Position numbers and translations under genes: made by a program. The notes beneath the pieces are model-generated. The model was not told the origin of the DNA and searched no databases. It saw only the letters and a program-made list of their open reading frames with translations. Positions 1-64,000 of a DNA stretch of 64,000 nucleotides are shown here, piece by piece. Origin of the DNA: Bacteroidia bacterium (GTDB lineage: Bacteria > Bacteroidota > Ignavibacteria > SZUA-365); contig JAOSJT010000001.1 of assembly GCA_027493955.1 (NCBI GenBank), positions 5,132,552 to 5,196,551 of the forward strand. Direction: 5' to 3'. Position 1 is the first letter of the stretch. Each line of letters opens with the position of its first letter.

Positions 1-78
1 GACGAAATGAACTTACCGGTGGCACCACCAGCGGCCACACCGGCACCGAAACCAACCATCATCAACGACGGATTTTAG
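1..78 (+). CDS. C-terminal fragment of an unidentified protein (runs off left edge)
   Basis: An open frame enters from the left edge and ends at a TAG at 76-78, encoding 25 residues rich in Pro and Ala and ending in IINDGF. The next start codon lies two bases downstream, and the following genes are spaced or overlapped in the same tight way, so this is probably the end of the first gene of one transcript. The visible part is too short to assign a family. It could also be a chance open frame. Confidence 0.4.
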   Translation, partial: DEMNLPVAPPAATPAPKPTIINDGF

Positions 79-80
79 GC

Positions 81-281
81 ATGAAACGTAAGCCAATCAC
101 AGCACGCACGCGCGTCGCACTGATGAAGCGGGCGATCCGCTACGACCTTCGGGGCGTCCATCCGGACCACACCGTCACCATACTCGGGATGGTGCTGCTG
201 CGGGATAAGTCGGCCGTCGACATCGACTATACCGGACCCGTCCGCAACGTCGGACGCATTCGGACGAGGGCGGCGATATGA
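81..281 (+). CDS. Small hypothetical protein (66 aa)
   Basis: A basic protein of 66 residues, rich in Arg at both ends, with no signal peptide or membrane segment. Its TGA overlaps the ATG of the next ORF (ATGA-type junction at 278-281), and the preceding frame ends two bases upstream, so it sits in a translationally coupled string of small genes that ends in a RadC-like gene. I do not recognise the family. Small basic ORFs packed before radC are typical of the accessory part of integrated elements, which is inference from context only. Confidence 0.5.
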   Translation: MKRKPITARTRVALMKRAIRYDLRGVHPDHTVTILGMVLLRDKSAVDIDYTGPVRNVGRIRTRAAI

Positions 282-487
282 CAACGGAAGGACTGCCCGA
301 ACGCGCTGAACGCAGGGTCGAGTCGTTGCATGACCTCGAAGGTCTCCGCATCCAACGACGGTCGGTCTTTACCGAAGGCGGCTACCTTTCGAAGCCGAAG
401 CCCGCGGCCGTCGTGATCAATTTCAACGGCGCACAGATACTCCACCTCTTGAATTGGGGCCTGTACGTCTACAAGAAAAAGGAATAA
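278..487 (+). CDS. Small hypothetical protein (69 aa)
   Basis: A 69-residue protein with a charged N-terminal half (ERAERRVESLHDLEGL) and a more hydrophobic C-terminal half ending in YVYKKKE. Start and previous stop overlap by four bases. The next small ORF begins three bases after its stop. No recognised domain. The coupling with both neighbours and the absence of a better frame are the evidence that it is real. Confidence 0.5.
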   Translation: MTTEGLPERAERRVESLHDLEGLRIQRRSVFTEGGYLSKPKPAAVVINFNGAQILHLLNWGLYVYKKKE

Positions 488-490
488 CCC

Positions 491-652
491 ATGGCGCATA
501 CAACCGTCGTGACGGGGGTCAGGCTCAGGCTTGTCCCCCGTCTTCATTACAAGCAGAAGGGGTCACTCGAAGATCCCTGGAACATCCTCATTACCAACCA
601 GCTCGTCTTCCGCTGGCTCACCTTCGCATACATTCTGGAGTGGTACCGATGA
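491..652 (+). CDS. Small hypothetical protein (53 aa)
   Basis: The ATG at 491 opens a 53-codon frame that ends in TGA at 650-652 and overlaps the radC ATG at 649 by four bases. The product is basic and aromatic at its end (FRWLTFAYILEWYR). The tight junctions on both sides argue for a real gene. A longer frame over the same bases leads into radC from codon 454, but that would be an unsupported N-terminal extension of RadC. Function unknown. Confidence 0.45.
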   Translation: MAHTTVVTGVRLRLVPRLHYKQKGSLEDPWNILITNQLVFRWLTFAYILEWYR

Positions 653-1230
653 CCGAATTATCGCAACTGACCAACGACGAACTTCTGGCCATCATTGCGC
701 CGTCCATCAGGCTCGACGGGCGAACCCTGAAGGATGTCGCCATCACGCCGATTACGGACCTTCATAAAAGCGGAGTCACGATGCAGTCCGCCAAACGCAT
801 CAAGGCGGCGTTCGAACTCGGCTACCGCTACCTCAGCCAATGCAAAACGGCGGGGGAGACCATCAACTCGCCGGAAGACGTGGCGCGCATATTTATCCCT
901 AAGCTGCGGCCGCTTGACCACGAGGAATTTCACGTCGTCATGCTCTCGAACAGCGGACGCATCATCGAGGACTTCACGGTGTCGAAGGGCATCCTGAACG
1001 CGTCGCTCATCCATCCGCGCGAAGTCTACAAGCGGGCGGTCCTGCTATCCGCCGCAAGCGTCATCCTCGTGCACAACCATCCTTCCGGAATACGCGAGGC
1101 CAGCAAGGAAGACCATCACATCACCAAGCAACTCGTCAGCGCCGGCAAGATGATGGACATACCCGTACAGGACCACGTCATCGTCTGCGGCGAGTCGTAC
1201 ATCAGCTTCGCGGAGAGTGGGTGGTTGTAA
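649..1230 (+). CDS. radC: RadC-like JAB/MPN-domain protein
   Basis: The start at 649 gives 193 residues that match the RadC (UPF0758) layout. Residues 1-62 form the helix-hairpin-helix part (LTNDELLAII at 7-16, then a GVT..SAKRIKAAFELGYRY helix pair). Residues 90-193 form the JAB/MPN domain, with the metal site H142-x-H144-P-S-G and D155. The family is a putative zinc metallohydrolase; despite the name a repair role is doubtful, and RadC genes are common on phages and integrative elements. It is slightly shorter than typical chromosomal RadC. It is the last gene of the coupled small-ORF string and lies next to the 3' end of tRNA-Lys, which suggests mobile-element cargo. The upstream in-frame start at 454 was rejected because it overlaps another coupled ORF. 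Confidence 0.85.
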   Translation: MTELSQLTNDELLAIIAPSIRLDGRTLKDVAITPITDLHKSGVTMQSAKRIKAAFELGYRYLSQCKTAGETINSPEDVARIFIPKLRPLDHEEFHVVMLSNSGRIIEDFTVSKGILNASLIHPREVYKRAVLLSAASVILVHNHPSGIREASKEDHHITKQLVSAGKMMDIPVQDHVIVCGESYISFAESGWL

Positions 1231-1236
1231 GGAAGG

Positions 1237-1272
1237 ATTGTTACGTGAATTGTTACGTAAATTGTTACGTGA
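1237..1272. repeat. Three tandem 12-bp direct repeats
   Basis: The 12-mer ATTGTTACGTGA occurs three times head to tail at 1237, 1249 and 1261, with one substitution in the middle copy. It starts seven bases after the radC stop and lies about 125 bp from the 3' end of tRNA-Lys. Short phased repeats like these can be protein binding sites, for example integrase arm sites or an operator. That role is inference. Confidence 0.8.
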
Positions 1273-1333
1273 CTAGGTCAAAGTTGTCGATTTCGGTCTG
1301 TCGGTCGTACCGCGTGAAAATCCCATTGGACAC

Positions 1334-1367
1334 AAAAAAATGCCGTAAAACGTTAATTTTACGGCAT
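1334..1367 (-). terminator. Rho-independent terminator of tRNA-Lys
   Basis: A perfect 11-bp inverted repeat (ATGCCGTAAAA, 1340-1350, with its complement at 1357-1367) closes a 6-base loop. Read on the minus strand it is followed by seven T residues (1334-1340). It lies about 30 bases past the tRNA-Lys 3' end in the tRNA's own direction. Confidence 0.88.
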
Positions 1368-1397
1368 CTGCATTGGGTTTGGGCACTTATGTGCTCG

Positions 1398-1470
<73 letters not shown>

Positions 1471-1474
1471 ACAA

Positions 1475-1505
1475 CCAAATTACGGCGGCACGCGGAATTT
1501 TCAAA
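1475..1505 (-). promoter_or_regulatory. Promoter of tRNA-Lys (TTTG-N19-TAATTTGG)
   Basis: On the minus strand TTTG (1505-1502) is followed after 19 bases by TAATTTGG (1482-1475), close to the Bacteroidota primary-sigma consensus TTTG-N19/21-TAnnTTTG. The tRNA begins five bases past the -7 box, so the leader would be very short. Confidence 0.7.
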
Positions 1506-1579
1506 GCGGAAAAAGAAAAATATCTGAATAGACTTACAAAATGCACGGAAGTTGCGAGAAAGACAAACGAGTTACATTT

Positions 1580-2086
1580 GAAGTTAAACGTTAAACGTTA
1601 AACGTTAAACGATGGGGAGCTTACCTTGAGGCTGACGATTCTATCGATTGACGACTACGATTGACGATTGATCTGCCTCGGACGGAGCGATTTCCAAACG
1701 TATCTGGTATCCCATACGGTATCTTCGTTTAACGTTTAACGATTAACGTTAACCGTTAAAAGTTAAACGATGGGGAGCCTACCTTGAGGCTGACGACCCT
1801 ATCGATTGACGACTACGATTGACGATGGATTTGCCTCGGACGGAGCGATTTCCAAACGTATCTGGTATCCCGTACGGTATCTTCGTTTAACGTTTAACGT
1901 TTAACGATTATCGATTAACGTTAACCGCTAAAAGGTAAACGATGGGGAGCTTACCTTGAGGCTGACGAATCTATCGATTGACGACTACGATTGACGATTG
2001 ATCTGCCTCGGACGGAGCGATTTCCAAACGTATCTGGTATCCCATACGGTATCTTCGTTTAACGTTTAACCTTTAACGTTAAACTG
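1580..2086. repeat. Triplicated MITE-like element with heptamer inverted ends
   Basis: Three copies of a 116-bp core (1611-1726, 1769-1884, 1941-2056) lie head to tail and differ at only a few positions. Each core is preceded by GTTAAAC-type heptamers and followed by the reverse complement GTTTAAC, so each copy has inverted terminal repeats built of 7-mers. The left end of copy 1 carries four heptamers and the later ends are degenerate. The core contains internal short repeats (GATTGACGA; GGTATC twice) and no plausible ORF. The array fills the gap between tRNA-Lys and the DUF4956 gene. A related heptamer array without a core lies at 53001-53028. Confidence 0.9.
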
Positions 2087-2097
2087 CAATTCGCAAA

Positions 2098-2772
2098 TCA
2101 AAATTGTTCGTCGTCGAAGTACATGCTTACCTGGCTGACGCCGGGGACGGCCTGGAGATCGCGGAGGAAACGCTGGTTCTGATCGCCGTCGCGGAGCTGT
2201 ACGTAGTAGGCGATGTCTATGCGCTCGGCCTCGCCGGGTGCGGTGATGTTGACCATGCGCTGTCGCTTGCAGTAACGATGCAGTACGTCGAGATAGGGGG
2301 GCTGCTCGCCGCCGTTGGTGTGATACGAGAATTGCAGCAGGTACTCGCGGCGCTGCGCTCCGAATATGGGTACGCGGGCGAGCACGAGTATGATGCCGCC
2401 GATAAGCGTCGTACCGATGTAAGCGATGGCCAGCGCGCCGGATCCGGCGGCAAGGCCGACTCCCAACGCGAAGAAGATGAACACGATGTCTATGGTGTCC
2501 TTCACCGCCGTGCGGAATCGGATGATGGACATGGCGCCCACCAGACCGAACGCCCGCGCGAGATTGTTGCCGATGATCATGATCACCATGGTCGTGATCA
2601 GCGTCAGCAGTATCATGGAACTGACGAAGGAGGGCGAATAGCCGGGTCCCTTGTACGTCTTGCGATACAGCCACGATATCACCACGCCGCAAATGAACGC
2701 GGTGAGGAAATTGACGAGTATCTCGCCGACGGAGAGGGGAAAGAGATCGAGTTGTTGCAGATCGGGAAACAT
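2098..2772 (-). CDS. DUF4956 integral membrane protein
   Basis: The ATG at 2772 gives 224 residues beginning MFPDLQQLDLFPLSVG. Four or so hydrophobic segments follow (around residues 17-36, 47-72, 88-112 and 112-132), with the conserved stretch GLVGAMSIIRFRTAVKD in the middle that is typical of DUF4956. A soluble C-terminal domain of about 85 residues ends in MYFDDEQF. The reading frame extends upstream to 3000, but that part overlaps the VTC gene and has no hydrophobic or conserved character. The start is 14 bases after the VTC stop. DUF4956 proteins usually sit next to VTC-domain polymerases. Their function is not established; acting as the membrane partner that anchors or passes polyphosphate is inference. 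Confidence 0.88.
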   Translation of the reverse strand: MFPDLQQLDLFPLSVGEILVNFLTAFICGVVISWLYRKTYKGPGYSPSFVSSMILLTLITTMVIMIIGNNLARAFGLVGAMSIIRFRTAVKDTIDIVFIFFALGVGLAAGSGALAIAYIGTTLIGGIILVLARVPIFGAQRREYLLQFSYHTNGGEQPPYLDVLHRYCKRQRMVNITAPGEAERIDIAYYVQLRDGDQNQRFLRDLQAVPGVSQVSMYFDDEQF

Positions 2773-2786
2773 GCTGCAAAGGTGCT

Positions 2787-3596
2787 TCAGTGTGCCGGAA
2801 AAATCTTCGCCGCAGATGCTTGTCCGCGGGAAGCCGTGAGGTTGACGATGCGTTCGCGCTGTCGTGAAATACTGAAATCGCGATGCGAATCCAGGCAAAT
2901 GGTGTATTTGGACAGCGCCATGCGCTTCAGCTCGTGTCGCTGTATGATCTGCCGCAGCGCCAGCGGAACGCCGGTGGTGAACTTCACCTCCAGTATGCAA
3001 TGCCGTTGCATGGCCGCGATGCTGCGCTTTCCGTCATACAAGCCGTCCAACCCGGGCATGAACACGCTGCGCAGATTGCGGTCGATGGTGACTCGCAAAT
3101 CGGAGGAAAACCGTCCGACGAAGGGCTCGCGCTCATACACGATGAGTATCACCGGCCGGAGCGTATCCTTGCGGTAATGATAGAAAAAGCGCTCCGCGTT
3201 GCTTTTATTGATGGCGTCGCCTTTGTACGGGAGTATGTATTTCTCTATGTCCTGCCCTGCGAACAGCGCTTCGACGTTCTCCGCCGCCAGCGCGGCACGG
3301 TACTTGGTCAGCAGGCCCGCTTCCTTGCGCTTGATTTCCAGATAGGCCAGGTCCCCCGGCTTGCGCTCGTTGTATGCACGGACGCGGAATTTCCGGCGCT
3401 GCCGCTCGCCGCCGATTTTTTCGCGGTATGCGGAATATGCGGCATCATCAAAATAAATGGAACGCACGGTATAGGATCCACGTCCCGTCTTGTCCGCCCA
3501 GGGATCGAGATCGGTGAGCGGTAACAGCTCGTGCCGCACGGCCTCCAGTGCTTCCAGCGGCAACAGATATTTGTATTCGAGCTTGGGGTAAGGCAT
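2787..3596 (-). CDS. VTC-domain polyphosphate polymerase
   Basis: This 269-residue protein has the VTC catalytic-tunnel pattern: EYKY at 7-10, SIYFDD at 46-51, the basic strand RKFRVRAYNER at 68-78, YLEIKRK at 85-91, VYERE at 153-157, the acidic/basic pair LEVKF at 202-206 and SKY at 229-231. In yeast Vtc4 the same fold polymerises ATP gamma-phosphate into inorganic polyphosphate; bacterial members are assigned from that homology. There is no signal peptide, so it should act on the cytoplasmic side, probably with DUF4956. It starts two bases past the adaptor gene's stop, so it is surely co-transcribed. Alternative: a CYTH/VTC-like triphosphate hydrolase, less likely with this neighbourhood. 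Confidence 0.88.
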   Translation of the reverse strand: MPYPKLEYKYLLPLEALEAVRHELLPLTDLDPWADKTGRGSYTVRSIYFDDAAYSAYREKIGGERQRRKFRVRAYNERKPGDLAYLEIKRKEAGLLTKYRAALAAENVEALFAGQDIEKYILPYKGDAINKSNAERFFYHYRKDTLRPVILIVYEREPFVGRFSSDLRVTIDRNLRSVFMPGLDGLYDGKRSIAAMQRHCILEVKFTTGVPLALRQIIQRHELKRMALSKYTICLDSHRDFSISRQRERIVNLTASRGQASAAKIFPAH

Positions 3597-3598
3597 CG

Positions 3599-4666
3599 CT
3601 ACTCAAACATCTTTCGCAAGGTTTCCATTGCCCAGGCGGCGGGACGCACAGGCGGAGCGGTAAGACTGCATCGCGCCAACATGCCGCCGCTCACGCCGGC
3701 ATCGCAGTGTTCGATGCGCGCGATCACGGTGCACACGGGACGTCTTCCAATGTAGTGAACATTGCGGTCAATCCGCTCCACGCGCGCGCTGCCGCCCAGG
3801 CCCGTCCGGGGTATGGTAAAATCAATCGGCTCACCGGGCGCGATCAGCCCGAGATCGGGGAGCTCGATGGGCACGACGAGCAATTGCTCCGTGATGTCCG
3901 ATATGACGAGCAGTGTGTCCACTGCCCAGGACGAGCGCTGCACGCCGCTCACCGGCGTAATGAAGGTGTTCTGACGCATGAGACCGCGGAGTTTCTCCAG
4001 CTGGTCCCGCAGGGAGAGCGCGTTGGCTTCCGCGGCGCGCACGTCTTCGGGTTTCAGGCCGGTGCTTGCGGTGCGCAGTCCCGCTTCCGCCAGTTCCACA
4101 TTGATGCGGAGTTGCCGGAGCCGATCCGCCGATATCTCGAACAGTTCATCGGAAATCGTGTTTTTACTGTGCAGCTCGGTCTGCCGGGCGTGAATTTTTT
4201 CCTGCTCGTCGCGCGCGGCCTTCGCGAAGGCGAGCCGCTGCCGGGCCTCCTCGATCAGCGACGCCTTCTCTCCGCTGCGCGCGGAGGCGACGGTCGCCTC
4301 GGCGACGGACAAAGCGCCTTCCAATGCGGAAATCTGCTGCATCAGCGCGTACGACACTATCCATCCCACCGTGTCGCCGCGCAGCACTTCGCCTCCGCGC
4401 AGGCGCTCGGAGAGCACGAAACTCATGGCGTCTCCGCGGTCCACCTGCGTCATGGTGCAGTGCTCCACCGCGCCGCTGCGATTGTCGCGCAGCAGCGAAA
4501 CGATCTGTCCGTTGTCCGTGCGCAGCAATACCCATTCCCGGGCGGACGCGACACTGCCGCGCACGCTGAGCGAGCGGGGGATATCCACCGGCAGCAGGAG
4601 CACGACGACGATGAGCAGGACAATTGCCGCGATGATGGAATATGTTCTTCGGCTGATCTGGAGCAT
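3599..4666 (-). CDS. HlyD-like periplasmic adaptor (membrane fusion) protein
   Basis: Starting at 4666 (MLQISRRTYS) the product has 355 residues. One N-terminal membrane helix (about 8-27) is followed by a short beta segment, an alpha-helical hairpin rich in Ala/Glu/Arg (about 95-220, with the ISDELFEISADRL turn seen in HlyD-type adaptors), then beta-rich barrel parts ending near the C-terminus. Adaptors of this family link an inner-membrane transporter to an outer-membrane exit. No ABC or RND transporter lies beside it. Instead it is coupled directly to the VTC polymerase, which suggests a dedicated export or anchoring role. The frame extends upstream to 4903, but that part overlaps the end of the sulfotransferase gene. 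Confidence 0.75.
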   Translation of the reverse strand: MLQISRRTYSIIAAIVLLIVVVLLLPVDIPRSLSVRGSVASAREWVLLRTDNGQIVSLLRDNRSGAVEHCTMTQVDRGDAMSFVLSERLRGGEVLRGDTVGWIVSYALMQQISALEGALSVAEATVASARSGEKASLIEEARQRLAFAKAARDEQEKIHARQTELHSKNTISDELFEISADRLRQLRINVELAEAGLRTASTGLKPEDVRAAEANALSLRDQLEKLRGLMRQNTFITPVSGVQRSSWAVDTLLVISDITEQLLVVPIELPDLGLIAPGEPIDFTIPRTGLGGSARVERIDRNVHYIGRRPVCTVIARIEHCDAGVSGGMLARCSLTAPPVRPAAWAMETLRKMFE

Positions 4667-4721
4667 GATGGTACTGTCTGTGAGCGGGCGCGCCTGTGCG
4701 ATGCCCGCGGTGCTTCGGCTC

Positions 4722-6305
4722 TTATTCGCCCATGACGACGAGTTTGTGTGTGCGCATACCGGCTGCGCTGTACAGACGACACAGGTACATGCCGCCCGGG
4801 ACTTTTGCGCCCTGTGTATCCGTCCCGTCCCATGCCGCTTCCCACGTGCCGGGGCCGTTCGCTTCGCGGTCGAAGCGGGCGACTTCGCGTCCTGTGACGT
4901 CATGAATGCTGATGCGCACGGGACCGGCTTTCGCCACAGTGTAGGTCAGCACGGTGTGTCCCGAGAAGGGATTCGGATAATTCCGGATGCTGAAGTCAGC
5001 GATTTGCGTTTCACCGCCATCCGCGCTCGTGGTGTGCAGCGCCTTGAGGCCGGGATAATCGGGTGCATAGCGCAGCACGCGGGCGGTTTCGCGGCCGGTG
5101 TTGTAGGACCAGACGACCTCTCCGGAGGGCGTCACTTCCAGGAAGCGTCCTTTCGTGGCTTCGGAGATCAGCGTGTTGCCGTTGGGCAGGCGCTGATTGC
5201 CTCCGAGATGATTGGAGAAAAACGCGGTGCTGTTCGAATACGTCCACGCGGGTGTGGCGGGTCCGAACGCGGCGCCGCTTTCAAGAACGTAATTCCCCTG
5301 CGCATCACGCGGCGGTGTCAGTTCGGTGATGATGGAAGCCCTCGCTCGTGCGTTGTTGTTGAAAGCGAGAATGTTTCCTTCTCCCGGCAGTCCCTTCGGG
5401 ACCCACCACGGGCAGTGCACCACATCGAACACGGCGCTGCCGCTTCTGCCGTAGTTCGCGGGCCTGCCCCAGCGGTAGAGGATGTCGCCGCCCTTGCCGC
5501 GTCGTCCCCCTGTGTTGCCGGCCGCTTCCTCCGTCGTCGTGCTGTGGTCAATGACCCACAGTTCACTCTGATTATGTGAAGTGATGACGATTTCGTCCCG
5601 ATCCGGATTGTAGCTGATGCCGTTGACGTGCAGCCAATCCGCCGCCGACGGACCGAAACCGAGACTCGGCAGATTGACGTTCAGACGGCCGGGATGCTCG
5701 GATATCACTCCGTAATTCGGTTTGGCGGGATCTCTGTCCTGCACGAGATGGTCCCAGGCATGCCATTTCCACACGATCTCCCCGCCGCTCGGTCGGATGG
5801 GACGGACTTCCACGATGTGATCCGGCCACAGCGCCGCGTTCGTTGTGCGTCCCTTTGCCACGGCTTCGGCCGCGGATTTCACTTCATACGCGATCAGCAG
5901 AATGTTGCCGTTGGGCAGGGGCTCGATGTCGTGATGCGCGATATACGTTGCGCTGGAATAGGTGAATTCCCACACGACATTGCCAGTCCAGGTAATTTCC
6001 TGTATCAGTCCGGAGTACGCCGGTGCCTGCAATTGCGCGTTCGGCACTGTGGCGGGACGCAAAAGGTTGCCGTTTTCCAGAAGGTAGGCGCAATAGCCGC
6101 CGCTGCGCGCGTTCTGCCAGGTATGCACGACCTCATTCTTCATATTGATCAGGTACGTCGTCCTGCTGTTGTTCGGATTGTAGAGCGTGTAACCTTCCCA
6201 CGCGCTGATCTGGCCCTGCGCCGGGATGCAGACTGCAAGAAAAAGTACGGAAATATATGTGAAGATCGAGATGCGAGACATGTGACGGAGGAAAATCGTA
6301 CTCAT
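4722..6305 (-). CDS. Arylsulfotransferase-like secreted protein with T9SS sorting domain
   Basis: A protein of 527 residues. The start at 6305 has GAGGA seven bases upstream, and a signal peptide covers about 1-32. Residues 35-435 form a beta-propeller of the ASST/arylsulfotransferase type, with HHDIEPLPNGNILL, WLHVNGISYNPDRDEIVITSHNQ spread over two blades, and FDVVHCPWW. The histidines on these loops are the ones such enzymes use, but I cannot assign the active His without alignment. The last 85 residues are a T9SS type A sorting domain (NYPNPFSG..., GREVARFD, GGMYLCRL). It sits between CotH1 and the adaptor in a same-strand run. It may transfer sulfuryl groups or simply be a propeller used for binding. 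Confidence 0.85.
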   Translation of the reverse strand: MSTIFLRHMSRISIFTYISVLFLAVCIPAQGQISAWEGYTLYNPNNSRTTYLINMKNEVVHTWQNARSGGYCAYLLENGNLLRPATVPNAQLQAPAYSGLIQEITWTGNVVWEFTYSSATYIAHHDIEPLPNGNILLIAYEVKSAAEAVAKGRTTNAALWPDHIVEVRPIRPSGGEIVWKWHAWDHLVQDRDPAKPNYGVISEHPGRLNVNLPSLGFGPSAADWLHVNGISYNPDRDEIVITSHNQSELWVIDHSTTTEEAAGNTGGRRGKGGDILYRWGRPANYGRSGSAVFDVVHCPWWVPKGLPGEGNILAFNNNARARASIITELTPPRDAQGNYVLESGAAFGPATPAWTYSNSTAFFSNHLGGNQRLPNGNTLISEATKGRFLEVTPSGEVVWSYNTGRETARVLRYAPDYPGLKALHTTSADGGETQIADFSIRNYPNPFSGHTVLTYTVAKAGPVRISIHDVTGREVARFDREANGPGTWEAAWDGTDTQGAKVPGGMYLCRLYSAAGMRTHKLVVMGE

Positions 6306-6365
6306 CGGCGAATCCTCGTGATACGGTGTGATTGTGGCGGGGTTGCGTTCAAATGTGCGATCATG

Positions 6366-7922
6366 TCAACGGAGTTTGAGCACCTTGGTGCCGCTGCTGA
6401 AAAAGGAAGCATCGCCGCCTCCCGAAACGCGTAATTTCCAGATGAAGCTGCCCGACGGGAGCGTAGCAGCGGGAGCAGCGGTCTCATGCAATCCGGGTGT
6501 GAACCAGCCCAGAGCGTGGTCGAACACTATCCTGCCGGCCATGTCCACGGCGAGCAGCGACACGGCGCCGCCGTACAGTAATTGGAAACGCAGCATGCCC
6601 GCATCCGTGGCGGGATTGGGATAGACGTCGAAGAGCAGTATCGGATTGTTCGGGAGCACCGCGCCGGAGCCGCCGGCGAGATACGCGTCCGCCTGGGCGA
6701 TGACGCGCTCACTGCGGAGCTTTGCGAAGCGCAGCAGTCCCGGAATAGTCATGTTGATGCCGACCACAACATCTTTTTCTATATTGTCCAGGAACTGCTG
6801 ATAGCTGTACAGTTTGTGGGGATCCGCTTGTACCAGAGGATCGAGAAAGGTCTTCCAGTGCAGTACCCGCGTGGTCATGGAATCGAGGGACAGCGGGCCC
6901 TGCGCAAGCGCCCGAATGTAGCGCAGGTACTCGGAACGCAGAGAATCGTTTTCCAGAATGCGCGCGAAGGCGGGACGTTTTTCGAGAGAGGGAATGGAGA
7001 GAATGTCTTGCGTGATGACATTCCAGTTGTTGCTGTACGCGCCGAAGGCTTCGTTCGCATCCCAGGGAATGAACACGAAGCGTCCCGTGCTCTCATCGTC
7101 GTAGAGATAGAAGTTGCGTCCCGATCCGGTATAGCTGTCGAAATGCGACGCAGCCATGTTGAAGGCGTTCATGCGGATGCAGTTCCCGAGATCGAGCAGG
7201 GCGCCGGCGCGCTCGACGAAATGCGCGCCGGCGGTATGGTTGACGACGTCAATCATGGCCACAAGGCGCGACCAGTCGTTGGTGCTTTCATTCGTCTTGA
7301 GTTCGAATTCGCGCTCGTACTGCTCGCCGCCGTCGCCGCGGTACTCCAGCGTGGCGCCGTTATCCGCCGCTTTGTAGAGATTGAAGTCGTTATCCTCGAA
7401 ATGTCGGGACAGAAATTTCTTGTCCACCTGCTCAACCTGCGTGTACAGACCAAGCAGGGCGCCATCCACCGAAAGTGTCGCGAAAGCGGCGCGGGGCGAG
7501 GGGAGAATGGTGCGGAGAATGTCGTAGGCGAGTTTCTCGCGCATGAAGCTGGGATCCTTCACCCCGTTGGAGAAATTCAGGCGCGTGATGCCGAAGCAGC
7601 TCTGTTTGCTGCGGTATTCGTCGAACTTGAGCTTGAACGGTTTCTTGGGCGTGCTGCGCGACTGCACGAACGACGAGTTGCCCTTGTAGCGCACACCCAC
7701 GCTGTCGAACACCATGCCGTGGTACTCCACTCGGGCGGGGATGTACTCTTCGTCCTGATTGTAGTAGTACAGCAGACTGTCCTGCCAATGCTCCGTATAG
7801 AAATGAATGTTGAATTCGTGCACCACCGTGTCGTCGAAGAGCATCGCCGAGGAATCCGCTTCCTGCGCGCAGGCAACGGATGCGGTGAGGCCGATGACAA
7901 GAAGGTGGAGAAGAGCTTTCAT
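6366..7922 (-). CDS. CotH-family protein kinase-like, T9SS cargo
   Basis: A protein of 518 residues with a signal peptide ending near VACAQ (residue 20). The CotH pattern is clear: VRYKGNSS at 77-84, KKPFKLKF at 93-100, the helix SFMREKLAYDILR at 125-137, GLYTQVEQVDKKFL at 158-171 and the acidic motif WDANEAFG at 287-294. CotH proteins are atypical kinases that phosphorylate Bacillus spore coat proteins. The same fold occurs in many non-spore formers, where substrates are unknown. The C-terminal 80 residues form a T9SS sorting domain (VYPNPATD...), so the mature protein should be at the cell surface or outside. It starts 28 bases after the stop of the SUMF1-like gene. Confidence 0.9.
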   Translation of the reverse strand: MKALLHLLVIGLTASVACAQEADSSAMLFDDTVVHEFNIHFYTEHWQDSLLYYYNQDEEYIPARVEYHGMVFDSVGVRYKGNSSFVQSRSTPKKPFKLKFDEYRSKQSCFGITRLNFSNGVKDPSFMREKLAYDILRTILPSPRAAFATLSVDGALLGLYTQVEQVDKKFLSRHFEDNDFNLYKAADNGATLEYRGDGGEQYEREFELKTNESTNDWSRLVAMIDVVNHTAGAHFVERAGALLDLGNCIRMNAFNMAASHFDSYTGSGRNFYLYDDESTGRFVFIPWDANEAFGAYSNNWNVITQDILSIPSLEKRPAFARILENDSLRSEYLRYIRALAQGPLSLDSMTTRVLHWKTFLDPLVQADPHKLYSYQQFLDNIEKDVVVGINMTIPGLLRFAKLRSERVIAQADAYLAGGSGAVLPNNPILLFDVYPNPATDAGMLRFQLLYGGAVSLLAVDMAGRIVFDHALGWFTPGLHETAAPAATLPSGSFIWKLRVSGGGDASFFSSGTKVLKLR

Positions 7923-7949
7923 GAATGACTCGTTTTACGTACGCCGGAT

Positions 7950-8912
7950 TTACTGCGCGTTGCGCACGGTACGGAAGCCGATGAAATTGAACAGATAATC
8001 CGGCGTGCTGAAGCTTCGGTTCGACGCGCGGAGGTATGCGGCGTCGTTACCCCAGCTGCCCCCACGCAATGCGTGCCAGTTGCCTGCCGTCGGACCGGAG
8101 GGATCCGTCCCCGGACTCCCTGCATAATAGGTTTCGTCGTACCAGTCGTGGCACCATTCCCAGAGATTGCCGTGCATGTCGTGCAGGCCGTAGGCATTGG
8201 CCTTTCTCGACGCGACGCGTCGCGTACCGAAATCAGGTGAGTCGGAGCTGAGATTCCAGGAATTCCCCGCCCAGACGGAATAGGAGCCGAACTCCGTGCT
8301 GTCCGCCGGGGAGGCGGGATAGGATGCGAGATTCCTTCCCCACGAGAAATCGGACGCGTTGCCTCCGCGGCAGGCGTATTCCCATTCCGCCTCGGTCGGG
8401 AGACGGAAGCCATTGCGGCTCAGGTCGGCGGTAACGCCTTCGAGCGTGCAGCCATTGCCCGGCGTACCGAGAATGGCGGTATAGGTATAGACCGGATCCA
8501 GTCCCGCCTCGAGACTGCGGGCATTGCAGAACAACACCGCATCGCCCCATTCCGTCAGATAGGCCGGGTACGCGGTGCCGAGTCCGTACACTGCGCTCCA
8601 TGCCGGTGTGAGGTACGCCGGATAGCGTGCCTTCATGATGCGCTCGTATTCGCCCTGTGTCACTTCCGTGCTGTCCATCCAGAAATCGCGGGTGAAACTG
8701 ACGGTGTGTACCGGCCTCTCGTCTGCGTTTCCGCTGACGGAGCCCATGGAGAAATTCTTTCCTTTTGCCGTGATGCGCACAAGCGACCCGCTGCGTTCTA
8801 TCGTATTCGGCTGTGGATCGGGGGTGGTGGTACCGTCATCGGAATCGCAGGCGGGAAGGAGCAGCGCGATTGCGAATACGGCGAGCATGCTGATACGTGT
8901 GATCCGGTTCAT
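7950..8912 (-). CDS. SUMF1/formylglycine-generating-enzyme-fold lipoprotein lacking the catalytic cysteines
   Basis: The start at 8912 gives 320 residues with a lipoprotein signal (LLLPAC, Cys near 22). The remainder is a full SUMF1 domain: FSMGS near the start, DSTEVTQGEY, GFRLPTEAEWEYACRGG, the DMHGNLWEWCHDWYDE loop and LRGGSWGNDAAYLRASNR, ending GFRTVRN. In genuine FGE the segment after GGS carries two active-site cysteines; here those positions are occupied by other residues (N, D, A, Y, L), so sulfatase activation is unlikely. Such members often bind or modify other partners. It is the first gene after a well-formed promoter (9031-9061) and leads the run SUMF1-CotH-ASST-adaptor-VTC-DUF4956. 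The frame extends upstream to 9068 without coding character. Confidence 0.9.
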   Translation of the reverse strand: MNRITRISMLAVFAIALLLPACDSDDGTTTPDPQPNTIERSGSLVRITAKGKNFSMGSVSGNADERPVHTVSFTRDFWMDSTEVTQGEYERIMKARYPAYLTPAWSAVYGLGTAYPAYLTEWGDAVLFCNARSLEAGLDPVYTYTAILGTPGNGCTLEGVTADLSRNGFRLPTEAEWEYACRGGNASDFSWGRNLASYPASPADSTEFGSYSVWAGNSWNLSSDSPDFGTRRVASRKANAYGLHDMHGNLWEWCHDWYDETYYAGSPGTDPSGPTAGNWHALRGGSWGNDAAYLRASNRSFSTPDYLFNFIGFRTVRNAQ

Positions 8913-9030
8913 GATCAACTCATGGGTATGTGATGCGAGGATGTGGAATGAGCGATGTGTGGCTCGGGGAGAATGACAACCCCTGCCGTTGAAAAGTTTC
9001 AAACCGGAAAAACCCCACGTCCATATCTGT

Positions 9031-9061
9031 GGAAAATACGACGGTATTCTCTGTGACACAA
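9031..9061 (-). promoter_or_regulatory. Promoter for the SUMF1-CotH-ASST-adaptor-VTC-DUF4956 run (TTG-N20-TATTTTCC)
   Basis: Read on the minus strand, TTG (9061-9059) and TATTTTCC (9038-9031) are 20 bases apart, matching the Bacteroidota promoter form. Transcription would start near 9024, about 110 bases before the ATG at 8912. It suggests the six downstream genes can be transcribed apart from the second CotH gene. Confidence 0.55.
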
Positions 9062-9199
9062 TGCACATTCCCGTTCCATGTAATCACTTCCACGATTTGT
9101 GCCTGAACGCGGCAAAGGGAGGCGCGGAGCCTGTACCATCCGGTAGAGGCTGTCGTCGCGTCGCCTGTCACCGATGATTTCCACTGCGGACGGATGTGA

Positions 9200-10858
9200 C
9201 TATCCGCCTGCAGTGAGCAGAAGAGTCGCAACGGCTCGCGGCACGCCGTTCACAGAGAGGAAGACGCCGTACCAACCTCTCGGAAGCGAAGCCGTTTCAA
9301 TGCTGCAGGCGCCGCGACCGTCATCTCCTATCCAGATTGTGCTGTTCCGCACTTCGCGGCCGAGGATGTCGCGTATGCGTACTTCGGCGGCTGCAGGACC
9401 GGGTGACTGCACGTCGATGTGCGTCACGTCAACGGAAGGTTGCGGATGCACAGTGAGGGAGAACGCTGTTGGTGTCGCCTCTGATGGAGGGATATCGTTT
9501 GTGGGAGCGTCGTCGGGCAGAGCGATGGATGCGATATGCGTATCCATCCACGACATTCGGCTCGAGATCCAATTCCGGAGGTAGGAGATTTCCTCCTCCC
9601 AGGTGTTCCCGACAAAATAATTCGGCCATATCGCCTGACCCAGCAAGGCCCAGCGTTGAAAATGCCGTTGCTGCGCCTCACCAAGCAACGCGGTGAGAGA
9701 ATCAATACGCCGGTCTGTGACCAGTGACGAGAGTATGGAGTTGCGCAGTGTGCGCCAGCGTGCAACGAGCGCGTCGACAAACACCGAATCCTGCAACAGT
9801 CTTCTCCACCAGAATGGTACCCTGCCGTAATGGGAACGCCATCCGGATACGAGCTCGGCATCCGCATAATTTGCGTTTCCGAAAGCGATGTTGAAATCCC
9901 ACACCGGACCGGCGACAAGCCGTCCATCCTTGGAATCTCTGTTCTTATGGAGGTAGAGACTCGCAACAAAGCCGTCAACATTATTGGCGACTTCATTGAT
10001 GAGTATGTAATCCACGAAAGAGGGTACGTTGAGCCAGGCGGGATAGCCGGTATGGCAATCGGCGAACGAGGATGATCGCATCATGTCTTCGAACGCTTTG
10101 ATGTAGTCCTGGATGTACCAACGTTGATACAGGTTGATGTTGTTCGACGTGGGGTAGATATGCCAGTACACATAGTAACCCGAGGAGTCATAGGCCCCCG
10201 GGAAACCGAGCTGGGAATCTTTCCCGTTTCCATCAATCGCGATGATGTACCCTCCTGTCAGAGCGCTTCCGGATTCGACCGAGGAGTCGAGTTTCGCAAT
10301 GTCCACGCGGTTCTTATCGCGTTTTATCCGCTCAAGCAGTACGTACACACCCTGATAACGGTCGTTGAGCACCAACTCGCAGAAGCGGGTACGGCTCGCG
10401 TACCACCCCATATCTCTCGCGATCTGATAGACAAGCACATTGCGTATCAGTGATTTGTCCACATAGGGCGCATAGAGAATCCAATCGTGCTCCTGAGGGA
10501 ACTCGCAGAGTGAGACGTTGCACTCCTGATTGAGTGTGTCCCGCGTTTCGATCAGATACTGTTTCTGTTCATACTGCAACGAACTGTTTCCGCGCAGTTC
10601 GATGCCGATCCTCCCGTCAAAGTCCGACGGAGTATCGCAGATCGTGTTTCTTCCTTCATGGCGTCGTAAGACGCGCATGGACGCTGCCACCTTCGGCTCA
10701 TCCGGAATGGGTTGTCCGTCCGTCTGGATAATGATGATGGGAAGATTCGAAGAGGTCAACACCGTGTCCTGCGCGTAAGCTCCTTCGACGCTGCCGGTGA
10801 TGATGGCGAGGAAAAACGTAATGCACGCTCTCCCGGCCGGGATAAGAGAATTGTTCAT
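9200..10858 (-). CDS. Second CotH-family kinase-like protein, T9SS-type C-terminus
   Basis: A protein of 552 residues with an N-terminal signal peptide (cleavage near AYAQ, residue 30). CotH landmarks: IELRGNSS at 86-93, the helix VDKSLIRNVLVYQIARDM at 133-150, GVYVLLERIKRDKNRVDI at 170-187 and VWDFNIAFG at 319-327. The C-terminal 85 residues resemble a T9SS sorting domain (HPQPSVDVTHI, LGREVRNS, LPRGWYGV) though the usual YPNP is changed to HPQP. It lies upstream of the SUMF1-led run on the same strand, separated by 287 bases that carry a separate promoter. Substrate unknown; the pairing of two CotH genes with a VTC polymerase suggests phosphorylation or phosphate-polymer chemistry at the surface. 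Confidence 0.87.
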   Translation of the reverse strand: MNNSLIPAGRACITFFLAIITGSVEGAYAQDTVLTSSNLPIIIIQTDGQPIPDEPKVAASMRVLRRHEGRNTICDTPSDFDGRIGIELRGNSSLQYEQKQYLIETRDTLNQECNVSLCEFPQEHDWILYAPYVDKSLIRNVLVYQIARDMGWYASRTRFCELVLNDRYQGVYVLLERIKRDKNRVDIAKLDSSVESGSALTGGYIIAIDGNGKDSQLGFPGAYDSSGYYVYWHIYPTSNNINLYQRWYIQDYIKAFEDMMRSSSFADCHTGYPAWLNVPSFVDYILINEVANNVDGFVASLYLHKNRDSKDGRLVAGPVWDFNIAFGNANYADAELVSGWRSHYGRVPFWWRRLLQDSVFVDALVARWRTLRNSILSSLVTDRRIDSLTALLGEAQQRHFQRWALLGQAIWPNYFVGNTWEEEISYLRNWISSRMSWMDTHIASIALPDDAPTNDIPPSEATPTAFSLTVHPQPSVDVTHIDVQSPGPAAAEVRIRDILGREVRNSTIWIGDDGRGACSIETASLPRGWYGVFLSVNGVPRAVATLLLTAGG

Positions 10859-11046
10859 GCTCTTTTGCGACGCTATCAGACAAGGATTGGTGTGATGACC
10901 GCGGGAGGGACCCCAAGCGAAGCAGGTCTGCTCTCCCGGCTGCCGAAGCGGAAGTACTAATCCACCCGATTTCGGCTCTGTGTGCGCTCACCGCCCGCTT
11001 CGCGAGTGGCATGTGGCATTGCTGCAACGCAGCCCACACAGTGGAA

Positions 11047-11074
11047 TAACACATGAAGACGGTAAAAGTTACAC
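11047..11074 (-). promoter_or_regulatory. Shared upstream element (GTGTAACTTT...TTCATGTGTTA)
   Basis: On the minus strand GTGTAACTTTTACCGTC runs into TTCATGTGTTA. Almost the same 27-28 bases lie at 49526-49499, just upstream of the vWA gene. The first 11 bases recur at 60842-60832 upstream of the 1100-residue T9SS gene. TAACTTT resembles a -7 box, but no TTG is found 19-21 bases before it. Here it lies about 190 bases before the CotH2 start. Confidence 0.4.
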
Positions 11075-11237
11075 ACAGGTTAAAAAAATCTTGAATGTAC
11101 CTCTCCTTCGTGGCAGACAGAGGTGTACACCTGACAGGATTCTCCTTGTCCATGAAAAAGGGAGCGCAGAAGCTGACGGACAGCCTGCGCTGCACCTCCT
11201 CGCCACTGCGGTGTGTTCGTCGTCTCCGTCAGGCAGC

Positions 11238-11268
11238 TTGACATCGAGAAACAATCTCAGTAGGTTTG
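11238..11268 (+). promoter_or_regulatory. Promoter (TTG-N20-TAGGTTTG)
   Basis: TTG at 11238-11240 and a perfect TAnnTTTG box (TAGGTTTG, 11261-11268) are exactly 20 bases apart. The expected start of transcription is about 17 bases before the ATG at 11292. Confidence 0.65.
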
Positions 11269-11291
11269 AACATTGCATGGCATGGTGGACG

Positions 11292-12128
11292 ATGAAAGCT
11301 ATCGTAAGCGCGAGTCTATTCTTCTTATTCCTCTCACCGGTGTTGCACGCGCAATCAGGAGATGATGCGTCCACACAACCGTGGTACGACAAAGTGGTGC
11401 GGCTCAGGGACGGAAGTGTGCTGCGGGACGTGGAAGTGACGCATGAAAAGGAGAAGGGCGAATACGAGCGCTACATCATCAAACGGCGCGACGGCGCGAT
11501 CGTGACGAAGCTTCCTTCCGAGATTCTGGTGATTGAGACGCATGCGCGGACGCTATTCCCCCCGCGCTATCATCCCATTGACATCGTGTATCCCTGCGAC
11601 GACAGACAGCGCGAATTGCAATGGTATTTCGCCGAGCTGCGTGGCTGGGTGATGGCCACGGGAGCGGACGAATCCGTGAATGCCATCGGTCTGGAACAAT
11701 GGACGTTCGGCCCCGAAATCGCTATCGGCTGGCGCGCGCATCCTCTCGGCGTCGGACTCGGCGTATCGTATTTCCGCGCGCGGGATATCGCGCGCATCCC
11801 TGTGTTCCTGCACGCACGCTGGCAATTGTCTGCGAAGTGTTTCGCGCCCTTTCTCTATGCGCAATTGGGCACGGTGTTCGACGATCAATCCGATGTCGGT
11901 TTCGAGGTGAATAATACGTTTTCGCCCGCTCCGAAAATCCTCGGCATCGGCATCGGCGTTGACCTGCCGGTGGCGCCGTGGCTGGATCTCTCCGCGGATA
12001 TCGGGTATCGCTACTTGCAACTGCCGACAAAGGTGCCCTGCGACTGCTCGGATCAGGATCCGCTTCTCGAAGCGGTGTACTTCAATGAAAGCCACGGTGT
12101 ACTGCTGCGCGTGGGCGTGACGTTGTAA
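11292..12128 (+). CDS. Secreted hypothetical protein, probable outer-membrane beta-barrel
   Basis: The start at 11292 gives 278 residues with a signal peptide (cleaved near LHAQS, about residue 23). Residues 30-70 contain a compact beta unit (VVRLRDGSVLRDVEVTHEK...YIIKRRDGAIVTKLP) like the short SH3-like modules found in Bacteroidota envelope proteins. The second half alternates hydrophobic and polar residues (LGVGLGVSYFRARDI, LDLSADIGYRYLQL, GVLLRVGVTL), the habit of a small outer-membrane barrel, and ends in a hydrophobic residue. It is the first gene of a three-gene rightward run. The frame extends upstream to 10980 through the promoter, so the later start is preferred. No specific function. 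Confidence 0.7.
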   Translation: MKAIVSASLFFLFLSPVLHAQSGDDASTQPWYDKVVRLRDGSVLRDVEVTHEKEKGEYERYIIKRRDGAIVTKLPSEILVIETHARTLFPPRYHPIDIVYPCDDRQRELQWYFAELRGWVMATGADESVNAIGLEQWTFGPEIAIGWRAHPLGVGLGVSYFRARDIARIPVFLHARWQLSAKCFAPFLYAQLGTVFDDQSDVGFEVNNTFSPAPKILGIGIGVDLPVAPWLDLSADIGYRYLQLPTKVPCDCSDQDPLLEAVYFNESHGVLLRVGVTL

Positions 12129-12193
12129 CGGATGGAGAACGATGAACAGTGGAACAGTGTCGTGACGGAAAAGTCGAAGGCGAAAGGAAACCC

Positions 12194-14119
12194 ATGAGAT
12201 CAGCACTCTGTCGCCTGTGCCTGTACATGGCCATACTTGCGGTGATGGCCGCAGCGGCCTGTCAATCGCCGTCGGAGACCCCGCCGTCGACGTTGCGCTC
12301 TGTGACCGTGCATGTGCAGAATGCCGACGGAAGCGGCGTGGAGAGCGTACCCGTCGCCTTGTACCCGCTGCCGGAAGCCGAAACGGGCAGTGATCCGGTC
12401 AACAGCGCGCTCACGGACCGCGATGGCACTGTGCGCTTCGCCGTGGACATCCCGACCACCGGCAAGGGCTTCCGCATACTGGCAGGCGACGACCGCTTGG
12501 GACGCGTCGCTGTGGACGCGAATCTTCTGTGCCGCGACACGGTGATCGTCGTCCGTCTGTTGTTCGAGGATGTGCCGTGCGGTGGGGACGTGTCGCACAC
12601 CCTGCGCATCAGCAACATTTGTGCGCCTCTGAAGACGGGGGAGCGTTTTACCGATTCCGTCGAGGTACGCTTCATCTCCGGTTGTGACGTACCGCTCACG
12701 TTCACGTTTTCCGGCGACCCGAGCGGCGCGGACATGCAGTACCGGCTGCTCGAGGCCTCCGGCAGGCAGATCCCGGGTTTCCCCTTCACGATACCCGCGC
12801 GCGGGCAATTCACCTTCCGTGCCGTCGCATCACCGCTGGACAGCGGACTCAAACGATGGAATGTCGTGCTGAACGGCACGGGCCCCAATCAGGCCACAGC
12901 CACCGTGCGCATCACCGTGGAGGTGGATGCGGTGAATTGCAATATCTGCGACTGTCCCGATACGGTGATCGTCGTGGATTTCGGGGTGGTGCAGGCGAAA
13001 CCCACCACGCAGCGGGGAACGCGCTCCGTCGAGTTGCCGCCGAATCTCTGCAATTTTTTACGGATTGACAATCTCGTCAAAGGAGCGTCCAAGCCGACCA
13101 TATTCGGTGTGTCTCCCGTGGACAATGTGCAGCTTGGTCCCGGCGACGCATCCCGCCTGCACTTGTCCTTTGTTCCGCCGGACACGCTGCGCTACAGCGA
13201 TACGGTATTCGTGGAGCATTTCATTCCGGCCGAGCAAAAACGCTGCACCACCATGGTCATTCTTCGCGGACAGGGCTGTGGCCCCGCCTGCCGCATCATT
13301 GCGGACAATCTCGTTCAGACAGGCACCGACACGTATCAGCTTCCTTTGAACAGGGTGCGCGCGTATCAGAGCGGCGTAGAGCGTGTATGTTTCGAGAATC
13401 CGGGACTGTGCGGCTCGGTCACGCTGAACCTCTCCGCTCCCGACCGTCCGGGCTTTAGCGTCACACCCCGCACACTGACCATCGAGCCCGGTGAAAGCGG
13501 CTGCTTTACCGTGCGCTTCGACGCTGAGGACGGTGTCGTCTGGCCGCAGGGACATGGCCGTCCCGCGGACATCGATCACGATCTCCGTCTGGACATCAGC
13601 AATTGCGGACCATTGAAAACTGTGGATGTCCGGGTCATCGTGGATACCTTGCCCGCGCAGTTCTCCCGCTGCATTTATCAATGGGATCAGAATGAGAACT
13701 TCGGCTACAATTTCACACCCATTGAAGGGAAGGGGGAGGACCGCTTCGACCCGCAGGCTATCACGCAGCAGATTACCGATCTCGTCGTACTTTCCGTGCG
13801 TCCCGGAGTGGATGCGGACGTGCTGTTGCGCAGCGGCTGGAAGTTCATCAAGAGCGGCGTGAGCGAAGCGCAGTTCAACTTCGCGGACATGTCCGCCGGA
13901 CTCAACGGCTGGACGCGCGCGGAATACGAGAGCATCACTTCCGGTAGTTTCAACACGGGGCGTTCAGCCGTTCTCGCATTCCGCAGCGTGTACTCTGTGC
14001 GCATCGAGCGGGGCGGGGTTGTGTATTACGCCTGTGTGCGCGTTCGCGAACTGAGCGTGGATCCGGACGGGAAATTCAAACTGTGTCTCGACGTTCTCTT
14101 CCCGATGATCAAGGAGTGA
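12194..14119 (+). CDS. Large secreted lipoprotein with immunoglobulin-like beta modules
   Basis: A protein of 641 residues with a lipoprotein signal (AVMAAAAC, Cys near 23). Residues 35-110 look like a carboxypeptidase-regulatory/CNA-type beta domain (VTVHVQNADGSGVESVPVALYP, DRDGTVRFAVDIP). The middle (about 130-480) consists of repeated beta sandwiches of the type that often follow each other in secreted proteins (LSAPDRPGFSVTPRTLTIEPGES and similar 'choice-of-anchor' style phrases), with many Cys in CxxC-like pairs (NCNICDCP). The last 150 residues are not recognised. It lies 65 bases after the barrel-like gene and five bases before the PD40 lipoprotein, so the three are co-transcribed. Likely an outer-membrane-anchored scaffold or binding protein. 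Confidence 0.7.
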   Translation: MRSALCRLCLYMAILAVMAAAACQSPSETPPSTLRSVTVHVQNADGSGVESVPVALYPLPEAETGSDPVNSALTDRDGTVRFAVDIPTTGKGFRILAGDDRLGRVAVDANLLCRDTVIVVRLLFEDVPCGGDVSHTLRISNICAPLKTGERFTDSVEVRFISGCDVPLTFTFSGDPSGADMQYRLLEASGRQIPGFPFTIPARGQFTFRAVASPLDSGLKRWNVVLNGTGPNQATATVRITVEVDAVNCNICDCPDTVIVVDFGVVQAKPTTQRGTRSVELPPNLCNFLRIDNLVKGASKPTIFGVSPVDNVQLGPGDASRLHLSFVPPDTLRYSDTVFVEHFIPAEQKRCTTMVILRGQGCGPACRIIADNLVQTGTDTYQLPLNRVRAYQSGVERVCFENPGLCGSVTLNLSAPDRPGFSVTPRTLTIEPGESGCFTVRFDAEDGVVWPQGHGRPADIDHDLRLDISNCGPLKTVDVRVIVDTLPAQFSRCIYQWDQNENFGYNFTPIEGKGEDRFDPQAITQQITDLVVLSVRPGVDADVLLRSGWKFIKSGVSEAQFNFADMSAGLNGWTRAEYESITSGSFNTGRSAVLAFRSVYSVRIERGGVVYYACVRVRELSVDPDGKFKLCLDVLFPMIKE

Positions 14120-14123
14120 TGCG

Positions 14124-16028
14124 ATGCGCCGTCCGCAATGGAGATATTCTCTGTTTCTCGTCCTTGCCATGCTACTCGCTGGCTGCGCTGCCTCGGTGCA
14201 TCAGACTCCGGGGCCCGTCACCGCGGGCACGGTTTCGAGAACGAGCGTGTACAACTGCGGCGTCCTGAACACGGCCGAGGATGAATTCGCGCCGCTGCTG
14301 CTGGAGGATGGCAGAACCGTGCTCTTTACGTCGAGCAGACGTCGCGACGCGGGTGCGCGCAAGCTCTCGCCGCAATTCCTGTATGGCGAGGCGGTGTATC
14401 ACGCGGTGCGCGACGTGGATACGCCGGAGCTGCAACTGAACAATACGGCCATGTGGAATGCGCCGGAGCTGTACCACGCAGGGGTGCTCGACAAGGTGAA
14501 CACCGGCGCGGTGACCGTTGATGCGGGGCGCGAGGTGATGTACGTCAGCGGCACGTATGTGCAGCTCGGCGAAGGGGGAGCAGATATTTACACCGTGCCA
14601 TTCCCTGGTGTCACATCCGGCTTTACCCGGCTGGAGAACGTCAATTCGCCCTGGTGGGACGCGCATCCGGCGGTCAGTCCCGACGGGTCCTTACTCGTGT
14701 TTTCGAGCGAGCGTATCGGATCGCAACCCACCGTGAGTGATTCCGGCAGCCGGTCGCCGCATTTGTGGATGTCCGTGCGTGAAGGAGGCGCATGGTCGCG
14801 TCCCGAACTGCTGCCGCAGCCGGTCAATTCAGACGCCGCGGAAGTGTCGCCGTTTTTCGGCGGCGATGGCTCTCTGTATTTCGCCACCTCGCGTTGGAGC
14901 GACGCGGGCTACGACATTGTCCGTACACGGCAGCGCAACGGAATATGGGAGCAGCCGGAGCGCTTGCCCGAACCCGTAAATTCCGAGGCGGACGACCTTT
15001 TCCCTTTTATCACACCTGATCGAAAGCAGTTGCTGTTCGCATCGAATCGTACCGGAGGCGCGGGCGGCTACGACATCTGGGGCGCGGAAATGCCGTACTG
15101 CCTCGCGCTTGTCGCCGATGTACGCCTGCTGGATGCGGATCCTGTCGGCAGCGCTTTCACCCATCCGGCGGTCAGCGTTGCGATGGAGGTGCTGGACGCG
15201 GAAAGCAATGCGCTCGTCGAAGCGGGACGCACCGATGACCGGGGAGTCTATGCAAGTACGGTCTGTCTCAAGGCCGGGAAGCGCTATCTGCTGCGTCCCG
15301 GAGCGCGAAGCTGCTATGTCTCGTCTGAAGGTATAGCGTTTACGACGCCGGTCCCGGAAGCGTTTTCGGACACCGTGTTCATGCAGCTCGATCTGCGTCG
15401 GCTCGCACTGCCGGAGTTCCACGTCGTCAGCGATTCGATCCCGTTTTTCGTTACCGGATACTGGTATCCGAATACCACCGCGGAACTCGGGCGCCTCCGC
15501 GACCGGCTCACCAGCATTGGGGACCTGCCGAACGCAAAATTCGTGGACACATCGGATTACGAGTACGACTGGGCCGCGGAGCGCGTGGATGCATGGTTCG
15601 GCCAACTCTACGAATCCATTGAGCGCATGCTGGTCCCCATGATGGATAGTTGCTACACCGGCGCCGATACCCTCGTGATTCGTGTGCTTGGCTATGTGGA
15701 TCCCCGTGGCCTCGCATGGGGCCGGTATGACGAAAACATCGAAGTCCGCACGGTGAGCTCGCTGATTCGTCCCGGCGCGGTGATGCAGGGCGAGGAAGGC
15801 AACGCCAAATTGTCGCACTTGCGCGCGTATTTTGCCAGGGAAATGATAGACAGGGAAATGGAACGCCGCTCCCCGCGCTATACCCTGCTGCGCAGTATGG
15901 GCCGTCTGCGTCTGGAAGCGGACGGCGGGAACATCGGCTACGGCAAGACCGGCAGCACACGGGGTCCGGTCAATGACCCGCTGAAACGAAAATTTACCGT
16001 GGCCGTGGAGATTCGCGGAGGGAGGTAG
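14124..16028 (+). CDS. PorE-like lipoprotein: PD40 propeller, CRD and OmpA-like C-terminus
   Basis: A protein of 634 residues with a lipoprotein signal (MLLAGC, Cys near 17). Residues 40-330 are PD40/WD40-like blades (AHPAVSPDGSLLVFSSE, DAAEVSPFFGGDGSLYFATSRW, ADDLFPFITPDRKQLLFASN). Residues 340-420 form a carboxypeptidase-regulatory-like domain (VAMEVLDAESNALVEAGRTDDRGVYASTV). The C-terminal 190 residues resemble a divergent OmpA peptidoglycan-binding domain (LVIRVLGYVDPRG, NAKLSHLRAYFAREMI, FTVAVEIRG). The order PD40-CRD-OmpA is that of PorE, the T9SS protein thought to anchor the machine to peptidoglycan, but the N-terminal TPR of PorE is absent. It may be a PorE relative or one of the many similar envelope lipoproteins. 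Confidence 0.72.
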   Translation: MRRPQWRYSLFLVLAMLLAGCAASVHQTPGPVTAGTVSRTSVYNCGVLNTAEDEFAPLLLEDGRTVLFTSSRRRDAGARKLSPQFLYGEAVYHAVRDVDTPELQLNNTAMWNAPELYHAGVLDKVNTGAVTVDAGREVMYVSGTYVQLGEGGADIYTVPFPGVTSGFTRLENVNSPWWDAHPAVSPDGSLLVFSSERIGSQPTVSDSGSRSPHLWMSVREGGAWSRPELLPQPVNSDAAEVSPFFGGDGSLYFATSRWSDAGYDIVRTRQRNGIWEQPERLPEPVNSEADDLFPFITPDRKQLLFASNRTGGAGGYDIWGAEMPYCLALVADVRLLDADPVGSAFTHPAVSVAMEVLDAESNALVEAGRTDDRGVYASTVCLKAGKRYLLRPGARSCYVSSEGIAFTTPVPEAFSDTVFMQLDLRRLALPEFHVVSDSIPFFVTGYWYPNTTAELGRLRDRLTSIGDLPNAKFVDTSDYEYDWAAERVDAWFGQLYESIERMLVPMMDSCYTGADTLVIRVLGYVDPRGLAWGRYDENIEVRTVSSLIRPGAVMQGEEGNAKLSHLRAYFAREMIDREMERRSPRYTLLRSMGRLRLEADGGNIGYGKTGSTRGPVNDPLKRKFTVAVEIRGGR

Positions 16029-16335
16029 GACTCCGTACAGTCGCCGATCATGCGTCCGCACCGTCCGCTGATTGGTGCGACCATCTTTTTTTATCGGAGG
16101 AGAAGAAAAGAAGGGAAGCACTCCGCAGAGACTGACGTCGCCCGGAGTACGACAAAAAGGGACGCCAAATGTCCGAAATACTTGCATTGTATCCTTCGTA
16201 CGCCTACATTTATCTCATTATCCGAACTCGTGAGTCTATTATCCGGAGTGAAAATTCCGGCGAATAGCATGTGCGTTGCTGTACCCGGCGCATGTACCTC
16301 AGTCAACCGATCCAGCACCTATTCGGAGGAATCCC
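16029..16335. other. Intergenic region with promoter of the GVYG gene
   Basis: These 307 bases separate the PorE-like gene from the next transcription unit. They contain one promoter (16182-16212). No clear terminator hairpin or small gene was seen; the open frame at 16050 has no ribosome binding site and odd composition. Confidence 0.5.
16182..16212 (+). promoter_or_regulatory. Promoter (TTG-N20-TACATTTA)
   Basis: TTG (16182-16184) and TACATTTA (16205-16212) are 20 bases apart. The predicted leader to the ATG at 16336 is about 117 bases. Confidence 0.6.
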
Positions 16336-18876
16336 ATGCTACGAACCTTTCAAAGAACCTGCGCAGGCCTTGCGCTGGTCGCATCAATCCTGCTGCTCGT
16401 CACGACCGACCTCAGTGCGCAGGACAGAGTCATCAGTTTTCAGGGCGTGCTGACCGACGTGTCCGGCGGCGCTGTGGCGGACGGAAGTCATCAGCTGCAG
16501 TTGTCGCTGTACGACGCACTGACGGCGCAGTCGCATCTCTGGACGGAACAGCAGACAGTCAACACGGTGAGCGGTGTGTTCAATGTGCTCATCGGCAAGG
16601 TTAATCCGCTCACGCTGCCTTTTGACAGGCAGTATTGGCTCGGCATCAAGGTGCAGGGAGTGGAACTCACACCGCGAACCGCTCTTGCCGTCGCACCATA
16701 CGCCTTCAGGGCGTTGAGTATCAACGGGATACCGGCGGGAGGCGACCTGAGCGGTACCTACCCCGATCCGCAGCTCAAAGCCGCTTCCATTGGCGCCGAT
16801 AAACTGAAAAGCGGCGAGGTGGTGAAAAGTCTGAACGGCTTGCACGATGCCGTTACGCTTACGGCGGGAAGCAATGTCAACATCTCCACCACCGGCAACG
16901 CCATTCAGATATCCGCGACCCCGGGTGGCGGCGGCGGCGACATCACCGCCGTGAATGCGGGCGAAGGGCTCGAAGGCGGCGGTACTGCGGGTGATGTGAC
17001 AATCGCGCTGCGCAGCGGTGGAGTGACTCCCGACAAACTCGCAACGGGCAATACACCCATGCCGGGGACCGTATTGGGATACAATGGGAGCAGTATGAGC
17101 TGGCAGTCGCCTTCGGGTGGCATTACCGGGATCATTGCCGGACAGGGCTTGTCAGGCGGAGGAAACACGGGTGACGTCGGAATACAGGTTGCGGATGCCG
17201 GAATCACCAGCGCAAAACTCGCCGACGGTTCCGTGACAAAGGAAAAGATTGCGGCCCCCGCAGGGTCGGATGGAAAGATGCTCACCTGGTACAGCAGCGG
17301 ATTACAGTGGACTTCCGCGGGTGGCGGCGGCGGGGGCCTGACGATACCCTTCGCATGGAACGGAAATCTGGCGGATCCCACGATTGCGTTTTTTCTTGAG
17401 AATCAGGGAAGCGGACCCGCTATCGGCGTCCGGAATCTGTCCGGCGGCACCATGGTCGATCTCGCGACCAGCGAGTGGCAGTATCGGGGGATATCCTCCG
17501 GCAAGAAAGCGGGAATTTCCTGTACGACAACCGATGGCACCGCGATAATGGCAAGCAGTCAGGATGGCTTCGGAGTGTCCGGCAGCTCTGTCGGTGGACG
17601 GGCGATCAGCGGTACGAGTACGCAGAGCGATGGCGTGTTCGGAATCACGCTTGCAAGCGGCAAGGCTGGTGTGTACGGATCCACATCCGTCCTTACAGGC
17701 TTCGGTGTGTACGGTCATAATAATCAGGCACAGTCGAATGGCCGGCTCGGCACAGAAAAATCAGGTGTGTACGGCCAGTCTACCGCGAACAAGGGCGTAT
17801 TTGGTTTGCAGGGTTCCGCCGCGGAATTGATAGGGACGCCATGCGGAGTGTATGGGCAGGGCGCTGATCGCGGGGTAGTCGGTGCAGTGCCGTGGACAGC
17901 CGGTTCGCCGAGCGGGAAAGTCGGCGTGCTCGGATACGGGGAAGTCGGCGTCGAGGGTACCGTCCCGGGATCCGGCACGAATCCGCCGCTCATTCTCAGT
18001 GCCGGTGTTCAGGGCCGGGCGCACACGGTATACGGTGTGGCCGGCAGCAGTATGTCGAGCAATGGTGTGTATGGTTATTCCAATTCCTCCGATGCCATAT
18101 ACGGCAGAGCGAAAACGGATGTCAAAGCCGCCGTGTATGGTGAAAACGATGGTTCCGGATCTTGGGGATATATCGGAGGACCGTACGGAGCATACGGCCG
18201 TTTCGGCGCATACGCTGGTCTGCTCGGCGTCAGTGATGCCGGGGTACGTGCCGCGCGTACCGGAACAAGCACGCTGGCCAGTCTCGTGACAAGCACCCAC
18301 GCGGGCTCCTTCGTCGGTAACGTTCGTGTTCAGGGGAATCTCGACGTGACGGGCTCCATCGTCGGAGCCAGCAAGTCCTTCCTCATCGACCATCCCCGTA
18401 ATCCGACGGAGCAATATCTCAAACACGTGGCCATCGAGGGTGAGGAGATGCTGACGTTGTATTCCGGCAACGTGATGCTCGACGCCCAGGGGGAAGCAAC
18501 GGTGCAATTGCCGGAATACTTCGAGGATATCAACACCGATATTCGCTATCAGCTCACCTGCATTGGCGGCTGGGCACAGGTGTATATCGCCGAAAAGGTC
18601 CGGAACAACCGCTTCCGTATCGCCGGGGGTACTCCCGGTCTCGAAGTTTCCTGGCAGCTCTCCGGGGTCCGTCAGGATGCCTGGGCCAGGAAGAATCCTC
18701 TGATTCCCGTCATGGATAAACCGGCCTCTGAGCGCGGCTCGTATCTCCATCCCGAAGCTTGGGATCAACCGGAATCCCGCGGCATCGGTTACGAGGAAAA
18801 CGAACGGATACGTGAACGGCTCGCCACGGAAGCGGAACGTCGCGGCAAAGACGACACCGGCTCAGAGAGGCGCTGA
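16336..18876 (+). CDS. Large surface protein with GVYG-type glycine repeats
   Basis: The start at 16336 has GGAGGA six bases upstream and gives 846 residues with a signal peptide (cleaved near DLSAQ, about 30). Residues 35-140 are a conserved N-terminal module (ISFQGVLTDVSGGAVADGSHQLQLSLYDA..., then YWLGIKVQGVELTPRTALAVAPYAFRAL split by a turn). The centre has Gly/Ser loops (PGGGGGD, GGGGGG) and then, from about 420 to 660, many GVYG/GVFG/GVxG units 15-30 residues apart, as in beta-helical or trimeric phage-fibre-like proteins. The C-terminal 190 residues carry the conserved FLIDHPRNPTEQYLKH...VQLPEYFEDIN module seen at the end of this family. It has no T9SS domain. Probably an extracellular fibre or structural protein; function unknown. 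Confidence 0.8.
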   Translation: MLRTFQRTCAGLALVASILLLVTTDLSAQDRVISFQGVLTDVSGGAVADGSHQLQLSLYDALTAQSHLWTEQQTVNTVSGVFNVLIGKVNPLTLPFDRQYWLGIKVQGVELTPRTALAVAPYAFRALSINGIPAGGDLSGTYPDPQLKAASIGADKLKSGEVVKSLNGLHDAVTLTAGSNVNISTTGNAIQISATPGGGGGDITAVNAGEGLEGGGTAGDVTIALRSGGVTPDKLATGNTPMPGTVLGYNGSSMSWQSPSGGITGIIAGQGLSGGGNTGDVGIQVADAGITSAKLADGSVTKEKIAAPAGSDGKMLTWYSSGLQWTSAGGGGGGLTIPFAWNGNLADPTIAFFLENQGSGPAIGVRNLSGGTMVDLATSEWQYRGISSGKKAGISCTTTDGTAIMASSQDGFGVSGSSVGGRAISGTSTQSDGVFGITLASGKAGVYGSTSVLTGFGVYGHNNQAQSNGRLGTEKSGVYGQSTANKGVFGLQGSAAELIGTPCGVYGQGADRGVVGAVPWTAGSPSGKVGVLGYGEVGVEGTVPGSGTNPPLILSAGVQGRAHTVYGVAGSSMSSNGVYGYSNSSDAIYGRAKTDVKAAVYGENDGSGSWGYIGGPYGAYGRFGAYAGLLGVSDAGVRAARTGTSTLASLVTSTHAGSFVGNVRVQGNLDVTGSIVGASKSFLIDHPRNPTEQYLKHVAIEGEEMLTLYSGNVMLDAQGEATVQLPEYFEDINTDIRYQLTCIGGWAQVYIAEKVRNNRFRIAGGTPGLEVSWQLSGVRQDAWARKNPLIPVMDKPASERGSYLHPEAWDQPESRGIGYEENERIRERLATEAERRGKDDTGSERR

Positions 18877-18888
18877 GAGGAACGCATC

Positions 18889-19431
18889 ATGATTACTCTC
18901 ATCAGAACAACGAAGCTCATGCTCACCTTCGCCCTGATCGGCGCGGTGGTGCCGCTTTGCGGAGCTGCCACGGCTCAGCTTGTGCTCCAACGCAGCGTGA
19001 TGGCGCAGGGAGCTGTTTCCGCTTCAGGCGGGGGCTTCTCGATGTCGGCCACGCTGGGCCAGCCCATCATCGGCACAGCGCGCGATAATACGCACGCGGG
19101 ATTTTTCGGCTTCTGGTATACACCGGATCGGGTTGTCGTCAATGTTGAGCGCATCGAAGGTCCGCGACCGGAAGCGCCGTCGATAGAGGCGATCTATCCG
19201 AATCCGACGCACGGCGAAGCTCTGGTCCATTTCGCAGTACCGGGTGCCGGTGTCGTTCGCGTTACCCTGCACGATATGCTGGGACGCGAGCTGTCCATGC
19301 TCGATCGCTCGTTCCGGGATGCCGGGCGCTACACCATCAGGATTCCATCGGGGCAACTCTCACCGGGTCTGTATTTCCTTCGTCTGACTACGGCCGGGTC
19401 GGTTGTGCTTGACCGCTTTATCGTGGAATGA
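18889..19431 (+). CDS. Small T9SS-sorted secreted protein
   Basis: A protein of 180 residues: signal peptide (about 1-28), a short beta region (QGAVSASGGGFSMSATLGQPIIG) common to minimal T9SS cargo, and a complete type A sorting domain from about 97 on (IYPNPTHGEALVHF, LGRELSMLD, LSPGLYFLRL). There is no catalytic domain. It follows the GVYG gene by 12 bases and is very probably in the same transcript, so it may attach to or escort that protein. A strong bidirectional terminator follows the pair. Confidence 0.85.
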   Translation: MITLIRTTKLMLTFALIGAVVPLCGAATAQLVLQRSVMAQGAVSASGGGFSMSATLGQPIIGTARDNTHAGFFGFWYTPDRVVVNVERIEGPRPEAPSIEAIYPNPTHGEALVHFAVPGAGVVRVTLHDMLGRELSMLDRSFRDAGRYTIRIPSGQLSPGLYFLRLTTAGSVVLDRFIVE

Positions 19432-19552
19432 GGCATTCGGTGTGAATACGAGGTCGCCGATTGTGCTCTATCCGGAATCCGGAGGCATGGCCGCAGCTGC
19501 GAAGCGCATGGCGATCCACGCATCCATCTGAACAGACACATTCATCAAATCA

Positions 19553-19580
19553 GAAACGGCAGCCTCGCGGCTGCCGTTTC
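19553..19580. terminator. Bidirectional terminator between convergent genes
   Basis: A perfect 12-bp stem (GAAACGGCAGCC, 19553-19564, with its complement at 19569-19580) closes a TCGC tetraloop. It has a TTTC end on one side and A-rich bases on the other. It lies between the rightward T9SS gene and the leftward subtilase. Confidence 0.8.
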
Positions 19581-19618
19581 CTTTGGGTCAAGTTTTCCTT
19601 CGATTCGAAGGCTGCGGA

Positions 19619-22600
19619 TCAGTTGCGAACCAGCAGCATCTTCGTTTGCAGCATCTGCGTTCCGTAGACCAGTCGTGCGTAATACACGCCGTCGGGCAGA
19701 TCGTTGGCCTCGAAGATCACGGCGTGTGAGCCGGGATTGAAGAAGCCGTCGGCGAGACGCGCGACCTCGCGGCCGAGAGCGTCATACACCGTCAGTGTGA
19801 TGGACTGCTCCTCGGGAAGACGGAACACCAGACTGGTGTTGCCCGAGAACGGGTTGGGATAGTTCTGTTCGAGAGTCGGCGATTCGGGAATCACCGCTTC
19901 GTCGGAGAACACCACCTCGTCTTCTTTCAGGAAATTCCATGCCACATACACGTAGCGCGTGGCGATGGAGGAGTTGTTGCTCGCGTCCTTCGCGGTGTAA
20001 CGCACGGTGTAGGTGCGTCCGAAGCCCATAGGTGCGCGTTCCGCGCGCAGCGCGAACTGCGTCGCGGGTTGACCGATGGCGGCGGCGATGTCACCGGGCA
20101 GGTCTCCGGGGCCCGTACCCGCATCGGGCTCGTTGCTCGTGACCGAGCTGAGCACGAAGGAACTACCCGGGCAGTTGTCGTTGAGGTTGACACTCGCCAT
20201 GATGGTGCGCATTGTGCGATCCACCGGGAAGAGATACTGCGGGAAGAGCACCGGTGTGATAACCGGCGGTGTGACGTCGCGGACCGTTACCTGCTGTGTG
20301 GCAGTGTTGAAATTGCCGTACTGATCGGTAGCTGTCCAGGTCACAGTCGTGACGCCGACGGGATAGAACGACGGCGCGTTGTTGGTGATGGTTACGATGA
20401 CGCAATTGTCAGACGCGGTTGCCGTGCCGAGGGAGAAAGCCGAACTGCGTCCGCAGAGCGTCGCGTTGGCATCCACGGTGACAGCCGGAGGCGCAAAAAT
20501 CGTCGGTTTCTCGGTGTCGCGAATGACGATGTTCTGTGTCGCTGTCGCGGTGTTGCCGCGGGCATCAGAAGCGGTCCAGGTTACAACAGTCGTGCCGACA
20601 GGGAAGAAATTCGGCGCGTTGTTGGTTACGGAGGTCACAGCGCAATTGTCCGAGGTCACCGGATTACCCATGGCGACGTTGGTCTTTGCACGACCGCACT
20701 GGCCGGGATCGTTCGTGAGATTGACAGCCGCGGGCGCGGTAATGGTCGGCGGCTGAGCGTCAATGATGGTGACGAGCTGCGTTGAAGTCGCGGTGTTGCC
20801 CGAACCGTCGGTAGCCGTCCAGGTGACGGTGGTGATGCCGACGGGGAAAGTCACAGGCGCGTTATTGGTGATGGTGACGGTGACGCAGTTGTCCGACGCC
20901 GAAGGCAGGCCAAGAGCCGTGTTCGCGCGGGCGCGACCGCAGATGTTGGGATCATTGTTCGCCGTCACCGGAGCGAGCGTGGAAATGGTCGGCGGCTGCG
21001 TGTCGTTGATGGTCACGTTTTGTGTTGCCGTACGGGTATTCCCGTATGCATCCAGCGCCGTCCAGGTTACGACCGTCAGGCCGCGCGGGAAGAACGTCGG
21101 GGCGTTGTTGCTGTATGTGACGCCGGGACAATTGTCGGACACGGTCGGAGTACCCAGCGAGAAACTGCTGCGATTTTTTCCGCACAGTCCGGGATCATTG
21201 CTCAGCACGAGCGCCGCAGGAGCGGTGATATTCGGCTGCTGAGTGTCCTGAATGGTGACAGTCTGCGTGGCGGTGGCGGAATTGCCATTAACGTCAGTGA
21301 CCGTCCATGTAACCGTGGTGGCGCCCACCGGGAAGGTCGAAGGCGCATTATTGATGACGCTTGCCACGCCGCAATTGTCAGCCGTCGTCGGGGTACCGAG
21401 AACGGTGTTGGTACGGCTCCGTCCGCAAATGTTGAGATCGTTGGGCTGTGTGACGTTTGCAGGCGCGGTGATGGTCGGATTCTGCGTGTCCTGAATCGTG
21501 ACACGCTGATTCGCGGTGGCGCTGTTGCCCGCCGCATCCATCGCCGTCCAGACGACAATCGTCGTGCCAACCGGGAAGGTGGCCGGCGCATTATTGGTGA
21601 CCGATGTCACCGCACAATTGTCTGCGGTTGTCGGAGTGCCCAACGTCACATTCGCGAGGGCACGCGAACAAAGGCCTGGATCGTTCGGCAGTACGACGTC
21701 AAGGGGAGCCGTGATGGTAGGCGGCGTAACGTCAGGAATCAGCGTGATGGTGACGTTGTCCGTGTCGGTGCCGCTTACTCCGTCGTCTACCGTGAGGGTG
21801 ACGACATGGACACCGGGCTGCAGGAGGACGACAGAAGAGGAACTCGTGGTCGGTCCGGCGATGACGGTGGCGCCGATGCTCCAGGTGTACGTGAGCGGGT
21901 CATTGTCCGGATCGCTGGAGCCGCTGCCGTTCAGCGTGACGTTGATGCCCGTGGACGGCACGCAATTGATGGTCTGATCGGTGCCCGCATCAGCCGTGGG
22001 CAGCGAATTGGCAAGCGGAACGTTGCCAGTGACGATGATCGAGGCCAGCTGCGATCCACCCACAAGCGTCCCCTTGTGCGTCACCTGCACGATATATTGT
22101 GCACCGTTGGTCGGCGCGGGGATGTGAATCATCTCGACGTTGTCGCGAATATTGTCGCCCGTGGTGGCGGCATTTGCGGGATTGTCCGGATCGAGGCGGT
22201 AGGGGAAATAGGTGACGGGGCCGGGTCCGATGACTCGCACGTCGAGATCGTTGACCAGTCGCGGAGTCCGGTTATTGAGTGCGGCGGCGAGCGGCTGCAC
22301 TGCCGGATCCGTCCATGCGGCGGTGATACGCAGCGGTGAACCGTCGCTTTCGACGGTTCTGGTGTACGTCGTGCTGTTGGCCAGAATGTGTTCGTGGATG
22401 TGCCCGGGGCTGCCCGGTGCCGCATCGGCGGTCATGACCTGTGCTGCCTTCGTGGTGTTCATCAATCCCCAGCCAAAGGCGTAATCCGGTCCGGTAGTCG
22501 ACCCGGCCTCATCGGCGGTGTGAATCACCAGGGCTTTCATGGTGGAAGACTTCAAGGTCACACTCGGGTGCAGGTCTTCCTGATGCTCGAGCAACAAACC

Positions 22601-23722
22601 GATGGAACCCGCCGCGCTCGGACTGGCCATGGAGGTGCCGCTGAATATTCCATAGCTGTTGTTGTTCGGAATGAAAGAAGAATAGAGCCCGACACCGTTC
22701 GTCACGATATCCGGCTTGATGCGTCCGTCATCCGTCGGTCCCCAGGCGCTGAACGAGGACATCACCACACTTGCGGGATTGACGTACGCACCGGGGATAT
22801 CGTTGACGGCACCGATGGTGAGGATGTTCTTTGCATTTCCTCTGTCGGTGAGGCAGTCGTAGCCGAGCGGGCCGCCGTCGAGGTTGCGCGTCGCCGTGGA
22901 CCACACCCAGCTGTTCGTTCCGGTGTCCCAGTAATAGTGTCCGGTGCCCGGTGCCGGTCCCTGCATACGGTCGTTGCCGGCCGATTTGACGATGAGATAA
23001 TTGGGATAGGTTTTTGCGATGTTATCCCAGCTCCAGGTGCCTTCGGAATAGTAGCCGAAATTAGCATCCTCTGTGGTGCTGATGTTGACATCCCCGAACC
23101 AATACCAACTGCCGGAAAAGAAATACCAGCCGGTGATGAAGCCATACGAATGGTTGGAAACCAGAAGACCGTTGCCGGCTGCGGTTTTCATCTCCGTCGT
23201 ATCGTCGTCCCAGTCATAGGCGTGCAGCGTTGCCGCGTAGGCCATACCGCGGGCGGCAGCGTCCACGCCGGAGGCGACGAGCGTTCCGGCAACGTGTGTC
23301 GCATGATCGCTCAACGAGGCCGGCGTATCCATCTGCGTCACGCGGCCCGTCAGCTCCTGATGGGTCGTGAGTACACCGCCACCGTCCCATTCGCCGAGAA
23401 GAACGCCGGCTCCGGTCAGGGACAGCCCGGCCGTACCTCCGGGATACAGCTTGTCGGTGGAAATGGACGCGGCGGACACGGAATTCGTTGTCGTATAGTA
23501 CAGAGGGGCACCGTTCGCCTTGAAGCCGACCAGTGTCGCCTTTGTCGTTTCGTTGTTCATGTGGATGGGTATACGCAATTCTGCAGCGCGTTTTTCAATT
23601 GCGGCGCGGTTGAAGCGTGGCGGAGTCTTGCCGCGGTCTTCTCTCTGCGCGACAACGCTCCCCGCGGTAAGCAGGAGCAGAAGCAGAATGCTCAGGAAAA
23701 ATCCTCCGAATCGAGAATTCAT
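19619..23722 (-). CDS. Subtilisin-like (S8) secreted protease with PKD, HYR repeats and T9SS domain
   Basis: The start at 23722 (AGAGG eight bases upstream) gives 1367 residues. Signal peptide about 1-26. The S8 domain (about 90-420) has the catalytic Asp in LLGEWDGGG (D113), His in DHATHVAG (H140), the oxyanion Asn region SAGN (N250) and Ser in FSGTSMASP (S364). A jelly-roll domain follows (about 440-590), then a PKD domain (GSGSSDPDNDPLTYTW). Six HYR domains of about 81 residues each follow (pattern PPTITAP...DNCAVTSVTNNAP.FPVGTT.VTWTA.D..GN), then a seventh divergent one. The last 90 residues are a T9SS sorting domain (NYPNPFSGN, LGREVARLAD, LPDGVYYARL). Probably an extracellular protease with an adhesive stalk. 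An alternative start at 23752 lacks an RBS. Confidence 0.93.
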   Translation of the reverse strand: MNSRFGGFFLSILLLLLLTAGSVVAQREDRGKTPPRFNRAAIEKRAAELRIPIHMNNETTKATLVGFKANGAPLYYTTTNSVSAASISTDKLYPGGTAGLSLTGAGVLLGEWDGGGVLTTHQELTGRVTQMDTPASLSDHATHVAGTLVASGVDAAARGMAYAATLHAYDWDDDTTEMKTAAGNGLLVSNHSYGFITGWYFFSGSWYWFGDVNISTTEDANFGYYSEGTWSWDNIAKTYPNYLIVKSAGNDRMQGPAPGTGHYYWDTGTNSWVWSTATRNLDGGPLGYDCLTDRGNAKNILTIGAVNDIPGAYVNPASVVMSSFSAWGPTDDGRIKPDIVTNGVGLYSSFIPNNNSYGIFSGTSMASPSAAGSIGLLLEHQEDLHPSVTLKSSTMKALVIHTADEAGSTTGPDYAFGWGLMNTTKAAQVMTADAAPGSPGHIHEHILANSTTYTRTVESDGSPLRITAAWTDPAVQPLAAALNNRTPRLVNDLDVRVIGPGPVTYFPYRLDPDNPANAATTGDNIRDNVEMIHIPAPTNGAQYIVQVTHKGTLVGGSQLASIIVTGNVPLANSLPTADAGTDQTINCVPSTGINVTLNGSGSSDPDNDPLTYTWSIGATVIAGPTTSSSSVVLLQPGVHVVTLTVDDGVSGTDTDNVTITLIPDVTPPTITAPLDVVLPNDPGLCSRALANVTLGTPTTADNCAVTSVTNNAPATFPVGTTIVVWTAMDAAGNSATANQRVTIQDTQNPTITAPANVTQPNDLNICGRSRTNTVLGTPTTADNCGVASVINNAPSTFPVGATTVTWTVTDVNGNSATATQTVTIQDTQQPNITAPAALVLSNDPGLCGKNRSSFSLGTPTVSDNCPGVTYSNNAPTFFPRGLTVVTWTALDAYGNTRTATQNVTINDTQPPTISTLAPVTANNDPNICGRARANTALGLPSASDNCVTVTITNNAPVTFPVGITTVTWTATDGSGNTATSTQLVTIIDAQPPTITAPAAVNLTNDPGQCGRAKTNVAMGNPVTSDNCAVTSVTNNAPNFFPVGTTVVTWTASDARGNTATATQNIVIRDTEKPTIFAPPAVTVDANATLCGRSSAFSLGTATASDNCVIVTITNNAPSFYPVGVTTVTWTATDQYGNFNTATQQVTVRDVTPPVITPVLFPQYLFPVDRTMRTIMASVNLNDNCPGSSFVLSSVTSNEPDAGTGPGDLPGDIAAAIGQPATQFALRAERAPMGFGRTYTVRYTAKDASNNSSIATRYVYVAWNFLKEDEVVFSDEAVIPESPTLEQNYPNPFSGNTSLVFRLPEEQSITLTVYDALGREVARLADGFFNPGSHAVIFEANDLPDGVYYARLVYGTQMLQTKMLLVRN
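20272..21733 (-). repeat. Six tandem HYR-encoding repeats of about 243 bp
   Basis: Inside the subtilase gene six units, each encoding about 81 residues, follow head to tail. Adjacent units are strongly similar in protein and DNA, including the segment for DNCAVTSVTNNAP and the GNSATAT..VTIQDTQ boundary. Such arrays can expand or contract by recombination. Long spurious frames on the plus strand here come from the repeat. Confidence 0.85.
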
Positions 23723-23991
23723 GTGATACCTCTGGCTGGTTTGAGGAAACACACCCGTCGTCGTGTCCCATCCGTCTGCGGATCACCGTCCGGGTGTGGT
23801 ATGTTTTTACTGGAAGCTGTTTCGCAAGTAGTCGAGTATGCAGTAAGATGGAGTACGGCAGGGAAAAAAGCAACTCCGGCATAATTTTGTGGCGCCCACT
23901 CCGCACACGCGCCCGCTCCGCGCGAGCAGCAAGGATATTACGTGCGCACCTCTATGTCTGCACAAAACATGCCTGCACCCATGTGAAGAGC

Positions 23992-25965
23992 TTATGCCTT
24001 CATGTCGTCCGCGTATGCAGCGATTGCCGGGATGGTCTCGGGATTTACGAGACTGCTCGTGTCGCCGGGATCCAGTCCGAGCCAGGCGCTGCGCACCATG
24101 CGGCGCATCACCTTGCCGTTTCGGGTTTTCGGAAGGTCGGGGACGGTGACGATGTGTTTCGGGGCCAGCGCTTTCCCCATATCATGCACAAGAGCGTCGT
24201 GCAACTCGCGCAGCAGGCCGTCGGTCATAGCATATCCCGGATTCAGCACGCACACGCAAATGATTTCGTTGCCTTTCACGTCGTGCGGAATGCCGATCGC
24301 GGCGGCTTCGTTCACCGCCGCATGTGCGACGAGCACGGATTCGATCTCGGCGGGTCCGACACGCTTGCCGGCTATCTTGATTGTGTCGTCCGAGCGCCCG
24401 AGTATGTACCAGAGACCGTCGTCGTCCACAGCCGCAAAATCTCCATGCACCCAGACGTTTTCCCAACGCGACCAATAGGTGTCGAGATAGCGCTGCCGAT
24501 CCCGCCAAAAACCGCGGGTCATGCCTATCCATGGGGCGCGGATAACCAGTTCTCCCACGGCGTTGCGAATCGGGTTCCCGTGCTCGTCCACGACGTCCGC
24601 CGCGATGCCCGGGCAGGGAGCGGAGAAGGCCGTGGGCTTCAGCGGCAGCAGCGGCGAGCCCATGACGATGCCGCCGCTGATTTCGGTGCCGCCGGAATAA
24701 TTGATGATCGGTCTGCGCTCCTCACCCACATCACGGAACAGCCACAACCAGGGATCGGGGTTCCACGGCTCGCTGGTCGAGGCGAAGCAGCGGACTGAAG
24801 CGATATCATGCGCGCGGACAGGGTCGAGGCCAAATTTCATCAAGGCGCGGATCAGTGTCGGAGACACACCCAGCACCTGAATGCCATGCCGCTCCACGAG
24901 GGCCCAGAGGCGGTCAGGCGCAGGGTAATCCGGTGCGCCGTCGAAGAGGAAAAACGTGCCGCCGAGTATGGTGGCGCCGAACAACAACCATGGCCCCATC
25001 ATCCATCCCATGTCCGTCATCCAGTAAATCAGGTCGCCGCGCTGCACATCCGTCCCGAAGGCCATGTCCTGCGCCGCTTTGACGGGAAAGCCGCAGTGCG
25101 TGTGCACGGCGCCCTTGGGTTTGCCCGTCGTACCCGAGGTGTAGATGATCATGAGCACATCCTCGGCGTCCATGATTGCACTTCCGGCGTAATCGGACTG
25201 CTTCGGGATGAGTTCGTGCCACCAGTGATCCCGTCCTTCCACCATCGCAATGTCATGTCCGGTGCGCCGTAGGACGATCATATGCCGCAAGTCGGGTACT
25301 TCCGCGGCCGCCAGATCGGCGATGCTCTTCATGTCCACCACGGCGCCTCTTCGCAGGGAACCATCGGCGGTGAACAGCGCTTTCGCGCCGGCGTCGTTCA
25401 GGCGGGAGGCGACGGCATGTTCTCCGAAGCCCGAGAACAGCGGAAGGATGATGCCGCCGATGCGCGCAATGGCAAAGAAGGCAACGGCGATCTCGGGGGT
25501 CATCGGCATGAACAACCCGACCGCATCGCCGCGACCTATACCCAGTTCTCGCAAAGCGTTGGCACAGCGGTTCACCTCCGACAGCAGCTGACCATACGTC
25601 ATCGACACCACCGCGCCTTCTTCGCCCTCCCAGAGGAGTGCCGTCGTGTCGCGCATGCGGGGATCCGCCGCCCAGCGGTCGAGACAGCTCTCGGTGATGT
25701 TCAATTTCCCGTCAACGCACCAGCGCGGGAAGGCGATGCCGTCACGCAGGTCGAGCACCGAGGTATATGGCCGGTTGAAGCGTATGTCCAGAAAACGGAG
25801 CACCGCATCCGTGAACCATGCAACGTCGTCGGTCGAACGCTTGAGCAACTCCTGGAAATCGGCGACGCCCTCTTCCTGCATGAAGGCGTGCACCGTGCTG
25901 CCTGCGATGTCGTCGTAGGTCGGGCGCCACACGATATCCCCACCGAATTGGAATGACTCTGCCAT
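23992..25965 (-). CDS. Acyl-CoA synthetase of the acetyl-CoA synthetase (AMP-forming) type
   Basis: The start at 25965 is preceded by AAAGGACG and gives 657 residues. All adenylate-forming motifs are present: the phosphate loop YTSGTTGKPKG at 275-285, YSGGTEI (A5) in the middle third, DDDGLWYILGRSDDTIKIAGKR (A7-A8 region, written here in two parts: DGLWYILGRSDD and TIKIAGKR), and the C-terminal PKTRNGKVMRR with the catalytic Lys. The N-terminal region (WFTDAVLRFLDIRF) follows the ACS layout. It makes acyl-CoA and AMP from a carboxylate, ATP and CoA; acetate, propionate or a longer acid cannot be settled by reading. It stands alone: the next gene downstream is the protease 270 bases away. Confidence 0.88.
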   Translation of the reverse strand: MAESFQFGGDIVWRPTYDDIAGSTVHAFMQEEGVADFQELLKRSTDDVAWFTDAVLRFLDIRFNRPYTSVLDLRDGIAFPRWCVDGKLNITESCLDRWAADPRMRDTTALLWEGEEGAVVSMTYGQLLSEVNRCANALRELGIGRGDAVGLFMPMTPEIAVAFFAIARIGGIILPLFSGFGEHAVASRLNDAGAKALFTADGSLRRGAVVDMKSIADLAAAEVPDLRHMIVLRRTGHDIAMVEGRDHWWHELIPKQSDYAGSAIMDAEDVLMIIYTSGTTGKPKGAVHTHCGFPVKAAQDMAFGTDVQRGDLIYWMTDMGWMMGPWLLFGATILGGTFFLFDGAPDYPAPDRLWALVERHGIQVLGVSPTLIRALMKFGLDPVRAHDIASVRCFASTSEPWNPDPWLWLFRDVGEERRPIINYSGGTEISGGIVMGSPLLPLKPTAFSAPCPGIAADVVDEHGNPIRNAVGELVIRAPWIGMTRGFWRDRQRYLDTYWSRWENVWVHGDFAAVDDDGLWYILGRSDDTIKIAGKRVGPAEIESVLVAHAAVNEAAAIGIPHDVKGNEIICVCVLNPGYAMTDGLLRELHDALVHDMGKALAPKHIVTVPDLPKTRNGKVMRRMVRSAWLGLDPGDTSSLVNPETIPAIAAYADDMKA

Positions 25966-26153
25966 CTGGGACGTCCTTTCGTTTGCTGTGAAGTGAAGGA
26001 TAGCGGTGTGCCGCCACACGCCGTCGGTGATGTATGAATATGCACGGGGCGCCGGGGCCCCGTGCAGTGCAGGCATACGGCCGCTGCGTCGAGCCGGTCG
26101 CGCCGCGGGTATTGTCACTTCCGTCGGCCGATCGGTGTCCGGACCGCGGAGCG

Positions 26154-26711
26154 CTATGATGCGGGTCGCCGTATCGGGAAGGCGACGAAGGCTTCGCGCA
26201 GATTTCTTCCGAAGTGCGCCATATCTGTCACGTTGCCGTCGGAAGCAAAACAGTCCGGTATCAGGGCGCGCCAGAGAAGCTCGGCACGCTTCGCGTCAAT
26301 GACATCAACAACCAATGTCCCGGGATCATACATGGACACAGGGGTCAGCGGCGCAAAGGCGCCCCACCACGGTTTGTACCAGTTGTATGCCGTCCATTGC
26401 TCGATAGGCGGAGGTGTGTTCATCCCCGCATGCATATGCACGGTCATTTCCACGGGTTCGAATTGTTTCCATACCAGTCCGGCAGCACCGAGCATGACGT
26501 TGACCGAATCACGCAGCGCGTGATAGAGGGCTTCCTGTGCCGTGGCATGGTTGCCTTCGAAGTAGGGTCCGTCGAACCAGCGATAAGTTTTATACATACG
26601 AAAATCCGCGTCCGAATTCTTGTCCGTGATCACGGGACGCGGAGCCGTGCCGGAACATGCGATGAAGGAAAAGACAAGCGCTGCGAGCAGAAGGCCTCGT
26701 AGTGTTGCCAT
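26154..26711 (-). CDS. DUF4136-type lipoprotein
   Basis: The ATG at 26711 (GGAG about ten bases upstream) gives 185 residues with a lipoprotein signal (LVFSFIAC). The body has the DUF4136 pattern: DADFRMYKTYRWFDG near the start, a central beta region, and GTLVVDVIDAKRAELLWRALIPD, a phrase typical of the family where it reads 'GTLVVDlvDa..kkllWrG'. These proteins sit in the outer membrane or periplasm and have no known activity. It lies 188 bases before the synthetase on the same strand and 164 bases after the coiled-coil gene. The ORF extends to 26744, but the later ATG fits the signal peptide. Confidence 0.8.
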   Translation of the reverse strand: MATLRGLLLAALVFSFIACSGTAPRPVITDKNSDADFRMYKTYRWFDGPYFEGNHATAQEALYHALRDSVNVMLGAAGLVWKQFEPVEMTVHMHAGMNTPPPIEQWTAYNWYKPWWGAFAPLTPVSMYDPGTLVVDVIDAKRAELLWRALIPDCFASDGNVTDMAHFGRNLREAFVAFPIRRPAS

Positions 26712-26875
26712 GATTGCGATCTCCAGATTTGTTGAACAAGACATGTCGGAAAAAATTACGCAGTCCGGTGGGTTTCAGGCAAGTCCTCAACCCTGCGTCT
26801 CCCGAACAGGCGCATTCTCGCCTCAGCGTTCTCCGGTAGAACGCCGAGAAGGAAGTACAGGCAGAAGGTGAGACC

Positions 26876-28192
26876 CTACCGCCGTCCCCTTGGTTTTTTC
26901 GGCTCCTCTTGAGGAAGGTATACGGTGTCGTGTACGACTTGCCGCTGAATTATCGGTTGTCGCGTCGTGGAGGGCTTGTCCGAACCGGACCAGATGACAT
27001 AGACGCCCATCAGGAGCAGCACGTTCAGGGCGAGGATCACCGCGAGGAACGTCCTGTTTCGTCCGATACTTTCGCGCTGAAGGCTGAATTCCTTCTCCGT
27101 CGCTTCCTCGAAGGTGCGCAGGCCTTTCTCAATGAACATCTCGAGTCGGCTCAGCTTTCCGACCACGTCGTCCGCAAACTCGCGTAGCGAGCTCTCCAGG
27201 GACTTGTCCAGCGCATCCACGCGGTTCATGGCGGAATTGAGGTTGAAATGCAGGGATCGAATGTCGGCCATGATGGATTTCAATTTCTCCGGGAAATCCA
27301 CGGCTTCGATGGAGCGCGACAGTTTACCCGACGACGCGATAATGGCGTCCGTGCCCGCAGAAAGTTTCTCGAAATCCAGCGCCTGCTGATCGTACGTTTT
27401 CTTGATCGCCGCAAAGATCTTGATGGATTGCGCATTGGCCTCCTCCAGCGATCGTTTCGCGTCCTCGATCGCGGTCTGCATACCATGATGCACGAGATCC
27501 TGCAATTCCTCAAGACGCGACGTTGCTTTACCTCCGAGCTCCTCTATGTGCTTGTGTGCACGCGCACCGAGTTCCAGCACCTGTGAACGCGCGCTGCCGG
27601 TAAAATCCTCGATGTGGCGGACGGATGCGTCACCGCCTTTGCGTATCTGCTCGTGAAGCAACTGTGCGCTGTCTTCGACGACACGATGGAAACTGCCATC
27701 CAGCTCTGCGGCGAGCTTCTTCACCTTTTCGGTCATTACCGCCAACTGCCCGTCAGCCATCGTTGCGGAGTCGCGCACGAGCTGCTTCATCGCGTCCGTG
27801 GACTGATCGAACAGTTGCTCGGCGCGGACGGAGAGTTGGGAGAGTGTATCGGCTGATCGCTGGCTCGTACCCTCCAACGTTCGGAGTACCTCCGCATGGT
27901 GTTCCTCGAATTGCTTCTTCGCGCGAGCCGCTGTTTCAAGTATGTGGCGTCTGGCGGCAGTACCGAGCTCATCGAAACGAGCCTGAGAATCGGTCCCCAC
28001 CTGCTCGAGTGCTCCCTTATGCAGCCCCAATAACGCGTCGAGATGTTCGGAGTACTTTTTCTGGACACCGGCGACGGCGACAAGTACTTTCTGAGCGACG
28101 CTTTTTGCTTGCTCGATGTGATCTACCGCCGCGCGGAGGCGCCCGAGTTCCTTTTCGAGCGATTGGAGGGCTTCAGTCGTTTCCTGCTTCAT
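26876..28192 (-). CDS. Membrane-anchored coiled-coil protein coupled to the giant helicase
   Basis: A protein of 438 residues. Residues 1-375 are almost wholly helical and charged, with a heptad habit and repeated units of about 20-35 residues (for example ARRHILETAARAKKQFEEH, AHKHIEELGGKATSRLEEL), much like apolipoprotein/ZorA-tail-like coiled coils. One membrane helix (about 382-401, FLAVILALNVLLLMG) is followed by a short Pro/Arg-rich tail ending KKPRGRR. There is no signal peptide, so the long rod should lie in the cytoplasm. No nuclease or enzymatic motif is visible. Its ATG lies 20 bases inside the end of the helicase gene, so the two are translationally coupled. It could tether the helicase to the membrane or sense membrane or DNA damage; this is inference. 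Confidence 0.8.
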   Translation of the reverse strand: MKQETTEALQSLEKELGRLRAAVDHIEQAKSVAQKVLVAVAGVQKKYSEHLDALLGLHKGALEQVGTDSQARFDELGTAARRHILETAARAKKQFEEHHAEVLRTLEGTSQRSADTLSQLSVRAEQLFDQSTDAMKQLVRDSATMADGQLAVMTEKVKKLAAELDGSFHRVVEDSAQLLHEQIRKGGDASVRHIEDFTGSARSQVLELGARAHKHIEELGGKATSRLEELQDLVHHGMQTAIEDAKRSLEEANAQSIKIFAAIKKTYDQQALDFEKLSAGTDAIIASSGKLSRSIEAVDFPEKLKSIMADIRSLHFNLNSAMNRVDALDKSLESSLREFADDVVGKLSRLEMFIEKGLRTFEEATEKEFSLQRESIGRNRTFLAVILALNVLLLMGVYVIWSGSDKPSTTRQPIIQRQVVHDTVYLPQEEPKKPRGRR

Positions 28193-31100
28193 AACCTTTC
28201 AGAAAGCTGTTGTTGAATGTTCGGAGCCATTGAAGATGCGAGACCAATTCGGGATCCGGGGTGATCGGGGCTGCTTGTGGTTTTGGCGCCCGCTCAGGAG
28301 CGGGTGTGGACGATTTCTGCTGAACGCGGGGCTGGGGAGTGACGCCGCGAACTTCCACCTGCGCGTTGCGATCCGCTTTGGATGGCGGTTCTATGGGTTG
28401 CGGGTCTTGCTGCGGAGCTCCGGGAGTAACGGATTTTTCTTTCGGCCCCGAAGGCGTCGGAGTTGCTTCGGGCTTGGCGGACTCGCCGGAAGATTCCGCA
28501 GTCCGGACGTTCAGCAACCGTGCGAAGCTGTCGATATCGACTGCAGCGGGCTGCAAACTCTCCGGGGCTGCAGCTCTGCCGGGCGCCGGCGGTTCCGCTG
28601 GCGCTTGCACCTCTGGCGTTTGTGCTTCCGGCGCTTGCGATGGCTTTGCTGGTCGGGGCGGGGTGACGGTCCCCTGCGCTGTTTCGGTTGCGGCCCCCTT
28701 CGCTTCGAAGTCCGCTACCGGCGCCTGCGCGGGCAGAGCGCTTCGACCGGATGCGACGGAGGGTGCGCTCGTGACCGGAGGCAGACTGTCCTCCGCCTTT
28801 CGGATGAGTTCCTCCCGTTCGCTGCGGAGGCGTTCGAGGTCCGGGAGACCGTCACGTACTTTCCGCTCTATCGCACTGATGCACTCCTCGGACAGATGCC
28901 TCCGGAGAATCACACCCAGGCGATGCAGTGACGCATCGCAATCCTTTTGCTTGCCCCGGCTGAGTGCGAGACAGAACAGTACGGCTTCCGCAAAACGCGA
29001 TGGTGCGCTCTTCTCGGTTTCGTCATCGGGGGGATCAACCGTGTCCGCCAGAGCCGCGAGCGCTTCGAGCAGTGCTGAATGTGCGTGGAATGGTGAAAGT
29101 ATTTCGCAGGAACGGCGCAGATGACGGACATGCTCCAGCACCCCGCCCGGTCCGTCCGCCTCGAGCCCCTCGGCGATGAGCAATAACTCCCGAAGCTGTT
29201 CCTGCCCTTCCAGCGTCAGTACCCGCGGGAGCTCGTCGGGCCGTGCATACCGCGAAGTAGAGGTGTGCACTGCCGTGGTGTGAAAGCGTTGCGGGCCGTC
29301 CTCACGCATCACTGTGTGGAGAAGCACATCCAGATCAGTCGCCTCGCGGTCGTGATACTCACCGATCCAGCGATACAGATGGTCAATGAGGAAGAACAGA
29401 CACTGCTCCAACACGGAATCGCCGGTGTATGTCGGAAGGACTTGCAGCACGCGCTCCGCGTCCTTTTCCGGCATGAGCATGCGTACGTAGTGTTGAAGCG
29501 CTTCGCGGTACTCCGCGTCGCGCCTGACGTTGATGGTCAGCGCAAAACGTCTGGACGCGGGATTTGCTACCACGTCGGTAACGGCGCCAAGCGCCATCAT
29601 GCGCAGTATGGCGCGCTCCGTATCGGCACGACTGCGGATTTTCAGGAACATCTGCCGCAATGCCAGCCCAAGATCCTGGTCAAGACGCGAGAAAACACCC
29701 TGCTGCTGTGTGCGATCCTCGATTTGCGCGACGAAAGACTCCCAGGTATCAGCCGAGATCTCGGATAGAATTTTTCTTTGTATCTCAATCTCCGCGCGTC
29801 GCCAGAGCAAGCTGTGGATCTGTGTCAATATCGGCTCTTTGTCGTTCTCGAAGCCGATGCGAAGCGTGAAGCTCGCTCCGATATCGAAATCCTTCATCTG
29901 CCGGAGTATCCCATCATCAGCATCGGAAGGGAATGTTGCGGATACCCATGCGCTGAGACTGGGCCCCGACCCCGCCTCTGCGATGCTTTGCCTGAAGGCG
30001 AACTCGAGCGCTTCACGGGCGAAGGTCTGGTCGGAGTAATTCGTATCACGGACCACAGTCAATGCGACGAGATCTATGTAGCCCAGCACTTCCCCGCGTC
30101 GGGTCTGCAAGTACAGCCGTTCATCCAGATTGCGCTGCCAGTAAGCGGTAAGAATTCCCGTGCCGAATTCATCGCTCAGGAGGTTGGCAATACGAGAGGT
30201 GTTGGTATCCTCCGGATAGGTGATTTCTTTCAGCAAATCACTCAGGATTTGCTTCTCCCTGGCCGAGGTGCTGAAGCCGTGATGCAGAGCGGACTCCTCG
30301 CGCTTCCGGCTCTCCGCGGCGTTGCGCTTCAACACGCTCTTGGGGATGCACACATAGCACAGGGCTGGCCCTCCATCATGCCCGGCTCTGCCGCATTCCT
30401 GAAGCAGGCGTGCGATGGAAGGAGAGGGCTGTACATGTATGGTGGCGCGCACACCCGGTCGGTGCGACCCGATGCCCCAGGCGCGCGTGCTTACGAGCAG
30501 ATTCGCCTCTCCCCGCGAAAATCGTTTCCGCTCACCGGCAGCGTCGCGAAGGATCTGGCGCCCGACATGGACACCTTCGCAATCCTGACCGGTATAGCGG
30601 GCCGTCCGGAAGGGCGATGCATCAAGGATCTCCGCGAGACCTTGCCGTTCCGCCCCATAGCGCGCGGATACGTTGGCTGCGGCAGGGACAAATACCACTG
30701 CGGCGCCTTCTCCGTGCGTGGAGAACAGCTGATCGAGCCCGTTATCGGATGATGGAGTCTCAGTAGAGTTGTCTGATGCGCCGGCCTGCAACGCCTTTGG
30801 CAAAGCTTCGAGCAGCTGTCGAATCTCCGTTGCCTGCTCTTGAGAGCCGGTGGAGGATGTGACAACGGGAACGAGTCTGACATCAGGAGGTAACGCTCCG
30901 GGCAGCAGCAGCAACCACGCTCCCTCCGCACGGGCGTGCTGCTGTGCGGTAGCAAGTTGTCGAAGCAGATGGCTGTGCACGCGGGGCGACATCGAGGCCG
31001 TGAGCATTGCGAGCGGCACGTGACGAAACGGTGCGGTCGTCGCCGCCGCGCAAATTCGTCCGGCGATGTGCTGCATGGCGTAGCGCGCGTCGTGACTCCA

Positions 31101-32783
31101 TTCGCTGCAACTCTGCGCTTCGTCGATTACCGCCCGCGCAAAAACAACGCCCTCACGGCGTGCATCCATCAGGGCGTTTCGTACATCCTCGCTGTCGAAA
31201 AGATTCGCCGGTATCAGGCCGATCAGAGCGTTTCCTTTTGAGAGTGCACCGAGCGCAGCGAGACGCTCTTCGCGACGCGCTTCCTCCCGAAGGAGGACGT
31301 ATGCGTCGATGCCGGCCTCATCGAGGGCCGCCGCCGTGTCGGTGAGCATATCGGAGGAAGGTGCGACGATGACTGTCGGCGCGCTTTGCAACACCGATGC
31401 CAAAAGGACAGGCATTGTTTTTCCTGCCGCAGGCGGCATGGCGGCGATGACCTGCTCAGCCCGGAGCATGCGGGAGAGAAATTCCAGCTGTCCCTGTCTG
31501 AACGCGGAACATCCGAATACGTCATCCTGCAGGCCGCGCAGTGCCGCTTCGGCCTCAGCCGTGATTTCGAAGTCTGCCGATGCTCCCCGACCGGCGCCTT
31601 TGTACACCACAGCAGATGCGCTTCTGAATTTCTCCCGTTCCTTTCCGGACATCACGGAACGGATACGGATAGAGGGTGCGTCAGGAAGCGGTATCTCTTC
31701 ATCGGGGATGTCAGCGGTATGCAGCATCGATACATCCAGCACGAGCGTGCACGGCGCTATCGCTTGTCCGGATGCGAGCACGGTCGGTCGACAGCCGCTG
31801 ACGGCATGCAGCGGTGAATCGGCGAAGTCCGCCGTGCAGTACACTTTCAGATTGATGGCCGGCAGACGTCGTCCCGCACCTTCGAGGATGAACAACCGAT
31901 CGAGCAGCCGGGTCAGGTCTTCCACCGCGAGAGCTGCGCAGGGTATGTCACGCTCGATAACGGTGATATCCCATTCCTGTGCGGCAAGGCTCAACTGGCC
32001 CGAGAGCAGGTTCTCAAGCACCACCTTCTGAATGCGAGCCACACCGAGTGGTGTGTGCAGTACCTGTAGGAGCTGTTTGCCCTCCTGCGTACTCAACAGT
32101 GGTGCGCTTCCGGCCGTGAGTAATGCCCGCATCTGCCCCGGATACTCCGAAATGAGTGCGGTGAGACGGGACCGGAGTGAAGCGGTATCTGCTCCAACCT
32201 CGATTGTGATCCAATTCTCCTGTGTCGAAGTTTCGTCCTCCACACCCTCAGGCAGAAACTGCAGTCCGCTCAGCGTACCCGCCCCGGCCGGAAGCGGAAG
32301 CAGTAGCTTGTTTCCCTGAGTTTGCAGCAGTTGTACCGCGGCGAGACCCAGAGATTTTTGCAGTACCGGGAGCAATTGTTTGAGAAATTCCGCCGACACG
32401 ACACCCTGAAACCGCCGGATGGAATCCTGGCCGGTGATGCGAGGATCGAAAGGAAGCAGCGCGGCGGACCATTGTGCAAGCAACGCGTCTCTGTCGGGCC
32501 GTTTTTTCCCCAATTCACGGACGTATTCCGGGAACGCCGCGATACAGCGCTCGCTCACCAGTCGTGAAGCGCGTGTCGGGAGCCCTCGCGCCAAAAAATT
32601 TACCGCGGCTTCCACGATGTGCAGGTCGGGGATGCGCTCTCCGCTCGCTTCTCGGACGGATTCGCTTTCGTAGCAACAAGCGGTCCTGAACAGCTCAGGA
32701 GTATCTGAAGCACCCCTGGCGATCGCTTTCAACGCAGAACGGAGTGGCTCAAGTATGTACGCTGCTGAACTCTGAACTCGCAT
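28173..32783 (-). CDS. Giant RecQ-like superfamily 2 helicase (about 1536 aa)
   Basis: Counting from the ATG at 32783 (GGAAG seven bases upstream), residues 1-420 are an unrecognised N-terminal region with the notable phrase EWDITVIERDIPCAALAVEDL. Residues 420-820 hold a RecQ-like helicase: motif 0 (FGCSAFRQGQ, about 423), Walker A PPAAGKT (about 450), motif II DEAQSCSEWSHD (about 554, RecQ reads DEAHCISQWGHD), motif III LTASMS, motif V STRAWGIGSHRPGVR and motif VI QECGRAGHDG (about 795). A helical region of some 530 residues follows, then a Pro/Ala/Glu-rich linker of about 150 and a short conserved-looking end. The RecQ zinc-binding and HRDC domains are not evident. The frame continues upstream to 32936, but a promoter lies inside that extension. 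It overlaps the coiled-coil gene. No modification gene is nearby. A defence or DNA-transaction role is inferred. Confidence 0.85.
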   Translation of the reverse strand: MRVQSSAAYILEPLRSALKAIARGASDTPELFRTACCYESESVREASGERIPDLHIVEAAVNFLARGLPTRASRLVSERCIAAFPEYVRELGKKRPDRDALLAQWSAALLPFDPRITGQDSIRRFQGVVSAEFLKQLLPVLQKSLGLAAVQLLQTQGNKLLLPLPAGAGTLSGLQFLPEGVEDETSTQENWITIEVGADTASLRSRLTALISEYPGQMRALLTAGSAPLLSTQEGKQLLQVLHTPLGVARIQKVVLENLLSGQLSLAAQEWDITVIERDIPCAALAVEDLTRLLDRLFILEGAGRRLPAINLKVYCTADFADSPLHAVSGCRPTVLASGQAIAPCTLVLDVSMLHTADIPDEEIPLPDAPSIRIRSVMSGKEREKFRSASAVVYKGAGRGASADFEITAEAEAALRGLQDDVFGCSAFRQGQLEFLSRMLRAEQVIAAMPPAAGKTMPVLLASVLQSAPTVIVAPSSDMLTDTAAALDEAGIDAYVLLREEARREERLAALGALSKGNALIGLIPANLFDSEDVRNALMDARREGVVFARAVIDEAQSCSEWSHDARYAMQHIAGRICAAATTAPFRHVPLAMLTASMSPRVHSHLLRQLATAQQHARAEGAWLLLLPGALPPDVRLVPVVTSSTGSQEQATEIRQLLEALPKALQAGASDNSTETPSSDNGLDQLFSTHGEGAAVVFVPAAANVSARYGAERQGLAEILDASPFRTARYTGQDCEGVHVGRQILRDAAGERKRFSRGEANLLVSTRAWGIGSHRPGVRATIHVQPSPSIARLLQECGRAGHDGGPALCYVCIPKSVLKRNAAESRKREESALHHGFSTSAREKQILSDLLKEITYPEDTNTSRIANLLSDEFGTGILTAYWQRNLDERLYLQTRRGEVLGYIDLVALTVVRDTNYSDQTFAREALEFAFRQSIAEAGSGPSLSAWVSATFPSDADDGILRQMKDFDIGASFTLRIGFENDKEPILTQIHSLLWRRAEIEIQRKILSEISADTWESFVAQIEDRTQQQGVFSRLDQDLGLALRQMFLKIRSRADTERAILRMMALGAVTDVVANPASRRFALTINVRRDAEYREALQHYVRMLMPEKDAERVLQVLPTYTGDSVLEQCLFFLIDHLYRWIGEYHDREATDLDVLLHTVMREDGPQRFHTTAVHTSTSRYARPDELPRVLTLEGQEQLRELLLIAEGLEADGPGGVLEHVRHLRRSCEILSPFHAHSALLEALAALADTVDPPDDETEKSAPSRFAEAVLFCLALSRGKQKDCDASLHRLGVILRRHLSEECISAIERKVRDGLPDLERLRSEREELIRKAEDSLPPVTSAPSVASGRSALPAQAPVADFEAKGAATETAQGTVTPPRPAKPSQAPEAQTPEVQAPAEPPAPGRAAAPESLQPAAVDIDSFARLLNVRTAESSGESAKPEATPTPSGPKEKSVTPGAPQQDPQPIEPPSKADRNAQVEVRGVTPQPRVQQKSSTPAPERAPKPQAAPITPDPELVSHLQWLRTFNNSFLKGYEAGND

Positions 32784-33176
32784 GCATGTTCTTCCGTCGA
32801 ATATCTCGAGAAAGGAGCCCGTCCGGTTGATAGAGGACAATATGGATTGATAGTGCAATGTATCATCCGATGCCGTGAAAAGCAACCGTTTTCTCTTATT
32901 TAGCATCCGTGGAACCATTGGCTCGTCTGCTCCCATGCCATCGTGCGATTTTTATCAGCCATGGATCTGCCGCCACACGCTCAATATGCACGCGCGTCCG
33001 TGTGTGGGCAATATCTGACATCCGATCTGATCGAGGGATAGGAGCGTTGGAGGCAAGGAATGCGGTCGAGGCGGATCTCCGCGGCAATTTTACCGGACTC
33101 TGGATTCTCGCTGTGGATTGTTGTAGGTTTCGTGAAACACAGATTCACATGTGTGCGCCTACAGGAGCGAAACCGC
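32784..33176. other. Divergent intergenic region, helicase versus outer-membrane operon
   Basis: These 393 bases separate the leftward helicase module from the rightward barrel gene. Besides the helicase promoter, a weak rightward box TAGGTTTC (33124-33131) lies about 45 bases before the ATG at 33177, without a good TTG at the expected distance. The frame running through 33060 is not coding-like. No repeat or RNA was seen. Confidence 0.5.
32855..32885 (-). promoter_or_regulatory. Promoter of the helicase/coiled-coil module (TTG-N20-TACATTGC)
   Basis: On the minus strand TTG (32885-32883) is followed after 20 bases by TACATTGC (32862-32855). The region is AT-rich compared with the gene body. 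It lies inside the possible upstream extension of the helicase frame, which supports the start at 32783. Confidence 0.5.
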
Positions 33177-34892
33177 ATGGTTGTTTTTGAAACTACCAGG
33201 CCGAGTGCACGGAACACCAGACTTGGGGGAATACTGTGCGCCGGACTCATACTGCTGATCCTTATCGGCGGCAGGATATCGGCGCAGGATTTATCCCGGG
33301 ACGACACGCCACCTTTTACGCTGACCGGCAGTCTGATCACCGCCGGGGAACTGTACTCCATACCGGGGCTGGAGACGCAACGACCGGAAAAGTCCGCACG
33401 ATTGTACTTCAATCCCACTCTGAACGTTTACGGGCTGCAACTGCCGTTCAGCTTTCTTCTGTCCACCCATGAACGCTCCTACAACCAGCCCTTCAACCAA
33501 TTCGGCGTCAGCCCGGTGTATAAATCACTCACCGTGCATGCAGGCTATCGCTCCCTCCGCTACTCGGATTTCACCTTGAGCGATGCGGTTTTCCTTGGCG
33601 GTGGCGCGGAGTTCCGTGAGGACTGGTTCAAGCTGCGCGCGATGTACGGGCGCTTGCGCAGGGCGGTGGATGAGGACACTTCCTCGTCCATTCGGGCGGT
33701 GTACCGGCGTGTCGGCTGGGCATTCGGCGCCGGCATCGGAGACGAGCAGCGCTTTATAGATCTGAACGTGCTCAAGGCCTGGGACGACAGCTCGTCGCTC
33801 TCCCGGCTCCCTTCCTTCGGTGCGGTGTATCCGTCGGAAAATGTGGTCGCCGGTCTGAACGGCCGTCTCCCGATGCTCGGAGGCCGGCTCGTGGTGGATG
33901 GAGAACTCGCGGGCAGTGTGTTCTCCCGCGATCTGCGGCTGCCGCTGTTCACGGATAACAGTGTGCCGGAAACCGGCTTGATTCAGACGCGCATCTCCTC
34001 GCGCTTCAATCTCGCTTCCAGAAGCGGAATCACCTGGAACGACGAACTCTGGTCGCTGCGTCTGGAATACGCGCGCGTCGAACCCGAGTATGAGACCATG
34101 GGGGCGATCTATACGCAGAACGACTACCAGGATATCACCGTCAAACCGTCGTTCCGTCTGCCCGACGGTTCGTTGCGTATCAATGGCTCCGTCGGACGCC
34201 GCTCGGACAACCTTTTCGATGACCGTCTGTACACGACCAGTCGTATCATCGGCTCCGGTTCGCTCAATTGGCTGCCGGGGCCGCTGTTCAACCTCGACGC
34301 CAATTACTCCAATTACAGCATGTCCAACAGCAACGGCGCGCTGCAGGTAAACGACAGCACCCGACTCGACAATGTGTCGGAATCCTGGTCGCTGTCGCCG
34401 CGTCTGGCGCTCACGGGCATGTCCATGCAGCACTTCCTCATGCTTTTTCTCACGAAACAGAGCTATACCGACGAAAACCTTCTCACCGGTCGTAATTCGG
34501 ACAACGACGTGCTCACGGCGGTACTCAGCTATAACGGGATGCTGATGTCCGGCTTCGGATTTTCGGGTGCCGTGCAATTTACCGAAATCACGACGGCCTT
34601 TCTCACCAATATCATACGCGGCGCAACCATAGAAGTCAGCAATGGTTTTTTCGACAATCAACTGAATGTGAGTCTCTCCTTCACGATGAATTTCACCAGA
34701 GCCAGTGTCGAGAGCGCAACGGACACCCAACAACTCGTGACGCTCAGTACGCGCTACAAATTCACGCGCGAAGATGCGCTCGATTTTCGTTTCCAATACA
34801 ACGACTACCACGCCGTGGATCCGTCCAGGCGGTCATACAGCGGCACCATCACCCGGTTGCAGTATTCCCGGAGTTTCGCGTTCGGCACATGA
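33177..34892 (+). CDS. Outer-membrane beta-barrel protein
   Basis: The ATG at 33177 has AGGAG nine bases upstream and gives 571 residues. A signal peptide or anchor with a long hydrophobic core (LGGILCAGLILLILIGG) ends near ISAQ. The remainder alternates polar and hydrophobic residues in strand-length blocks (LQLPFSFLLSTHERSY, LSLSFTMNFTRASVE, ALDFRFQYNDYHAVD), ending RLQYSRSFAFGT, as expected of a barrel of 20 or more strands. I do not recognise a named family. It is the first gene of a three-gene rightward run with a 1946-residue secreted protein and an FN3 protein, so it may be the outer-membrane port or anchor of that system. Confidence 0.7.
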   Translation: MVVFETTRPSARNTRLGGILCAGLILLILIGGRISAQDLSRDDTPPFTLTGSLITAGELYSIPGLETQRPEKSARLYFNPTLNVYGLQLPFSFLLSTHERSYNQPFNQFGVSPVYKSLTVHAGYRSLRYSDFTLSDAVFLGGGAEFREDWFKLRAMYGRLRRAVDEDTSSSIRAVYRRVGWAFGAGIGDEQRFIDLNVLKAWDDSSSLSRLPSFGAVYPSENVVAGLNGRLPMLGGRLVVDGELAGSVFSRDLRLPLFTDNSVPETGLIQTRISSRFNLASRSGITWNDELWSLRLEYARVEPEYETMGAIYTQNDYQDITVKPSFRLPDGSLRINGSVGRRSDNLFDDRLYTTSRIIGSGSLNWLPGPLFNLDANYSNYSMSNSNGALQVNDSTRLDNVSESWSLSPRLALTGMSMQHFLMLFLTKQSYTDENLLTGRNSDNDVLTAVLSYNGMLMSGFGFSGAVQFTEITTAFLTNIIRGATIEVSNGFFDNQLNVSLSFTMNFTRASVESATDTQQLVTLSTRYKFTREDALDFRFQYNDYHAVDPSRRSYSGTITRLQYSRSFAFGT

Positions 34893-34957
34893 TACCCCGC
34901 GTCGACCGTTTCCCCGACCATTGATTAGAAATTCATGCACTGATACAGGAACGGACC

Positions 34958-37900
34958 ATGAAAACTCTCTTGACGGCATTGTGCGGACTGCTGTTCATCT
35001 GCGCGGCGGAGGTGCACGCGCAGCTCAGTCTCGCGATACAAATGGATCCGCGTCCCTCTCCCTACATCTCGGATTGGCGCTCGAATCCCAATACGATTCG
35101 TTTCATCGTCACAAACCCCACCAACGCGGATGTGCAAGTCCGTTTTTATGGATATATCGAAGGCGACACCCGCGGCCGCGTCGCGGAAAGCAATATCGAC
35201 GCCCCGATCCCTCCGGTGACCATTCGCCCCGGAACGAGCATGCTCAATGCCGTGGATGCCAACATGCTCGAAGACGGTGCCGTAGCGTATTCCGGTCCCA
35301 CGCGCGAAGAAAGTCGCCGCAGTGGTCGTCTGCCGGAGGATAACTTTCGGTTGTGTGTGGAACTCCGCGCCTATGATCCTCCCTGGACCGCTCTTTCCCC
35401 CGAGGCCTGCACGCGTTTCGATATCCGCCTGCTGTTTCCTCCGACGCTGATCGCTCCGGTGAACGCGTCCGACGTGACCGCGGCACCGACGTTTCAATGG
35501 TCCGGTGTTCCGCTCGCTATCGGGGAGATGGCGAAGTACGAACTCACCGTGATCGAGCTCGACCCTGGTCAAACGAACGTCGCCCAGGCGATGAAAACCA
35601 ATATTCCGTTGATGCAGCGGAGCGATCTGCGCGTACCCGTGTATCAGGTGATGCCTTCCGATCCGAAATTCGAGGAGAAGCATCGCTACGCATGGCAAGT
35701 GCGTGCCTACGATGTGAACGAGCGCTTCACCTTCGCAAACGACGGCGTGAGTGAAATCTGGTCCTTCACGTACAATCCTCCCGTTCCACCCGGTTTTACC
35801 GATAAGACCACCAAGGCGCAGGTCAAAGGAAAGGTCTCTCCGCCGTCATCCTCCGCGTTCAGCCAATTGAATACCACACCCCATCTCGTCTCCACGGCAA
35901 TGGCCCGGTTGCGGGGGCGGCTGCTGAGCACCTTCAATCCTTCCTCCGTCCCCAAGCCCCGATCATTGACAATCAGCGATGCACCGGTGAAGCCGGCAGG
36001 GAAGGGAAAGTCTCCGGTGAACGAGAGTAAAGCGCAACAAGGGACCGTAAAACCCGCTGTACAGACAGGACAGAAGACGCCGTCGGCTCAGGCCGCGCAA
36101 ACACTAAAGGTATCGCAACTGCCGAATGTCATCTCGCTCTTCGGGAAAAAAAGCCTCCCGATGGGCGGTATTCATCTGAGTCTGTACCTGCACACACGTT
36201 CCGTGCCCGTATGCGGGTACTGGCCCTTCCGTGTGAATGGGACGTACTACCCGGACAAAGTGCTGGTAGCGACAACGACAACGACTGAGGACGGCAGTTT
36301 CGAATTTGTCTTCTTCGCCAAAGACTCCACGGGCCGGATCTTCAAAAACGTGGATATCCATTGCGGCGGCGGTGAATTCGTCAACACTCTCAAAGGCGAT
36401 CTCTATCGGTACTATACCGTGGAAGTAAACGACCCGCATCTCTGCAGTCCGGAGGACGAATTCGCCGTGCAGCCCCTCGGGAACGAGGACGCCGGCGATC
36501 TGTACTCGCTGGTTCGCTCGTACGCCGCGAAAATCCATGTCGTGGACAAGGAGGTGCCGGACGTGAGTCTCTCCGGCATGCGCGTGGCCGTGATACGCAG
36601 GAACAGGCCCAATGATGTGCCGGAAAACGAAGGCACGCTCGATCCGCCCGAACCAAGACCGTTTCCGCTTTCCGGCGAGATAATCGCACGAGGTGAGACG
36701 GACAAAGACGGTATCCTCACGATCCGCGATATGGTGAAAAACGTCGGTGGATCGGATTATTACGACATCATGGTTGCGAATCCCGAAGAAAGCGTGTACT
36801 GGTACGCGTCGACGGTACGCACGTTCAAGTTCGGCTTTCTCCTGAATGAAAAAGATGAAGAGGGGAATACCCTCACCTGGGACATGGCGACCTACAATCA
36901 GGACTACGACCCCGATATCATGAAGGCGACGGTTAAACTCGCCATGACGCCGAAGAACCCGAGAATCAAAGGCAAGGTGTACCGTGCGGACAATCTGATC
37001 CAACCGCTGAAGAACGCGAAAGTCTCCCTGTACAGATTCAGCGGGATACTCACCAAGGACCGTGAGACCGTGACCAACGATTCCGGCGGCTTTGTGTTCG
37101 ATAATCTCATTCCGACCAGTGGCAGCAGCTACTACTTCATGAAAATCGAGCGCTACGGGTACAAGACACGAATCGAACCGGTGAATCTCTCGACGGATCC
37201 CATCAAACTGCCGAAAGGCCGGCAACGCACCTTCGCGCAAATCCCTCTGACGCCGAAACTGGTCGTGCATGGAAAAATCGTCGATGAATTCGGCAGACCC
37301 GTCGCGGCCACGATTCGCATCGGTACGGGCAACGACGTGCACACCATCAAGAAAATGAAAATCCTTCCAGCCCAGCAAAGCAGTACGCAGCTTATTGCCT
37401 CACTCGTTCAACAAAACCCGATGGTGCAGTCTTCCTCGGTTGCGAGCAGGCTGAAGTACCGACCGCGGCCGAAACTGGCGAAGCTGAACATGCCGAAGGT
37501 GACCTTCGATGAAGAATTCACCACACCCGCGCCGACCGGTCTTCAATACATGTACATCATGCCGGATAATATCGAGCTGTACCACCCGGACACGCTGATG
37601 CTGTTCCTGCCCGAGGGTGCGGAGGACCTCGGCGACTTTACGGTGTATGTCAAAGCGCACCGGCTTGCCGTCCGGGCCGTGACCACTCCGCCCAGCACGC
37701 AGAGCCCGCCCGGGTTAAAGATCCAGGGTGCGAAGAAGGCGGGCAAGCAGACGAAAAAACAGGGGCAGGTCGGACCGTCCATCGCTCAGGCGCAGGCCCG
37801 GGTGAATATGATACAAGCCGCACAGACCCCACCCGCGATGCTGGCGGTGAATCAGTTCCTGACGATTATCCCGCAATATACCTGGGTGATCAAAGACGCC

Positions 37901-40798
37901 GTCATCACCGTCAACGGCATGGAACCCGACTCGGTGGATGCCGATGGTGTGTCGTATTTCGTGTGGTTCTCCCCCGGCGACGATGCCGAGATCCAGGTCA
38001 AAGGTCCGCCCGACAGCGATTACATGGAAAAAACGGTGCAGGCAACGGTAGGAGACGAGAGCATTCATTGGCTGGAGATGAGCGTCCCGCTGCTCATGGG
38101 CGGTCGCATCAGCGGGAAGGTATCCGTGGGCACTGTCGCGGTTCAGGGCGCGCGTGTGCGATTGTTCGACAATCCGGCGGAAACGGAACCGCTGCAAACC
38201 TACACCGACGCCGCCGGCACCTACACGTTGCGCGGCATCGCTCCCGGAAATCACCTATTCCTCGCTGCGAAATCCAAGAGTCAGTTCATCGGTGATACGG
38301 CTTCGGCCGATATCGTCGCCGGAAAGGAGGCAACTCTCGATTTCGAGCTGAGTACCTACAACGACATGGATATCACCACGCTGCTCGGCTTCCCCATCGA
38401 GGTGTCGGGACTCGATTCCAGTTCCGGCCAAGTCCGCCTGTCCGGAAGCTTCGTCGAACTACCGGCCAACGCGCATTTTTCTCCGGAGGACAGCAGCAAC
38501 GGCCTGCCATTCACGGACGTTGCGGTGCAGCCATCGTCCGCCGCCAACCCGAACGGCATTCCCTACGCGGAGCCCGCGACGCTGCCGCTCGTCACGCCGG
38601 TGAACTCCTGGGATATCACTGCCTTCGATGTGTACAAGGCCGAGCAACACGACAATGTGCAGGGCTTGCGGGTGGACCGCGGGGACGGGCGTGGTGAAAT
38701 TCGCGGTGCGGTGCGCATCAAACCTTCCTCCTTCACCTTCCCGGGCGGTTCTGTGGAGTTGGGTGTCACACACATTGCCCTCGCACGCTCCGTCGGTACG
38801 TCCGAGGGACTGGTCATTCCCGCGTTGACATCCGATGCCGGTCTGCCGCATGACGGCCCGCGTGGCTATCACGCTGTGGCAGAGGATGGATCGGCGTTAC
38901 GCTTCAGTCTCTACGACTTCGACGCAGTGACGGACTCCGCACGAAGTTACTTCCACATGGATACGGTATCGCTCGCAACGACGCTGCACACGAATATCAG
39001 CAACATCGAGAAATCCGATCTGGAGCTCGACATCGGTGCGATCCGCGTCCATCACAATGCGGTGGAGCCCATCGTTTCGCCGCAGGCACTCGACATCACA
39101 CTCGAAGGCGACTGGAAAATTGCCAGCAAGGCCTGGACGCTGGACAATAACGGTCTCACGCTGGACAGCGGCACGGTACGCGCCGGGTACATCGGCGTCC
39201 CGTTCAAGGGTCTGAAGATTTTTCCGGACGCCATTGCCTTCGGAGATTTCAGTCTGGATAAACTGCTGATGTCGGGGGTCGCGACCATCAACGTCACCGG
39301 CAAGGCGGACTTCGGCTTCGATCCCGGCACGCAGCACTGGTCTCTGGCTGTCGGTCCCAAGCCCGGCGAGGAAACCTGCGGATGGATGCTGCCGCTCTCG
39401 CCGATGGCTCCCACGGACAGGATTATGTTCCAGAACTTCTATGTGCAGGCGAGCGGCTCCAAGGGCTTCCAGATGGCGACCGGCAATCACGTCACGCTTG
39501 GCAGAGTCGGCTCGTGGGTCATCAACCAGTTCATTCCGAAAGAGACCTTCGTCCAGATCGCGGGTTCGCTCGATCTGGGCATTCCCAATCTCCCCATCAT
39601 CAACCAGATCGCTACCGTTGGCGAAGAGGATGGAGACATCGTGCTTGGTCTGGATCCCATCAACGAGACCATCGCCGTCAATGGTGTCAAAATCAAGTTC
39701 AACACTGCGAAAGGGCAGCAGAATTACGACAACAATGGTTTGCATGCGGGAGTCATTGTGTCGGAGGACGGCGCTTTCGCTTTGCATTCGATACTGCATC
39801 GTACACCGACGAAAACCCACATCGTGGTGAACGAAGGTGAAGAGGTCCAGGTCGGCACCGAGGTTAAAATGACCGACGTTGTGGGAGCGATGGAAGTGGC
39901 GAGCAACGCGTGGCAGCTGTTCTGGTTCGAAGGCGACCTGCAGAACAAAGATCAGGGCGGACGGCTCAAATTCACGGTCATGGGGGACATCGTCGCGAAC
40001 AATCAGCAGATCGGCGTGGATAAAATCGAAACACCGTTCGGCGATATCTCTCTCATTTACAATTTCCAGGAGGCGCAGCTCGAAGGGACCCTGCATGTGG
40101 AGCAGGATCTCGACGGCACAAAGATCGTAGGTGATGCAACGCTGCTCATCAGCGGCGCGGGCAAGGGCTGGTACTTCTTCTGTGGTGCGACGTTCGAACT
40201 GCCGCAACCCAAGGTGGACGGCACGGCGGCCTTCGCCGTCGGACATTTCAAACTGACGCAGAAGCAGCTCGATCAATTCGCAGAGTACTCGTATCAGAAC
40301 AAGGGGCTGCCGCCGCAGTTCCACAACTTCAACGGTTTCTTCTTTGAAGGTACCGTGATGATACCGCCGCCGGTATTCTGTCCGAATTTCGATTTCGATT
40401 TCGGTCTCGTATCGGCGTACATGATTTGCCAGGTGGGCGCCAACGCGCGCTTCGGCATGAATTTCGGACCGGTGGATACGTATTTCATCGCCATCCGCGG
40501 TATAGGCAAACTGGAAGCCGGCGTGGGCATGTCGGTCGTGATCGCCTGCGCCGGGGTGTCGGCCGGAATACTGATCGAGCCCAATATCGAGGGCATGTAT
40601 CAATCCGACGGCACGTGGTACGTGCTCGGGGATTTCCCCATTACCCTCTACGGTACCACATATGCGGGCTGGGGCATCTGCGACAGCGAATGCGACGGCG
40701 CACTGTGCGACAAGTCCTCCGCGAGCGCCAGCATCACCCTCGGCATGAAGGGGTATGTTGGTTCGGACGACAAGTACTTCAAATTCTATTTCAAGTAG
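34958..40798 (+). CDS. Giant secreted protein (1946 aa) with repeated beta domains
   Basis: The ATG at 34958 follows AGGA and a signal peptide (about 1-22, AEVHAQ). Residues 25-270 resemble the N-terminal part of TANFOR-type Bacteroidota proteins (LIAPVNASDVTAAPTFQW, YELTVIELDPGQ, RYAWQVRAYDVNE), a tentative link. Then come a low-complexity linker (about 310-385) and several carboxypeptidase-regulatory-like domains (for example PRIKGKVYRADNLIQP near 672, LVVHGKIVDEFGRPVAA near 768, GGRISGKVSVGTVAVQG near 1047). From about 1100 on a long beta-rich region without close resemblance follows, with a Cys-rich end (GWGICDSECDGALCDKSS). No T9SS domain. Flanked by an outer-membrane barrel and an FN3 protein, it may be an exported surface fibre or matrix protein. 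Confidence 0.75.
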   Translation: MKTLLTALCGLLFICAAEVHAQLSLAIQMDPRPSPYISDWRSNPNTIRFIVTNPTNADVQVRFYGYIEGDTRGRVAESNIDAPIPPVTIRPGTSMLNAVDANMLEDGAVAYSGPTREESRRSGRLPEDNFRLCVELRAYDPPWTALSPEACTRFDIRLLFPPTLIAPVNASDVTAAPTFQWSGVPLAIGEMAKYELTVIELDPGQTNVAQAMKTNIPLMQRSDLRVPVYQVMPSDPKFEEKHRYAWQVRAYDVNERFTFANDGVSEIWSFTYNPPVPPGFTDKTTKAQVKGKVSPPSSSAFSQLNTTPHLVSTAMARLRGRLLSTFNPSSVPKPRSLTISDAPVKPAGKGKSPVNESKAQQGTVKPAVQTGQKTPSAQAAQTLKVSQLPNVISLFGKKSLPMGGIHLSLYLHTRSVPVCGYWPFRVNGTYYPDKVLVATTTTTEDGSFEFVFFAKDSTGRIFKNVDIHCGGGEFVNTLKGDLYRYYTVEVNDPHLCSPEDEFAVQPLGNEDAGDLYSLVRSYAAKIHVVDKEVPDVSLSGMRVAVIRRNRPNDVPENEGTLDPPEPRPFPLSGEIIARGETDKDGILTIRDMVKNVGGSDYYDIMVANPEESVYWYASTVRTFKFGFLLNEKDEEGNTLTWDMATYNQDYDPDIMKATVKLAMTPKNPRIKGKVYRADNLIQPLKNAKVSLYRFSGILTKDRETVTNDSGGFVFDNLIPTSGSSYYFMKIERYGYKTRIEPVNLSTDPIKLPKGRQRTFAQIPLTPKLVVHGKIVDEFGRPVAATIRIGTGNDVHTIKKMKILPAQQSSTQLIASLVQQNPMVQSSSVASRLKYRPRPKLAKLNMPKVTFDEEFTTPAPTGLQYMYIMPDNIELYHPDTLMLFLPEGAEDLGDFTVYVKAHRLAVRAVTTPPSTQSPPGLKIQGAKKAGKQTKKQGQVGPSIAQAQARVNMIQAAQTPPAMLAVNQFLTIIPQYTWVIKDAVITVNGMEPDSVDADGVSYFVWFSPGDDAEIQVKGPPDSDYMEKTVQATVGDESIHWLEMSVPLLMGGRISGKVSVGTVAVQGARVRLFDNPAETEPLQTYTDAAGTYTLRGIAPGNHLFLAAKSKSQFIGDTASADIVAGKEATLDFELSTYNDMDITTLLGFPIEVSGLDSSSGQVRLSGSFVELPANAHFSPEDSSNGLPFTDVAVQPSSAANPNGIPYAEPATLPLVTPVNSWDITAFDVYKAEQHDNVQGLRVDRGDGRGEIRGAVRIKPSSFTFPGGSVELGVTHIALARSVGTSEGLVIPALTSDAGLPHDGPRGYHAVAEDGSALRFSLYDFDAVTDSARSYFHMDTVSLATTLHTNISNIEKSDLELDIGAIRVHHNAVEPIVSPQALDITLEGDWKIASKAWTLDNNGLTLDSGTVRAGYIGVPFKGLKIFPDAIAFGDFSLDKLLMSGVATINVTGKADFGFDPGTQHWSLAVGPKPGEETCGWMLPLSPMAPTDRIMFQNFYVQASGSKGFQMATGNHVTLGRVGSWVINQFIPKETFVQIAGSLDLGIPNLPIINQIATVGEEDGDIVLGLDPINETIAVNGVKIKFNTAKGQQNYDNNGLHAGVIVSEDGAFALHSILHRTPTKTHIVVNEGEEVQVGTEVKMTDVVGAMEVASNAWQLFWFEGDLQNKDQGGRLKFTVMGDIVANNQQIGVDKIETPFGDISLIYNFQEAQLEGTLHVEQDLDGTKIVGDATLLISGAGKGWYFFCGATFELPQPKVDGTAAFAVGHFKLTQKQLDQFAEYSYQNKGLPPQFHNFNGFFFEGTVMIPPPVFCPNFDFDFGLVSAYMICQVGANARFGMNFGPVDTYFIAIRGIGKLEAGVGMSVVIACAGVSAGILIEPNIEGMYQSDGTWYVLGDFPITLYGTTYAGWGICDSECDGALCDKSSASASITLGMKGYVGSDDKYFKFYFK

Positions 40799-40811
40799 CG
40801 GAGGAACGGAC

Positions 40812-42851
40812 ATGCGACGCGAAGCACTTCATCTGATCTCCGCCTTATGTCTCCTCGCCGCCATTTTCGCGGGAGGCGGCAGGGCGGAGGCGCAACAGGG
40901 TCTCGCGCATGCGGGCCCCGACGGGATTTATGTCGATCTCGGAAATTACGTCCTCCCCGCTTCCATCGACGGCCGGAGCGTCAGCGCCTACCGCATCGAG
41001 CGACGCCAATCCAACGCCCGGCAGTGGACGGCCGTCGCCGATGTCGCGGGACCTGCGACGCAAACCGAACTCGAGACGGCATTTCTGACTCTGCAGAGCC
41101 GCTTCAGCGAAATTGCCGGTGTCACAATCAACGCACCCGCGCTGTGGCAACGTCTTCAGACCGCACGCGATCTGAAAACCATCGGTGTCGCCACGCGCCT
41201 GCTCCCTGTTCAGCTTGCTTTGGGTGTTCGCTGGCTCGATGCAAGCGCGGACCGGGCAGTGGCGTACGAGTACCGCATCTCCCACGTCGCTGCCGACGGA
41301 TCGGCTCGCGAGGCCTTCGTCACGCCACCGGTGGCATGGCCGGGCTTTGCCGATGTCGCGGGCCTGCGCACGGAACACAGCTCTGGCGAGCCTACCGCGG
41401 CGGCCGTTGAATGGCGTATTCTTCAGGGCACACAACCGACCGCGTTCCGTGTTTTCCGGCGCGCAGGCCTGGCCGGGCCGTTCACCGAGCTTTCGTCCAA
41501 CGTGGTTGACAGCTGCTGCATTGTTGCGAAAGGGTTGTTCGCCAGAGGCGATACGCTGCTCGCCACGGTGCATGATAAAACCGTGCAGCGCGGACAGGTC
41601 TATCAGTATTACGCCGTGCCCCAGGATTACTTCCGCAACGAAGGCCGCGCCAGTGACACCGCCACGGTGGTCACCTTCCGCATGGCGCATGTACCGCTAC
41701 CGGAACGCATGAAGATTCGATCCATTGACACGGCAGGGCTCGAATTGCGTTGGGATTTGCGTGAGACATCCGCGATTCACGGTGTGGTCATCGAGCGTGG
41801 ACCGAAGATCGATTCGGGCTTCGTGGAACTCTTCACCGCCGCGCCGACGGACAGCAGCTTTCTTGACGTGACCGTGCAGCCGATGACGCGCTACTATTAC
41901 CAATTGCGACTTGTTGGGCCCGGAGGGCTTCGTTCACCGGCCAGTGCCGTGGTGATCGGGATATGGAAAAGCAGTGACACGCCGACACCGCCGCAAAATG
42001 TTCGTGCCACGACTGTGCAGGGTGGCGTGCAACTGGATTGGGATGCGGATTCGCTGCAGTTCATCCAGGGGTACTACGTTCATCGGGCGGAAGGGTATGG
42101 TATGGAGTTCCGTCAGGTCTCCGCGTGTCTGCCGCCTGCCCCCGGCTCCTGGCTCGACACCACAGCCGCGTTACGGGGCGATGTGACCTACATGTACACT
42201 ATTGTCGCCGAAAACACCAGCCACATCCGCAGCGCCATGTCCGATACGGTGTACGCAACGCCCGGTATCCCCATCCCGGTACCGGCACCTCAGGGCATCA
42301 CGGCGCGCGTTGACCAGGGAAGGGTGTATCTCACGTGGAAGGCACAGAACGACATACACGCGGCCACGTCGGGCTATCGCGTGTATAGACGCGAGGCCGG
42401 CGGAAGCTGGAAACCCGTTGCGGACACTCTTCAGGATGCCGACCAAAATTTCATGCTGGACGAAAAGACGAAGCCCGGCGGTCGCTACGACTACGCGGTA
42501 CGGGTGTACAGCATTCGCGGCGACAGCAGCGCGCTCAGCGCCATCGCCACAGCAGCTATCCCATTGCCCGAAGTGTATCCGCCATCCAATCTCAAGGCAT
42601 TCCGCGAAGGAGCGGCTGTCGTTCTGCAATGGGATGAAATCGCGCAAGCGGGTGCGAAGGAATTCCGCGTGTATCGCTACACCCGGGGTGCACAACCGCG
42701 CATGCTCGCCTCACTGCCATTGGATACCCGCGTCTTCCTCGACGACAAACCCGGCGGCACATCACCGGTCTTTTACTACATCACCACCGTCGGGACGCTT
42801 GGCCATGAAAGTGCTCGCGGCAAGGAGGTCGCGGTGCGGTTGAGTGAGTAA
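40812..42851 (+). CDS. Secreted protein with fibronectin type III domains
   Basis: The ATG at 40812 (GAGGAACGG upstream) lies 13 bases past the giant gene. The 679-residue product has a signal peptide (cleaved near RAEAQQ, about 29). From about 200 to the end at least five FN3-like modules follow one another, each with the VxLxW...xxxGYxVYRR...Y.Y.V phrase (GVQLDWDADSLQFIQGYYVHR, VYLTWKAQNDIHAATSGY, AVVLQWDEIAQAGAKEF). There is no sorting domain. It ends in a heptamer repeat array that contains its stop codon. It probably binds the giant protein or an extracellular polymer. Confidence 0.8.
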   Translation: MRREALHLISALCLLAAIFAGGGRAEAQQGLAHAGPDGIYVDLGNYVLPASIDGRSVSAYRIERRQSNARQWTAVADVAGPATQTELETAFLTLQSRFSEIAGVTINAPALWQRLQTARDLKTIGVATRLLPVQLALGVRWLDASADRAVAYEYRISHVAADGSAREAFVTPPVAWPGFADVAGLRTEHSSGEPTAAAVEWRILQGTQPTAFRVFRRAGLAGPFTELSSNVVDSCCIVAKGLFARGDTLLATVHDKTVQRGQVYQYYAVPQDYFRNEGRASDTATVVTFRMAHVPLPERMKIRSIDTAGLELRWDLRETSAIHGVVIERGPKIDSGFVELFTAAPTDSSFLDVTVQPMTRYYYQLRLVGPGGLRSPASAVVIGIWKSSDTPTPPQNVRATTVQGGVQLDWDADSLQFIQGYYVHRAEGYGMEFRQVSACLPPAPGSWLDTTAALRGDVTYMYTIVAENTSHIRSAMSDTVYATPGIPIPVPAPQGITARVDQGRVYLTWKAQNDIHAATSGYRVYRREAGGSWKPVADTLQDADQNFMLDEKTKPGGRYDYAVRVYSIRGDSSALSAIATAAIPLPEVYPPSNLKAFREGAAVVLQWDEIAQAGAKEFRVYRYTRGAQPRMLASLPLDTRVFLDDKPGGTSPVFYYITTVGTLGHESARGKEVAVRLSE

Positions 42852-42969
42852 AGAGTAAAGAGTAAAGAGTGAAGAGGTTGTAACTTCAACCTTTTCACTT
42901 TTTGCTATTCACCCCTGCCTTTTCACCTTTTTTCCTTTTCACCTTTTCACGACCCTTTACTCTTTACCT
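42846..42969. repeat. Inverted heptamer arrays (GAGTAAA / TTTACTC) at convergent stop codons
   Basis: Four GAGTAAA-type 7-mers begin at 42846; the first contains the TAA stop of the FN3 gene. Two TTTACTC-type 7-mers end the interval, and the second contains the stop of the leftward vWA gene (42964-42966). Between them lies a hairpin, AAGAGGTTG with CAACCTTTT (42872-42895), that could end rightward transcription, and pyrimidine-rich TTTTCACC repeats. Confidence 0.8.
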
Positions 42970-45900
42970 CCTCACAACCACCTTCCTCACCCACCACCTC
43001 TCGCCCGAATTCGCCTGCAACAGATAGATGCCGGCAGGGAGGTCTGAAAGATCGATGCGCATGCTGCGCGCGCCGCTGTCGCCGGATGCTTCGCGATGCA
43101 TGAGCACCTGCCCGAGCAACGAAACCAGCGTGACGCGTGCATCGCGCGAAGGTCCGGGGAAGACGACGTGCAGCCAATCCGACGCGGGTTCGGGGTAGAG
43201 GAGCAGATCATCCGGTATAGCCATGGCGCCGACGCCGCCAAGAATGGTGACAGGGAAGGGTGAGGAGGTCATCGTGCAGCCGTATTCGTCGACAATGGTC
43301 ACAGTGTAGCTGCCGGTTTCACGCGCGATGACGGACTGCTGCACAGCGCCCGGTATGGGCTGGCCGTTGCGGTGCCATTGCCACGATTGCGCGGCGCCGC
43401 AGCGCAGCACATCTCCATCGCGAGTGATCTCAGGAGGGATGGATTGTGTCATGCCGACATCCAGGAAAGCGGAGCGCTGCTCGCAACCGCCGTGCGTCAC
43501 AACGGTTACCGCGTACCGACCCGCCCGCGTCACCGGCAGACTTCGCTGACGATGACCGGTGTTCCAATGCCAGAGCACCATGTCCTCCGGACCGTCGAGC
43601 CACAGTGTGTCGCCGGGACACAGGGGTTGAGAACCGCGAATGGTCGGGAGAAAATCAACGGGCTCAACCTCGCGTATGACCAGAACCGTGTCGGAACTTC
43701 CAGGGCAGCCGCCATACCCCGTGACTTCCACCCAATACGATCCCGAACTATCCGTTTCGATGTACTCTGTCCGTGCTCCGGTACTCCATCGGTAGCTCTC
43801 CCATCCCGGACCCGCGCTAAGCCGTACTCTCTCGTCGCCGCAGAGCAGACCGATGCCGTCCATGGAAATGACGGGGCGCGGCTTTGCGATCGAAGTGACC
43901 ATGACCGTATCTGCGACAAGGCAGCCTGTCGTATCGTCAACAGTGACAATGTAGATGCCCGGCTGACGTACTTCAATCGCCGCTGTGGTGTCGCCTGTCG
44001 ACCAGAGGTACTGGTTGCGTCCTGTGTCGGCATAGAGCGTAACCGCTTCGCAATCGCATAGCGCTACCTTCGGTCCTGGTGTTATCCGTAGCGGTTGGGG
44101 GAGGAGCATGTGCACGACCACAGTGTCGTAGCCATAACAGCCGCTGCTGTCGGTTGCGCGCACCGAAATGATCCGCTCCGCCTGGGGATCGGGCTGCTGC
44201 CATCTGACGACGAGCGACGACGAAAACGTATTCCAATTCCATCGAACATCGCTGAATGTCCCGGCCAGCGAGAGCTCGACGCTGTCTCCGGGGCAGAGGG
44301 TGAGCGCGCCGGAAGGGATGATTCGCACAGAGGTAAGTCTTTTGCTCACGGTCAGGGTATCCGAATACCCGATGCAGCCATATTGGTTTGTTGCGCTCGC
44401 CCAGTATCTCCCGGCCTCGCGTACAAGCAACTCTGGGCCTTCCTGGCCGTTGGACCAGCGAATCTTCGCGCCGGTCACATCTCCATCCAGGAGCAACGTT
44501 AGAGAGCCTCCGGGACAGATCTGTGGAGCGCCATTGTAACCCACCCGCAATTGTGGCAGTGGGTTCGTAGCGACATCGACCGCTTCCGCGATGAGAGTGT
44601 CACCGCGCTCATCCACGACGCGTAGACTGTAACCGCCGGCGGCTGCGACCTGTATACTGCGCGTCGTATCGCCGGTGGACCAGAGATAGCGAAGAAATCC
44701 CGGCGTTCCCTCCAGCAGCGCATTGCCTCCTTCGCATAAGGGCTGCGATATGATGATCCGCGGCTGCACTTGGACGGAATGGTTGATGATGCTCGGGAGA
44801 TAACAGCCGCTTCCCACTCGCATTTCCTTGATGGCGACCAGACTGCCGACAAAGTGAGGCGTTTCTATCGCAGCCAGTTCGAGATCGAGCAGACGACCGG
44901 ATGCCGTCACTATGGAGGGCTGCATGCTGCGAATAATTATGGAGCCCCTGCTTGTATCGATTCGCAGCGGAACGCCATCGAGAGTACTCCCGGTCGGTAT
45001 CGAAAGCGACCTGTACCGAAGCGCCTCATCGATGCGCAACTCCAGCTCGAACGGCGGCAGCGGAACGGTGTCGCCTCGAGTATCGATTTCGATTCCGATA
45101 GAAAACGGATAAGCAGTACGCACGCGGGCATGGGGAAGAATAATGTCGAATCGTCGCAGCGTGCTCGAATCGAACGGCGCACGGTACTGCTTGCTCTTCA
45201 CATCCGAGCCGCCGCACACATCGCGCAATCGCAGGTCCACCGACCGCAGCGAGCCGTCGGCGCAGTCACGATCATAGGTGATGATGCACTCGTTCCCGTG
45301 TCCCCAACCACCGATCATACTCCGCGTGATATAATCGTAGACTTCTTTCGTTTTCTGATAACCGGGATTGTTGAGATAGTACCCTCCGGTGAGCCGGGAC
45401 AGCAGGGCAAGCGAATCCTCCTGCACGATGGGTCCGCTTCCGATGGTGAATACGCGTATGCGATGCCGGTTGGCGAGCGCAACAACCTCTGCCATCGTGT
45501 GGAGGGAGGAATTGTCCTCGCCGTCGGAAATGACAATCACCGCCCGGCATTGATTCACGCCATGGGCGATCATCTCCGACAGACCCGCGTGTATGCCGTC
45601 GTATAAGGCCGACGCGCCCGAAGGGGCATAGGCAGCCAGGCCATCGCGCAGCCGACCCTTCTCCGTCGTCATTGGGGCAGTGACCCGCGTATCGCCCCCC
45701 GCGAGTATCACCGCGGCCTCTTCATACCACTGCAACAGCTCGATGAGGAGGGATTCGGCGATGCGCATGCTCTCTCGCGCGGCTTCACCACGCATGCTCC
45801 CGGAGGCGTCGAGTACCAGCGCCAGAGACGCGCCGCAGTAGACGCTGCTCAGATCAGGACACCACAGCGTGAACGGACCAACTTCGACGCCGTTTTCCGA

Positions 45901-46110
45901 GATGCTGAAATTCTCCTTCGTCAGGTTCACGTACGGCTTCCCGTCGCAGTCAACGGTGAAGTACAGCTCGATACTCGGCCAGTTCACCGTCACCCGCTTG
46001 AAGGTGAGCGAGGGTTGGGCGTCGAGCTTCACGAGCGGCATAATCCACAGCAGCAGGAACATGATGATGCACCGGCGTGAGATTCGGGATATGTCCGTCA
46101 ATGTACTCAT
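42964..46110 (-). CDS. von Willebrand factor A protein with Ig-like repeats and T9SS domain (copy 1)
   Basis: A protein of 1048 residues, start at 46110 with GAGGAG upstream. Signal peptide about 1-31. A conserved N-terminal module (LTFKRVTVNWPSIELYF) precedes a vWA domain (about 93-280) with the metal-ion site DASGS at 101-105 and SDGEDNS. From about 440 to 960 there are six or so Ig/SprB-like modules with the phrase LCPGDSVELS...WSTGDTT..I.V...G.Y.V.V.D..GC. The C-terminal 80 residues are a T9SS sorting domain (LYPEPASDWLHVVF, LLGQVLMHREA, LPAGIYLLQA). Probably a surface adhesin or matrix-binding protein. It is a tandem paralogue of the gene at 46342, and their 3' ends are almost identical. 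Confidence 0.88.
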   Translation of the reverse strand: MSTLTDISRISRRCIIMFLLLWIMPLVKLDAQPSLTFKRVTVNWPSIELYFTVDCDGKPYVNLTKENFSISENGVEVGPFTLWCPDLSSVYCGASLALVLDASGSMRGEAARESMRIAESLLIELLQWYEEAAVILAGGDTRVTAPMTTEKGRLRDGLAAYAPSGASALYDGIHAGLSEMIAHGVNQCRAVIVISDGEDNSSLHTMAEVVALANRHRIRVFTIGSGPIVQEDSLALLSRLTGGYYLNNPGYQKTKEVYDYITRSMIGGWGHGNECIITYDRDCADGSLRSVDLRLRDVCGGSDVKSKQYRAPFDSSTLRRFDIILPHARVRTAYPFSIGIEIDTRGDTVPLPPFELELRIDEALRYRSLSIPTGSTLDGVPLRIDTSRGSIIIRSMQPSIVTASGRLLDLELAAIETPHFVGSLVAIKEMRVGSGCYLPSIINHSVQVQPRIIISQPLCEGGNALLEGTPGFLRYLWSTGDTTRSIQVAAAGGYSLRVVDERGDTLIAEAVDVATNPLPQLRVGYNGAPQICPGGSLTLLLDGDVTGAKIRWSNGQEGPELLVREAGRYWASATNQYGCIGYSDTLTVSKRLTSVRIIPSGALTLCPGDSVELSLAGTFSDVRWNWNTFSSSLVVRWQQPDPQAERIISVRATDSSGCYGYDTVVVHMLLPQPLRITPGPKVALCDCEAVTLYADTGRNQYLWSTGDTTAAIEVRQPGIYIVTVDDTTGCLVADTVMVTSIAKPRPVISMDGIGLLCGDERVRLSAGPGWESYRWSTGARTEYIETDSSGSYWVEVTGYGGCPGSSDTVLVIREVEPVDFLPTIRGSQPLCPGDTLWLDGPEDMVLWHWNTGHRQRSLPVTRAGRYAVTVVTHGGCEQRSAFLDVGMTQSIPPEITRDGDVLRCGAAQSWQWHRNGQPIPGAVQQSVIARETGSYTVTIVDEYGCTMTSSPFPVTILGGVGAMAIPDDLLLYPEPASDWLHVVFPGPSRDARVTLVSLLGQVLMHREASGDSGARSMRIDLSDLPAGIYLLQANSGERWWVRKVVVRR

Positions 46111-46168
46111 CAGTGGCTTAGCTCCTCGTACGAACGGCGTCGGACCGTTTATCGTGAGAAGGTGAAAA

Positions 46169-46200
46169 GGAAAAAAGGAAAAAAGGAAAAAAGGAAAAAA
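46169..46200. repeat. Octamer tandem repeat (GGAAAAAA x4)
   Basis: Four perfect GGAAAAAA units follow one another about 60 bases upstream of the vWA copy 1 start. The tract is purine-rich and could slip during replication. No role can be assigned; its place upstream of a surface protein gene would allow phase variation of promoter strength, which is speculation. Confidence 0.85.
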
Positions 46201-46305
46201 GGGCTAGACGCTCATCAATACGTGCATACTTTGACTCCATACTTTTCGCCTTTTTACAGTATCACCATTGCGACCAATTCCAGTCTTTACACCTTTACAA
46301 GACCA

Positions 46306-46347
46306 TTTACTCTTTACTCTTTACTCTTTACTCTTCACTCTTTACCT
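46306..46347. repeat. Heptamer array (TTTACTC x6) at the stop codon of vWA copy 2
   Basis: Six TTTACTC-type 7-mers (one TTCACTC, one TTTACCT) run up to and include the stop codon (46342-46344 on the minus strand) of the vWA copy 2 gene. The same 7-mer in inverted form lies at 42846-42969. Confidence 0.88.
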
Positions 46348-49300
46348 CTTCACCACCTTCCTCACCCACCACCTCTCGCCCGAATTCGCCTGCAACAGAT
46401 AGATGCCGGCAGGGAGGTCTGAAAGATCGATGCGCATCGTGCGATTGTCGCCCGGGCCTTGTGTCTCCCGCCTTGCGAGCACCTGCCCGAGCAAGGAAAC
46501 CAGCGTGACCCGGGCATCGCGCGAAGGTCCGGGGAAGACGACGTGCAGCCAATCCGACGCGGGTTCGGGGTAGAGGAGTAGATCATCCGGTATCCCCGTC
46601 TCGCTGATGCCCAGAATGTTTACGTTGAACGGCGCGGACGTCATCGTGCAGCCATTGCTATCCACAACGGTGACTGTGTAGCTGCCGATAGAGCGCAGCG
46701 TGAGGGATTGCTGCGTCGCACCCGGGATGGGCATGCCGTTCAGCTTCCATTGCCAGGACCTGGCATCGGCCGTGGACAGCACATCGCGCACACGTGCGAT
46801 AACGGGTGCGGTGGACGCCGTCACGCTCACGTCAACGTAACCGGAGCGGGCCTCGCAGCCGCCCTCCGTCAGCACGGTGACCGCGTAACGTCCCGCTTTG
46901 GTCACCGGCAAACTGCGCGAATGATGACCGGTATTCCATAGCCAATCGCGCATGCCTTCCGGACCGTCCAGCCAAAGCGTGTCGCCGGGGCAGAGGGGAA
47001 GAGAGCCGCGGACCGTCGGCAGAAAGTCATCCAGCAGCTCTTCCGATCTGACGATCACTGTGTCCGATAATCCGGTACAGCCGCCGTATGCCGTCACTTC
47101 AACCCAGTACGATCCGCTGTCGGCAACGGCCAGGGTGCGGGTAGTCGCGCCGGTGTTCCACTTCCACGAAACGTAATTCGCTCCGCCGTCCAGTTCGATT
47201 TCAGTTCCGCCGCAGTACACGGGCTCCCTCATCATCGTGATGCGGGGGCGGGGCGCATCCACCGATACAACATGAACGGTGTCGGTTCTGGCCGAACAGC
47301 CGTTGTGGTTCACGACACGCGCCGAATAGTCGCCTGCCTGGTTGACGTTGATGCTCTGCGCGCGCTCGCCGGTAGACCAGTGATATTCGGTGTAGCCTGC
47401 CTCCGCTGACAGCGTGAGACTGCCGCCAAGGCACAATTCGATTGTTCCCGATGGAGTTATTTGAGGAGAGAACTCCGGGAGCATGGTGATGCGCACGGAA
47501 TCCGAAAACCCCTTGCAGCCGCTGTTGTCGGTGACTTCGGCGCGCAGCGAGAATGAACCGTTCTCCTTCCATCCAACAGTCAATGTCTCCCGATTCTCGC
47601 CCCACCAATTGACGTTGCTCCATTTCCCTTCTACGGACAGGGTCACGCTGTCTCCCGGACAGAGTTGAATATCCTGCCCCGGCAGGACGCGTGTCGTAAA
47701 CTCCGTCACGATTGTGTACACCGTATCGCTGCGTGCGGTGCAACCGGCGGCACTGGTAATATCAGCCCAATACATGCCGGGACTGCTGAAGAATTGCCAT
47801 ACGCCCTCCCTCCCATCGGACCATCGAATGGTCGCACCGTCGATGTCGCCGGAGCATATGAGCCGCACGCTCTTCCCGCGACAGAACTCCAACTGTCCAT
47901 CGGCCACGATTCGGACGCGCGGTGGATCCATCCGTGTAATCGTGACCGGGGGGGCGTGCAAACTATCACCATTTGCGTCTACAACGATGAGGCCGTAATT
48001 CCCTCCCTCGCCCACGCGTATCATGCGTGTGGTCTCTCCGTTCGACCAATAGTAACGTGCAAAGCCGGCATTCGCCTCAAGCGTTACGCTGTCGCCTGCA
48101 CAAAAAATGGTTTTTTTCGCTGTGATGAACGGCAGCAGCCGCGGTACGATGACGACGGGATGGTTCGTGATGCGCGGAAGCAGGCAACCTGTCGGAATTG
48201 CCATCGATTCGATGGCAACGCCAGTGTGCAGTGAATCCGCAGCTCTCGCGGCGCGGAAGCCGACCTCGAGCAGTGTTGCGCGTCCATTGAGTCGCAGAGG
48301 CTCCGTGCTGCGCACGATGAGGCGCCCCGGCTGCTGATCGATCTGATGCGCCACGCCATGCAGCAACGCTTCGGGCTGCACGTCGGTACCGGTCAGGAGC
48401 ACTGTGGAATCGTAGTGCAGCGTGAGTTCAAAGGGCTGGAGCAGAGCGTCCGGTCCGTCGAGCATGATCGGGATAGAAACCGATTGCAAACCGGGCAGCA
48501 GGGTTTTGGGGATCTCGACAGAGATCGGACGGAAGCTTGTACTGTCGAGGGGAGCGCGATAGGTTTTTGTCTTGTAATCCGAGCCTTCGCAGAAATCCAC
48601 CAGTTGCACTTCCACGGTTCGCAGCGTCCCGTCCGCGCAATCCCGATCATACGTGAGAAGGCACTCCTGCAGGCCGATCATTCCTGAAGTGATTTCCTGA
48701 TAGATACCCGCCATCTGCCCCGCATTCGGATCCTTATAATATTTTCCCCCTGTGAGCTGCGCGATGAGTTCCATCTCCGGCTTGGGTCCATAATCGTCGT
48801 AACCGATGGTGTAGATGCGGATGCGGTTTCGGTTTGCCAGGGCTATCAATTCCTGCACGGTCCGCACGGAACCGTTGTCTCCCCCATCAGTGAACACGAG
48901 CACCGCACGGCTGGGATTCACACCACCGGCAACCATCTCTTGAAGCCCCGCGTAGATGCCATCGTACAACGCAGTCGGGCCTCCAGGTGAACAGGAAGCA
49001 ATCGGGGCGTGGAGCTGCGCCTTGTTGGAAGTAAAAGGGACACTGACGAGCGCTTGCGCACCGGCCTCGAGCAGCATCAGCTCATCGTTCCTGCCATCGC
49101 AGAGATCAACAATCGCTTGCGCACTTTGTTTGGCCACGGTCATCGCACGGCCTCGCATACTGCCGGAAACGTCCATCACGAGCGCCAGTGAGGCGGGAAC
49201 CCGCCACCCCATCGGCGGCGGGCACCAAAAGGTAAAATCCGTGATTTCCTCCCCGTTCTCAAAAATGCGGAAATTCCTCTTCTCCGCGTCGTACCGTTGG

Positions 49301-49479
49301 AAACCATCGCAACCGTAAGCGATGTGTAGTTCCATCGTCGGCCAGTTCACCGTCACCCGCTTGAAGGAGAGGACGGGTTGGGCTTCAGCCTCGTACCAGC
49401 CGGGCAACACGGCGCATAGAACCAATACAGCTGCCATCACATGATGCTGGAGCAGGAAAAGGTGCGAACGATGTCTCAT
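46342..49479 (-). CDS. von Willebrand factor A protein with Ig-like repeats and T9SS domain (copy 2)
   Basis: The ATG at 49479 has GGAGG six bases upstream and gives 1045 residues. Signal peptide about 1-34. The conserved module LSFKRVTVNWPTMELH is followed by a vWA domain (about 96-285) with DVSGS at 103-107 and TDGGDNG. Ig/SprB-like modules (ELCLGGSLTLSAEAGYTEYHW, WNTGATTRTLAVADSGSYW) fill most of the rest. The T9SS sorting domain is the same as in copy 1 (DLPAGIYLLQANSGERWW). Copies 1 and 2 are colinear but the vWA halves have diverged. A 28-base element shared with the CotH2 upstream region lies just before the gene. The frame extends upstream to 49539 but lacks an RBS there. Confidence 0.88.
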   Translation of the reverse strand: MRHRSHLFLLQHHVMAAVLVLCAVLPGWYEAEAQPVLSFKRVTVNWPTMELHIAYGCDGFQRYDAEKRNFRIFENGEEITDFTFWCPPPMGWRVPASLALVMDVSGSMRGRAMTVAKQSAQAIVDLCDGRNDELMLLEAGAQALVSVPFTSNKAQLHAPIASCSPGGPTALYDGIYAGLQEMVAGGVNPSRAVLVFTDGGDNGSVRTVQELIALANRNRIRIYTIGYDDYGPKPEMELIAQLTGGKYYKDPNAGQMAGIYQEITSGMIGLQECLLTYDRDCADGTLRTVEVQLVDFCEGSDYKTKTYRAPLDSTSFRPISVEIPKTLLPGLQSVSIPIMLDGPDALLQPFELTLHYDSTVLLTGTDVQPEALLHGVAHQIDQQPGRLIVRSTEPLRLNGRATLLEVGFRAARAADSLHTGVAIESMAIPTGCLLPRITNHPVVIVPRLLPFITAKKTIFCAGDSVTLEANAGFARYYWSNGETTRMIRVGEGGNYGLIVVDANGDSLHAPPVTITRMDPPRVRIVADGQLEFCRGKSVRLICSGDIDGATIRWSDGREGVWQFFSSPGMYWADITSAAGCTARSDTVYTIVTEFTTRVLPGQDIQLCPGDSVTLSVEGKWSNVNWWGENRETLTVGWKENGSFSLRAEVTDNSGCKGFSDSVRITMLPEFSPQITPSGTIELCLGGSLTLSAEAGYTEYHWSTGERAQSINVNQAGDYSARVVNHNGCSARTDTVHVVSVDAPRPRITMMREPVYCGGTEIELDGGANYVSWKWNTGATTRTLAVADSGSYWVEVTAYGGCTGLSDTVIVRSEELLDDFLPTVRGSLPLCPGDTLWLDGPEGMRDWLWNTGHHSRSLPVTKAGRYAVTVLTEGGCEARSGYVDVSVTASTAPVIARVRDVLSTADARSWQWKLNGMPIPGATQQSLTLRSIGSYTVTVVDSNGCTMTSAPFNVNILGISETGIPDDLLLYPEPASDWLHVVFPGPSRDARVTLVSLLGQVLARRETQGPGDNRTMRIDLSDLPAGIYLLQANSGERWWVRKVVKR

Positions 49480-49498
49480 GTAACCTCCATTCTGTGAG

Positions 49499-49526
49499 TA
49501 ACACATGAAGGACCGTAAAGTTACAC
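49499..49526 (-). promoter_or_regulatory. Shared upstream element (second copy)
   Basis: On the minus strand GTGTAACTTTACGGTCC runs into TTCATGTGTTA. It differs from the copy at 11074-11047 by about three positions. It lies 20-47 bases before the vWA copy 2 start, a good place for a promoter or activator site. Confidence 0.45.
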
Positions 49527-49645
49527 CTCGAGGAGTCAATCTGCATAACTCTTTTCATAGCCGTGTGCACAGACTCGAATGAATCGCTTCCGCTACGCTG
49601 CTGCGGAGACTCTCATCCATCCCAGACTACGTACGGTGTGCACCG

Positions 49646-49678
49646 AAAAAAAAAAAACACTCCCCGGGAAGGGGAGTG
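49646..49678 (-). terminator. Rho-independent terminator of the ssb operon
   Basis: Stem CACTCCCC (49658-49665) with GGGGAGTG (49671-49678) and loop GGGAA. Read on the minus strand it is followed by twelve T residues (49646-49657). It lies 25 bases past the ssb stop. Confidence 0.92.
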
Positions 49679-49703
49679 CTCGTGTTTTCACAGCTCGCGG
49701 GGC

Positions 49704-50141
49704 TCAGAACGGGAGGTCGTCCTTGTCGCCTGCATCCGTCGCACTCGAGGGACCTGCGGGCGGTTCACCCGGAGGAGGCGCCTGACCACGGTCGCCGCCA
49801 TTTCCGCCCTTGCTGTCCAGAAACACCCATTCGTTGACGACTACCTCGGTGGTGTAGCGCTTGTTGCCGTCTTTGTCGTCCCAACTGCGGGTCTGCAGCT
49901 TACCCTCGATGTACACCTTGGACCCCTTCTTGAGGTACTCGTGGAGGATCTCGGCCGGCTTGCGCCAGACGACGCACCGATGCCACTCGGTCCGCTCTAC
50001 GAGATTGCCGTTCTGATCCTTGTAGGATTCATTGGTCGCAACGTTGAAATTCGCCACCGGAATGTTGCTTTCGGTGTACTTGAGCTCGGGATCACCACCC
50101 AGGTGACCGATGAGCTGCACCTTATTCAGACCGTACGCCAT
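49704..50141 (-). CDS. ssb: Single-stranded DNA-binding protein
   Basis: A protein of 145 residues with the SSB order: an OB fold (about 1-105) beginning [19 protein letters not shown], with [11 protein letters not shown] and [15 protein letters not shown], then a Gly/Pro-rich tail and the acidic tip DDLPF that recruits partner proteins. AAGGAG lies before the ATG. It acts in replication and repair by coating single-stranded DNA. It is the last gene of a leftward run that begins with the TonB-like gene and is closed by a strong terminator. A second chromosomal ssb is possible, since the neighbours here are envelope genes, not rpsF/rpsR. Confidence 0.96.
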
Positions 50142-50174
50142 GAGAAAAACTCCTTACAATGTTCCCTAAAAAAG

Positions 50175-51032
50175 TTAATTGACGGGTATCAGTATACAGG
50201 TTCGTTCGGTGAGAATCAAGAGAAAATCTCGTCCAAACGCGATGTCCCGAAATTCTTGCCCTGCCGAGGCGAGCGCCAGGCGGGTGGTGTCGAATTTCGC
50301 CAGCAAGCTCCCCTCATGGGAGTAGAGCAGAAGTGCGTCCGGCAGCACCACCGCGACGCGATCGTCCGATACGGCTATTCCGCGAGCATCGCGCAACTGT
50401 CCGCTGCCGAATTGAAAGCGGTAGGACCCGAAGAGATCGAACACGACGACGCGCTCCGCTTCCAGGACGTACAGCCGTTCGCTGCCCGCCTGGGCCAGCG
50501 CTACCGGATTGCGCAAGCGGCCTTCGCCTGCCTCGATGCCGCCAAAACTGCGCGCCACACTGCTGAAACCATTGACCGCAAGGACGCGCGCATTCTCACC
50601 GTCAAGGATAAACAGGGTCTCGAAACTGGAAGCGGCGACATCGATCGGGTATCCGACATCGAGCGCGGCATCCTCTGTGCCCAGAGAAGCAACCACATTC
50701 AGATTGCGGTCCAGCCGCACGATGCGCCTGTTGCCGCGGTCGGCGGCGTACACGGCCACCCCCAGCGAGGCGTCAATGCCGCGGAGCTGATCGAACTGCG
50801 TCACGTCCCAGCCATGCCCACCGATCTCGGCTAGCAATGCGCCTTTGATGCTGAATTTTCTGAGCATGGACGAACCGGCATCGCTCACGTACACATCGCC
50901 GAACTGATCCATGACAATTGCATGGGCGGACGTAAAATCGCCGAAGCGGTACTCCTCGACGAGGAGGTCTTGTGCCCGCGCGACGCCGGCTGCCAGTCCC
51001 AACAAGAGAATGCAGAGCAAGGGGAGGCGCAT
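50175..51032 (-). CDS. Secreted six-bladed beta-propeller (NHL-type) protein
   Basis: The ATG at 51032 gives 285 residues with a signal peptide (cleaved near VARAQ, about 20). The remainder is a string of NHL-like blades of about 42 residues (AHAIVMDQFGDVYVSDAGSSM, GVAVYAADRGNRRIVRLD, FETLFILDGENARVLAV). Such propellers bind proteins or ligands in the periplasm. It follows the lipoprotein at 51040 by seven bases. The frame extends to 51140 through the previous gene, so the later start is chosen. Exact role unknown. Confidence 0.78.
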   Translation of the reverse strand: MRLPLLCILLLGLAAGVARAQDLLVEEYRFGDFTSAHAIVMDQFGDVYVSDAGSSMLRKFSIKGALLAEIGGHGWDVTQFDQLRGIDASLGVAVYAADRGNRRIVRLDRNLNVVASLGTEDAALDVGYPIDVAASSFETLFILDGENARVLAVNGFSSVARSFGGIEAGEGRLRNPVALAQAGSERLYVLEAERVVVFDLFGSYRFQFGSGQLRDARGIAVSDDRVAVVLPDALLLYSHEGSLLAKFDTTRLALASAGQEFRDIAFGRDFLLILTERTCILIPVN

Positions 51033-51039
51033 GACGATG

Positions 51040-51549
51040 CTACTGTGTTTCGAAAATGGTTGTCGCTTCGCTGGTGTGGAGAAGGGGACGTTCGGCACTT
51101 GTCCACATCCGAACGCTGACGCGCACGCTTGGGTGCTCACCGATGTTCACAGGTTCCACACCCCACGAGGGGGATCGGAAGAGGAGAGCGGCGCTGTCGC
51201 CGGGTGCCAGAACGAAGGCGCGTCGGGGTTGGTCGTTGACCAGCAGGGCCGGAGGGAAGCGCCGGAGGGGCTGCCCGCTGCGACTGTCGAACAACTGTGC
51301 CTCGGCGTCGCGGAAACCGATGGTATCACGCGTGACATTGGTCACCATAAGGTGCAAGGAGACGTTGCAGCGAGGCTTCGATCCCGGCATGGCGTCGTTC
51401 CATACCTGGGCTTCGATTTCCCGTACGTCGAGAATTCCGGAGTGATCGGGCGGGCCTGAAACAGAACAGGCGCCCGCCACGAGGGCGAGCGCCATGCTCA
51501 ACAGGATTGCCTTACTTCGCGGTGACGACAACCGGCAGACTCTTTGCAT
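51040..51549 (-). CDS. Small lipoprotein (paralogue of the next gene upstream)
   Basis: A protein of 169 residues with a signal ending LALVAGAC (Cys about 28), then one beta-sandwich-like domain (VSLHLMVTNVTRDTIGFRDAEAQLFDSRSGQPLRRFPP). The start at 51549 is kept, although it overlaps the previous gene by 38 bases, because the next Met (51495) would cut off the positively charged part of the signal peptide. It is coupled to its paralogue and to the propeller gene. No known function. Confidence 0.72.
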   Translation of the reverse strand: MQRVCRLSSPRSKAILLSMALALVAGACSVSGPPDHSGILDVREIEAQVWNDAMPGSKPRCNVSLHLMVTNVTRDTIGFRDAEAQLFDSRSGQPLRRFPPALLVNDQPRRAFVLAPGDSAALLFRSPSWGVEPVNIGEHPSVRVSVRMWTSAERPLLHTSEATTIFETQ

Positions 51550-51982
51550 CGCTGCGGTATCCGTCTGTGGTCTGGAAGGACATGCCGACGATGACCATCG
51601 GATGTTTCGAAACGTCGAAAGCCGTCAAACCGAGCGGCATGACCACGGGGATGTCACGCGTTTCCTTCGGTAACAGGCGTGCGGTGGAAATGGAGCCGTA
51701 GGAGTCGGGAATGATCGGCCTGAATCGCACGAGCGCCTCACCGGTGTTCGCATCCAGAAGTTCCGACTCGAGGAAGCCCACATTCATTTGCTTCTCGGTT
51801 CTGTTGACAAGCCGGATGGTGATGCTGCCGTTGAGCGTGGTCTGTCCGCCGGCCTTTTCCGTGGAAATGCTAATCGGGCCGTAGTTGATGAACAGCGAAT
51901 CCGTGACCGCGTCCGCCGTGCAGGCACTGAAGAGGACCGCAATCGGCAGCAGGGCGATGATCGGGAGGAGACGTGCTTTCAT
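51512..51982 (-). CDS. Small lipoprotein
   Basis: A protein of 156 residues with a lipoprotein signal (IAVLFSAC, Cys about 21) and one beta domain. The phrase LVNRTEKQMNVGFLESELLDANTGEALVRFRP matches the layout of its downstream neighbour (same order of strands and an L-D-x-x-x-G-x-x-L-x-R-F-x-P motif), so the two arose by tandem duplication. It follows the TonB-like gene by 26 bases. Family not recognised. Confidence 0.75.
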   Translation of the reverse strand: MKARLLPIIALLPIAVLFSACTADAVTDSLFINYGPISISTEKAGGQTTLNGSITIRLVNRTEKQMNVGFLESELLDANTGEALVRFRPIIPDSYGSISTARLLPKETRDIPVVMPLGLTAFDVSKHPMVIVGMSFQTTDGYRSDAKSLPVVVTAK

Positions 51983-52008
51983 GAATCACTCACCTGTCTT
52001 TTGAAAGA

Positions 52009-52659
52009 TTAGTTGAGGCGGAAGCGCACGGGAACGCTCACTTTCACGTTCACCGGCTTTCCGCGCTGCATGCCGGGTTTGAAGCGGACTTTCTTCACTG
52101 CTTCCATGGCCGCTTCGTCGCAACCGCCGCCGATGCCGCGCACGACACTGGTCTGCGTCACCGCACCGTCCCTGTTGACATAGGCGAGCACGATAACCGT
52201 GCCTTCCACGCCTGCGCGCACCGCGAGATCCGGATACACCAGATGCTTTTTCACGGCTTCGAGACCACCGATGATCTCAGGCGGATCTTCGACCACTTCA
52301 AAATAGACTTCTTCCTCCTCTTCGACCTTCTTTGCCGGAGGTGGTTTCGGGGCTTCCATCTGCGTATCGAGATCGATTTCCGAGGTGATATCAATATCGT
52401 CCATCACGTCGGCATTCGGCGCCTCGATGGGTATGGGCGGGCGGGGAGGAGGCGGAGGACGGTTTTCCTGACGCGTATTGTCCACGTCCTGGACTTTCAC
52501 GATTTCTTCTGACGCTTTGATCACGACCTGCTCCCGCTCGAGCTGCGGGAAAAATTTAAAGGCGGCTGTGATGAGAAGCAGGGAAACGATAAGCGACATC
52601 TCGAACCAGCGTCGGGTTTTCGACCTGATGTCAGCGTTTCCGATTTTTTCGATGGCCAT
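52009..52659 (-). CDS. TonB-family energy transducer
   Basis: A protein of 216 residues: short cytoplasmic start, one membrane helix (about 20-36, MSLIVSLLLITAAFKFF), a Pro-rich periplasmic spacer (PPPPPRPPIPIEAP; APKPPPAKK) and a C-terminal TonB domain (about 125-216) with YPDLAVRAGVEGTVIVLAYVN and the usual VKKVRFKPGMQRGKPV. It transmits proton-motive force from ExbBD to outer-membrane receptors; neither exbBD nor a receptor lies in the window. It has its own promoter and leads the run to the lipoproteins, propeller and SSB. Confidence 0.92.
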   Translation of the reverse strand: MAIEKIGNADIRSKTRRWFEMSLIVSLLLITAAFKFFPQLEREQVVIKASEEIVKVQDVDNTRQENRPPPPPRPPIPIEAPNADVMDDIDITSEIDLDTQMEAPKPPPAKKVEEEEEVYFEVVEDPPEIIGGLEAVKKHLVYPDLAVRAGVEGTVIVLAYVNRDGAVTQTSVVRGIGGGCDEAAMEAVKKVRFKPGMQRGKPVNVKVSVPVRFRLN

Positions 52660-52710
52660 CGTCTAATCCTGTCGTACTTCGGGTGAATAGTGCCCTCGTT
52701 CCAAGCATAA

Positions 52711-52741
52711 ACAATATACCGCACGTCACGAGGATTGTCAA
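52711..52741 (-). promoter_or_regulatory. Promoter of the TonB-led operon (TTG-N20-TATATTGT)
   Basis: On the minus strand TTG (52741-52739, within TTGACA) is followed after 20 bases by TATATTGT (52718-52711). The leader to the ATG at 52659 would be about 45 bases. Confidence 0.6.
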
Positions 52742-52799
52742 CTTGTCAATCTCTTTTCACCGCTGAGCTGCGTTGATTGTTCCCCGGGTTACAAGATCC

Positions 52800-52990
52800 G
52801 TCGCCCTTCGGGCTCTTCACCTCTCCCGTTGTCGTCACCCTCATGCTGAGTTTGCTTGAGGCCGTGATGTGCGCGTGGCCCCTCAGCTGAAGCTGGGGGC
52901 TAGAGGAAGTGTCGCCCTTCGGGCTCTTCACCCTTCACCCTTCACCATTTCACTCTTCACCTCTCCCGTTGTCGTGACCCTCATGCTGAG
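52800..52990. repeat. Two direct repeats of about 51 bp, the second with a 29-bp insertion
   Basis: The segment starting GTCGCCCTTCGGGCTCTTCAC and ending CCCTCATGCTGAG occurs at 52800-52850 and again at 52911-52990. The second copy is longer by 29 bases of TTCACCC-like 7-mers inserted after CTCTTCAC. Each begins with a UUCG-type mini-hairpin (GCCCTTCGGGC). Between them lies another hairpin (GCCCCTCAGCT / AGCTGGGGGC). The whole 52660-53086 gap otherwise holds the TonB promoter, a heptamer array and the tRNA-Leu promoter. Confidence 0.85.
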
Positions 52991-53000
52991 GTGTATTTCG

Positions 53001-53028
53001 TTTAACCTTTAACGTTTAACGTTTAACC
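53001..53028. repeat. Heptamer array (TTTAACG/C x4)
   Basis: Four 7-mers of the TTTAACG type follow one another. The same unit ends the MITE-like copies at 1580-2086, but no 116-bp core is present here. Confidence 0.88.
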
Positions 53029-53044
53029 CCCATTGTAAATCGAT

Positions 53045-53075
53045 TTTGTTTCCGCAAAAAACCTGTGTATATTAC
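53045..53075 (+). promoter_or_regulatory. Promoter of tRNA-Leu (TTTG-N19-TATATTAC)
   Basis: TTTG at 53045-53048 and TATATTAC at 53068-53075 are 19 bases apart, the same spacing as at tRNA-Lys. The tRNA starts 12 bases after the -7 box. Confidence 0.65.
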
Positions 53076-53086
53076 AAATCTCCGTC

Positions 53087-53170
53087 GCCTGGATGGCGGA
53101 ACTGGCAGACGCGCTACATTCAGGATGTAGTGTCCGGACGGACGTGCAGGTTCGACTCCTGTTCCAGGCA
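53087..53170 (+). tRNA. tRNA-Leu (anticodon CAG)
   Basis: An 84-base class II tRNA. Acceptor GCCTGGA pairs with TCCAGGC, the anticodon stem CTACA/TGTAG closes the loop TTCAGGA (anticodon CAG), the variable arm is long, and the T arm has GTTCGACTC. The 3' CCA is not encoded. It reads CUG codons. A promoter lies upstream and a terminator hairpin follows directly. Confidence 0.95.
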
Positions 53171-53171
53171 C

Positions 53172-53206
53172 AAGCCCCTACCTCGGTACGGGGCTTTTTG
53201 TTTTTT
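53172..53206 (+). terminator. Terminator after tRNA-Leu
   Basis: Stem AAGCCCC (53172-53178) with GGGGCTT (53190-53196), followed by TTTGTTTTTT. It begins two bases after the tRNA. Confidence 0.85.
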
Positions 53207-53433
53207 GGAGGATTTGTGTGTGAAAGCTGGTGGAGTCTGCCATTCAAGCTGGAGATGTATGATTTCGTGTCCGCATACCTCACGTGTTGATCCCGGCATC
53301 TGCCGCCCGGAAGGAAAATGGAAGTCGATGGCGGAGAAAGTGCGGTGGAACGGACTGATCATGCGCCCGCGATTTTTCATCATGCTGAGGATTCCCTAAT
53401 ATTGTCTTTCGTATGGCAGCTGCAGGACAAAGC

Positions 53434-54051
53434 ATGGAAAGTACAGTCATAGGTATCGCAGGTGGAAGCGGATCGGGGAAGACCACATTCGCCCGCAACG
53501 TCATTGGCCTGCTGGGGGAGGAGAACGTGACGCTTTTCCAGCACGACGCCTATTACTTCGACTTTGCGGCCATGCCCGAAGCCGATCGTGCAGCGATCAA
53601 CTTCGATCATCCTGACGCTCTGGATACAGCACTTTGCGCAGGTCATCTTGCGCTCTTGCGTCAGGGGAAAGCGATCGAGCAGCCCGTGTATGATTTCAGC
53701 ACGCATTCGCGGCGGGAAGAACGCCTTCATGTGCCGGCCAAGCCCGTCATCCTGGTGGAGGGTATACTCGTGCTTGCCGATGCGGCCCTTCGCGATCAGA
53801 TGGACCTGCGCATTTTTGTCGATGCCGACGCCGATCTGCGCATACTCCGTCGTGCGGAACGCGATGTGTCCGAGCGCGGCAGAACCCTCACCTCCGTGCG
53901 GGAGCAATACTGCGCAACGGTGCGTCCCATGCACGAACAGTTCGTTGCACCCAGCCGGCAATTCGCGGACCTTGTCGTACCCCGCGGCGGCGACAATCCG
54001 CGAGCCGTGGAGGCCGTCGTCGCGTTCATATACGCCAGAATGCAACAATAA
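53434..54051 (+). CDS. udk: Uridine kinase
   Basis: The ATG at 53434 has AGGA six bases upstream and gives 205 residues. The P-loop GGSGSGKTT (about 10-18) opens the protein. Then follow the uridine-kinase phrases HDAYYFD, FDHPDALD, QPVYDFSTHSR and VILVEGILVL, and the LID arginines (LRRAERDVSERGRT). It phosphorylates uridine and cytidine with ATP or GTP in pyrimidine salvage, in the cytoplasm. It is monocistronic; an 8-bp hairpin (54100-54127) follows. An upstream start at 53413 adds seven residues but has no ribosome binding site. Confidence 0.94.
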   Translation: MESTVIGIAGGSGSGKTTFARNVIGLLGEENVTLFQHDAYYFDFAAMPEADRAAINFDHPDALDTALCAGHLALLRQGKAIEQPVYDFSTHSRREERLHVPAKPVILVEGILVLADAALRDQMDLRIFVDADADLRILRRAERDVSERGRTLTSVREQYCATVRPMHEQFVAPSRQFADLVVPRGGDNPRAVEAVVAFIYARMQQ

Positions 54052-54359
54052 CCCTCCCCGCGATTGTCGCAAAGCACTGTGCTTCCGGCACCCGGCACCC
54101 CGATACGCACCGGAGCGCCCGTATCGGCAGGAACGTGTACCGCATACTGCCCATTGTCCGGGTAACACCTGGAGACCGCGCGTCCGGTATCGTCATGCCC
54201 GGTGTTTACACTCTCCGAATCTTTTTTTGACCGTGGAACATCGAACTTGTTCGGGCAGGGTAATTGTCCGGCAGGGCATTTTCACGGTCATTGCCGCCCG
54301 CCCGCGATTTTCGTAAGTTTATTAATTACACTTCGATCGACCGAAACGAACGGTACATC
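54052..54359. other. Intergenic region between udk and dsbD
   Basis: These 308 bases contain an 8-bp hairpin (CCGATACG 54100-54107 with CGTATCGG 54120-54127) without a T run and the dsbD promoter at 54291-54321. Nothing else was seen. Confidence 0.5.
54291..54321 (+). promoter_or_regulatory. Promoter of dsbD (TTG-N20-TAAGTTTA)
   Basis: TTG at 54291-54293 and TAAGTTTA at 54314-54321 are 20 bases apart. The leader to the ATG at 54360 is about 32 bases. Confidence 0.6.
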
Positions 54360-56351
54360 ATGACTTCTCGCATTATCCTCAGCACAGCACTCCTTTCTCT
54401 CATCATTTTTGTCAATGGCAGGGCCCAGGAAGCAGCGCGCTGGTCTGCGACCGCACCTTCGGCGGCGGTAAAACCCGGTGACAAGATAGACATTAAAGTG
54501 AGCGCCAAACTCAACGAAGGCTGGCATGTGTATTCCACCACTCCCGTCGAGGAGGGGCCGGTACCCACGGAAATCGCCTTCGCCGACACCGCTCCGCTGA
54601 AAATGGCGGGTAAGATCCGCCAACCAAAACCCATCGTTAAGTTCGACGAAAACTTCGGTGTCAACACGGAATACTACGACAAGGACGTGACATTTACCGT
54701 CCCGGCGATGGTCAAAGAAAACGCGAAAAACGGCAAGCAGAAGGCCATCGTGGAAGTGACGTTCATGGCCTGCAACGACCGCATGTGTCTGCCGCCGAAA
54801 ACGGTGGAAGTTCCCGTCGATCTTACCATTGAAGCCGCCGAAACGGCTGCTGTTGCGGAGGAAAGCCAAAGCGCGGAAACGCCCGCTGCGGACACCGCTG
54901 CCGCGATCACCCCGCAGGACGCTCCCGGCGATGCCGACAACACCGACGGTCCCACCGGCTACGGCGACGAACGCGACGTGGAACGCGCACGCGAGGAGGG
55001 ACTCTGGTCGTACATTTTGCTGGCGATGTCCGTCGGCGCGCTGGCGCTGCTCACGCCCTGCGTTTTTCCGATGATTCCGATTACCGTGTCGTTTTTTACG
55101 AAGCGGGAAGCGGCCACGCGCTGGCACTCCGTACGCGATGCGCTGATTTATTCCTTCGGCATCATTTTCACCTTCACCGGTTTGGGCATCCTCCTCGCGC
55201 TGATTTTCGGCGCATCGGGGATCAATCAATTCGCCGCAAATCCATGGATGAACATCCTCATAGCGCTGGTGTTCATCGTGTTCGCGCTGAATCTGTTCGG
55301 CCTGTTCGAGATCGTCGTACCATCGGGCATTCTTACGAAACTGACGGTGGCCTCCGGTAGCGGACAGGGCATCGCGAGCTTGCTGCTCATGGGACTGACC
55401 TTTACGCTCACGAGCTTCACGTGCACGGTGCCCTTCGTCGGGACGGTGATGGTGGCCGCGGCCAAGGGCGAGATATGGTGGTCTATCGTAGGCATGCTGG
55501 CATTCTCGACGGTGTTTGCATTGCCGTTTTTCCTGCTGGCGCTGTTTCCGTCCTGGCTCAAATCCATGCCCAAGAGTGGTGGTTGGCTGAACTCGGTGAA
55601 AGTCGTGATGGGTTTTCTCGAACTCGCCGCAGCCATGAAATTCCTCTCCAACGTGGATCTGATCTGGAGCATGGGAATACTGAGCCGCGATCTCTTCCTG
55701 AGTTTCTGGGTCGGCATCGGCGTACTCATCACCGGCTACCTGCTCGGCTTTTTCCTTCTCCCGCACGACACAAAGCTGGAAAAGGTAGGCGTTATCCGCA
55801 TGATGTGGAGCGTCTTCTTCCTCGGCATCTCGGTGTACATCTACACCGGTCTCGGGGATAAGCCCCTGGGAGAGTTGGACGCCTTTCTCCCACCGATGAA
55901 TTACCAGGAAACAATTCAGGCGGCGGGCATGGGATCCTCAGCTGCGGCTGCGCTCGACACCGGACCGGAGAGCGCGGACAAGGAAAAATGGTATTCCAGC
56001 TATGAAGAAGCGCTGAAGGTGGCAAAGGAAAGCTCGCGACCCATTTTCATTGACTTCACGGGCTTCGCGTGCACGAATTGCCGATGGATGGAGAGCAATA
56101 TTTTTACGCGGGCCGAAGTCAAGTCCCTGCTCAGCGAATACGTGCTTGTAAAGCTCTACACTGACGGACAGGGCAAGGTGTACGAGAACAATCGCCTGTT
56201 CCAGGAAGAGCGCTTCGGCACCGTCGCGCTTCCGTTGTATGTCGCCATGTCGGGAGAGGACGAGACGCTGACGTCTTTTCCGGGGATGACTCGTAAGCCG
56301 GAAGAATTTATCCGTTTTCTTCAGGAAGGCCTGCGCAAAGCCAACGGCTGA
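54360..56351 (+). CDS. dsbD: Thiol:disulfide interchange protein DsbD
   Basis: The ATG at 54360 gives 663 residues. Signal peptide about 1-22. The periplasmic N-terminal domain (about 28-170) holds Cys138 and Cys143 (CNDRMC). An acidic linker follows, then eight membrane segments with the redox Cys of the core in LLTPCVFPMIPI and SFTCTVPFVGT, and a C-terminal thioredoxin domain (from about 550) with FACTNCRWME. DsbD passes electrons from cytoplasmic thioredoxin across the membrane to periplasmic partners such as DsbC, cytochrome-c maturation proteins or periplasmic Msr. It is monocistronic, with its own promoter and terminator. The lipoprotein MsrA gene just downstream is a likely client. Confidence 0.93.
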   Translation: MTSRIILSTALLSLIIFVNGRAQEAARWSATAPSAAVKPGDKIDIKVSAKLNEGWHVYSTTPVEEGPVPTEIAFADTAPLKMAGKIRQPKPIVKFDENFGVNTEYYDKDVTFTVPAMVKENAKNGKQKAIVEVTFMACNDRMCLPPKTVEVPVDLTIEAAETAAVAEESQSAETPAADTAAAITPQDAPGDADNTDGPTGYGDERDVERAREEGLWSYILLAMSVGALALLTPCVFPMIPITVSFFTKREAATRWHSVRDALIYSFGIIFTFTGLGILLALIFGASGINQFAANPWMNILIALVFIVFALNLFGLFEIVVPSGILTKLTVASGSGQGIASLLLMGLTFTLTSFTCTVPFVGTVMVAAAKGEIWWSIVGMLAFSTVFALPFFLLALFPSWLKSMPKSGGWLNSVKVVMGFLELAAAMKFLSNVDLIWSMGILSRDLFLSFWVGIGVLITGYLLGFFLLPHDTKLEKVGVIRMMWSVFFLGISVYIYTGLGDKPLGELDAFLPPMNYQETIQAAGMGSSAAAALDTGPESADKEKWYSSYEEALKVAKESSRPIFIDFTGFACTNCRWMESNIFTRAEVKSLLSEYVLVKLYTDGQGKVYENNRLFQEERFGTVALPLYVAMSGEDETLTSFPGMTRKPEEFIRFLQEGLRKANG

Positions 56352-56372
56352 TCCTGCCTGTTTCCGAACTTC

Positions 56373-56402
56373 AGAGGGGCGTTTTTACGCTCCTCTTTTT
56401 TT
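56373..56402 (+). terminator. Terminator of dsbD
   Basis: Stem AGAGGGGCG pairs with CGCTCCTCT around a TTTTTA loop (one G bulged), followed by seven T residues. It begins 21 bases after the dsbD stop. Confidence 0.88.
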
Positions 56403-56546
56403 GTGGGCACGACCGCACATTCCTGGTTCTGATCCATTGTAGCGCGGGGACTTGCCGTTTTCGGTTTTCTCCGGCCTGCTTCCGCATTGTGGGAATGCCG
56501 CGGGGGTATTCCGTGTTATTGCGGAGTGCACTGAAAAGGATACACC

Positions 56547-57206
56547 ATGAACACATTCATTATAGCCGCTCTCTTTCCGCTTCTGCTAACCGTTTCCTGC
56601 GGCCAGGTCGAGCGCCAGGACAGCGGAATCAAACAACCCGTAGCCGGAGGTACATCAATGACCGAGCCACAGCGCGCGAAGCAGACAGTTTCTCCTGAGC
56701 AGACCGACACCGCGGTATTCGGCGCCGGTTGTTTCTGGTGCGTCGAAGCGGTGTTTGAACAGCTCGACGGAGTGATTTCCGTCGATGCCGGGTACGCCGG
56801 TGGACATACACCGAATCCGACATACGAGGACGTCTGTACAGGCGAGACCGGACACGCCGAGGTTGCGCGCATCGTCTTCGATCCCGCCGTTATCCGTTTC
56901 GACGCATTGCTGGAAATGTTCTGGCAATCGCATGACCCGACGACACTGAACCGGCAAGGCGCCGACGTCGGAACGCAGTATCGGTCGGTGATTTTTTACA
57001 TCGGCGAAACGCAGCGTGAACAGGCGATTGCTTCGATGAAACAGGCCCAGGCGGGATTCGATGATCCCATCGTTACTGAAATTTCTCCGCTGCCCGAGTA
57101 TTTCCCTGCGGAGAATTATCATCAGGACTATTACCGCAACAACCGTAACGCGCCCTATTGTCAGGTGGTCATTCGCCCGAAACTGAAGAAACTCGGTCTG
57201 GAATGA
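56547..57206 (+). CDS. msrA: Lipoprotein peptide-methionine (S)-S-oxide reductase MsrA
   Basis: A protein of 219 residues. The first 18 form a lipoprotein signal (PLLLTVSC), then a linker, and from about 57 the MsrA domain: the catalytic motif GCFWC (Cys62 and Cys65), GYAGGHTPNPTYEDVCTGETGHAE, the partner motif QSHDPTTLNRQGADVGTQYRS (each under the family's usual positions) and AENYHQDYY. It reduces methionine-S-sulfoxide in proteins. The signal places it in the periplasm, outer face of the inner membrane or outer membrane, unlike the usual cytoplasmic MsrA. It would need reductant from DsbD, encoded next door. AAAGGAT precedes the ATG. Confidence 0.94.
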   Translation: MNTFIIAALFPLLLTVSCGQVERQDSGIKQPVAGGTSMTEPQRAKQTVSPEQTDTAVFGAGCFWCVEAVFEQLDGVISVDAGYAGGHTPNPTYEDVCTGETGHAEVARIVFDPAVIRFDALLEMFWQSHDPTTLNRQGADVGTQYRSVIFYIGETQREQAIASMKQAQAGFDDPIVTEISPLPEYFPAENYHQDYYRNNRNAPYCQVVIRPKLKKLGLE

Positions 57207-57233
57207 TTCGTGCACGTGATACGGAGGCATAGC

Positions 57234-57274
57234 TGCGCGGATCACACGGATCGGTGCGCGGATCACACGGATCG
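57234..57274. repeat. Tandem 20-bp repeat (period 21) with inverted relatives nearby
   Basis: TGCGCGGATCACACGGATCG occurs at 57234 and again at 57255. Related words GCGGATACACGCGGATG (57277-57293) and, inverted, CATCCGCGTAATCCGTG (57367-57383) flank an 80-base centre. It looks like a dispersed intergenic repeat. The gap 57207-57471 contains no gene. Confidence 0.75.
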
Positions 57275-57415
57275 AGGCGGATACACGCGGATGATATTGT
57301 CGAGGGGAGCTGTCCGAAAATCATTCGTTCCACCCCCGCAACCTTTCCTCCGCGCAAATCCGTTCCCATCCGCGTAATCCGTGTACGGATTGCTGCGCGG
57401 AATTTCGCTGTAAAA

Positions 57416-57452
57416 CAGTACGGCCGGCCTCATAGCGAGACCGGCCGCACTG
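57416..57452 (-). terminator. Terminator of the carboxypeptidase-regulatory-repeat gene
   Basis: An inverted repeat CAGT(A)CGGCCGG / CCGGCCG(C)ACTG with one mismatch, followed on the minus strand by TTTTA. It begins 20 bases after the leftward gene's stop. Confidence 0.75.
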
Positions 57453-57471
57453 CGTCGTGTTATGGGAGAAA

Positions 57472-60400
57472 TTATTTGGTCAGCATCATCCGTCGCGTGA
57501 GAACCTTGCCGTCCGCCTCCAGCCTGTAGAGGTAGATTCCGGATGGTACGCCATCAGCGTTCCAGGTGACGGCGTGCGTACCGGCATTGAAAGTCCCGTT
57601 GGCGATGACGGCGATTTCCTGACCGAGCAGATTGAAAACACGCAGCATGGCTCTTGTCTGCTTCGGCAGCGTAAACGCGATCGCGGTGGATGGATTGAAG
57701 GGATTCGGATAATTCTGTTTGAGTGCGTACGCAGACGGCGCTGCCGGCTTGCGATCTACCGAGGTGAGCCCCGTGCGTCGCGCCGAAATGTCCGCGTTGC
57801 CATGCGCATCGCTCACACCGCCCGTTTCATGGGTCGGTTCGTAACGCACTTCGGACACCATCACATTCAGATCGCCGTTTGCCGTGTTCGGAATACTGTA
57901 CGAGCCATCGGGGCCGGTGACAGCGAAATAGGGTGCTCCTGACGCGTCGAAGGCGTACACCCACGCACCGGCCAGAGGGCTGTTGGTAGAGGCGTCACGC
58001 ACCGTTCCGGTCAGTTCCGCCAGACCGCTTTCGGTGATTGCGGAAAGCTGGAAGTTGATCTCGCCCGTGAAGCCGTTCGTCGTGCTTTCCTTCCAGTTGT
58101 AGGTGTTGCCCGCGTAGGCTCCGACGTGGCCGATGGCGCGCGCCCGGATAATGGCGTTGTCCCAGGCATCGAGGCTGAACCCGCCGCGGAGGTCGGTGGT
58201 GGTCATGATGCTGAGACCATTATCGGGATTGATGGCTTCAACCAACACGAAGCACGACATCGCGGGATTGTCGGTGGTGACACTGCCGTTATACTTGCGC
58301 GGACCGTTGTTGCCCGGGGTCAGCGCGGCGTTGATACCGGTGACGATGGCCGGCGCGGTGACTGTGACAAGCGTGGCCTGAGCGGGATCCCGGGTGTCGT
58401 CGTAGTATTCACCGATATAGCGGGAAGCGGCGAAAAACACCGTGTAGTTCCCGCTCGGAAGCCCCTCGATGCGATACTGCCCCTGCGCATCGGTGCGGGT
58501 GCCGAATTCGACACCGCGCAGGGCCCCGCGTACATGCACGTAGGCATGCGCTATGGGCGCAGCGGTGGAGGCGTCGGTGATGGTGCCGCTGATGCCGCCG
58601 CCGGCCGTCAGTTCGAAGTCTATGCCCGTGGCGGCCTGATTCGCAGTCAGCTGCACCAGAGTGGCGGTCTGCGGCGAGGTCGCGTTGTCGTAGAATTCCG
58701 GAATGAAGCCCGCTGCCTGAGCGCGCACAAGATAATTGCCGGCGGGAAGCGCGTCTATACTGTACGCGCCGTGCGCATCGGTCGTAGCCTTTCCATAACC
58801 GGTAACCGTGCTGTTACTCGGTGCGCTGGTATTGATCCAAACGGTTACCTGCGCACCAGGCACGGGATTGCTGTTCTCATCGAGTACTATTCCGGCAATG
58901 GATCCGCCATGGCGTGTCAGGGTGAAGTCAATGCCGGTCACATCGCCGTTCTGCGGCACGAGCACATCATCCGCGGACTGGTAGTCGGCTTTCTCATTGT
59001 ACCATTCTTCCGCATAGCCCGGCGCGTAGGCGCGTACCTTGTACGTACCTGGAGCGGCGGTGAGATGGTAGTTCCCGTTTACATCGGTAATGGCCACCGC
59101 GCGGGTGTTCACGCCATCCAGAATGACATGTGCGCCGACGATGGGTTGGGAGGTCGCTTCATTCGTGACCATGCCGGAAATGCCCGGCATGCGCGAAAGG
59201 GCGAAGTCTATTCCCGTGGTGGTCTGGCCGTCAACAACCGCAACCTTTGTCGCAAGTGTGAGTGTTGCCGCCATATCGAAATATTGCGGCGTAAATCCCT
59301 GCGCCTGCGCCATGACGTAATGATCGCCGGCCGCTAGTCCGGAAATGCGGTAAAATCCGTTTTGATCCGTCACTGCGTGGCTGCTTATCCCTCCGGCCGG
59401 AGTTGAGCTGTTCGGACCCGATAGCACGGCGACCGTCGCGCCGGCAAGCGGCGTGTTGGTCGCGCCATTGACGACGTAACCCTCTATTGCTCCTCCAGTG
59501 CCGAGCGAGAAATCCACTCCGCTCCGAACGGGTGACGAGAAGGTGAGTACGACGGGTGTGGCCGCGCCTGGACCGGCGGCGTTGTCGAACCATTCGGGAA
59601 CAAAGCCCTGTGCCGTCGCCCAGACGATCCAGCTGCCCTCGTGAACAGTCAGTGTGTACTCGCCGTTCTGATCGGTCACGGCGGTGATGATCGGCCGATT
59701 GGACGACGGATTTCCCGAAGCCATGACTGTGGCATGTGCGATCGGCTGGCTGCTTGCGTCCAACACCTGTCCACTGATCGAGTACACAGGATCCGGCGGA
59801 CGCTGATCAAGCGCGAAATCAATGCCGGTGACCTGGGAGGCGCCGGCGATAAGCACCGGGTTGGCGTTGTTTCTGTCTTTCTGGTCGTTGAACCATTCGG
59901 TGATGAAATCTTTCCCTTGAGCAAACACGGTGTACTGCCCATCGGCGAGGCCGCTGATGGTGTATTTCCCATCGTTCCCCGTTTGCACGGTCCATGCAGA
60001 AGAGGTCGGAGGCCGGGTATTCGATGCGATTTCAATGGCGACGTGTATGCCGGGGAGGGGATGCCCACTCGACGCGTCCGTGACGGTTCCTGAAATACTG
60101 CCGCCTGTTCCGAGCACGAAATCTATATTGTCGTAGGTCGGCTTCGCGGGATCCGTCGTGAATACTGTCGCAAGGTTGATCGTGGCGACATTGTCGAAAT
60201 ACTCCGCTATGTACCCGGAGGCTTCGGCGTACACACTGTAACTGCCGGCCGGGACCTGAATGGCATATCGCCCGTTCGAGTTGGTGAGTCCGGTCAGAAG
60301 AAACGGCGTCGCGCTGCGGCTCATCACGGACACTCTGGCGTTGTGGATCGGGAGGTTCGCCGCCGTCGTGACTACACCGGTAAAGGTGTAATGTCCGGTA

Positions 60401-60774
60401 TTGCTGTTGCTGTGCGCTACCCGTGAGGACGCTTGCAGGGTCATCCCCGCTGTCGCGACTGTGGCGATCACATGGGCGGATGCCGTGGTGGAATTTACCG
60501 GCCCGGGGAGGAGTTGTCCCGTCGATGAGATAGTGCCGAACGAGGCGGGATCCACGGACCAGTGTACGGCGATATTCGGCACTTCGATTTTGCCTGCGGG
60601 TGTGAATTCAAACAAGCGCGCGGTAAAATTCAGCGTCGTGCCGGTCTGTACGATTACCGGGTTTGAGGCCGTGCCCAGAGGACTGATCTCCAGGGCATAA
60701 CGGTTGTTCTGCGCCGCCGAGGTGCAGCAGAGCGCTATGATAAGAAGGATGCTGAGCGGTACAACACGAATCAT
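57472..60774 (-). CDS. Secreted protein of carboxypeptidase-regulatory-like repeats with T9SS domain
   Basis: A protein of 1100 residues, start at 60774 with AAAGGAGG upstream. Signal peptide about 1-21. Residues 25-125 form a first Ig-like module (VQTGTTLNFTARLFEF). From about 125 to 900 there are eight or nine carboxypeptidase-regulatory-like domains of about 95 residues, each with ISGTVTDASS..PIAGA.V.......TDA.G.Y.I.GLP.G.Y.V.A.A.G...E.YDN.......A..V. A divergent pair follows and then a T9SS sorting domain (NYPNPFNPSTAIAFTL, LLGQEIAVIAN, VPSGIYLYRL). The domain is beta-sandwich and non-catalytic; such rows act as rigid stalks or adhesins. It is divergent from the histidine kinase, which may control it. 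Confidence 0.9.
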   Translation of the reverse strand: MIRVVPLSILLIIALCCTSAAQNNRYALEISPLGTASNPVIVQTGTTLNFTARLFEFTPAGKIEVPNIAVHWSVDPASFGTISSTGQLLPGPVNSTTASAHVIATVATAGMTLQASSRVAHSNSNTGHYTFTGVVTTAANLPIHNARVSVMSRSATPFLLTGLTNSNGRYAIQVPAGSYSVYAEASGYIAEYFDNVATINLATVFTTDPAKPTYDNIDFVLGTGGSISGTVTDASSGHPLPGIHVAIEIASNTRPPTSSAWTVQTGNDGKYTISGLADGQYTVFAQGKDFITEWFNDQKDRNNANPVLIAGASQVTGIDFALDQRPPDPVYSISGQVLDASSQPIAHATVMASGNPSSNRPIITAVTDQNGEYTLTVHEGSWIVWATAQGFVPEWFDNAAGPGAATPVVLTFSSPVRSGVDFSLGTGGAIEGYVVNGATNTPLAGATVAVLSGPNSSTPAGGISSHAVTDQNGFYRISGLAAGDHYVMAQAQGFTPQYFDMAATLTLATKVAVVDGQTTTGIDFALSRMPGISGMVTNEATSQPIVGAHVILDGVNTRAVAITDVNGNYHLTAAPGTYKVRAYAPGYAEEWYNEKADYQSADDVLVPQNGDVTGIDFTLTRHGGSIAGIVLDENSNPVPGAQVTVWINTSAPSNSTVTGYGKATTDAHGAYSIDALPAGNYLVRAQAAGFIPEFYDNATSPQTATLVQLTANQAATGIDFELTAGGGISGTITDASTAAPIAHAYVHVRGALRGVEFGTRTDAQGQYRIEGLPSGNYTVFFAASRYIGEYYDDTRDPAQATLVTVTAPAIVTGINAALTPGNNGPRKYNGSVTTDNPAMSCFVLVEAINPDNGLSIMTTTDLRGGFSLDAWDNAIIRARAIGHVGAYAGNTYNWKESTTNGFTGEINFQLSAITESGLAELTGTVRDASTNSPLAGAWVYAFDASGAPYFAVTGPDGSYSIPNTANGDLNVMVSEVRYEPTHETGGVSDAHGNADISARRTGLTSVDRKPAAPSAYALKQNYPNPFNPSTAIAFTLPKQTRAMLRVFNLLGQEIAVIANGTFNAGTHAVTWNADGVPSGIYLYRLEADGKVLTRRMMLTK

Positions 60775-60831
60775 GGCTTTGCCTCCTTTACTTCAGGACG
60801 TGATAATAAAAAATGACACCGCCCGATAAGA

Positions 60832-60868
60832 AAAAGTTACACGTACTGAATATTTCTCCGTACATTTG
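60832..60868. promoter_or_regulatory. Divergent control region: GTGTAACTTTT (minus) and TACATTTG (plus)
   Basis: The minus-strand word GTGTAACTTTT (60842-60832) matches the start of the shared element found before the CotH2 and vWA copy 2 genes. On the plus strand TACATTTG (60861-60868) is a perfect TAnnTTTG box 50 bases before the kinase ATG, but no TTG lies 19-21 bases before it. Confidence 0.4.
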
Positions 60869-60918
60869 TGATGTGCATTTCCACAACCCATTGAATCTGA
60901 ACCGCACAGTCCGCACCT

Positions 60919-62610
60919 ATGAAGGTCCACGCACGCGAATTTCTGTGGTTTCTTGTCCTGTTTCTGCCGCTGCTCGGTCTCTGGTATGCGGTGGATGCAA
61001 TGTATGTGCATGGTGTCAGGCGCCAGCTTGCATCGGACGTCAAGGACCGTCTCTCCGACAGAGCCACTGTGCTCTCCGCGGCGGTGAACAGCAAAATCTC
61101 CTTCCTGTACGGCATCAAGAGTTTTGTCGAAGCCGATCCATCCGTTTCCCGGCTTGACCGCGAATTCGAACGCATCGCCCGCTCTATCGTCGGACGGGCT
61201 ACCTGCATTCGGGCCGTTCAAATAGTACAGGACGGACGGATTACCTACAGTTGGCCCGTGACGAGGAATCAGAATGTCCTCGGACACAATTTACTTACCG
61301 ACGCACGGGAACCCGTTCGACGCACTGTCGCCGAAGCGATGCGGACGGATCGCGTTGTTCTCAACGGTCCCATCGAATTGCTGCAGGGCGGACTGGGGAT
61401 GGTGGGCCGCCTGCGCCTGCTGGGGCCCGATGGAAACGTGTGGGGACTTGCCGCCATTGTGATCGATATTCCCGATCTTCTCGTCGAGGCGGGAATTTCT
61501 CCGGAAGACGCTGTGAACCGCTATGCGCTTCGCTCGGGAGACGCGTCGGTATTCTTCGGATCGCCGACACTCCCTGCGGAGGAGGCCGAGCGGGAACGCG
61601 TCATGCTCATCGGTGGCGAGTGGACGTACTATGCCGCCCCGCTGGCAGGTTGGGATGCCGTCGTACAACAGAAAATGAGAGATGTTCGCGTATATAGCGG
61701 CGTTATCGCACTCTTACTCGCAGTGCTGCTTCTGCTCTTCGTCCGGAACAGAGAGATTTTGAAAAATCTGGTGGAACATCGCACCAGCGAATTGCGAAAA
61801 GCCAATGAAGATTTGCAGAACGAAGTAGAGCACCGCACCCGGATCAGCGAAGAACTGACCGTCGCCCTCGCACGCGCAGAGGAATCCGACCGGATGAAAG
61901 ATGCGTTTATCGCATCCATATCACACGAAATTCGTACCCCGCTGCATATCATCCTCGGCTATGTGGCGCTTGTGCATGCAGACGCACAAACGACACCCGA
62001 CGAACGCGCGGAGTATCTGCACAACATCCATCAGGCCAGCGGGCGATTGATGCGCACGGTGGAGCATCTGCTGCAACTGTCCAGCCTGAGAACGGGTGCT
62101 TTCCGTCCGAATATCGAGGCAATGGATCTCGTGCCATTGATTGGATCACTCGTTTCCGAGTACCGGACCCTCGCGGAGAAAAAAACGTTGCAACTCGAAT
62201 TCACGGCACCGGATGAAGCGGTCGTCGCCCGCGTGGACAGATTCTGTGTCGAGCAATCCCTCGCGAACGTGCTCGATAATGCCATCAAATATACAAAAGC
62301 GGGATTCATACGGGTACGGACCGAACACCGAGGCGGTGTCGCCCGGATAGTCGTACAGGACTCCGGTATCGGTATCTCGCAGGAGTACCGATCGCATGTG
62401 TTCGAGCCGTTTTCCCAGGAAGTCGGGGGCTATGCCCGGCCCTATGAAGGGCTCGGTCTCGGTCTGGCGCTCACGAGCCGGTATATCGAAATGTGCGGCG
62501 GAAGCATCGAAATACAGAGCAGCAAGGGTGAAGGGACGGAGGTGACGATTCTTCTCGCCGCCGTCGATGAGGAGGCGATGCCGGCCGTAGCGCTTCCGAA
62601 GGTACTCTAA
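60919..62610 (+). CDS. Sensor histidine kinase with CHASE-like input domain
   Basis: A protein of 563 residues with two membrane helices (about 8-26 and 260-275). Between them lies a periplasmic domain (about 30-255) with the CHASE-like phrases REFERIARSIVGR and RAVQIVQDGRITYSWPV. After a coiled coil (about 282-325) comes HisKA with H336 (SISHEIRTPLH), then HATPase_c with the N box NVLDNAIKYTK (about 450), DSGIGIS (about 481) and GLGLGLAL. It autophosphorylates H336 with ATP and passes phosphate to a response regulator, which is not encoded next to it: an orphan kinase. CHASE ligands are small molecules, here unknown. Confidence 0.93.
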   Translation: MKVHAREFLWFLVLFLPLLGLWYAVDAMYVHGVRRQLASDVKDRLSDRATVLSAAVNSKISFLYGIKSFVEADPSVSRLDREFERIARSIVGRATCIRAVQIVQDGRITYSWPVTRNQNVLGHNLLTDAREPVRRTVAEAMRTDRVVLNGPIELLQGGLGMVGRLRLLGPDGNVWGLAAIVIDIPDLLVEAGISPEDAVNRYALRSGDASVFFGSPTLPAEEAERERVMLIGGEWTYYAAPLAGWDAVVQQKMRDVRVYSGVIALLLAVLLLLFVRNREILKNLVEHRTSELRKANEDLQNEVEHRTRISEELTVALARAEESDRMKDAFIASISHEIRTPLHIILGYVALVHADAQTTPDERAEYLHNIHQASGRLMRTVEHLLQLSSLRTGAFRPNIEAMDLVPLIGSLVSEYRTLAEKKTLQLEFTAPDEAVVARVDRFCVEQSLANVLDNAIKYTKAGFIRVRTEHRGGVARIVVQDSGIGISQEYRSHVFEPFSQEVGGYARPYEGLGLGLALTSRYIEMCGGSIEIQSSKGEGTEVTILLAAVDEEAMPAVALPKVL

Positions 62611-62918
62611 TTCCTCAGGTACCGTTGAAACCGAAACGCCGGTTTCTTCCGCCGGAGAACTCCGCGCATATTCGTCGCTCCAGGATTCCGTTTTTTTTCC
62701 TCCGACAGCACGGGTGTGATGCGTCGCTGCGGGGCACATCGTTCCGTGTCATGGAGATAACCAGGGCAGAGCTACGCAAGGCCGACACGTGGCCTTGCCC
62801 GCACATGGCCTTGAGCGTGGTCTTGCGCGTAATGTGTTTTTCTATGCGGCATGGAAAATATTCGTACATTACTGTGTTTTGAACTGTCACGATTTCATTT
62901 CACCATCAGGAGTGCCCC
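62611..62918. other. Intergenic region between the kinase and the M20 peptidase
   Basis: These 308 bases contain a short hairpin (AAGGCC...GGCCTT near 62790) and an AT-rich stretch before the peptidase gene, with TACATTAC (62863-62870) as a possible -7 box lacking a good -33. No small gene or RNA was recognised. Confidence 0.4.
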
Positions 62919-64000
62919 ATGAAACAGGTAGCCGAGTATTTCAAAGCCAACCATGACCGCTTCATGCAGGAGATGATCGATTTTCTGGCCATACCCAGCA
63001 TCTCGACCAATGAGGAAAACAAACCCGACATGCTGGCGACGGCGAATTTCGTTGAGCAACAGCTCAAGAGTGCCGGACTCAGCAATGTGAAACAGTATCC
63101 GACCAAGGGTTTTCCGGTGGTGTATGGCGAATGGCTCGGCGCCAAGGGAAAACCGACAGTCCTGATTTACGGTCACTACGATGTGCAGCCGGTGGAACCC
63201 CTCGAGTTGTGGAAAACCGACCCCTTCAAGGCGGAAATCAAGGGCGGGAAAATTTTCGCGCGCGGATCGGCGGACGACAAGGGGCAGGTTTTCATCCATT
63301 TCAAAGTGCTCGAGGCCTGGCTGAAAACCGTCGGCGAGTTGCCGGTGAATGTGAAAGTGATCGTCGAAGGTGAAGAGGAAATCGGCAGCACACATCTTGC
63401 GGACTTTGTGAAGAAGAACAAGAAGCTGCTCGCCTGCGACAGCATTCTCATTTCCGACACGCACATGTTGGCACCGACAATGCCGAGCATCACCTACGGT
63501 CTGCGCGGATTGACCTATCTCGAACTCACGGTCACGTCCATGAACGGTGACCAGCATAGCGGCACATTCGGCGGCTCCGTCGCCAATCCGATCCAGGTGC
63601 TGGCCGAAATTCTCGTGCAGTGCAAGGATCCGAAAACCGGCAAGGTGAAGATTCCCGGCTTCTACGACGATGTCGTGAAGCTCACGAAGCAGGACAGGGC
63701 GGAACTCGCGAAAGTCCCGCATGATGACGCCAAGTATGCCAAGTCGCTCGGCGCGGTGAAGACGTTCGGCGAAGCGGGCTTCAGCACGGCCGAACGCACG
63801 GGCGCACGTCCCACGTTCGAGATCAACGGGATATTCGGCGGACACACCGGCCCCGGTGTCAAAACGGTACTGCCCGCCAAGGCGAGCGCAAAGGTTTCTA
63901 TGCGTCTCGTGGCCAATCAGGATCCCGACAAAATCGCAAAGCTGTTCAAAGAATACGTACTTTCCGTCGCGCCGGATACCGTCAAGGTGGATGTGCACCT
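62919..64000 (+). CDS. M20-family metallopeptidase (dipeptidase type), C-terminus cut by the window
   Basis: The ATG at 62919 has AGGAG seven bases upstream; 360 complete codons are present before the edge and no stop. The protein begins MKQVAEYFKANHDR and carries the M20 metal-site phrases YGHYDVQP (about 88), ARGSADDKGQ (about 120) and VEGEEEIGS (about 153), with metal ligands His, Asp and Glu. A dimerisation domain follows, with SGTFGGSVANP and GGHTGPGVKTVLPAKASA. Family members of about 450-460 residues cleave dipeptides or acylated amino acids in the cytoplasm. There is no signal peptide. Confidence 0.95.
   Translation, partial: MKQVAEYFKANHDRFMQEMIDFLAIPSISTNEENKPDMLATANFVEQQLKSAGLSNVKQYPTKGFPVVYGEWLGAKGKPTVLIYGHYDVQPVEPLELWKTDPFKAEIKGGKIFARGSADDKGQVFIHFKVLEAWLKTVGELPVNVKVIVEGEEEIGSTHLADFVKKNKKLLACDSILISDTHMLAPTMPSITYGLRGLTYLELTVTSMNGDQHSGTFGGSVANPIQVLAEILVQCKDPKTGKVKIPGFYDDVVKLTKQDRAELAKVPHDDAKYAKSLGAVKTFGEAGFSTAERTGARPTFEINGIFGGHTGPGVKTVLPAKASAKVSMRLVANQDPDKIAKLFKEYVLSVAPDTVKVDVH

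Follow-up and report, generated by a model that had tools for sequence, protein, structure and literature searches.

What would a polyphosphate polymerase do beside a periplasmic adaptor and a set of exported surface enzymes? We addressed this question for a gene cluster in a 64,000-nucleotide stretch of assembly GCA_027493955.1 (contig JAOSJT010000001.1, positions 5,132,552–5,196,551), hereafter the window, within which all coordinates are counted. The initial annotation described seven genes on one strand with short gaps, and we found all seven open reading frames on the minus strand with agreeing gap sizes (287 bases between the CotH-1 and SUMF1 genes and, from the SUMF1 gene onward, 27, 60, 55, 2, and 14 bases). 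It also placed a promoter before the SUMF1 gene, but a sigma-70 scan of 8912–9200 was empty, with no excess over shuffles, and this interval contains no TANNTTTG (Bacteroidota -7) site. CotH-1 has the loosest association with the cluster: among the family relatives viewed with wide flanks, only G006 has a homologue near the cassette. The SUMF1-fold lipoprotein keeps its place in the locus across the family.

The predicted VTC-domain polyphosphate polymerase (2787..3596, minus strand; 269 amino acids, soluble; PF09359, E = 3.3e-38; Vtc4 structures, E = 6e-16) consists of the VTC domain alone, with neither an SPX domain nor a membrane domain of its own. A sequence search for structural relatives returned exclusively Vtc subunits, with Vtc4 at the top, and the catalytic tunnel residues and basic lining of the VTC/TTM domain are present. 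Almost all polymerase residues that we checked are invariant in long and short VTC proteins alike: Lys-9, Arg-71, Arg-73, Glu-87, Lys-89, Lys-98, Glu-203, Lys-205, and Lys-230 are found in 18/18 long-type and 7/7 short-type members. Arg-71, Arg-73, and Glu-203 align with Arg-264, Arg-266, and Glu-426 of Vtc4, mutation of which weakens VTC (PMC9911596). Judged from these alignments and the comparison with Vtc4, the catalytic residues expected of a polyphosphate polymerase are present in the protein, in line with its first assignment. In the literature we found, activity has been demonstrated for no bacterial VTC protein.

The neighboring gene (3599..4666, minus strand) encodes a HlyD-like periplasmic adaptor of 355 amino acids, which has no Pfam match above threshold, is recognized by an NCBIfam model (E = 2e-10), and returned AcrA, EmrA, and MacA in a profile search of the PDB. 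Its predicted fold (pLDDT 86.6) resembles MacA and EmrA in a fold search and comprises the parts of a membrane fusion protein, namely an N-terminal transmembrane helix, a coiled α-hairpin, and barrel domains. The adaptor keeps a TolC-docking tip: an RLS motif of the form RxxxLxxxxxxS is found at the tip of the hairpin (residues 161–172; Arg-161, Leu-165, Ser-172), as described for RLS-type docking (PMC3391258). Across the aligned type I adaptors, the arginine is present in 77/77, the leucine in 66/77, and a serine or threonine in 59/77 sequences, with the serine replaced by alanine or proline in 18/77; only some type II adaptors have the motif. Neither the unit nor its constant neighbors include an ABC, MFS, or RND transporter, and DUF4956 apparently takes the place of such a transporter beside the adaptor. 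The genome contains about eight OEP genes. The DUF4956 protein (2098..2772, minus strand; PF16316, E = 3.8e-13; MgtC/SapB, E = 5e-5) has five predicted membrane helices followed by a C-terminal ACT-like domain, and an IIRFRT motif that is invariant in the alignment. Its structural model is of moderate quality (pLDDT 77, pTM 0.54), and a fold search returned ACT-like domains and the MgtC C-terminal domain alone, with marginal E-values. The likeness to MgtC has also been noted by others (PMC12345266).

The initial annotation had regarded the joining of adaptor and VTC as new and had named restriction of the pair to this locus as a finding that would refute its reading. This condition is clearly excluded: of 80 named VTC loci drawn from about ten phyla, 71 have a member of the adaptor family as the gene immediately upstream of VTC, in the same orientation, and the arrangement is thus a conserved unit with DUF4956 rather than a peculiarity of the window's locus. 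The order adaptor-VTC-DUF4956 is identical in all 68 loci in which the three genes could be scored, and distances among the three families co-vary (Mantel r 0.76–0.79). We also sampled 395 Bacteroidota genomes, of which 57 have VTC (62 loci) and 338 do not. DUF4956 is found near VTC in 62/62 of these loci, and 57/62 also encode an envelope-exit component, which is the adaptor seen in the window in 29 loci, a second HlyD family with the genes arranged differently in 13, and an outer-membrane barrel of the DUF2490 type in 15. In two related operons, a TolC/OEP gene is part of the operon itself (CotH-DUF4956-HlyD-OEP-VTC in L252 and HlyD-DUF4956-OEP in L211). The Chloroflexi and Bacillota VTC loci that we viewed have no adaptor. 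A strict rule, by which diderms have the adaptor and monoderms do not, was rejected because three Stahlbacteria/WOR-3 loci (L089, L092, L139) and Aminobacter, all taken as diderm, have VTC-DUF4956 without an adjoining adaptor. Genome G208 encodes adaptor-DUF4956-TolC and no VTC, and this part of the system may therefore carry something else.

Four further genes encode putative exported or surface proteins. CotH-1 (9200..10858, minus strand; 552 amino acids; PF08757, E = 1.5e-61) has a signal peptide and aligns weakly with the CotH structure 5jd9; CotH-2 (6366..7922, minus strand; 518 amino acids; PF08757, E = 3e-64) matches 5jd9 with E = 3e-14 and keeps the FD and IPWD acidic motifs. The CotH domain with its catalytic acidic motifs marks them, by sequence, as predicted kinases. 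CotH was present in 55/57 sampled Bacteroidota genomes with VTC vs 80/338 without (Fisher, 3e-27). In profile counts of CotH, T9SS tails proved a source of inflation, which a profile limited to the kinase domain avoids. The ASST-like β-propeller protein (4722..6305, minus strand; PF05935, Arylsulfotrans, E = 3.4e-21) ends in a clear T9SS tail (TIGR04183, E = 4.6e-8), and the translocon component SprA is present in the genome. The tails of both CotH proteins, for which export by T9SS was first suggested, are weaker. An ordinary sulfotransferase function is not supported: position Arg-374 of AssT, which we take to be the active-site arginine, corresponds to His-244 in the window's protein, and aligned relatives also have histidine here. 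The SUMF1/FGE-fold (C-lectin-like) lipoprotein (7950..8912, minus strand; PF03781, FGE-sulfatase, E = 4e-48) has RGGSWGNDAAYLR where FGE has RGGSYLCHDSYCNRYR in an alignment to FGE structures. As the active-site cysteine pair is absent, we rejected FGE-type activity.

On balance, we read the adaptor-VTC-DUF4956 core as a probable synthase and exporter of polyphosphate that spans the envelope of diderms and may serve the exported CotH and ASST-like proteins. Starting from gene content, linkage, conserved residues, and folds, we infer its chemistry, the direction of transport, the formation of a complex, and the use of polyphosphate by CotH as follows. VTC would polymerize polyphosphate from ATP at the cytosolic face, and the growing chain would cross the inner membrane via DUF4956, as it does via the membrane domains of Vtc1/3/4 in yeast; DUF4956 is the sole other protein that the conserved unit has in the inner membrane. 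The adaptor would dock on both DUF4956 and a channel of the TolC type whose gene lies at another site of the genome, and other lineages would take the outer-membrane step via the different HlyD protein or the DUF2490 barrel. Outside, T9SS-exported CotH kinases and the ASST-like transferase may modify proteins or glycans of the cell surface. The most probable connection is that the exported polyphosphate acts as their phosphoryl donor, ATP being absent from the exterior, or that it forms part of the same surface polymer. That bacteria export polyphosphate through VTC-DUF4956, with either adaptor and TolC or a DUF2490 barrel, and that secreted CotH kinases use it as donor, is a tentative proposal that we regard as possible though doubtful.

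It is rather unlikely that the locus instead serves a surface polysaccharide, with VTC, DUF4956, and CotH regulating or decorating an exopolysaccharide and the adaptor exporting that polymer or a regulator rather than polyphosphate. This explanation has precedent in Gram-positives, where CotH-VTC-DUF4956 is found within Pel loci and deletion of DUF4956 or CotH alters the Pel level (PMC7112168; PMC12345266). In Streptococcus intermedius, SIR_1592–1594 form the Pel accessory module CotH-PPP-DUF4956; deletion of DUF4956 or CotH gives an aggregation phenotype and none is reported for VTC, arguing against a strict dependence of CotH on VTC in that species (PMC12345266). We also find CotH-VTC-DUF4956 in other polysaccharide clusters, in Pseudobutyrivibrio and, beside a glycosyltransferase, in Planococcus. 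However, the complete genome studied here contains no PelF-type DUF3492 gene, and we therefore rejected a Pel context for the locus. The genes found repeatedly near the 80 loci include, as far as they were identified, no polysaccharide synthase, the recurring functional neighbors being CotH and ASST. A 2025 study reported no CotH-VTC-DUF4956 synteny outside Pel loci (PMC12345266); we find it to be common in FCB bacteria. In the window the three families share one cluster, with two genes between CotH-2 and VTC.

A less probable alternative is that polyphosphate stays inside the cell or reaches only the periplasm, as a phosphate store or chaperone, and that the adaptor merely stabilizes the synthase complex. 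The absence of an exit gene beside VTC-DUF4956 in 5/62 sampled Bacteroidota loci, as in Aminobacter and Stahlbacteria, would fit such retention, but the retained TolC-docking motif, TolC in two related operons, and the unrelated outer-membrane parts used by other lineages argue for exit from the cell. The genome also contains two PPK1 genes, so that storage would not need VTC, and a storage role for VTC is less likely. Triphosphate tunnel enzymes have several activities, and VTC could have drifted to another reaction, such as that of a triphosphatase, next to a DUF4956-adaptor pair acting as a MgtC-like sensor or efflux system in phosphate or metal stress. The resemblance of DUF4956 to MgtC and its ACT-like cytosolic domain agree with this scenario, which the near invariance of the polymerase residues and the exclusive match to Vtc subunits render very unlikely. 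Chance placement of an ordinary drug-efflux adaptor beside VTC has virtually no probability: HlyD-like adaptors are common in the sampled genomes, but a specific subfamily is linked to VTC in fixed order with co-varying distances, and VTC is present in nearly all genomes that match this subfamily strongly.

If our reading of the core as an exporter is correct, adaptor-VTC-DUF4956 would represent a definite, deletable gene set for polyphosphate export, and the CotH-VTC-DUF4956 module would no longer need to be regarded as bound to Pel polysaccharide. Use of the polymer by secreted kinases would amount to an ATP-free extracellular phosphorylation system across many phyla, and would offer an answer to how such kinases function without ATP. 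Extracellular polyphosphate is under discussion for several microbes; the literature we found describes no dedicated bacterial export route for it and contains nothing relevant on secreted kinases with polyphosphate as their donor.

Comparison with known systems places the locus between several of them. It shares with the eukaryotic VTC complex (Vtc1/3/4) the TTM/VTC catalytic tunnel and the synthesis of a polymer beside a membrane translocation part, but its VTC protein lacks SPX and Vtc1-type membrane domains, the membrane part would be supplied in trans by DUF4956 (MgtC-like, with an ACT domain), and the path would lead on through the periplasm by way of the adaptor and then out across the outer membrane. 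The adaptor resembles those of tripartite efflux and type I secretion systems (MacA, EmrA, AcrA, HlyD) in fold, N-terminal anchor, and RLS α-hairpin, whereas its partner is apparently DUF4956 with a cytosolic polymerase and not an ABC, MFS, or RND transporter. The ASST-like protein belongs to the β-propeller family of Escherichia coli AssT and has its HxN motif, but differs in the histidine at position Arg-374, common to its relatives, and in its T9SS tail. The CotH proteins share kinase domain and acidic motifs with the Bacillus spore-coat kinase CotH, from which they differ by their predicted export, T9SS-like tails, and diderm host. The Gram-positive Pel module CotH-PPP-DUF4956 has the same three families adjoining and a secreted CotH; the diderm export version, which appears to be new, lacks Pel genes and adds a HlyD adaptor, an ASST-like protein, a FGE-fold lipoprotein, and T9SS export.

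All seven genes that the initial annotation placed on one strand at 2098-10858 are present, on the minus strand, and encode CotH-1, an FGE-fold lipoprotein, CotH-2, an ASST-like propeller, an HlyD-like adaptor, VTC and DUF4956, with family identities verified in Pfam and NCBIfam. From the lipoprotein gene onwards the intergenic gaps are 27, 60, 55, 2 and 14 bases, and CotH-1 is separated from the next gene by 287 bases; the promoter proposed to precede the lipoprotein gene found no support in the window. The window's lipoprotein lacks the FGE cysteines. The adaptor matches no Pfam family and was assigned by a profile search against solved structures (AcrA, EmrA, MacA) and by its AlphaFold model (pLDDT 86.6), whose top fold matches are MacA and EmrA. 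Just 3' of the operon lie three tandem repeats of ~170 bases (1566-2082, 89-91% alike), composed of palindromic units GTTAAACG, a short unit found at dozens of genome sites. Also downstream are a tRNA-Lys (1397-1470) and a RadC/JAB-like protein with a VHNHPSG motif (454-1230).

The joining of adaptor and VTC, whose restriction to this locus the initial annotation had considered, extends well beyond the window. Scanning GTDB genomes with a VTC alignment yielded 80 named loci, distributed over Bacteroidota, Krumholzibacteriota, Zixibacteria, KSB1, Calditrichota, Neomarinimicrobiota, Latescibacterota, Eisenbacteria, Stahlbacteria, WOR-3 and Chloroflexi. In 71 of the 80 loci the adaptor is found immediately upstream of VTC on the same strand, DUF4956 is present in 75, and the order adaptor-VTC-DUF4956 holds in all 68 loci in which the three genes could be scored. 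Pairwise distances of the three proteins increase together across these 68 loci (Mantel r 0.76-0.79, null ≤0.13). Among relatives, VTC and then DUF4956 directly follow all strong adaptor homologues but one, and the longer lipoprotein-CotH-ASST-adaptor-VTC-DUF4956 cassette recurs within the window's own family. In one lineage DUF4956 is divided between two frames (loci L057/L100), and in genome G229 the adaptor is in two pieces (L074/L160); these are broken genes or frameshifts introduced by sequencing. In FCB loci (L094, L100, L101, L105, L109, L118, L123, L135) the position next after DUF4956 is repeatedly taken by an SdiA-regulated/phytase-like propeller gene, and in Aminobacter VTC is followed by a phytase-like gene (L253, 6642-7568); proteins of this kind are possibly a further partner acting on phosphoesters.

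VTC residues Lys-9, Arg-71, Arg-73, Glu-87, Lys-89, Lys-98, Asp-172, Glu-203, Lys-205 and Lys-230 do not vary among 18 long-type and 7 short-type proteins. Arg-71, Arg-73 and Glu-203 align with Vtc4 Arg-264, Arg-266 and Glu-426, changes of which impair the yeast enzyme (PMC9911596). The adaptor hairpin tip carries Arg-161, Leu-165 and Ser-172, corresponding to the TolC-binding motif RxxxLxxxxxxS (PMC3391258); across 77 aligned type I adaptors the Arg is found in 77, the Leu in 66 and Ser/Thr in 59. DUF4956, which is similar to MgtC, combines an ACT-like domain with five predicted membrane helices. Its R[FY]RT motif occurs in 72 of 76 members from the 80 loci, and in the short type too, and its buried basic residues may line a polyphosphate path.

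In a sample of 395 genomes from the Bacteroidota phylum, 57 contain VTC. Of the 65 VTC places listed we inspected 62, and all 62 have DUF4956 near VTC. The window's adaptor type, in the order adaptor-VTC-DUF4956, is found at 29 places, a different HlyD family (Pfam HlyD_3), mostly after DUF4956, at 13, and a DUF2490 outer-membrane β-barrel (PF10677) without adaptor at 15. None of these three exit types was seen at five of the 62 places (G111, G092, G231:C1, G095 and G294:C123), and some genomes have VTC-DUF4956 without any nearby exit gene. Locus L252 is a single CotH-DUF4956-HlyD-TolC/OEP-VTC operon, and L211 (6935-10206, genome G208) is an adaptor-DUF4956-TolC/OEP operon whose genome lacks any PF09359 VTC. 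The window genome has ∼8 OEP (TolC-type channel) genes, none within the seven-gene operon. In our view, the joining of unrelated outer-envelope parts to the same VTC-DUF4956 pair is the best evidence for outward transport.

From the observed gene content and order, conservation, residues and folds we infer that VTC would synthesize polyphosphate at the membrane, DUF4956 would carry it across, and the adaptor with TolC, or the barrel, would release it outside, where exported CotH and ASST-like enzymes may work. The window genome encodes the T9SS translocon SprA. CotH is present in 55 of 57 VTC genomes versus 80 of 338 without VTC (Fisher 3e-27, for genomes that are non-independent through kinship); VTC thus nearly implies CotH, but not the reverse. 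A CotH-domain gene occurs in 28 of the 80 loci, mostly adjoining the triad. The window genome has seven CotH genes, five of them elsewhere (L190-L194), one within a 1537-aa frame. In Stahlbacteria/WOR-3 and one unclassified genome (L089, L091, L092, L139), ASST-like genes have CotH and VTC as neighbours, and they recur in barrel-type loci (L218, L224, L251); the AssT Arg-374 position is His in the window's protein and its relatives. The link between secreted kinases and an exporter of a phosphoanhydride polymer would be explained most economically if the kinases used this polymer as phosphoryl donor. We consider this donor role for the CotH kinases rather unlikely, and it is counted against by Streptococcus intermedius, in which deletion of the DUF4956 and CotH genes gave an aggregation phenotype and none was reported for the VTC gene (PMC12345266).

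The same 2025 study noted MgtC-like and ACT domains and reported that the synteny was not found beyond Pel (PMC12345266); we observe CotH-VTC-DUF4956 synteny frequently outside Pel, including on Pseudobutyrivibrio and Planococcus plasmids amid other glycosyltransferase genes. In the open-access literature, the only literature covered, we found no paper in which VTC is connected with an adaptor, with TolC or with DUF2490, so this is weak evidence. In Gram-positive bacteria, genes for CotH, a polyphosphate polymerase and DUF4956 have been described as accessory to pel loci (PMC7112168). The window's locus shares CotH, VTC and DUF4956 with this accessory module and is itself a case outside Pel, since the complete window genome contains no DUF3492 (PelF-type) gene.
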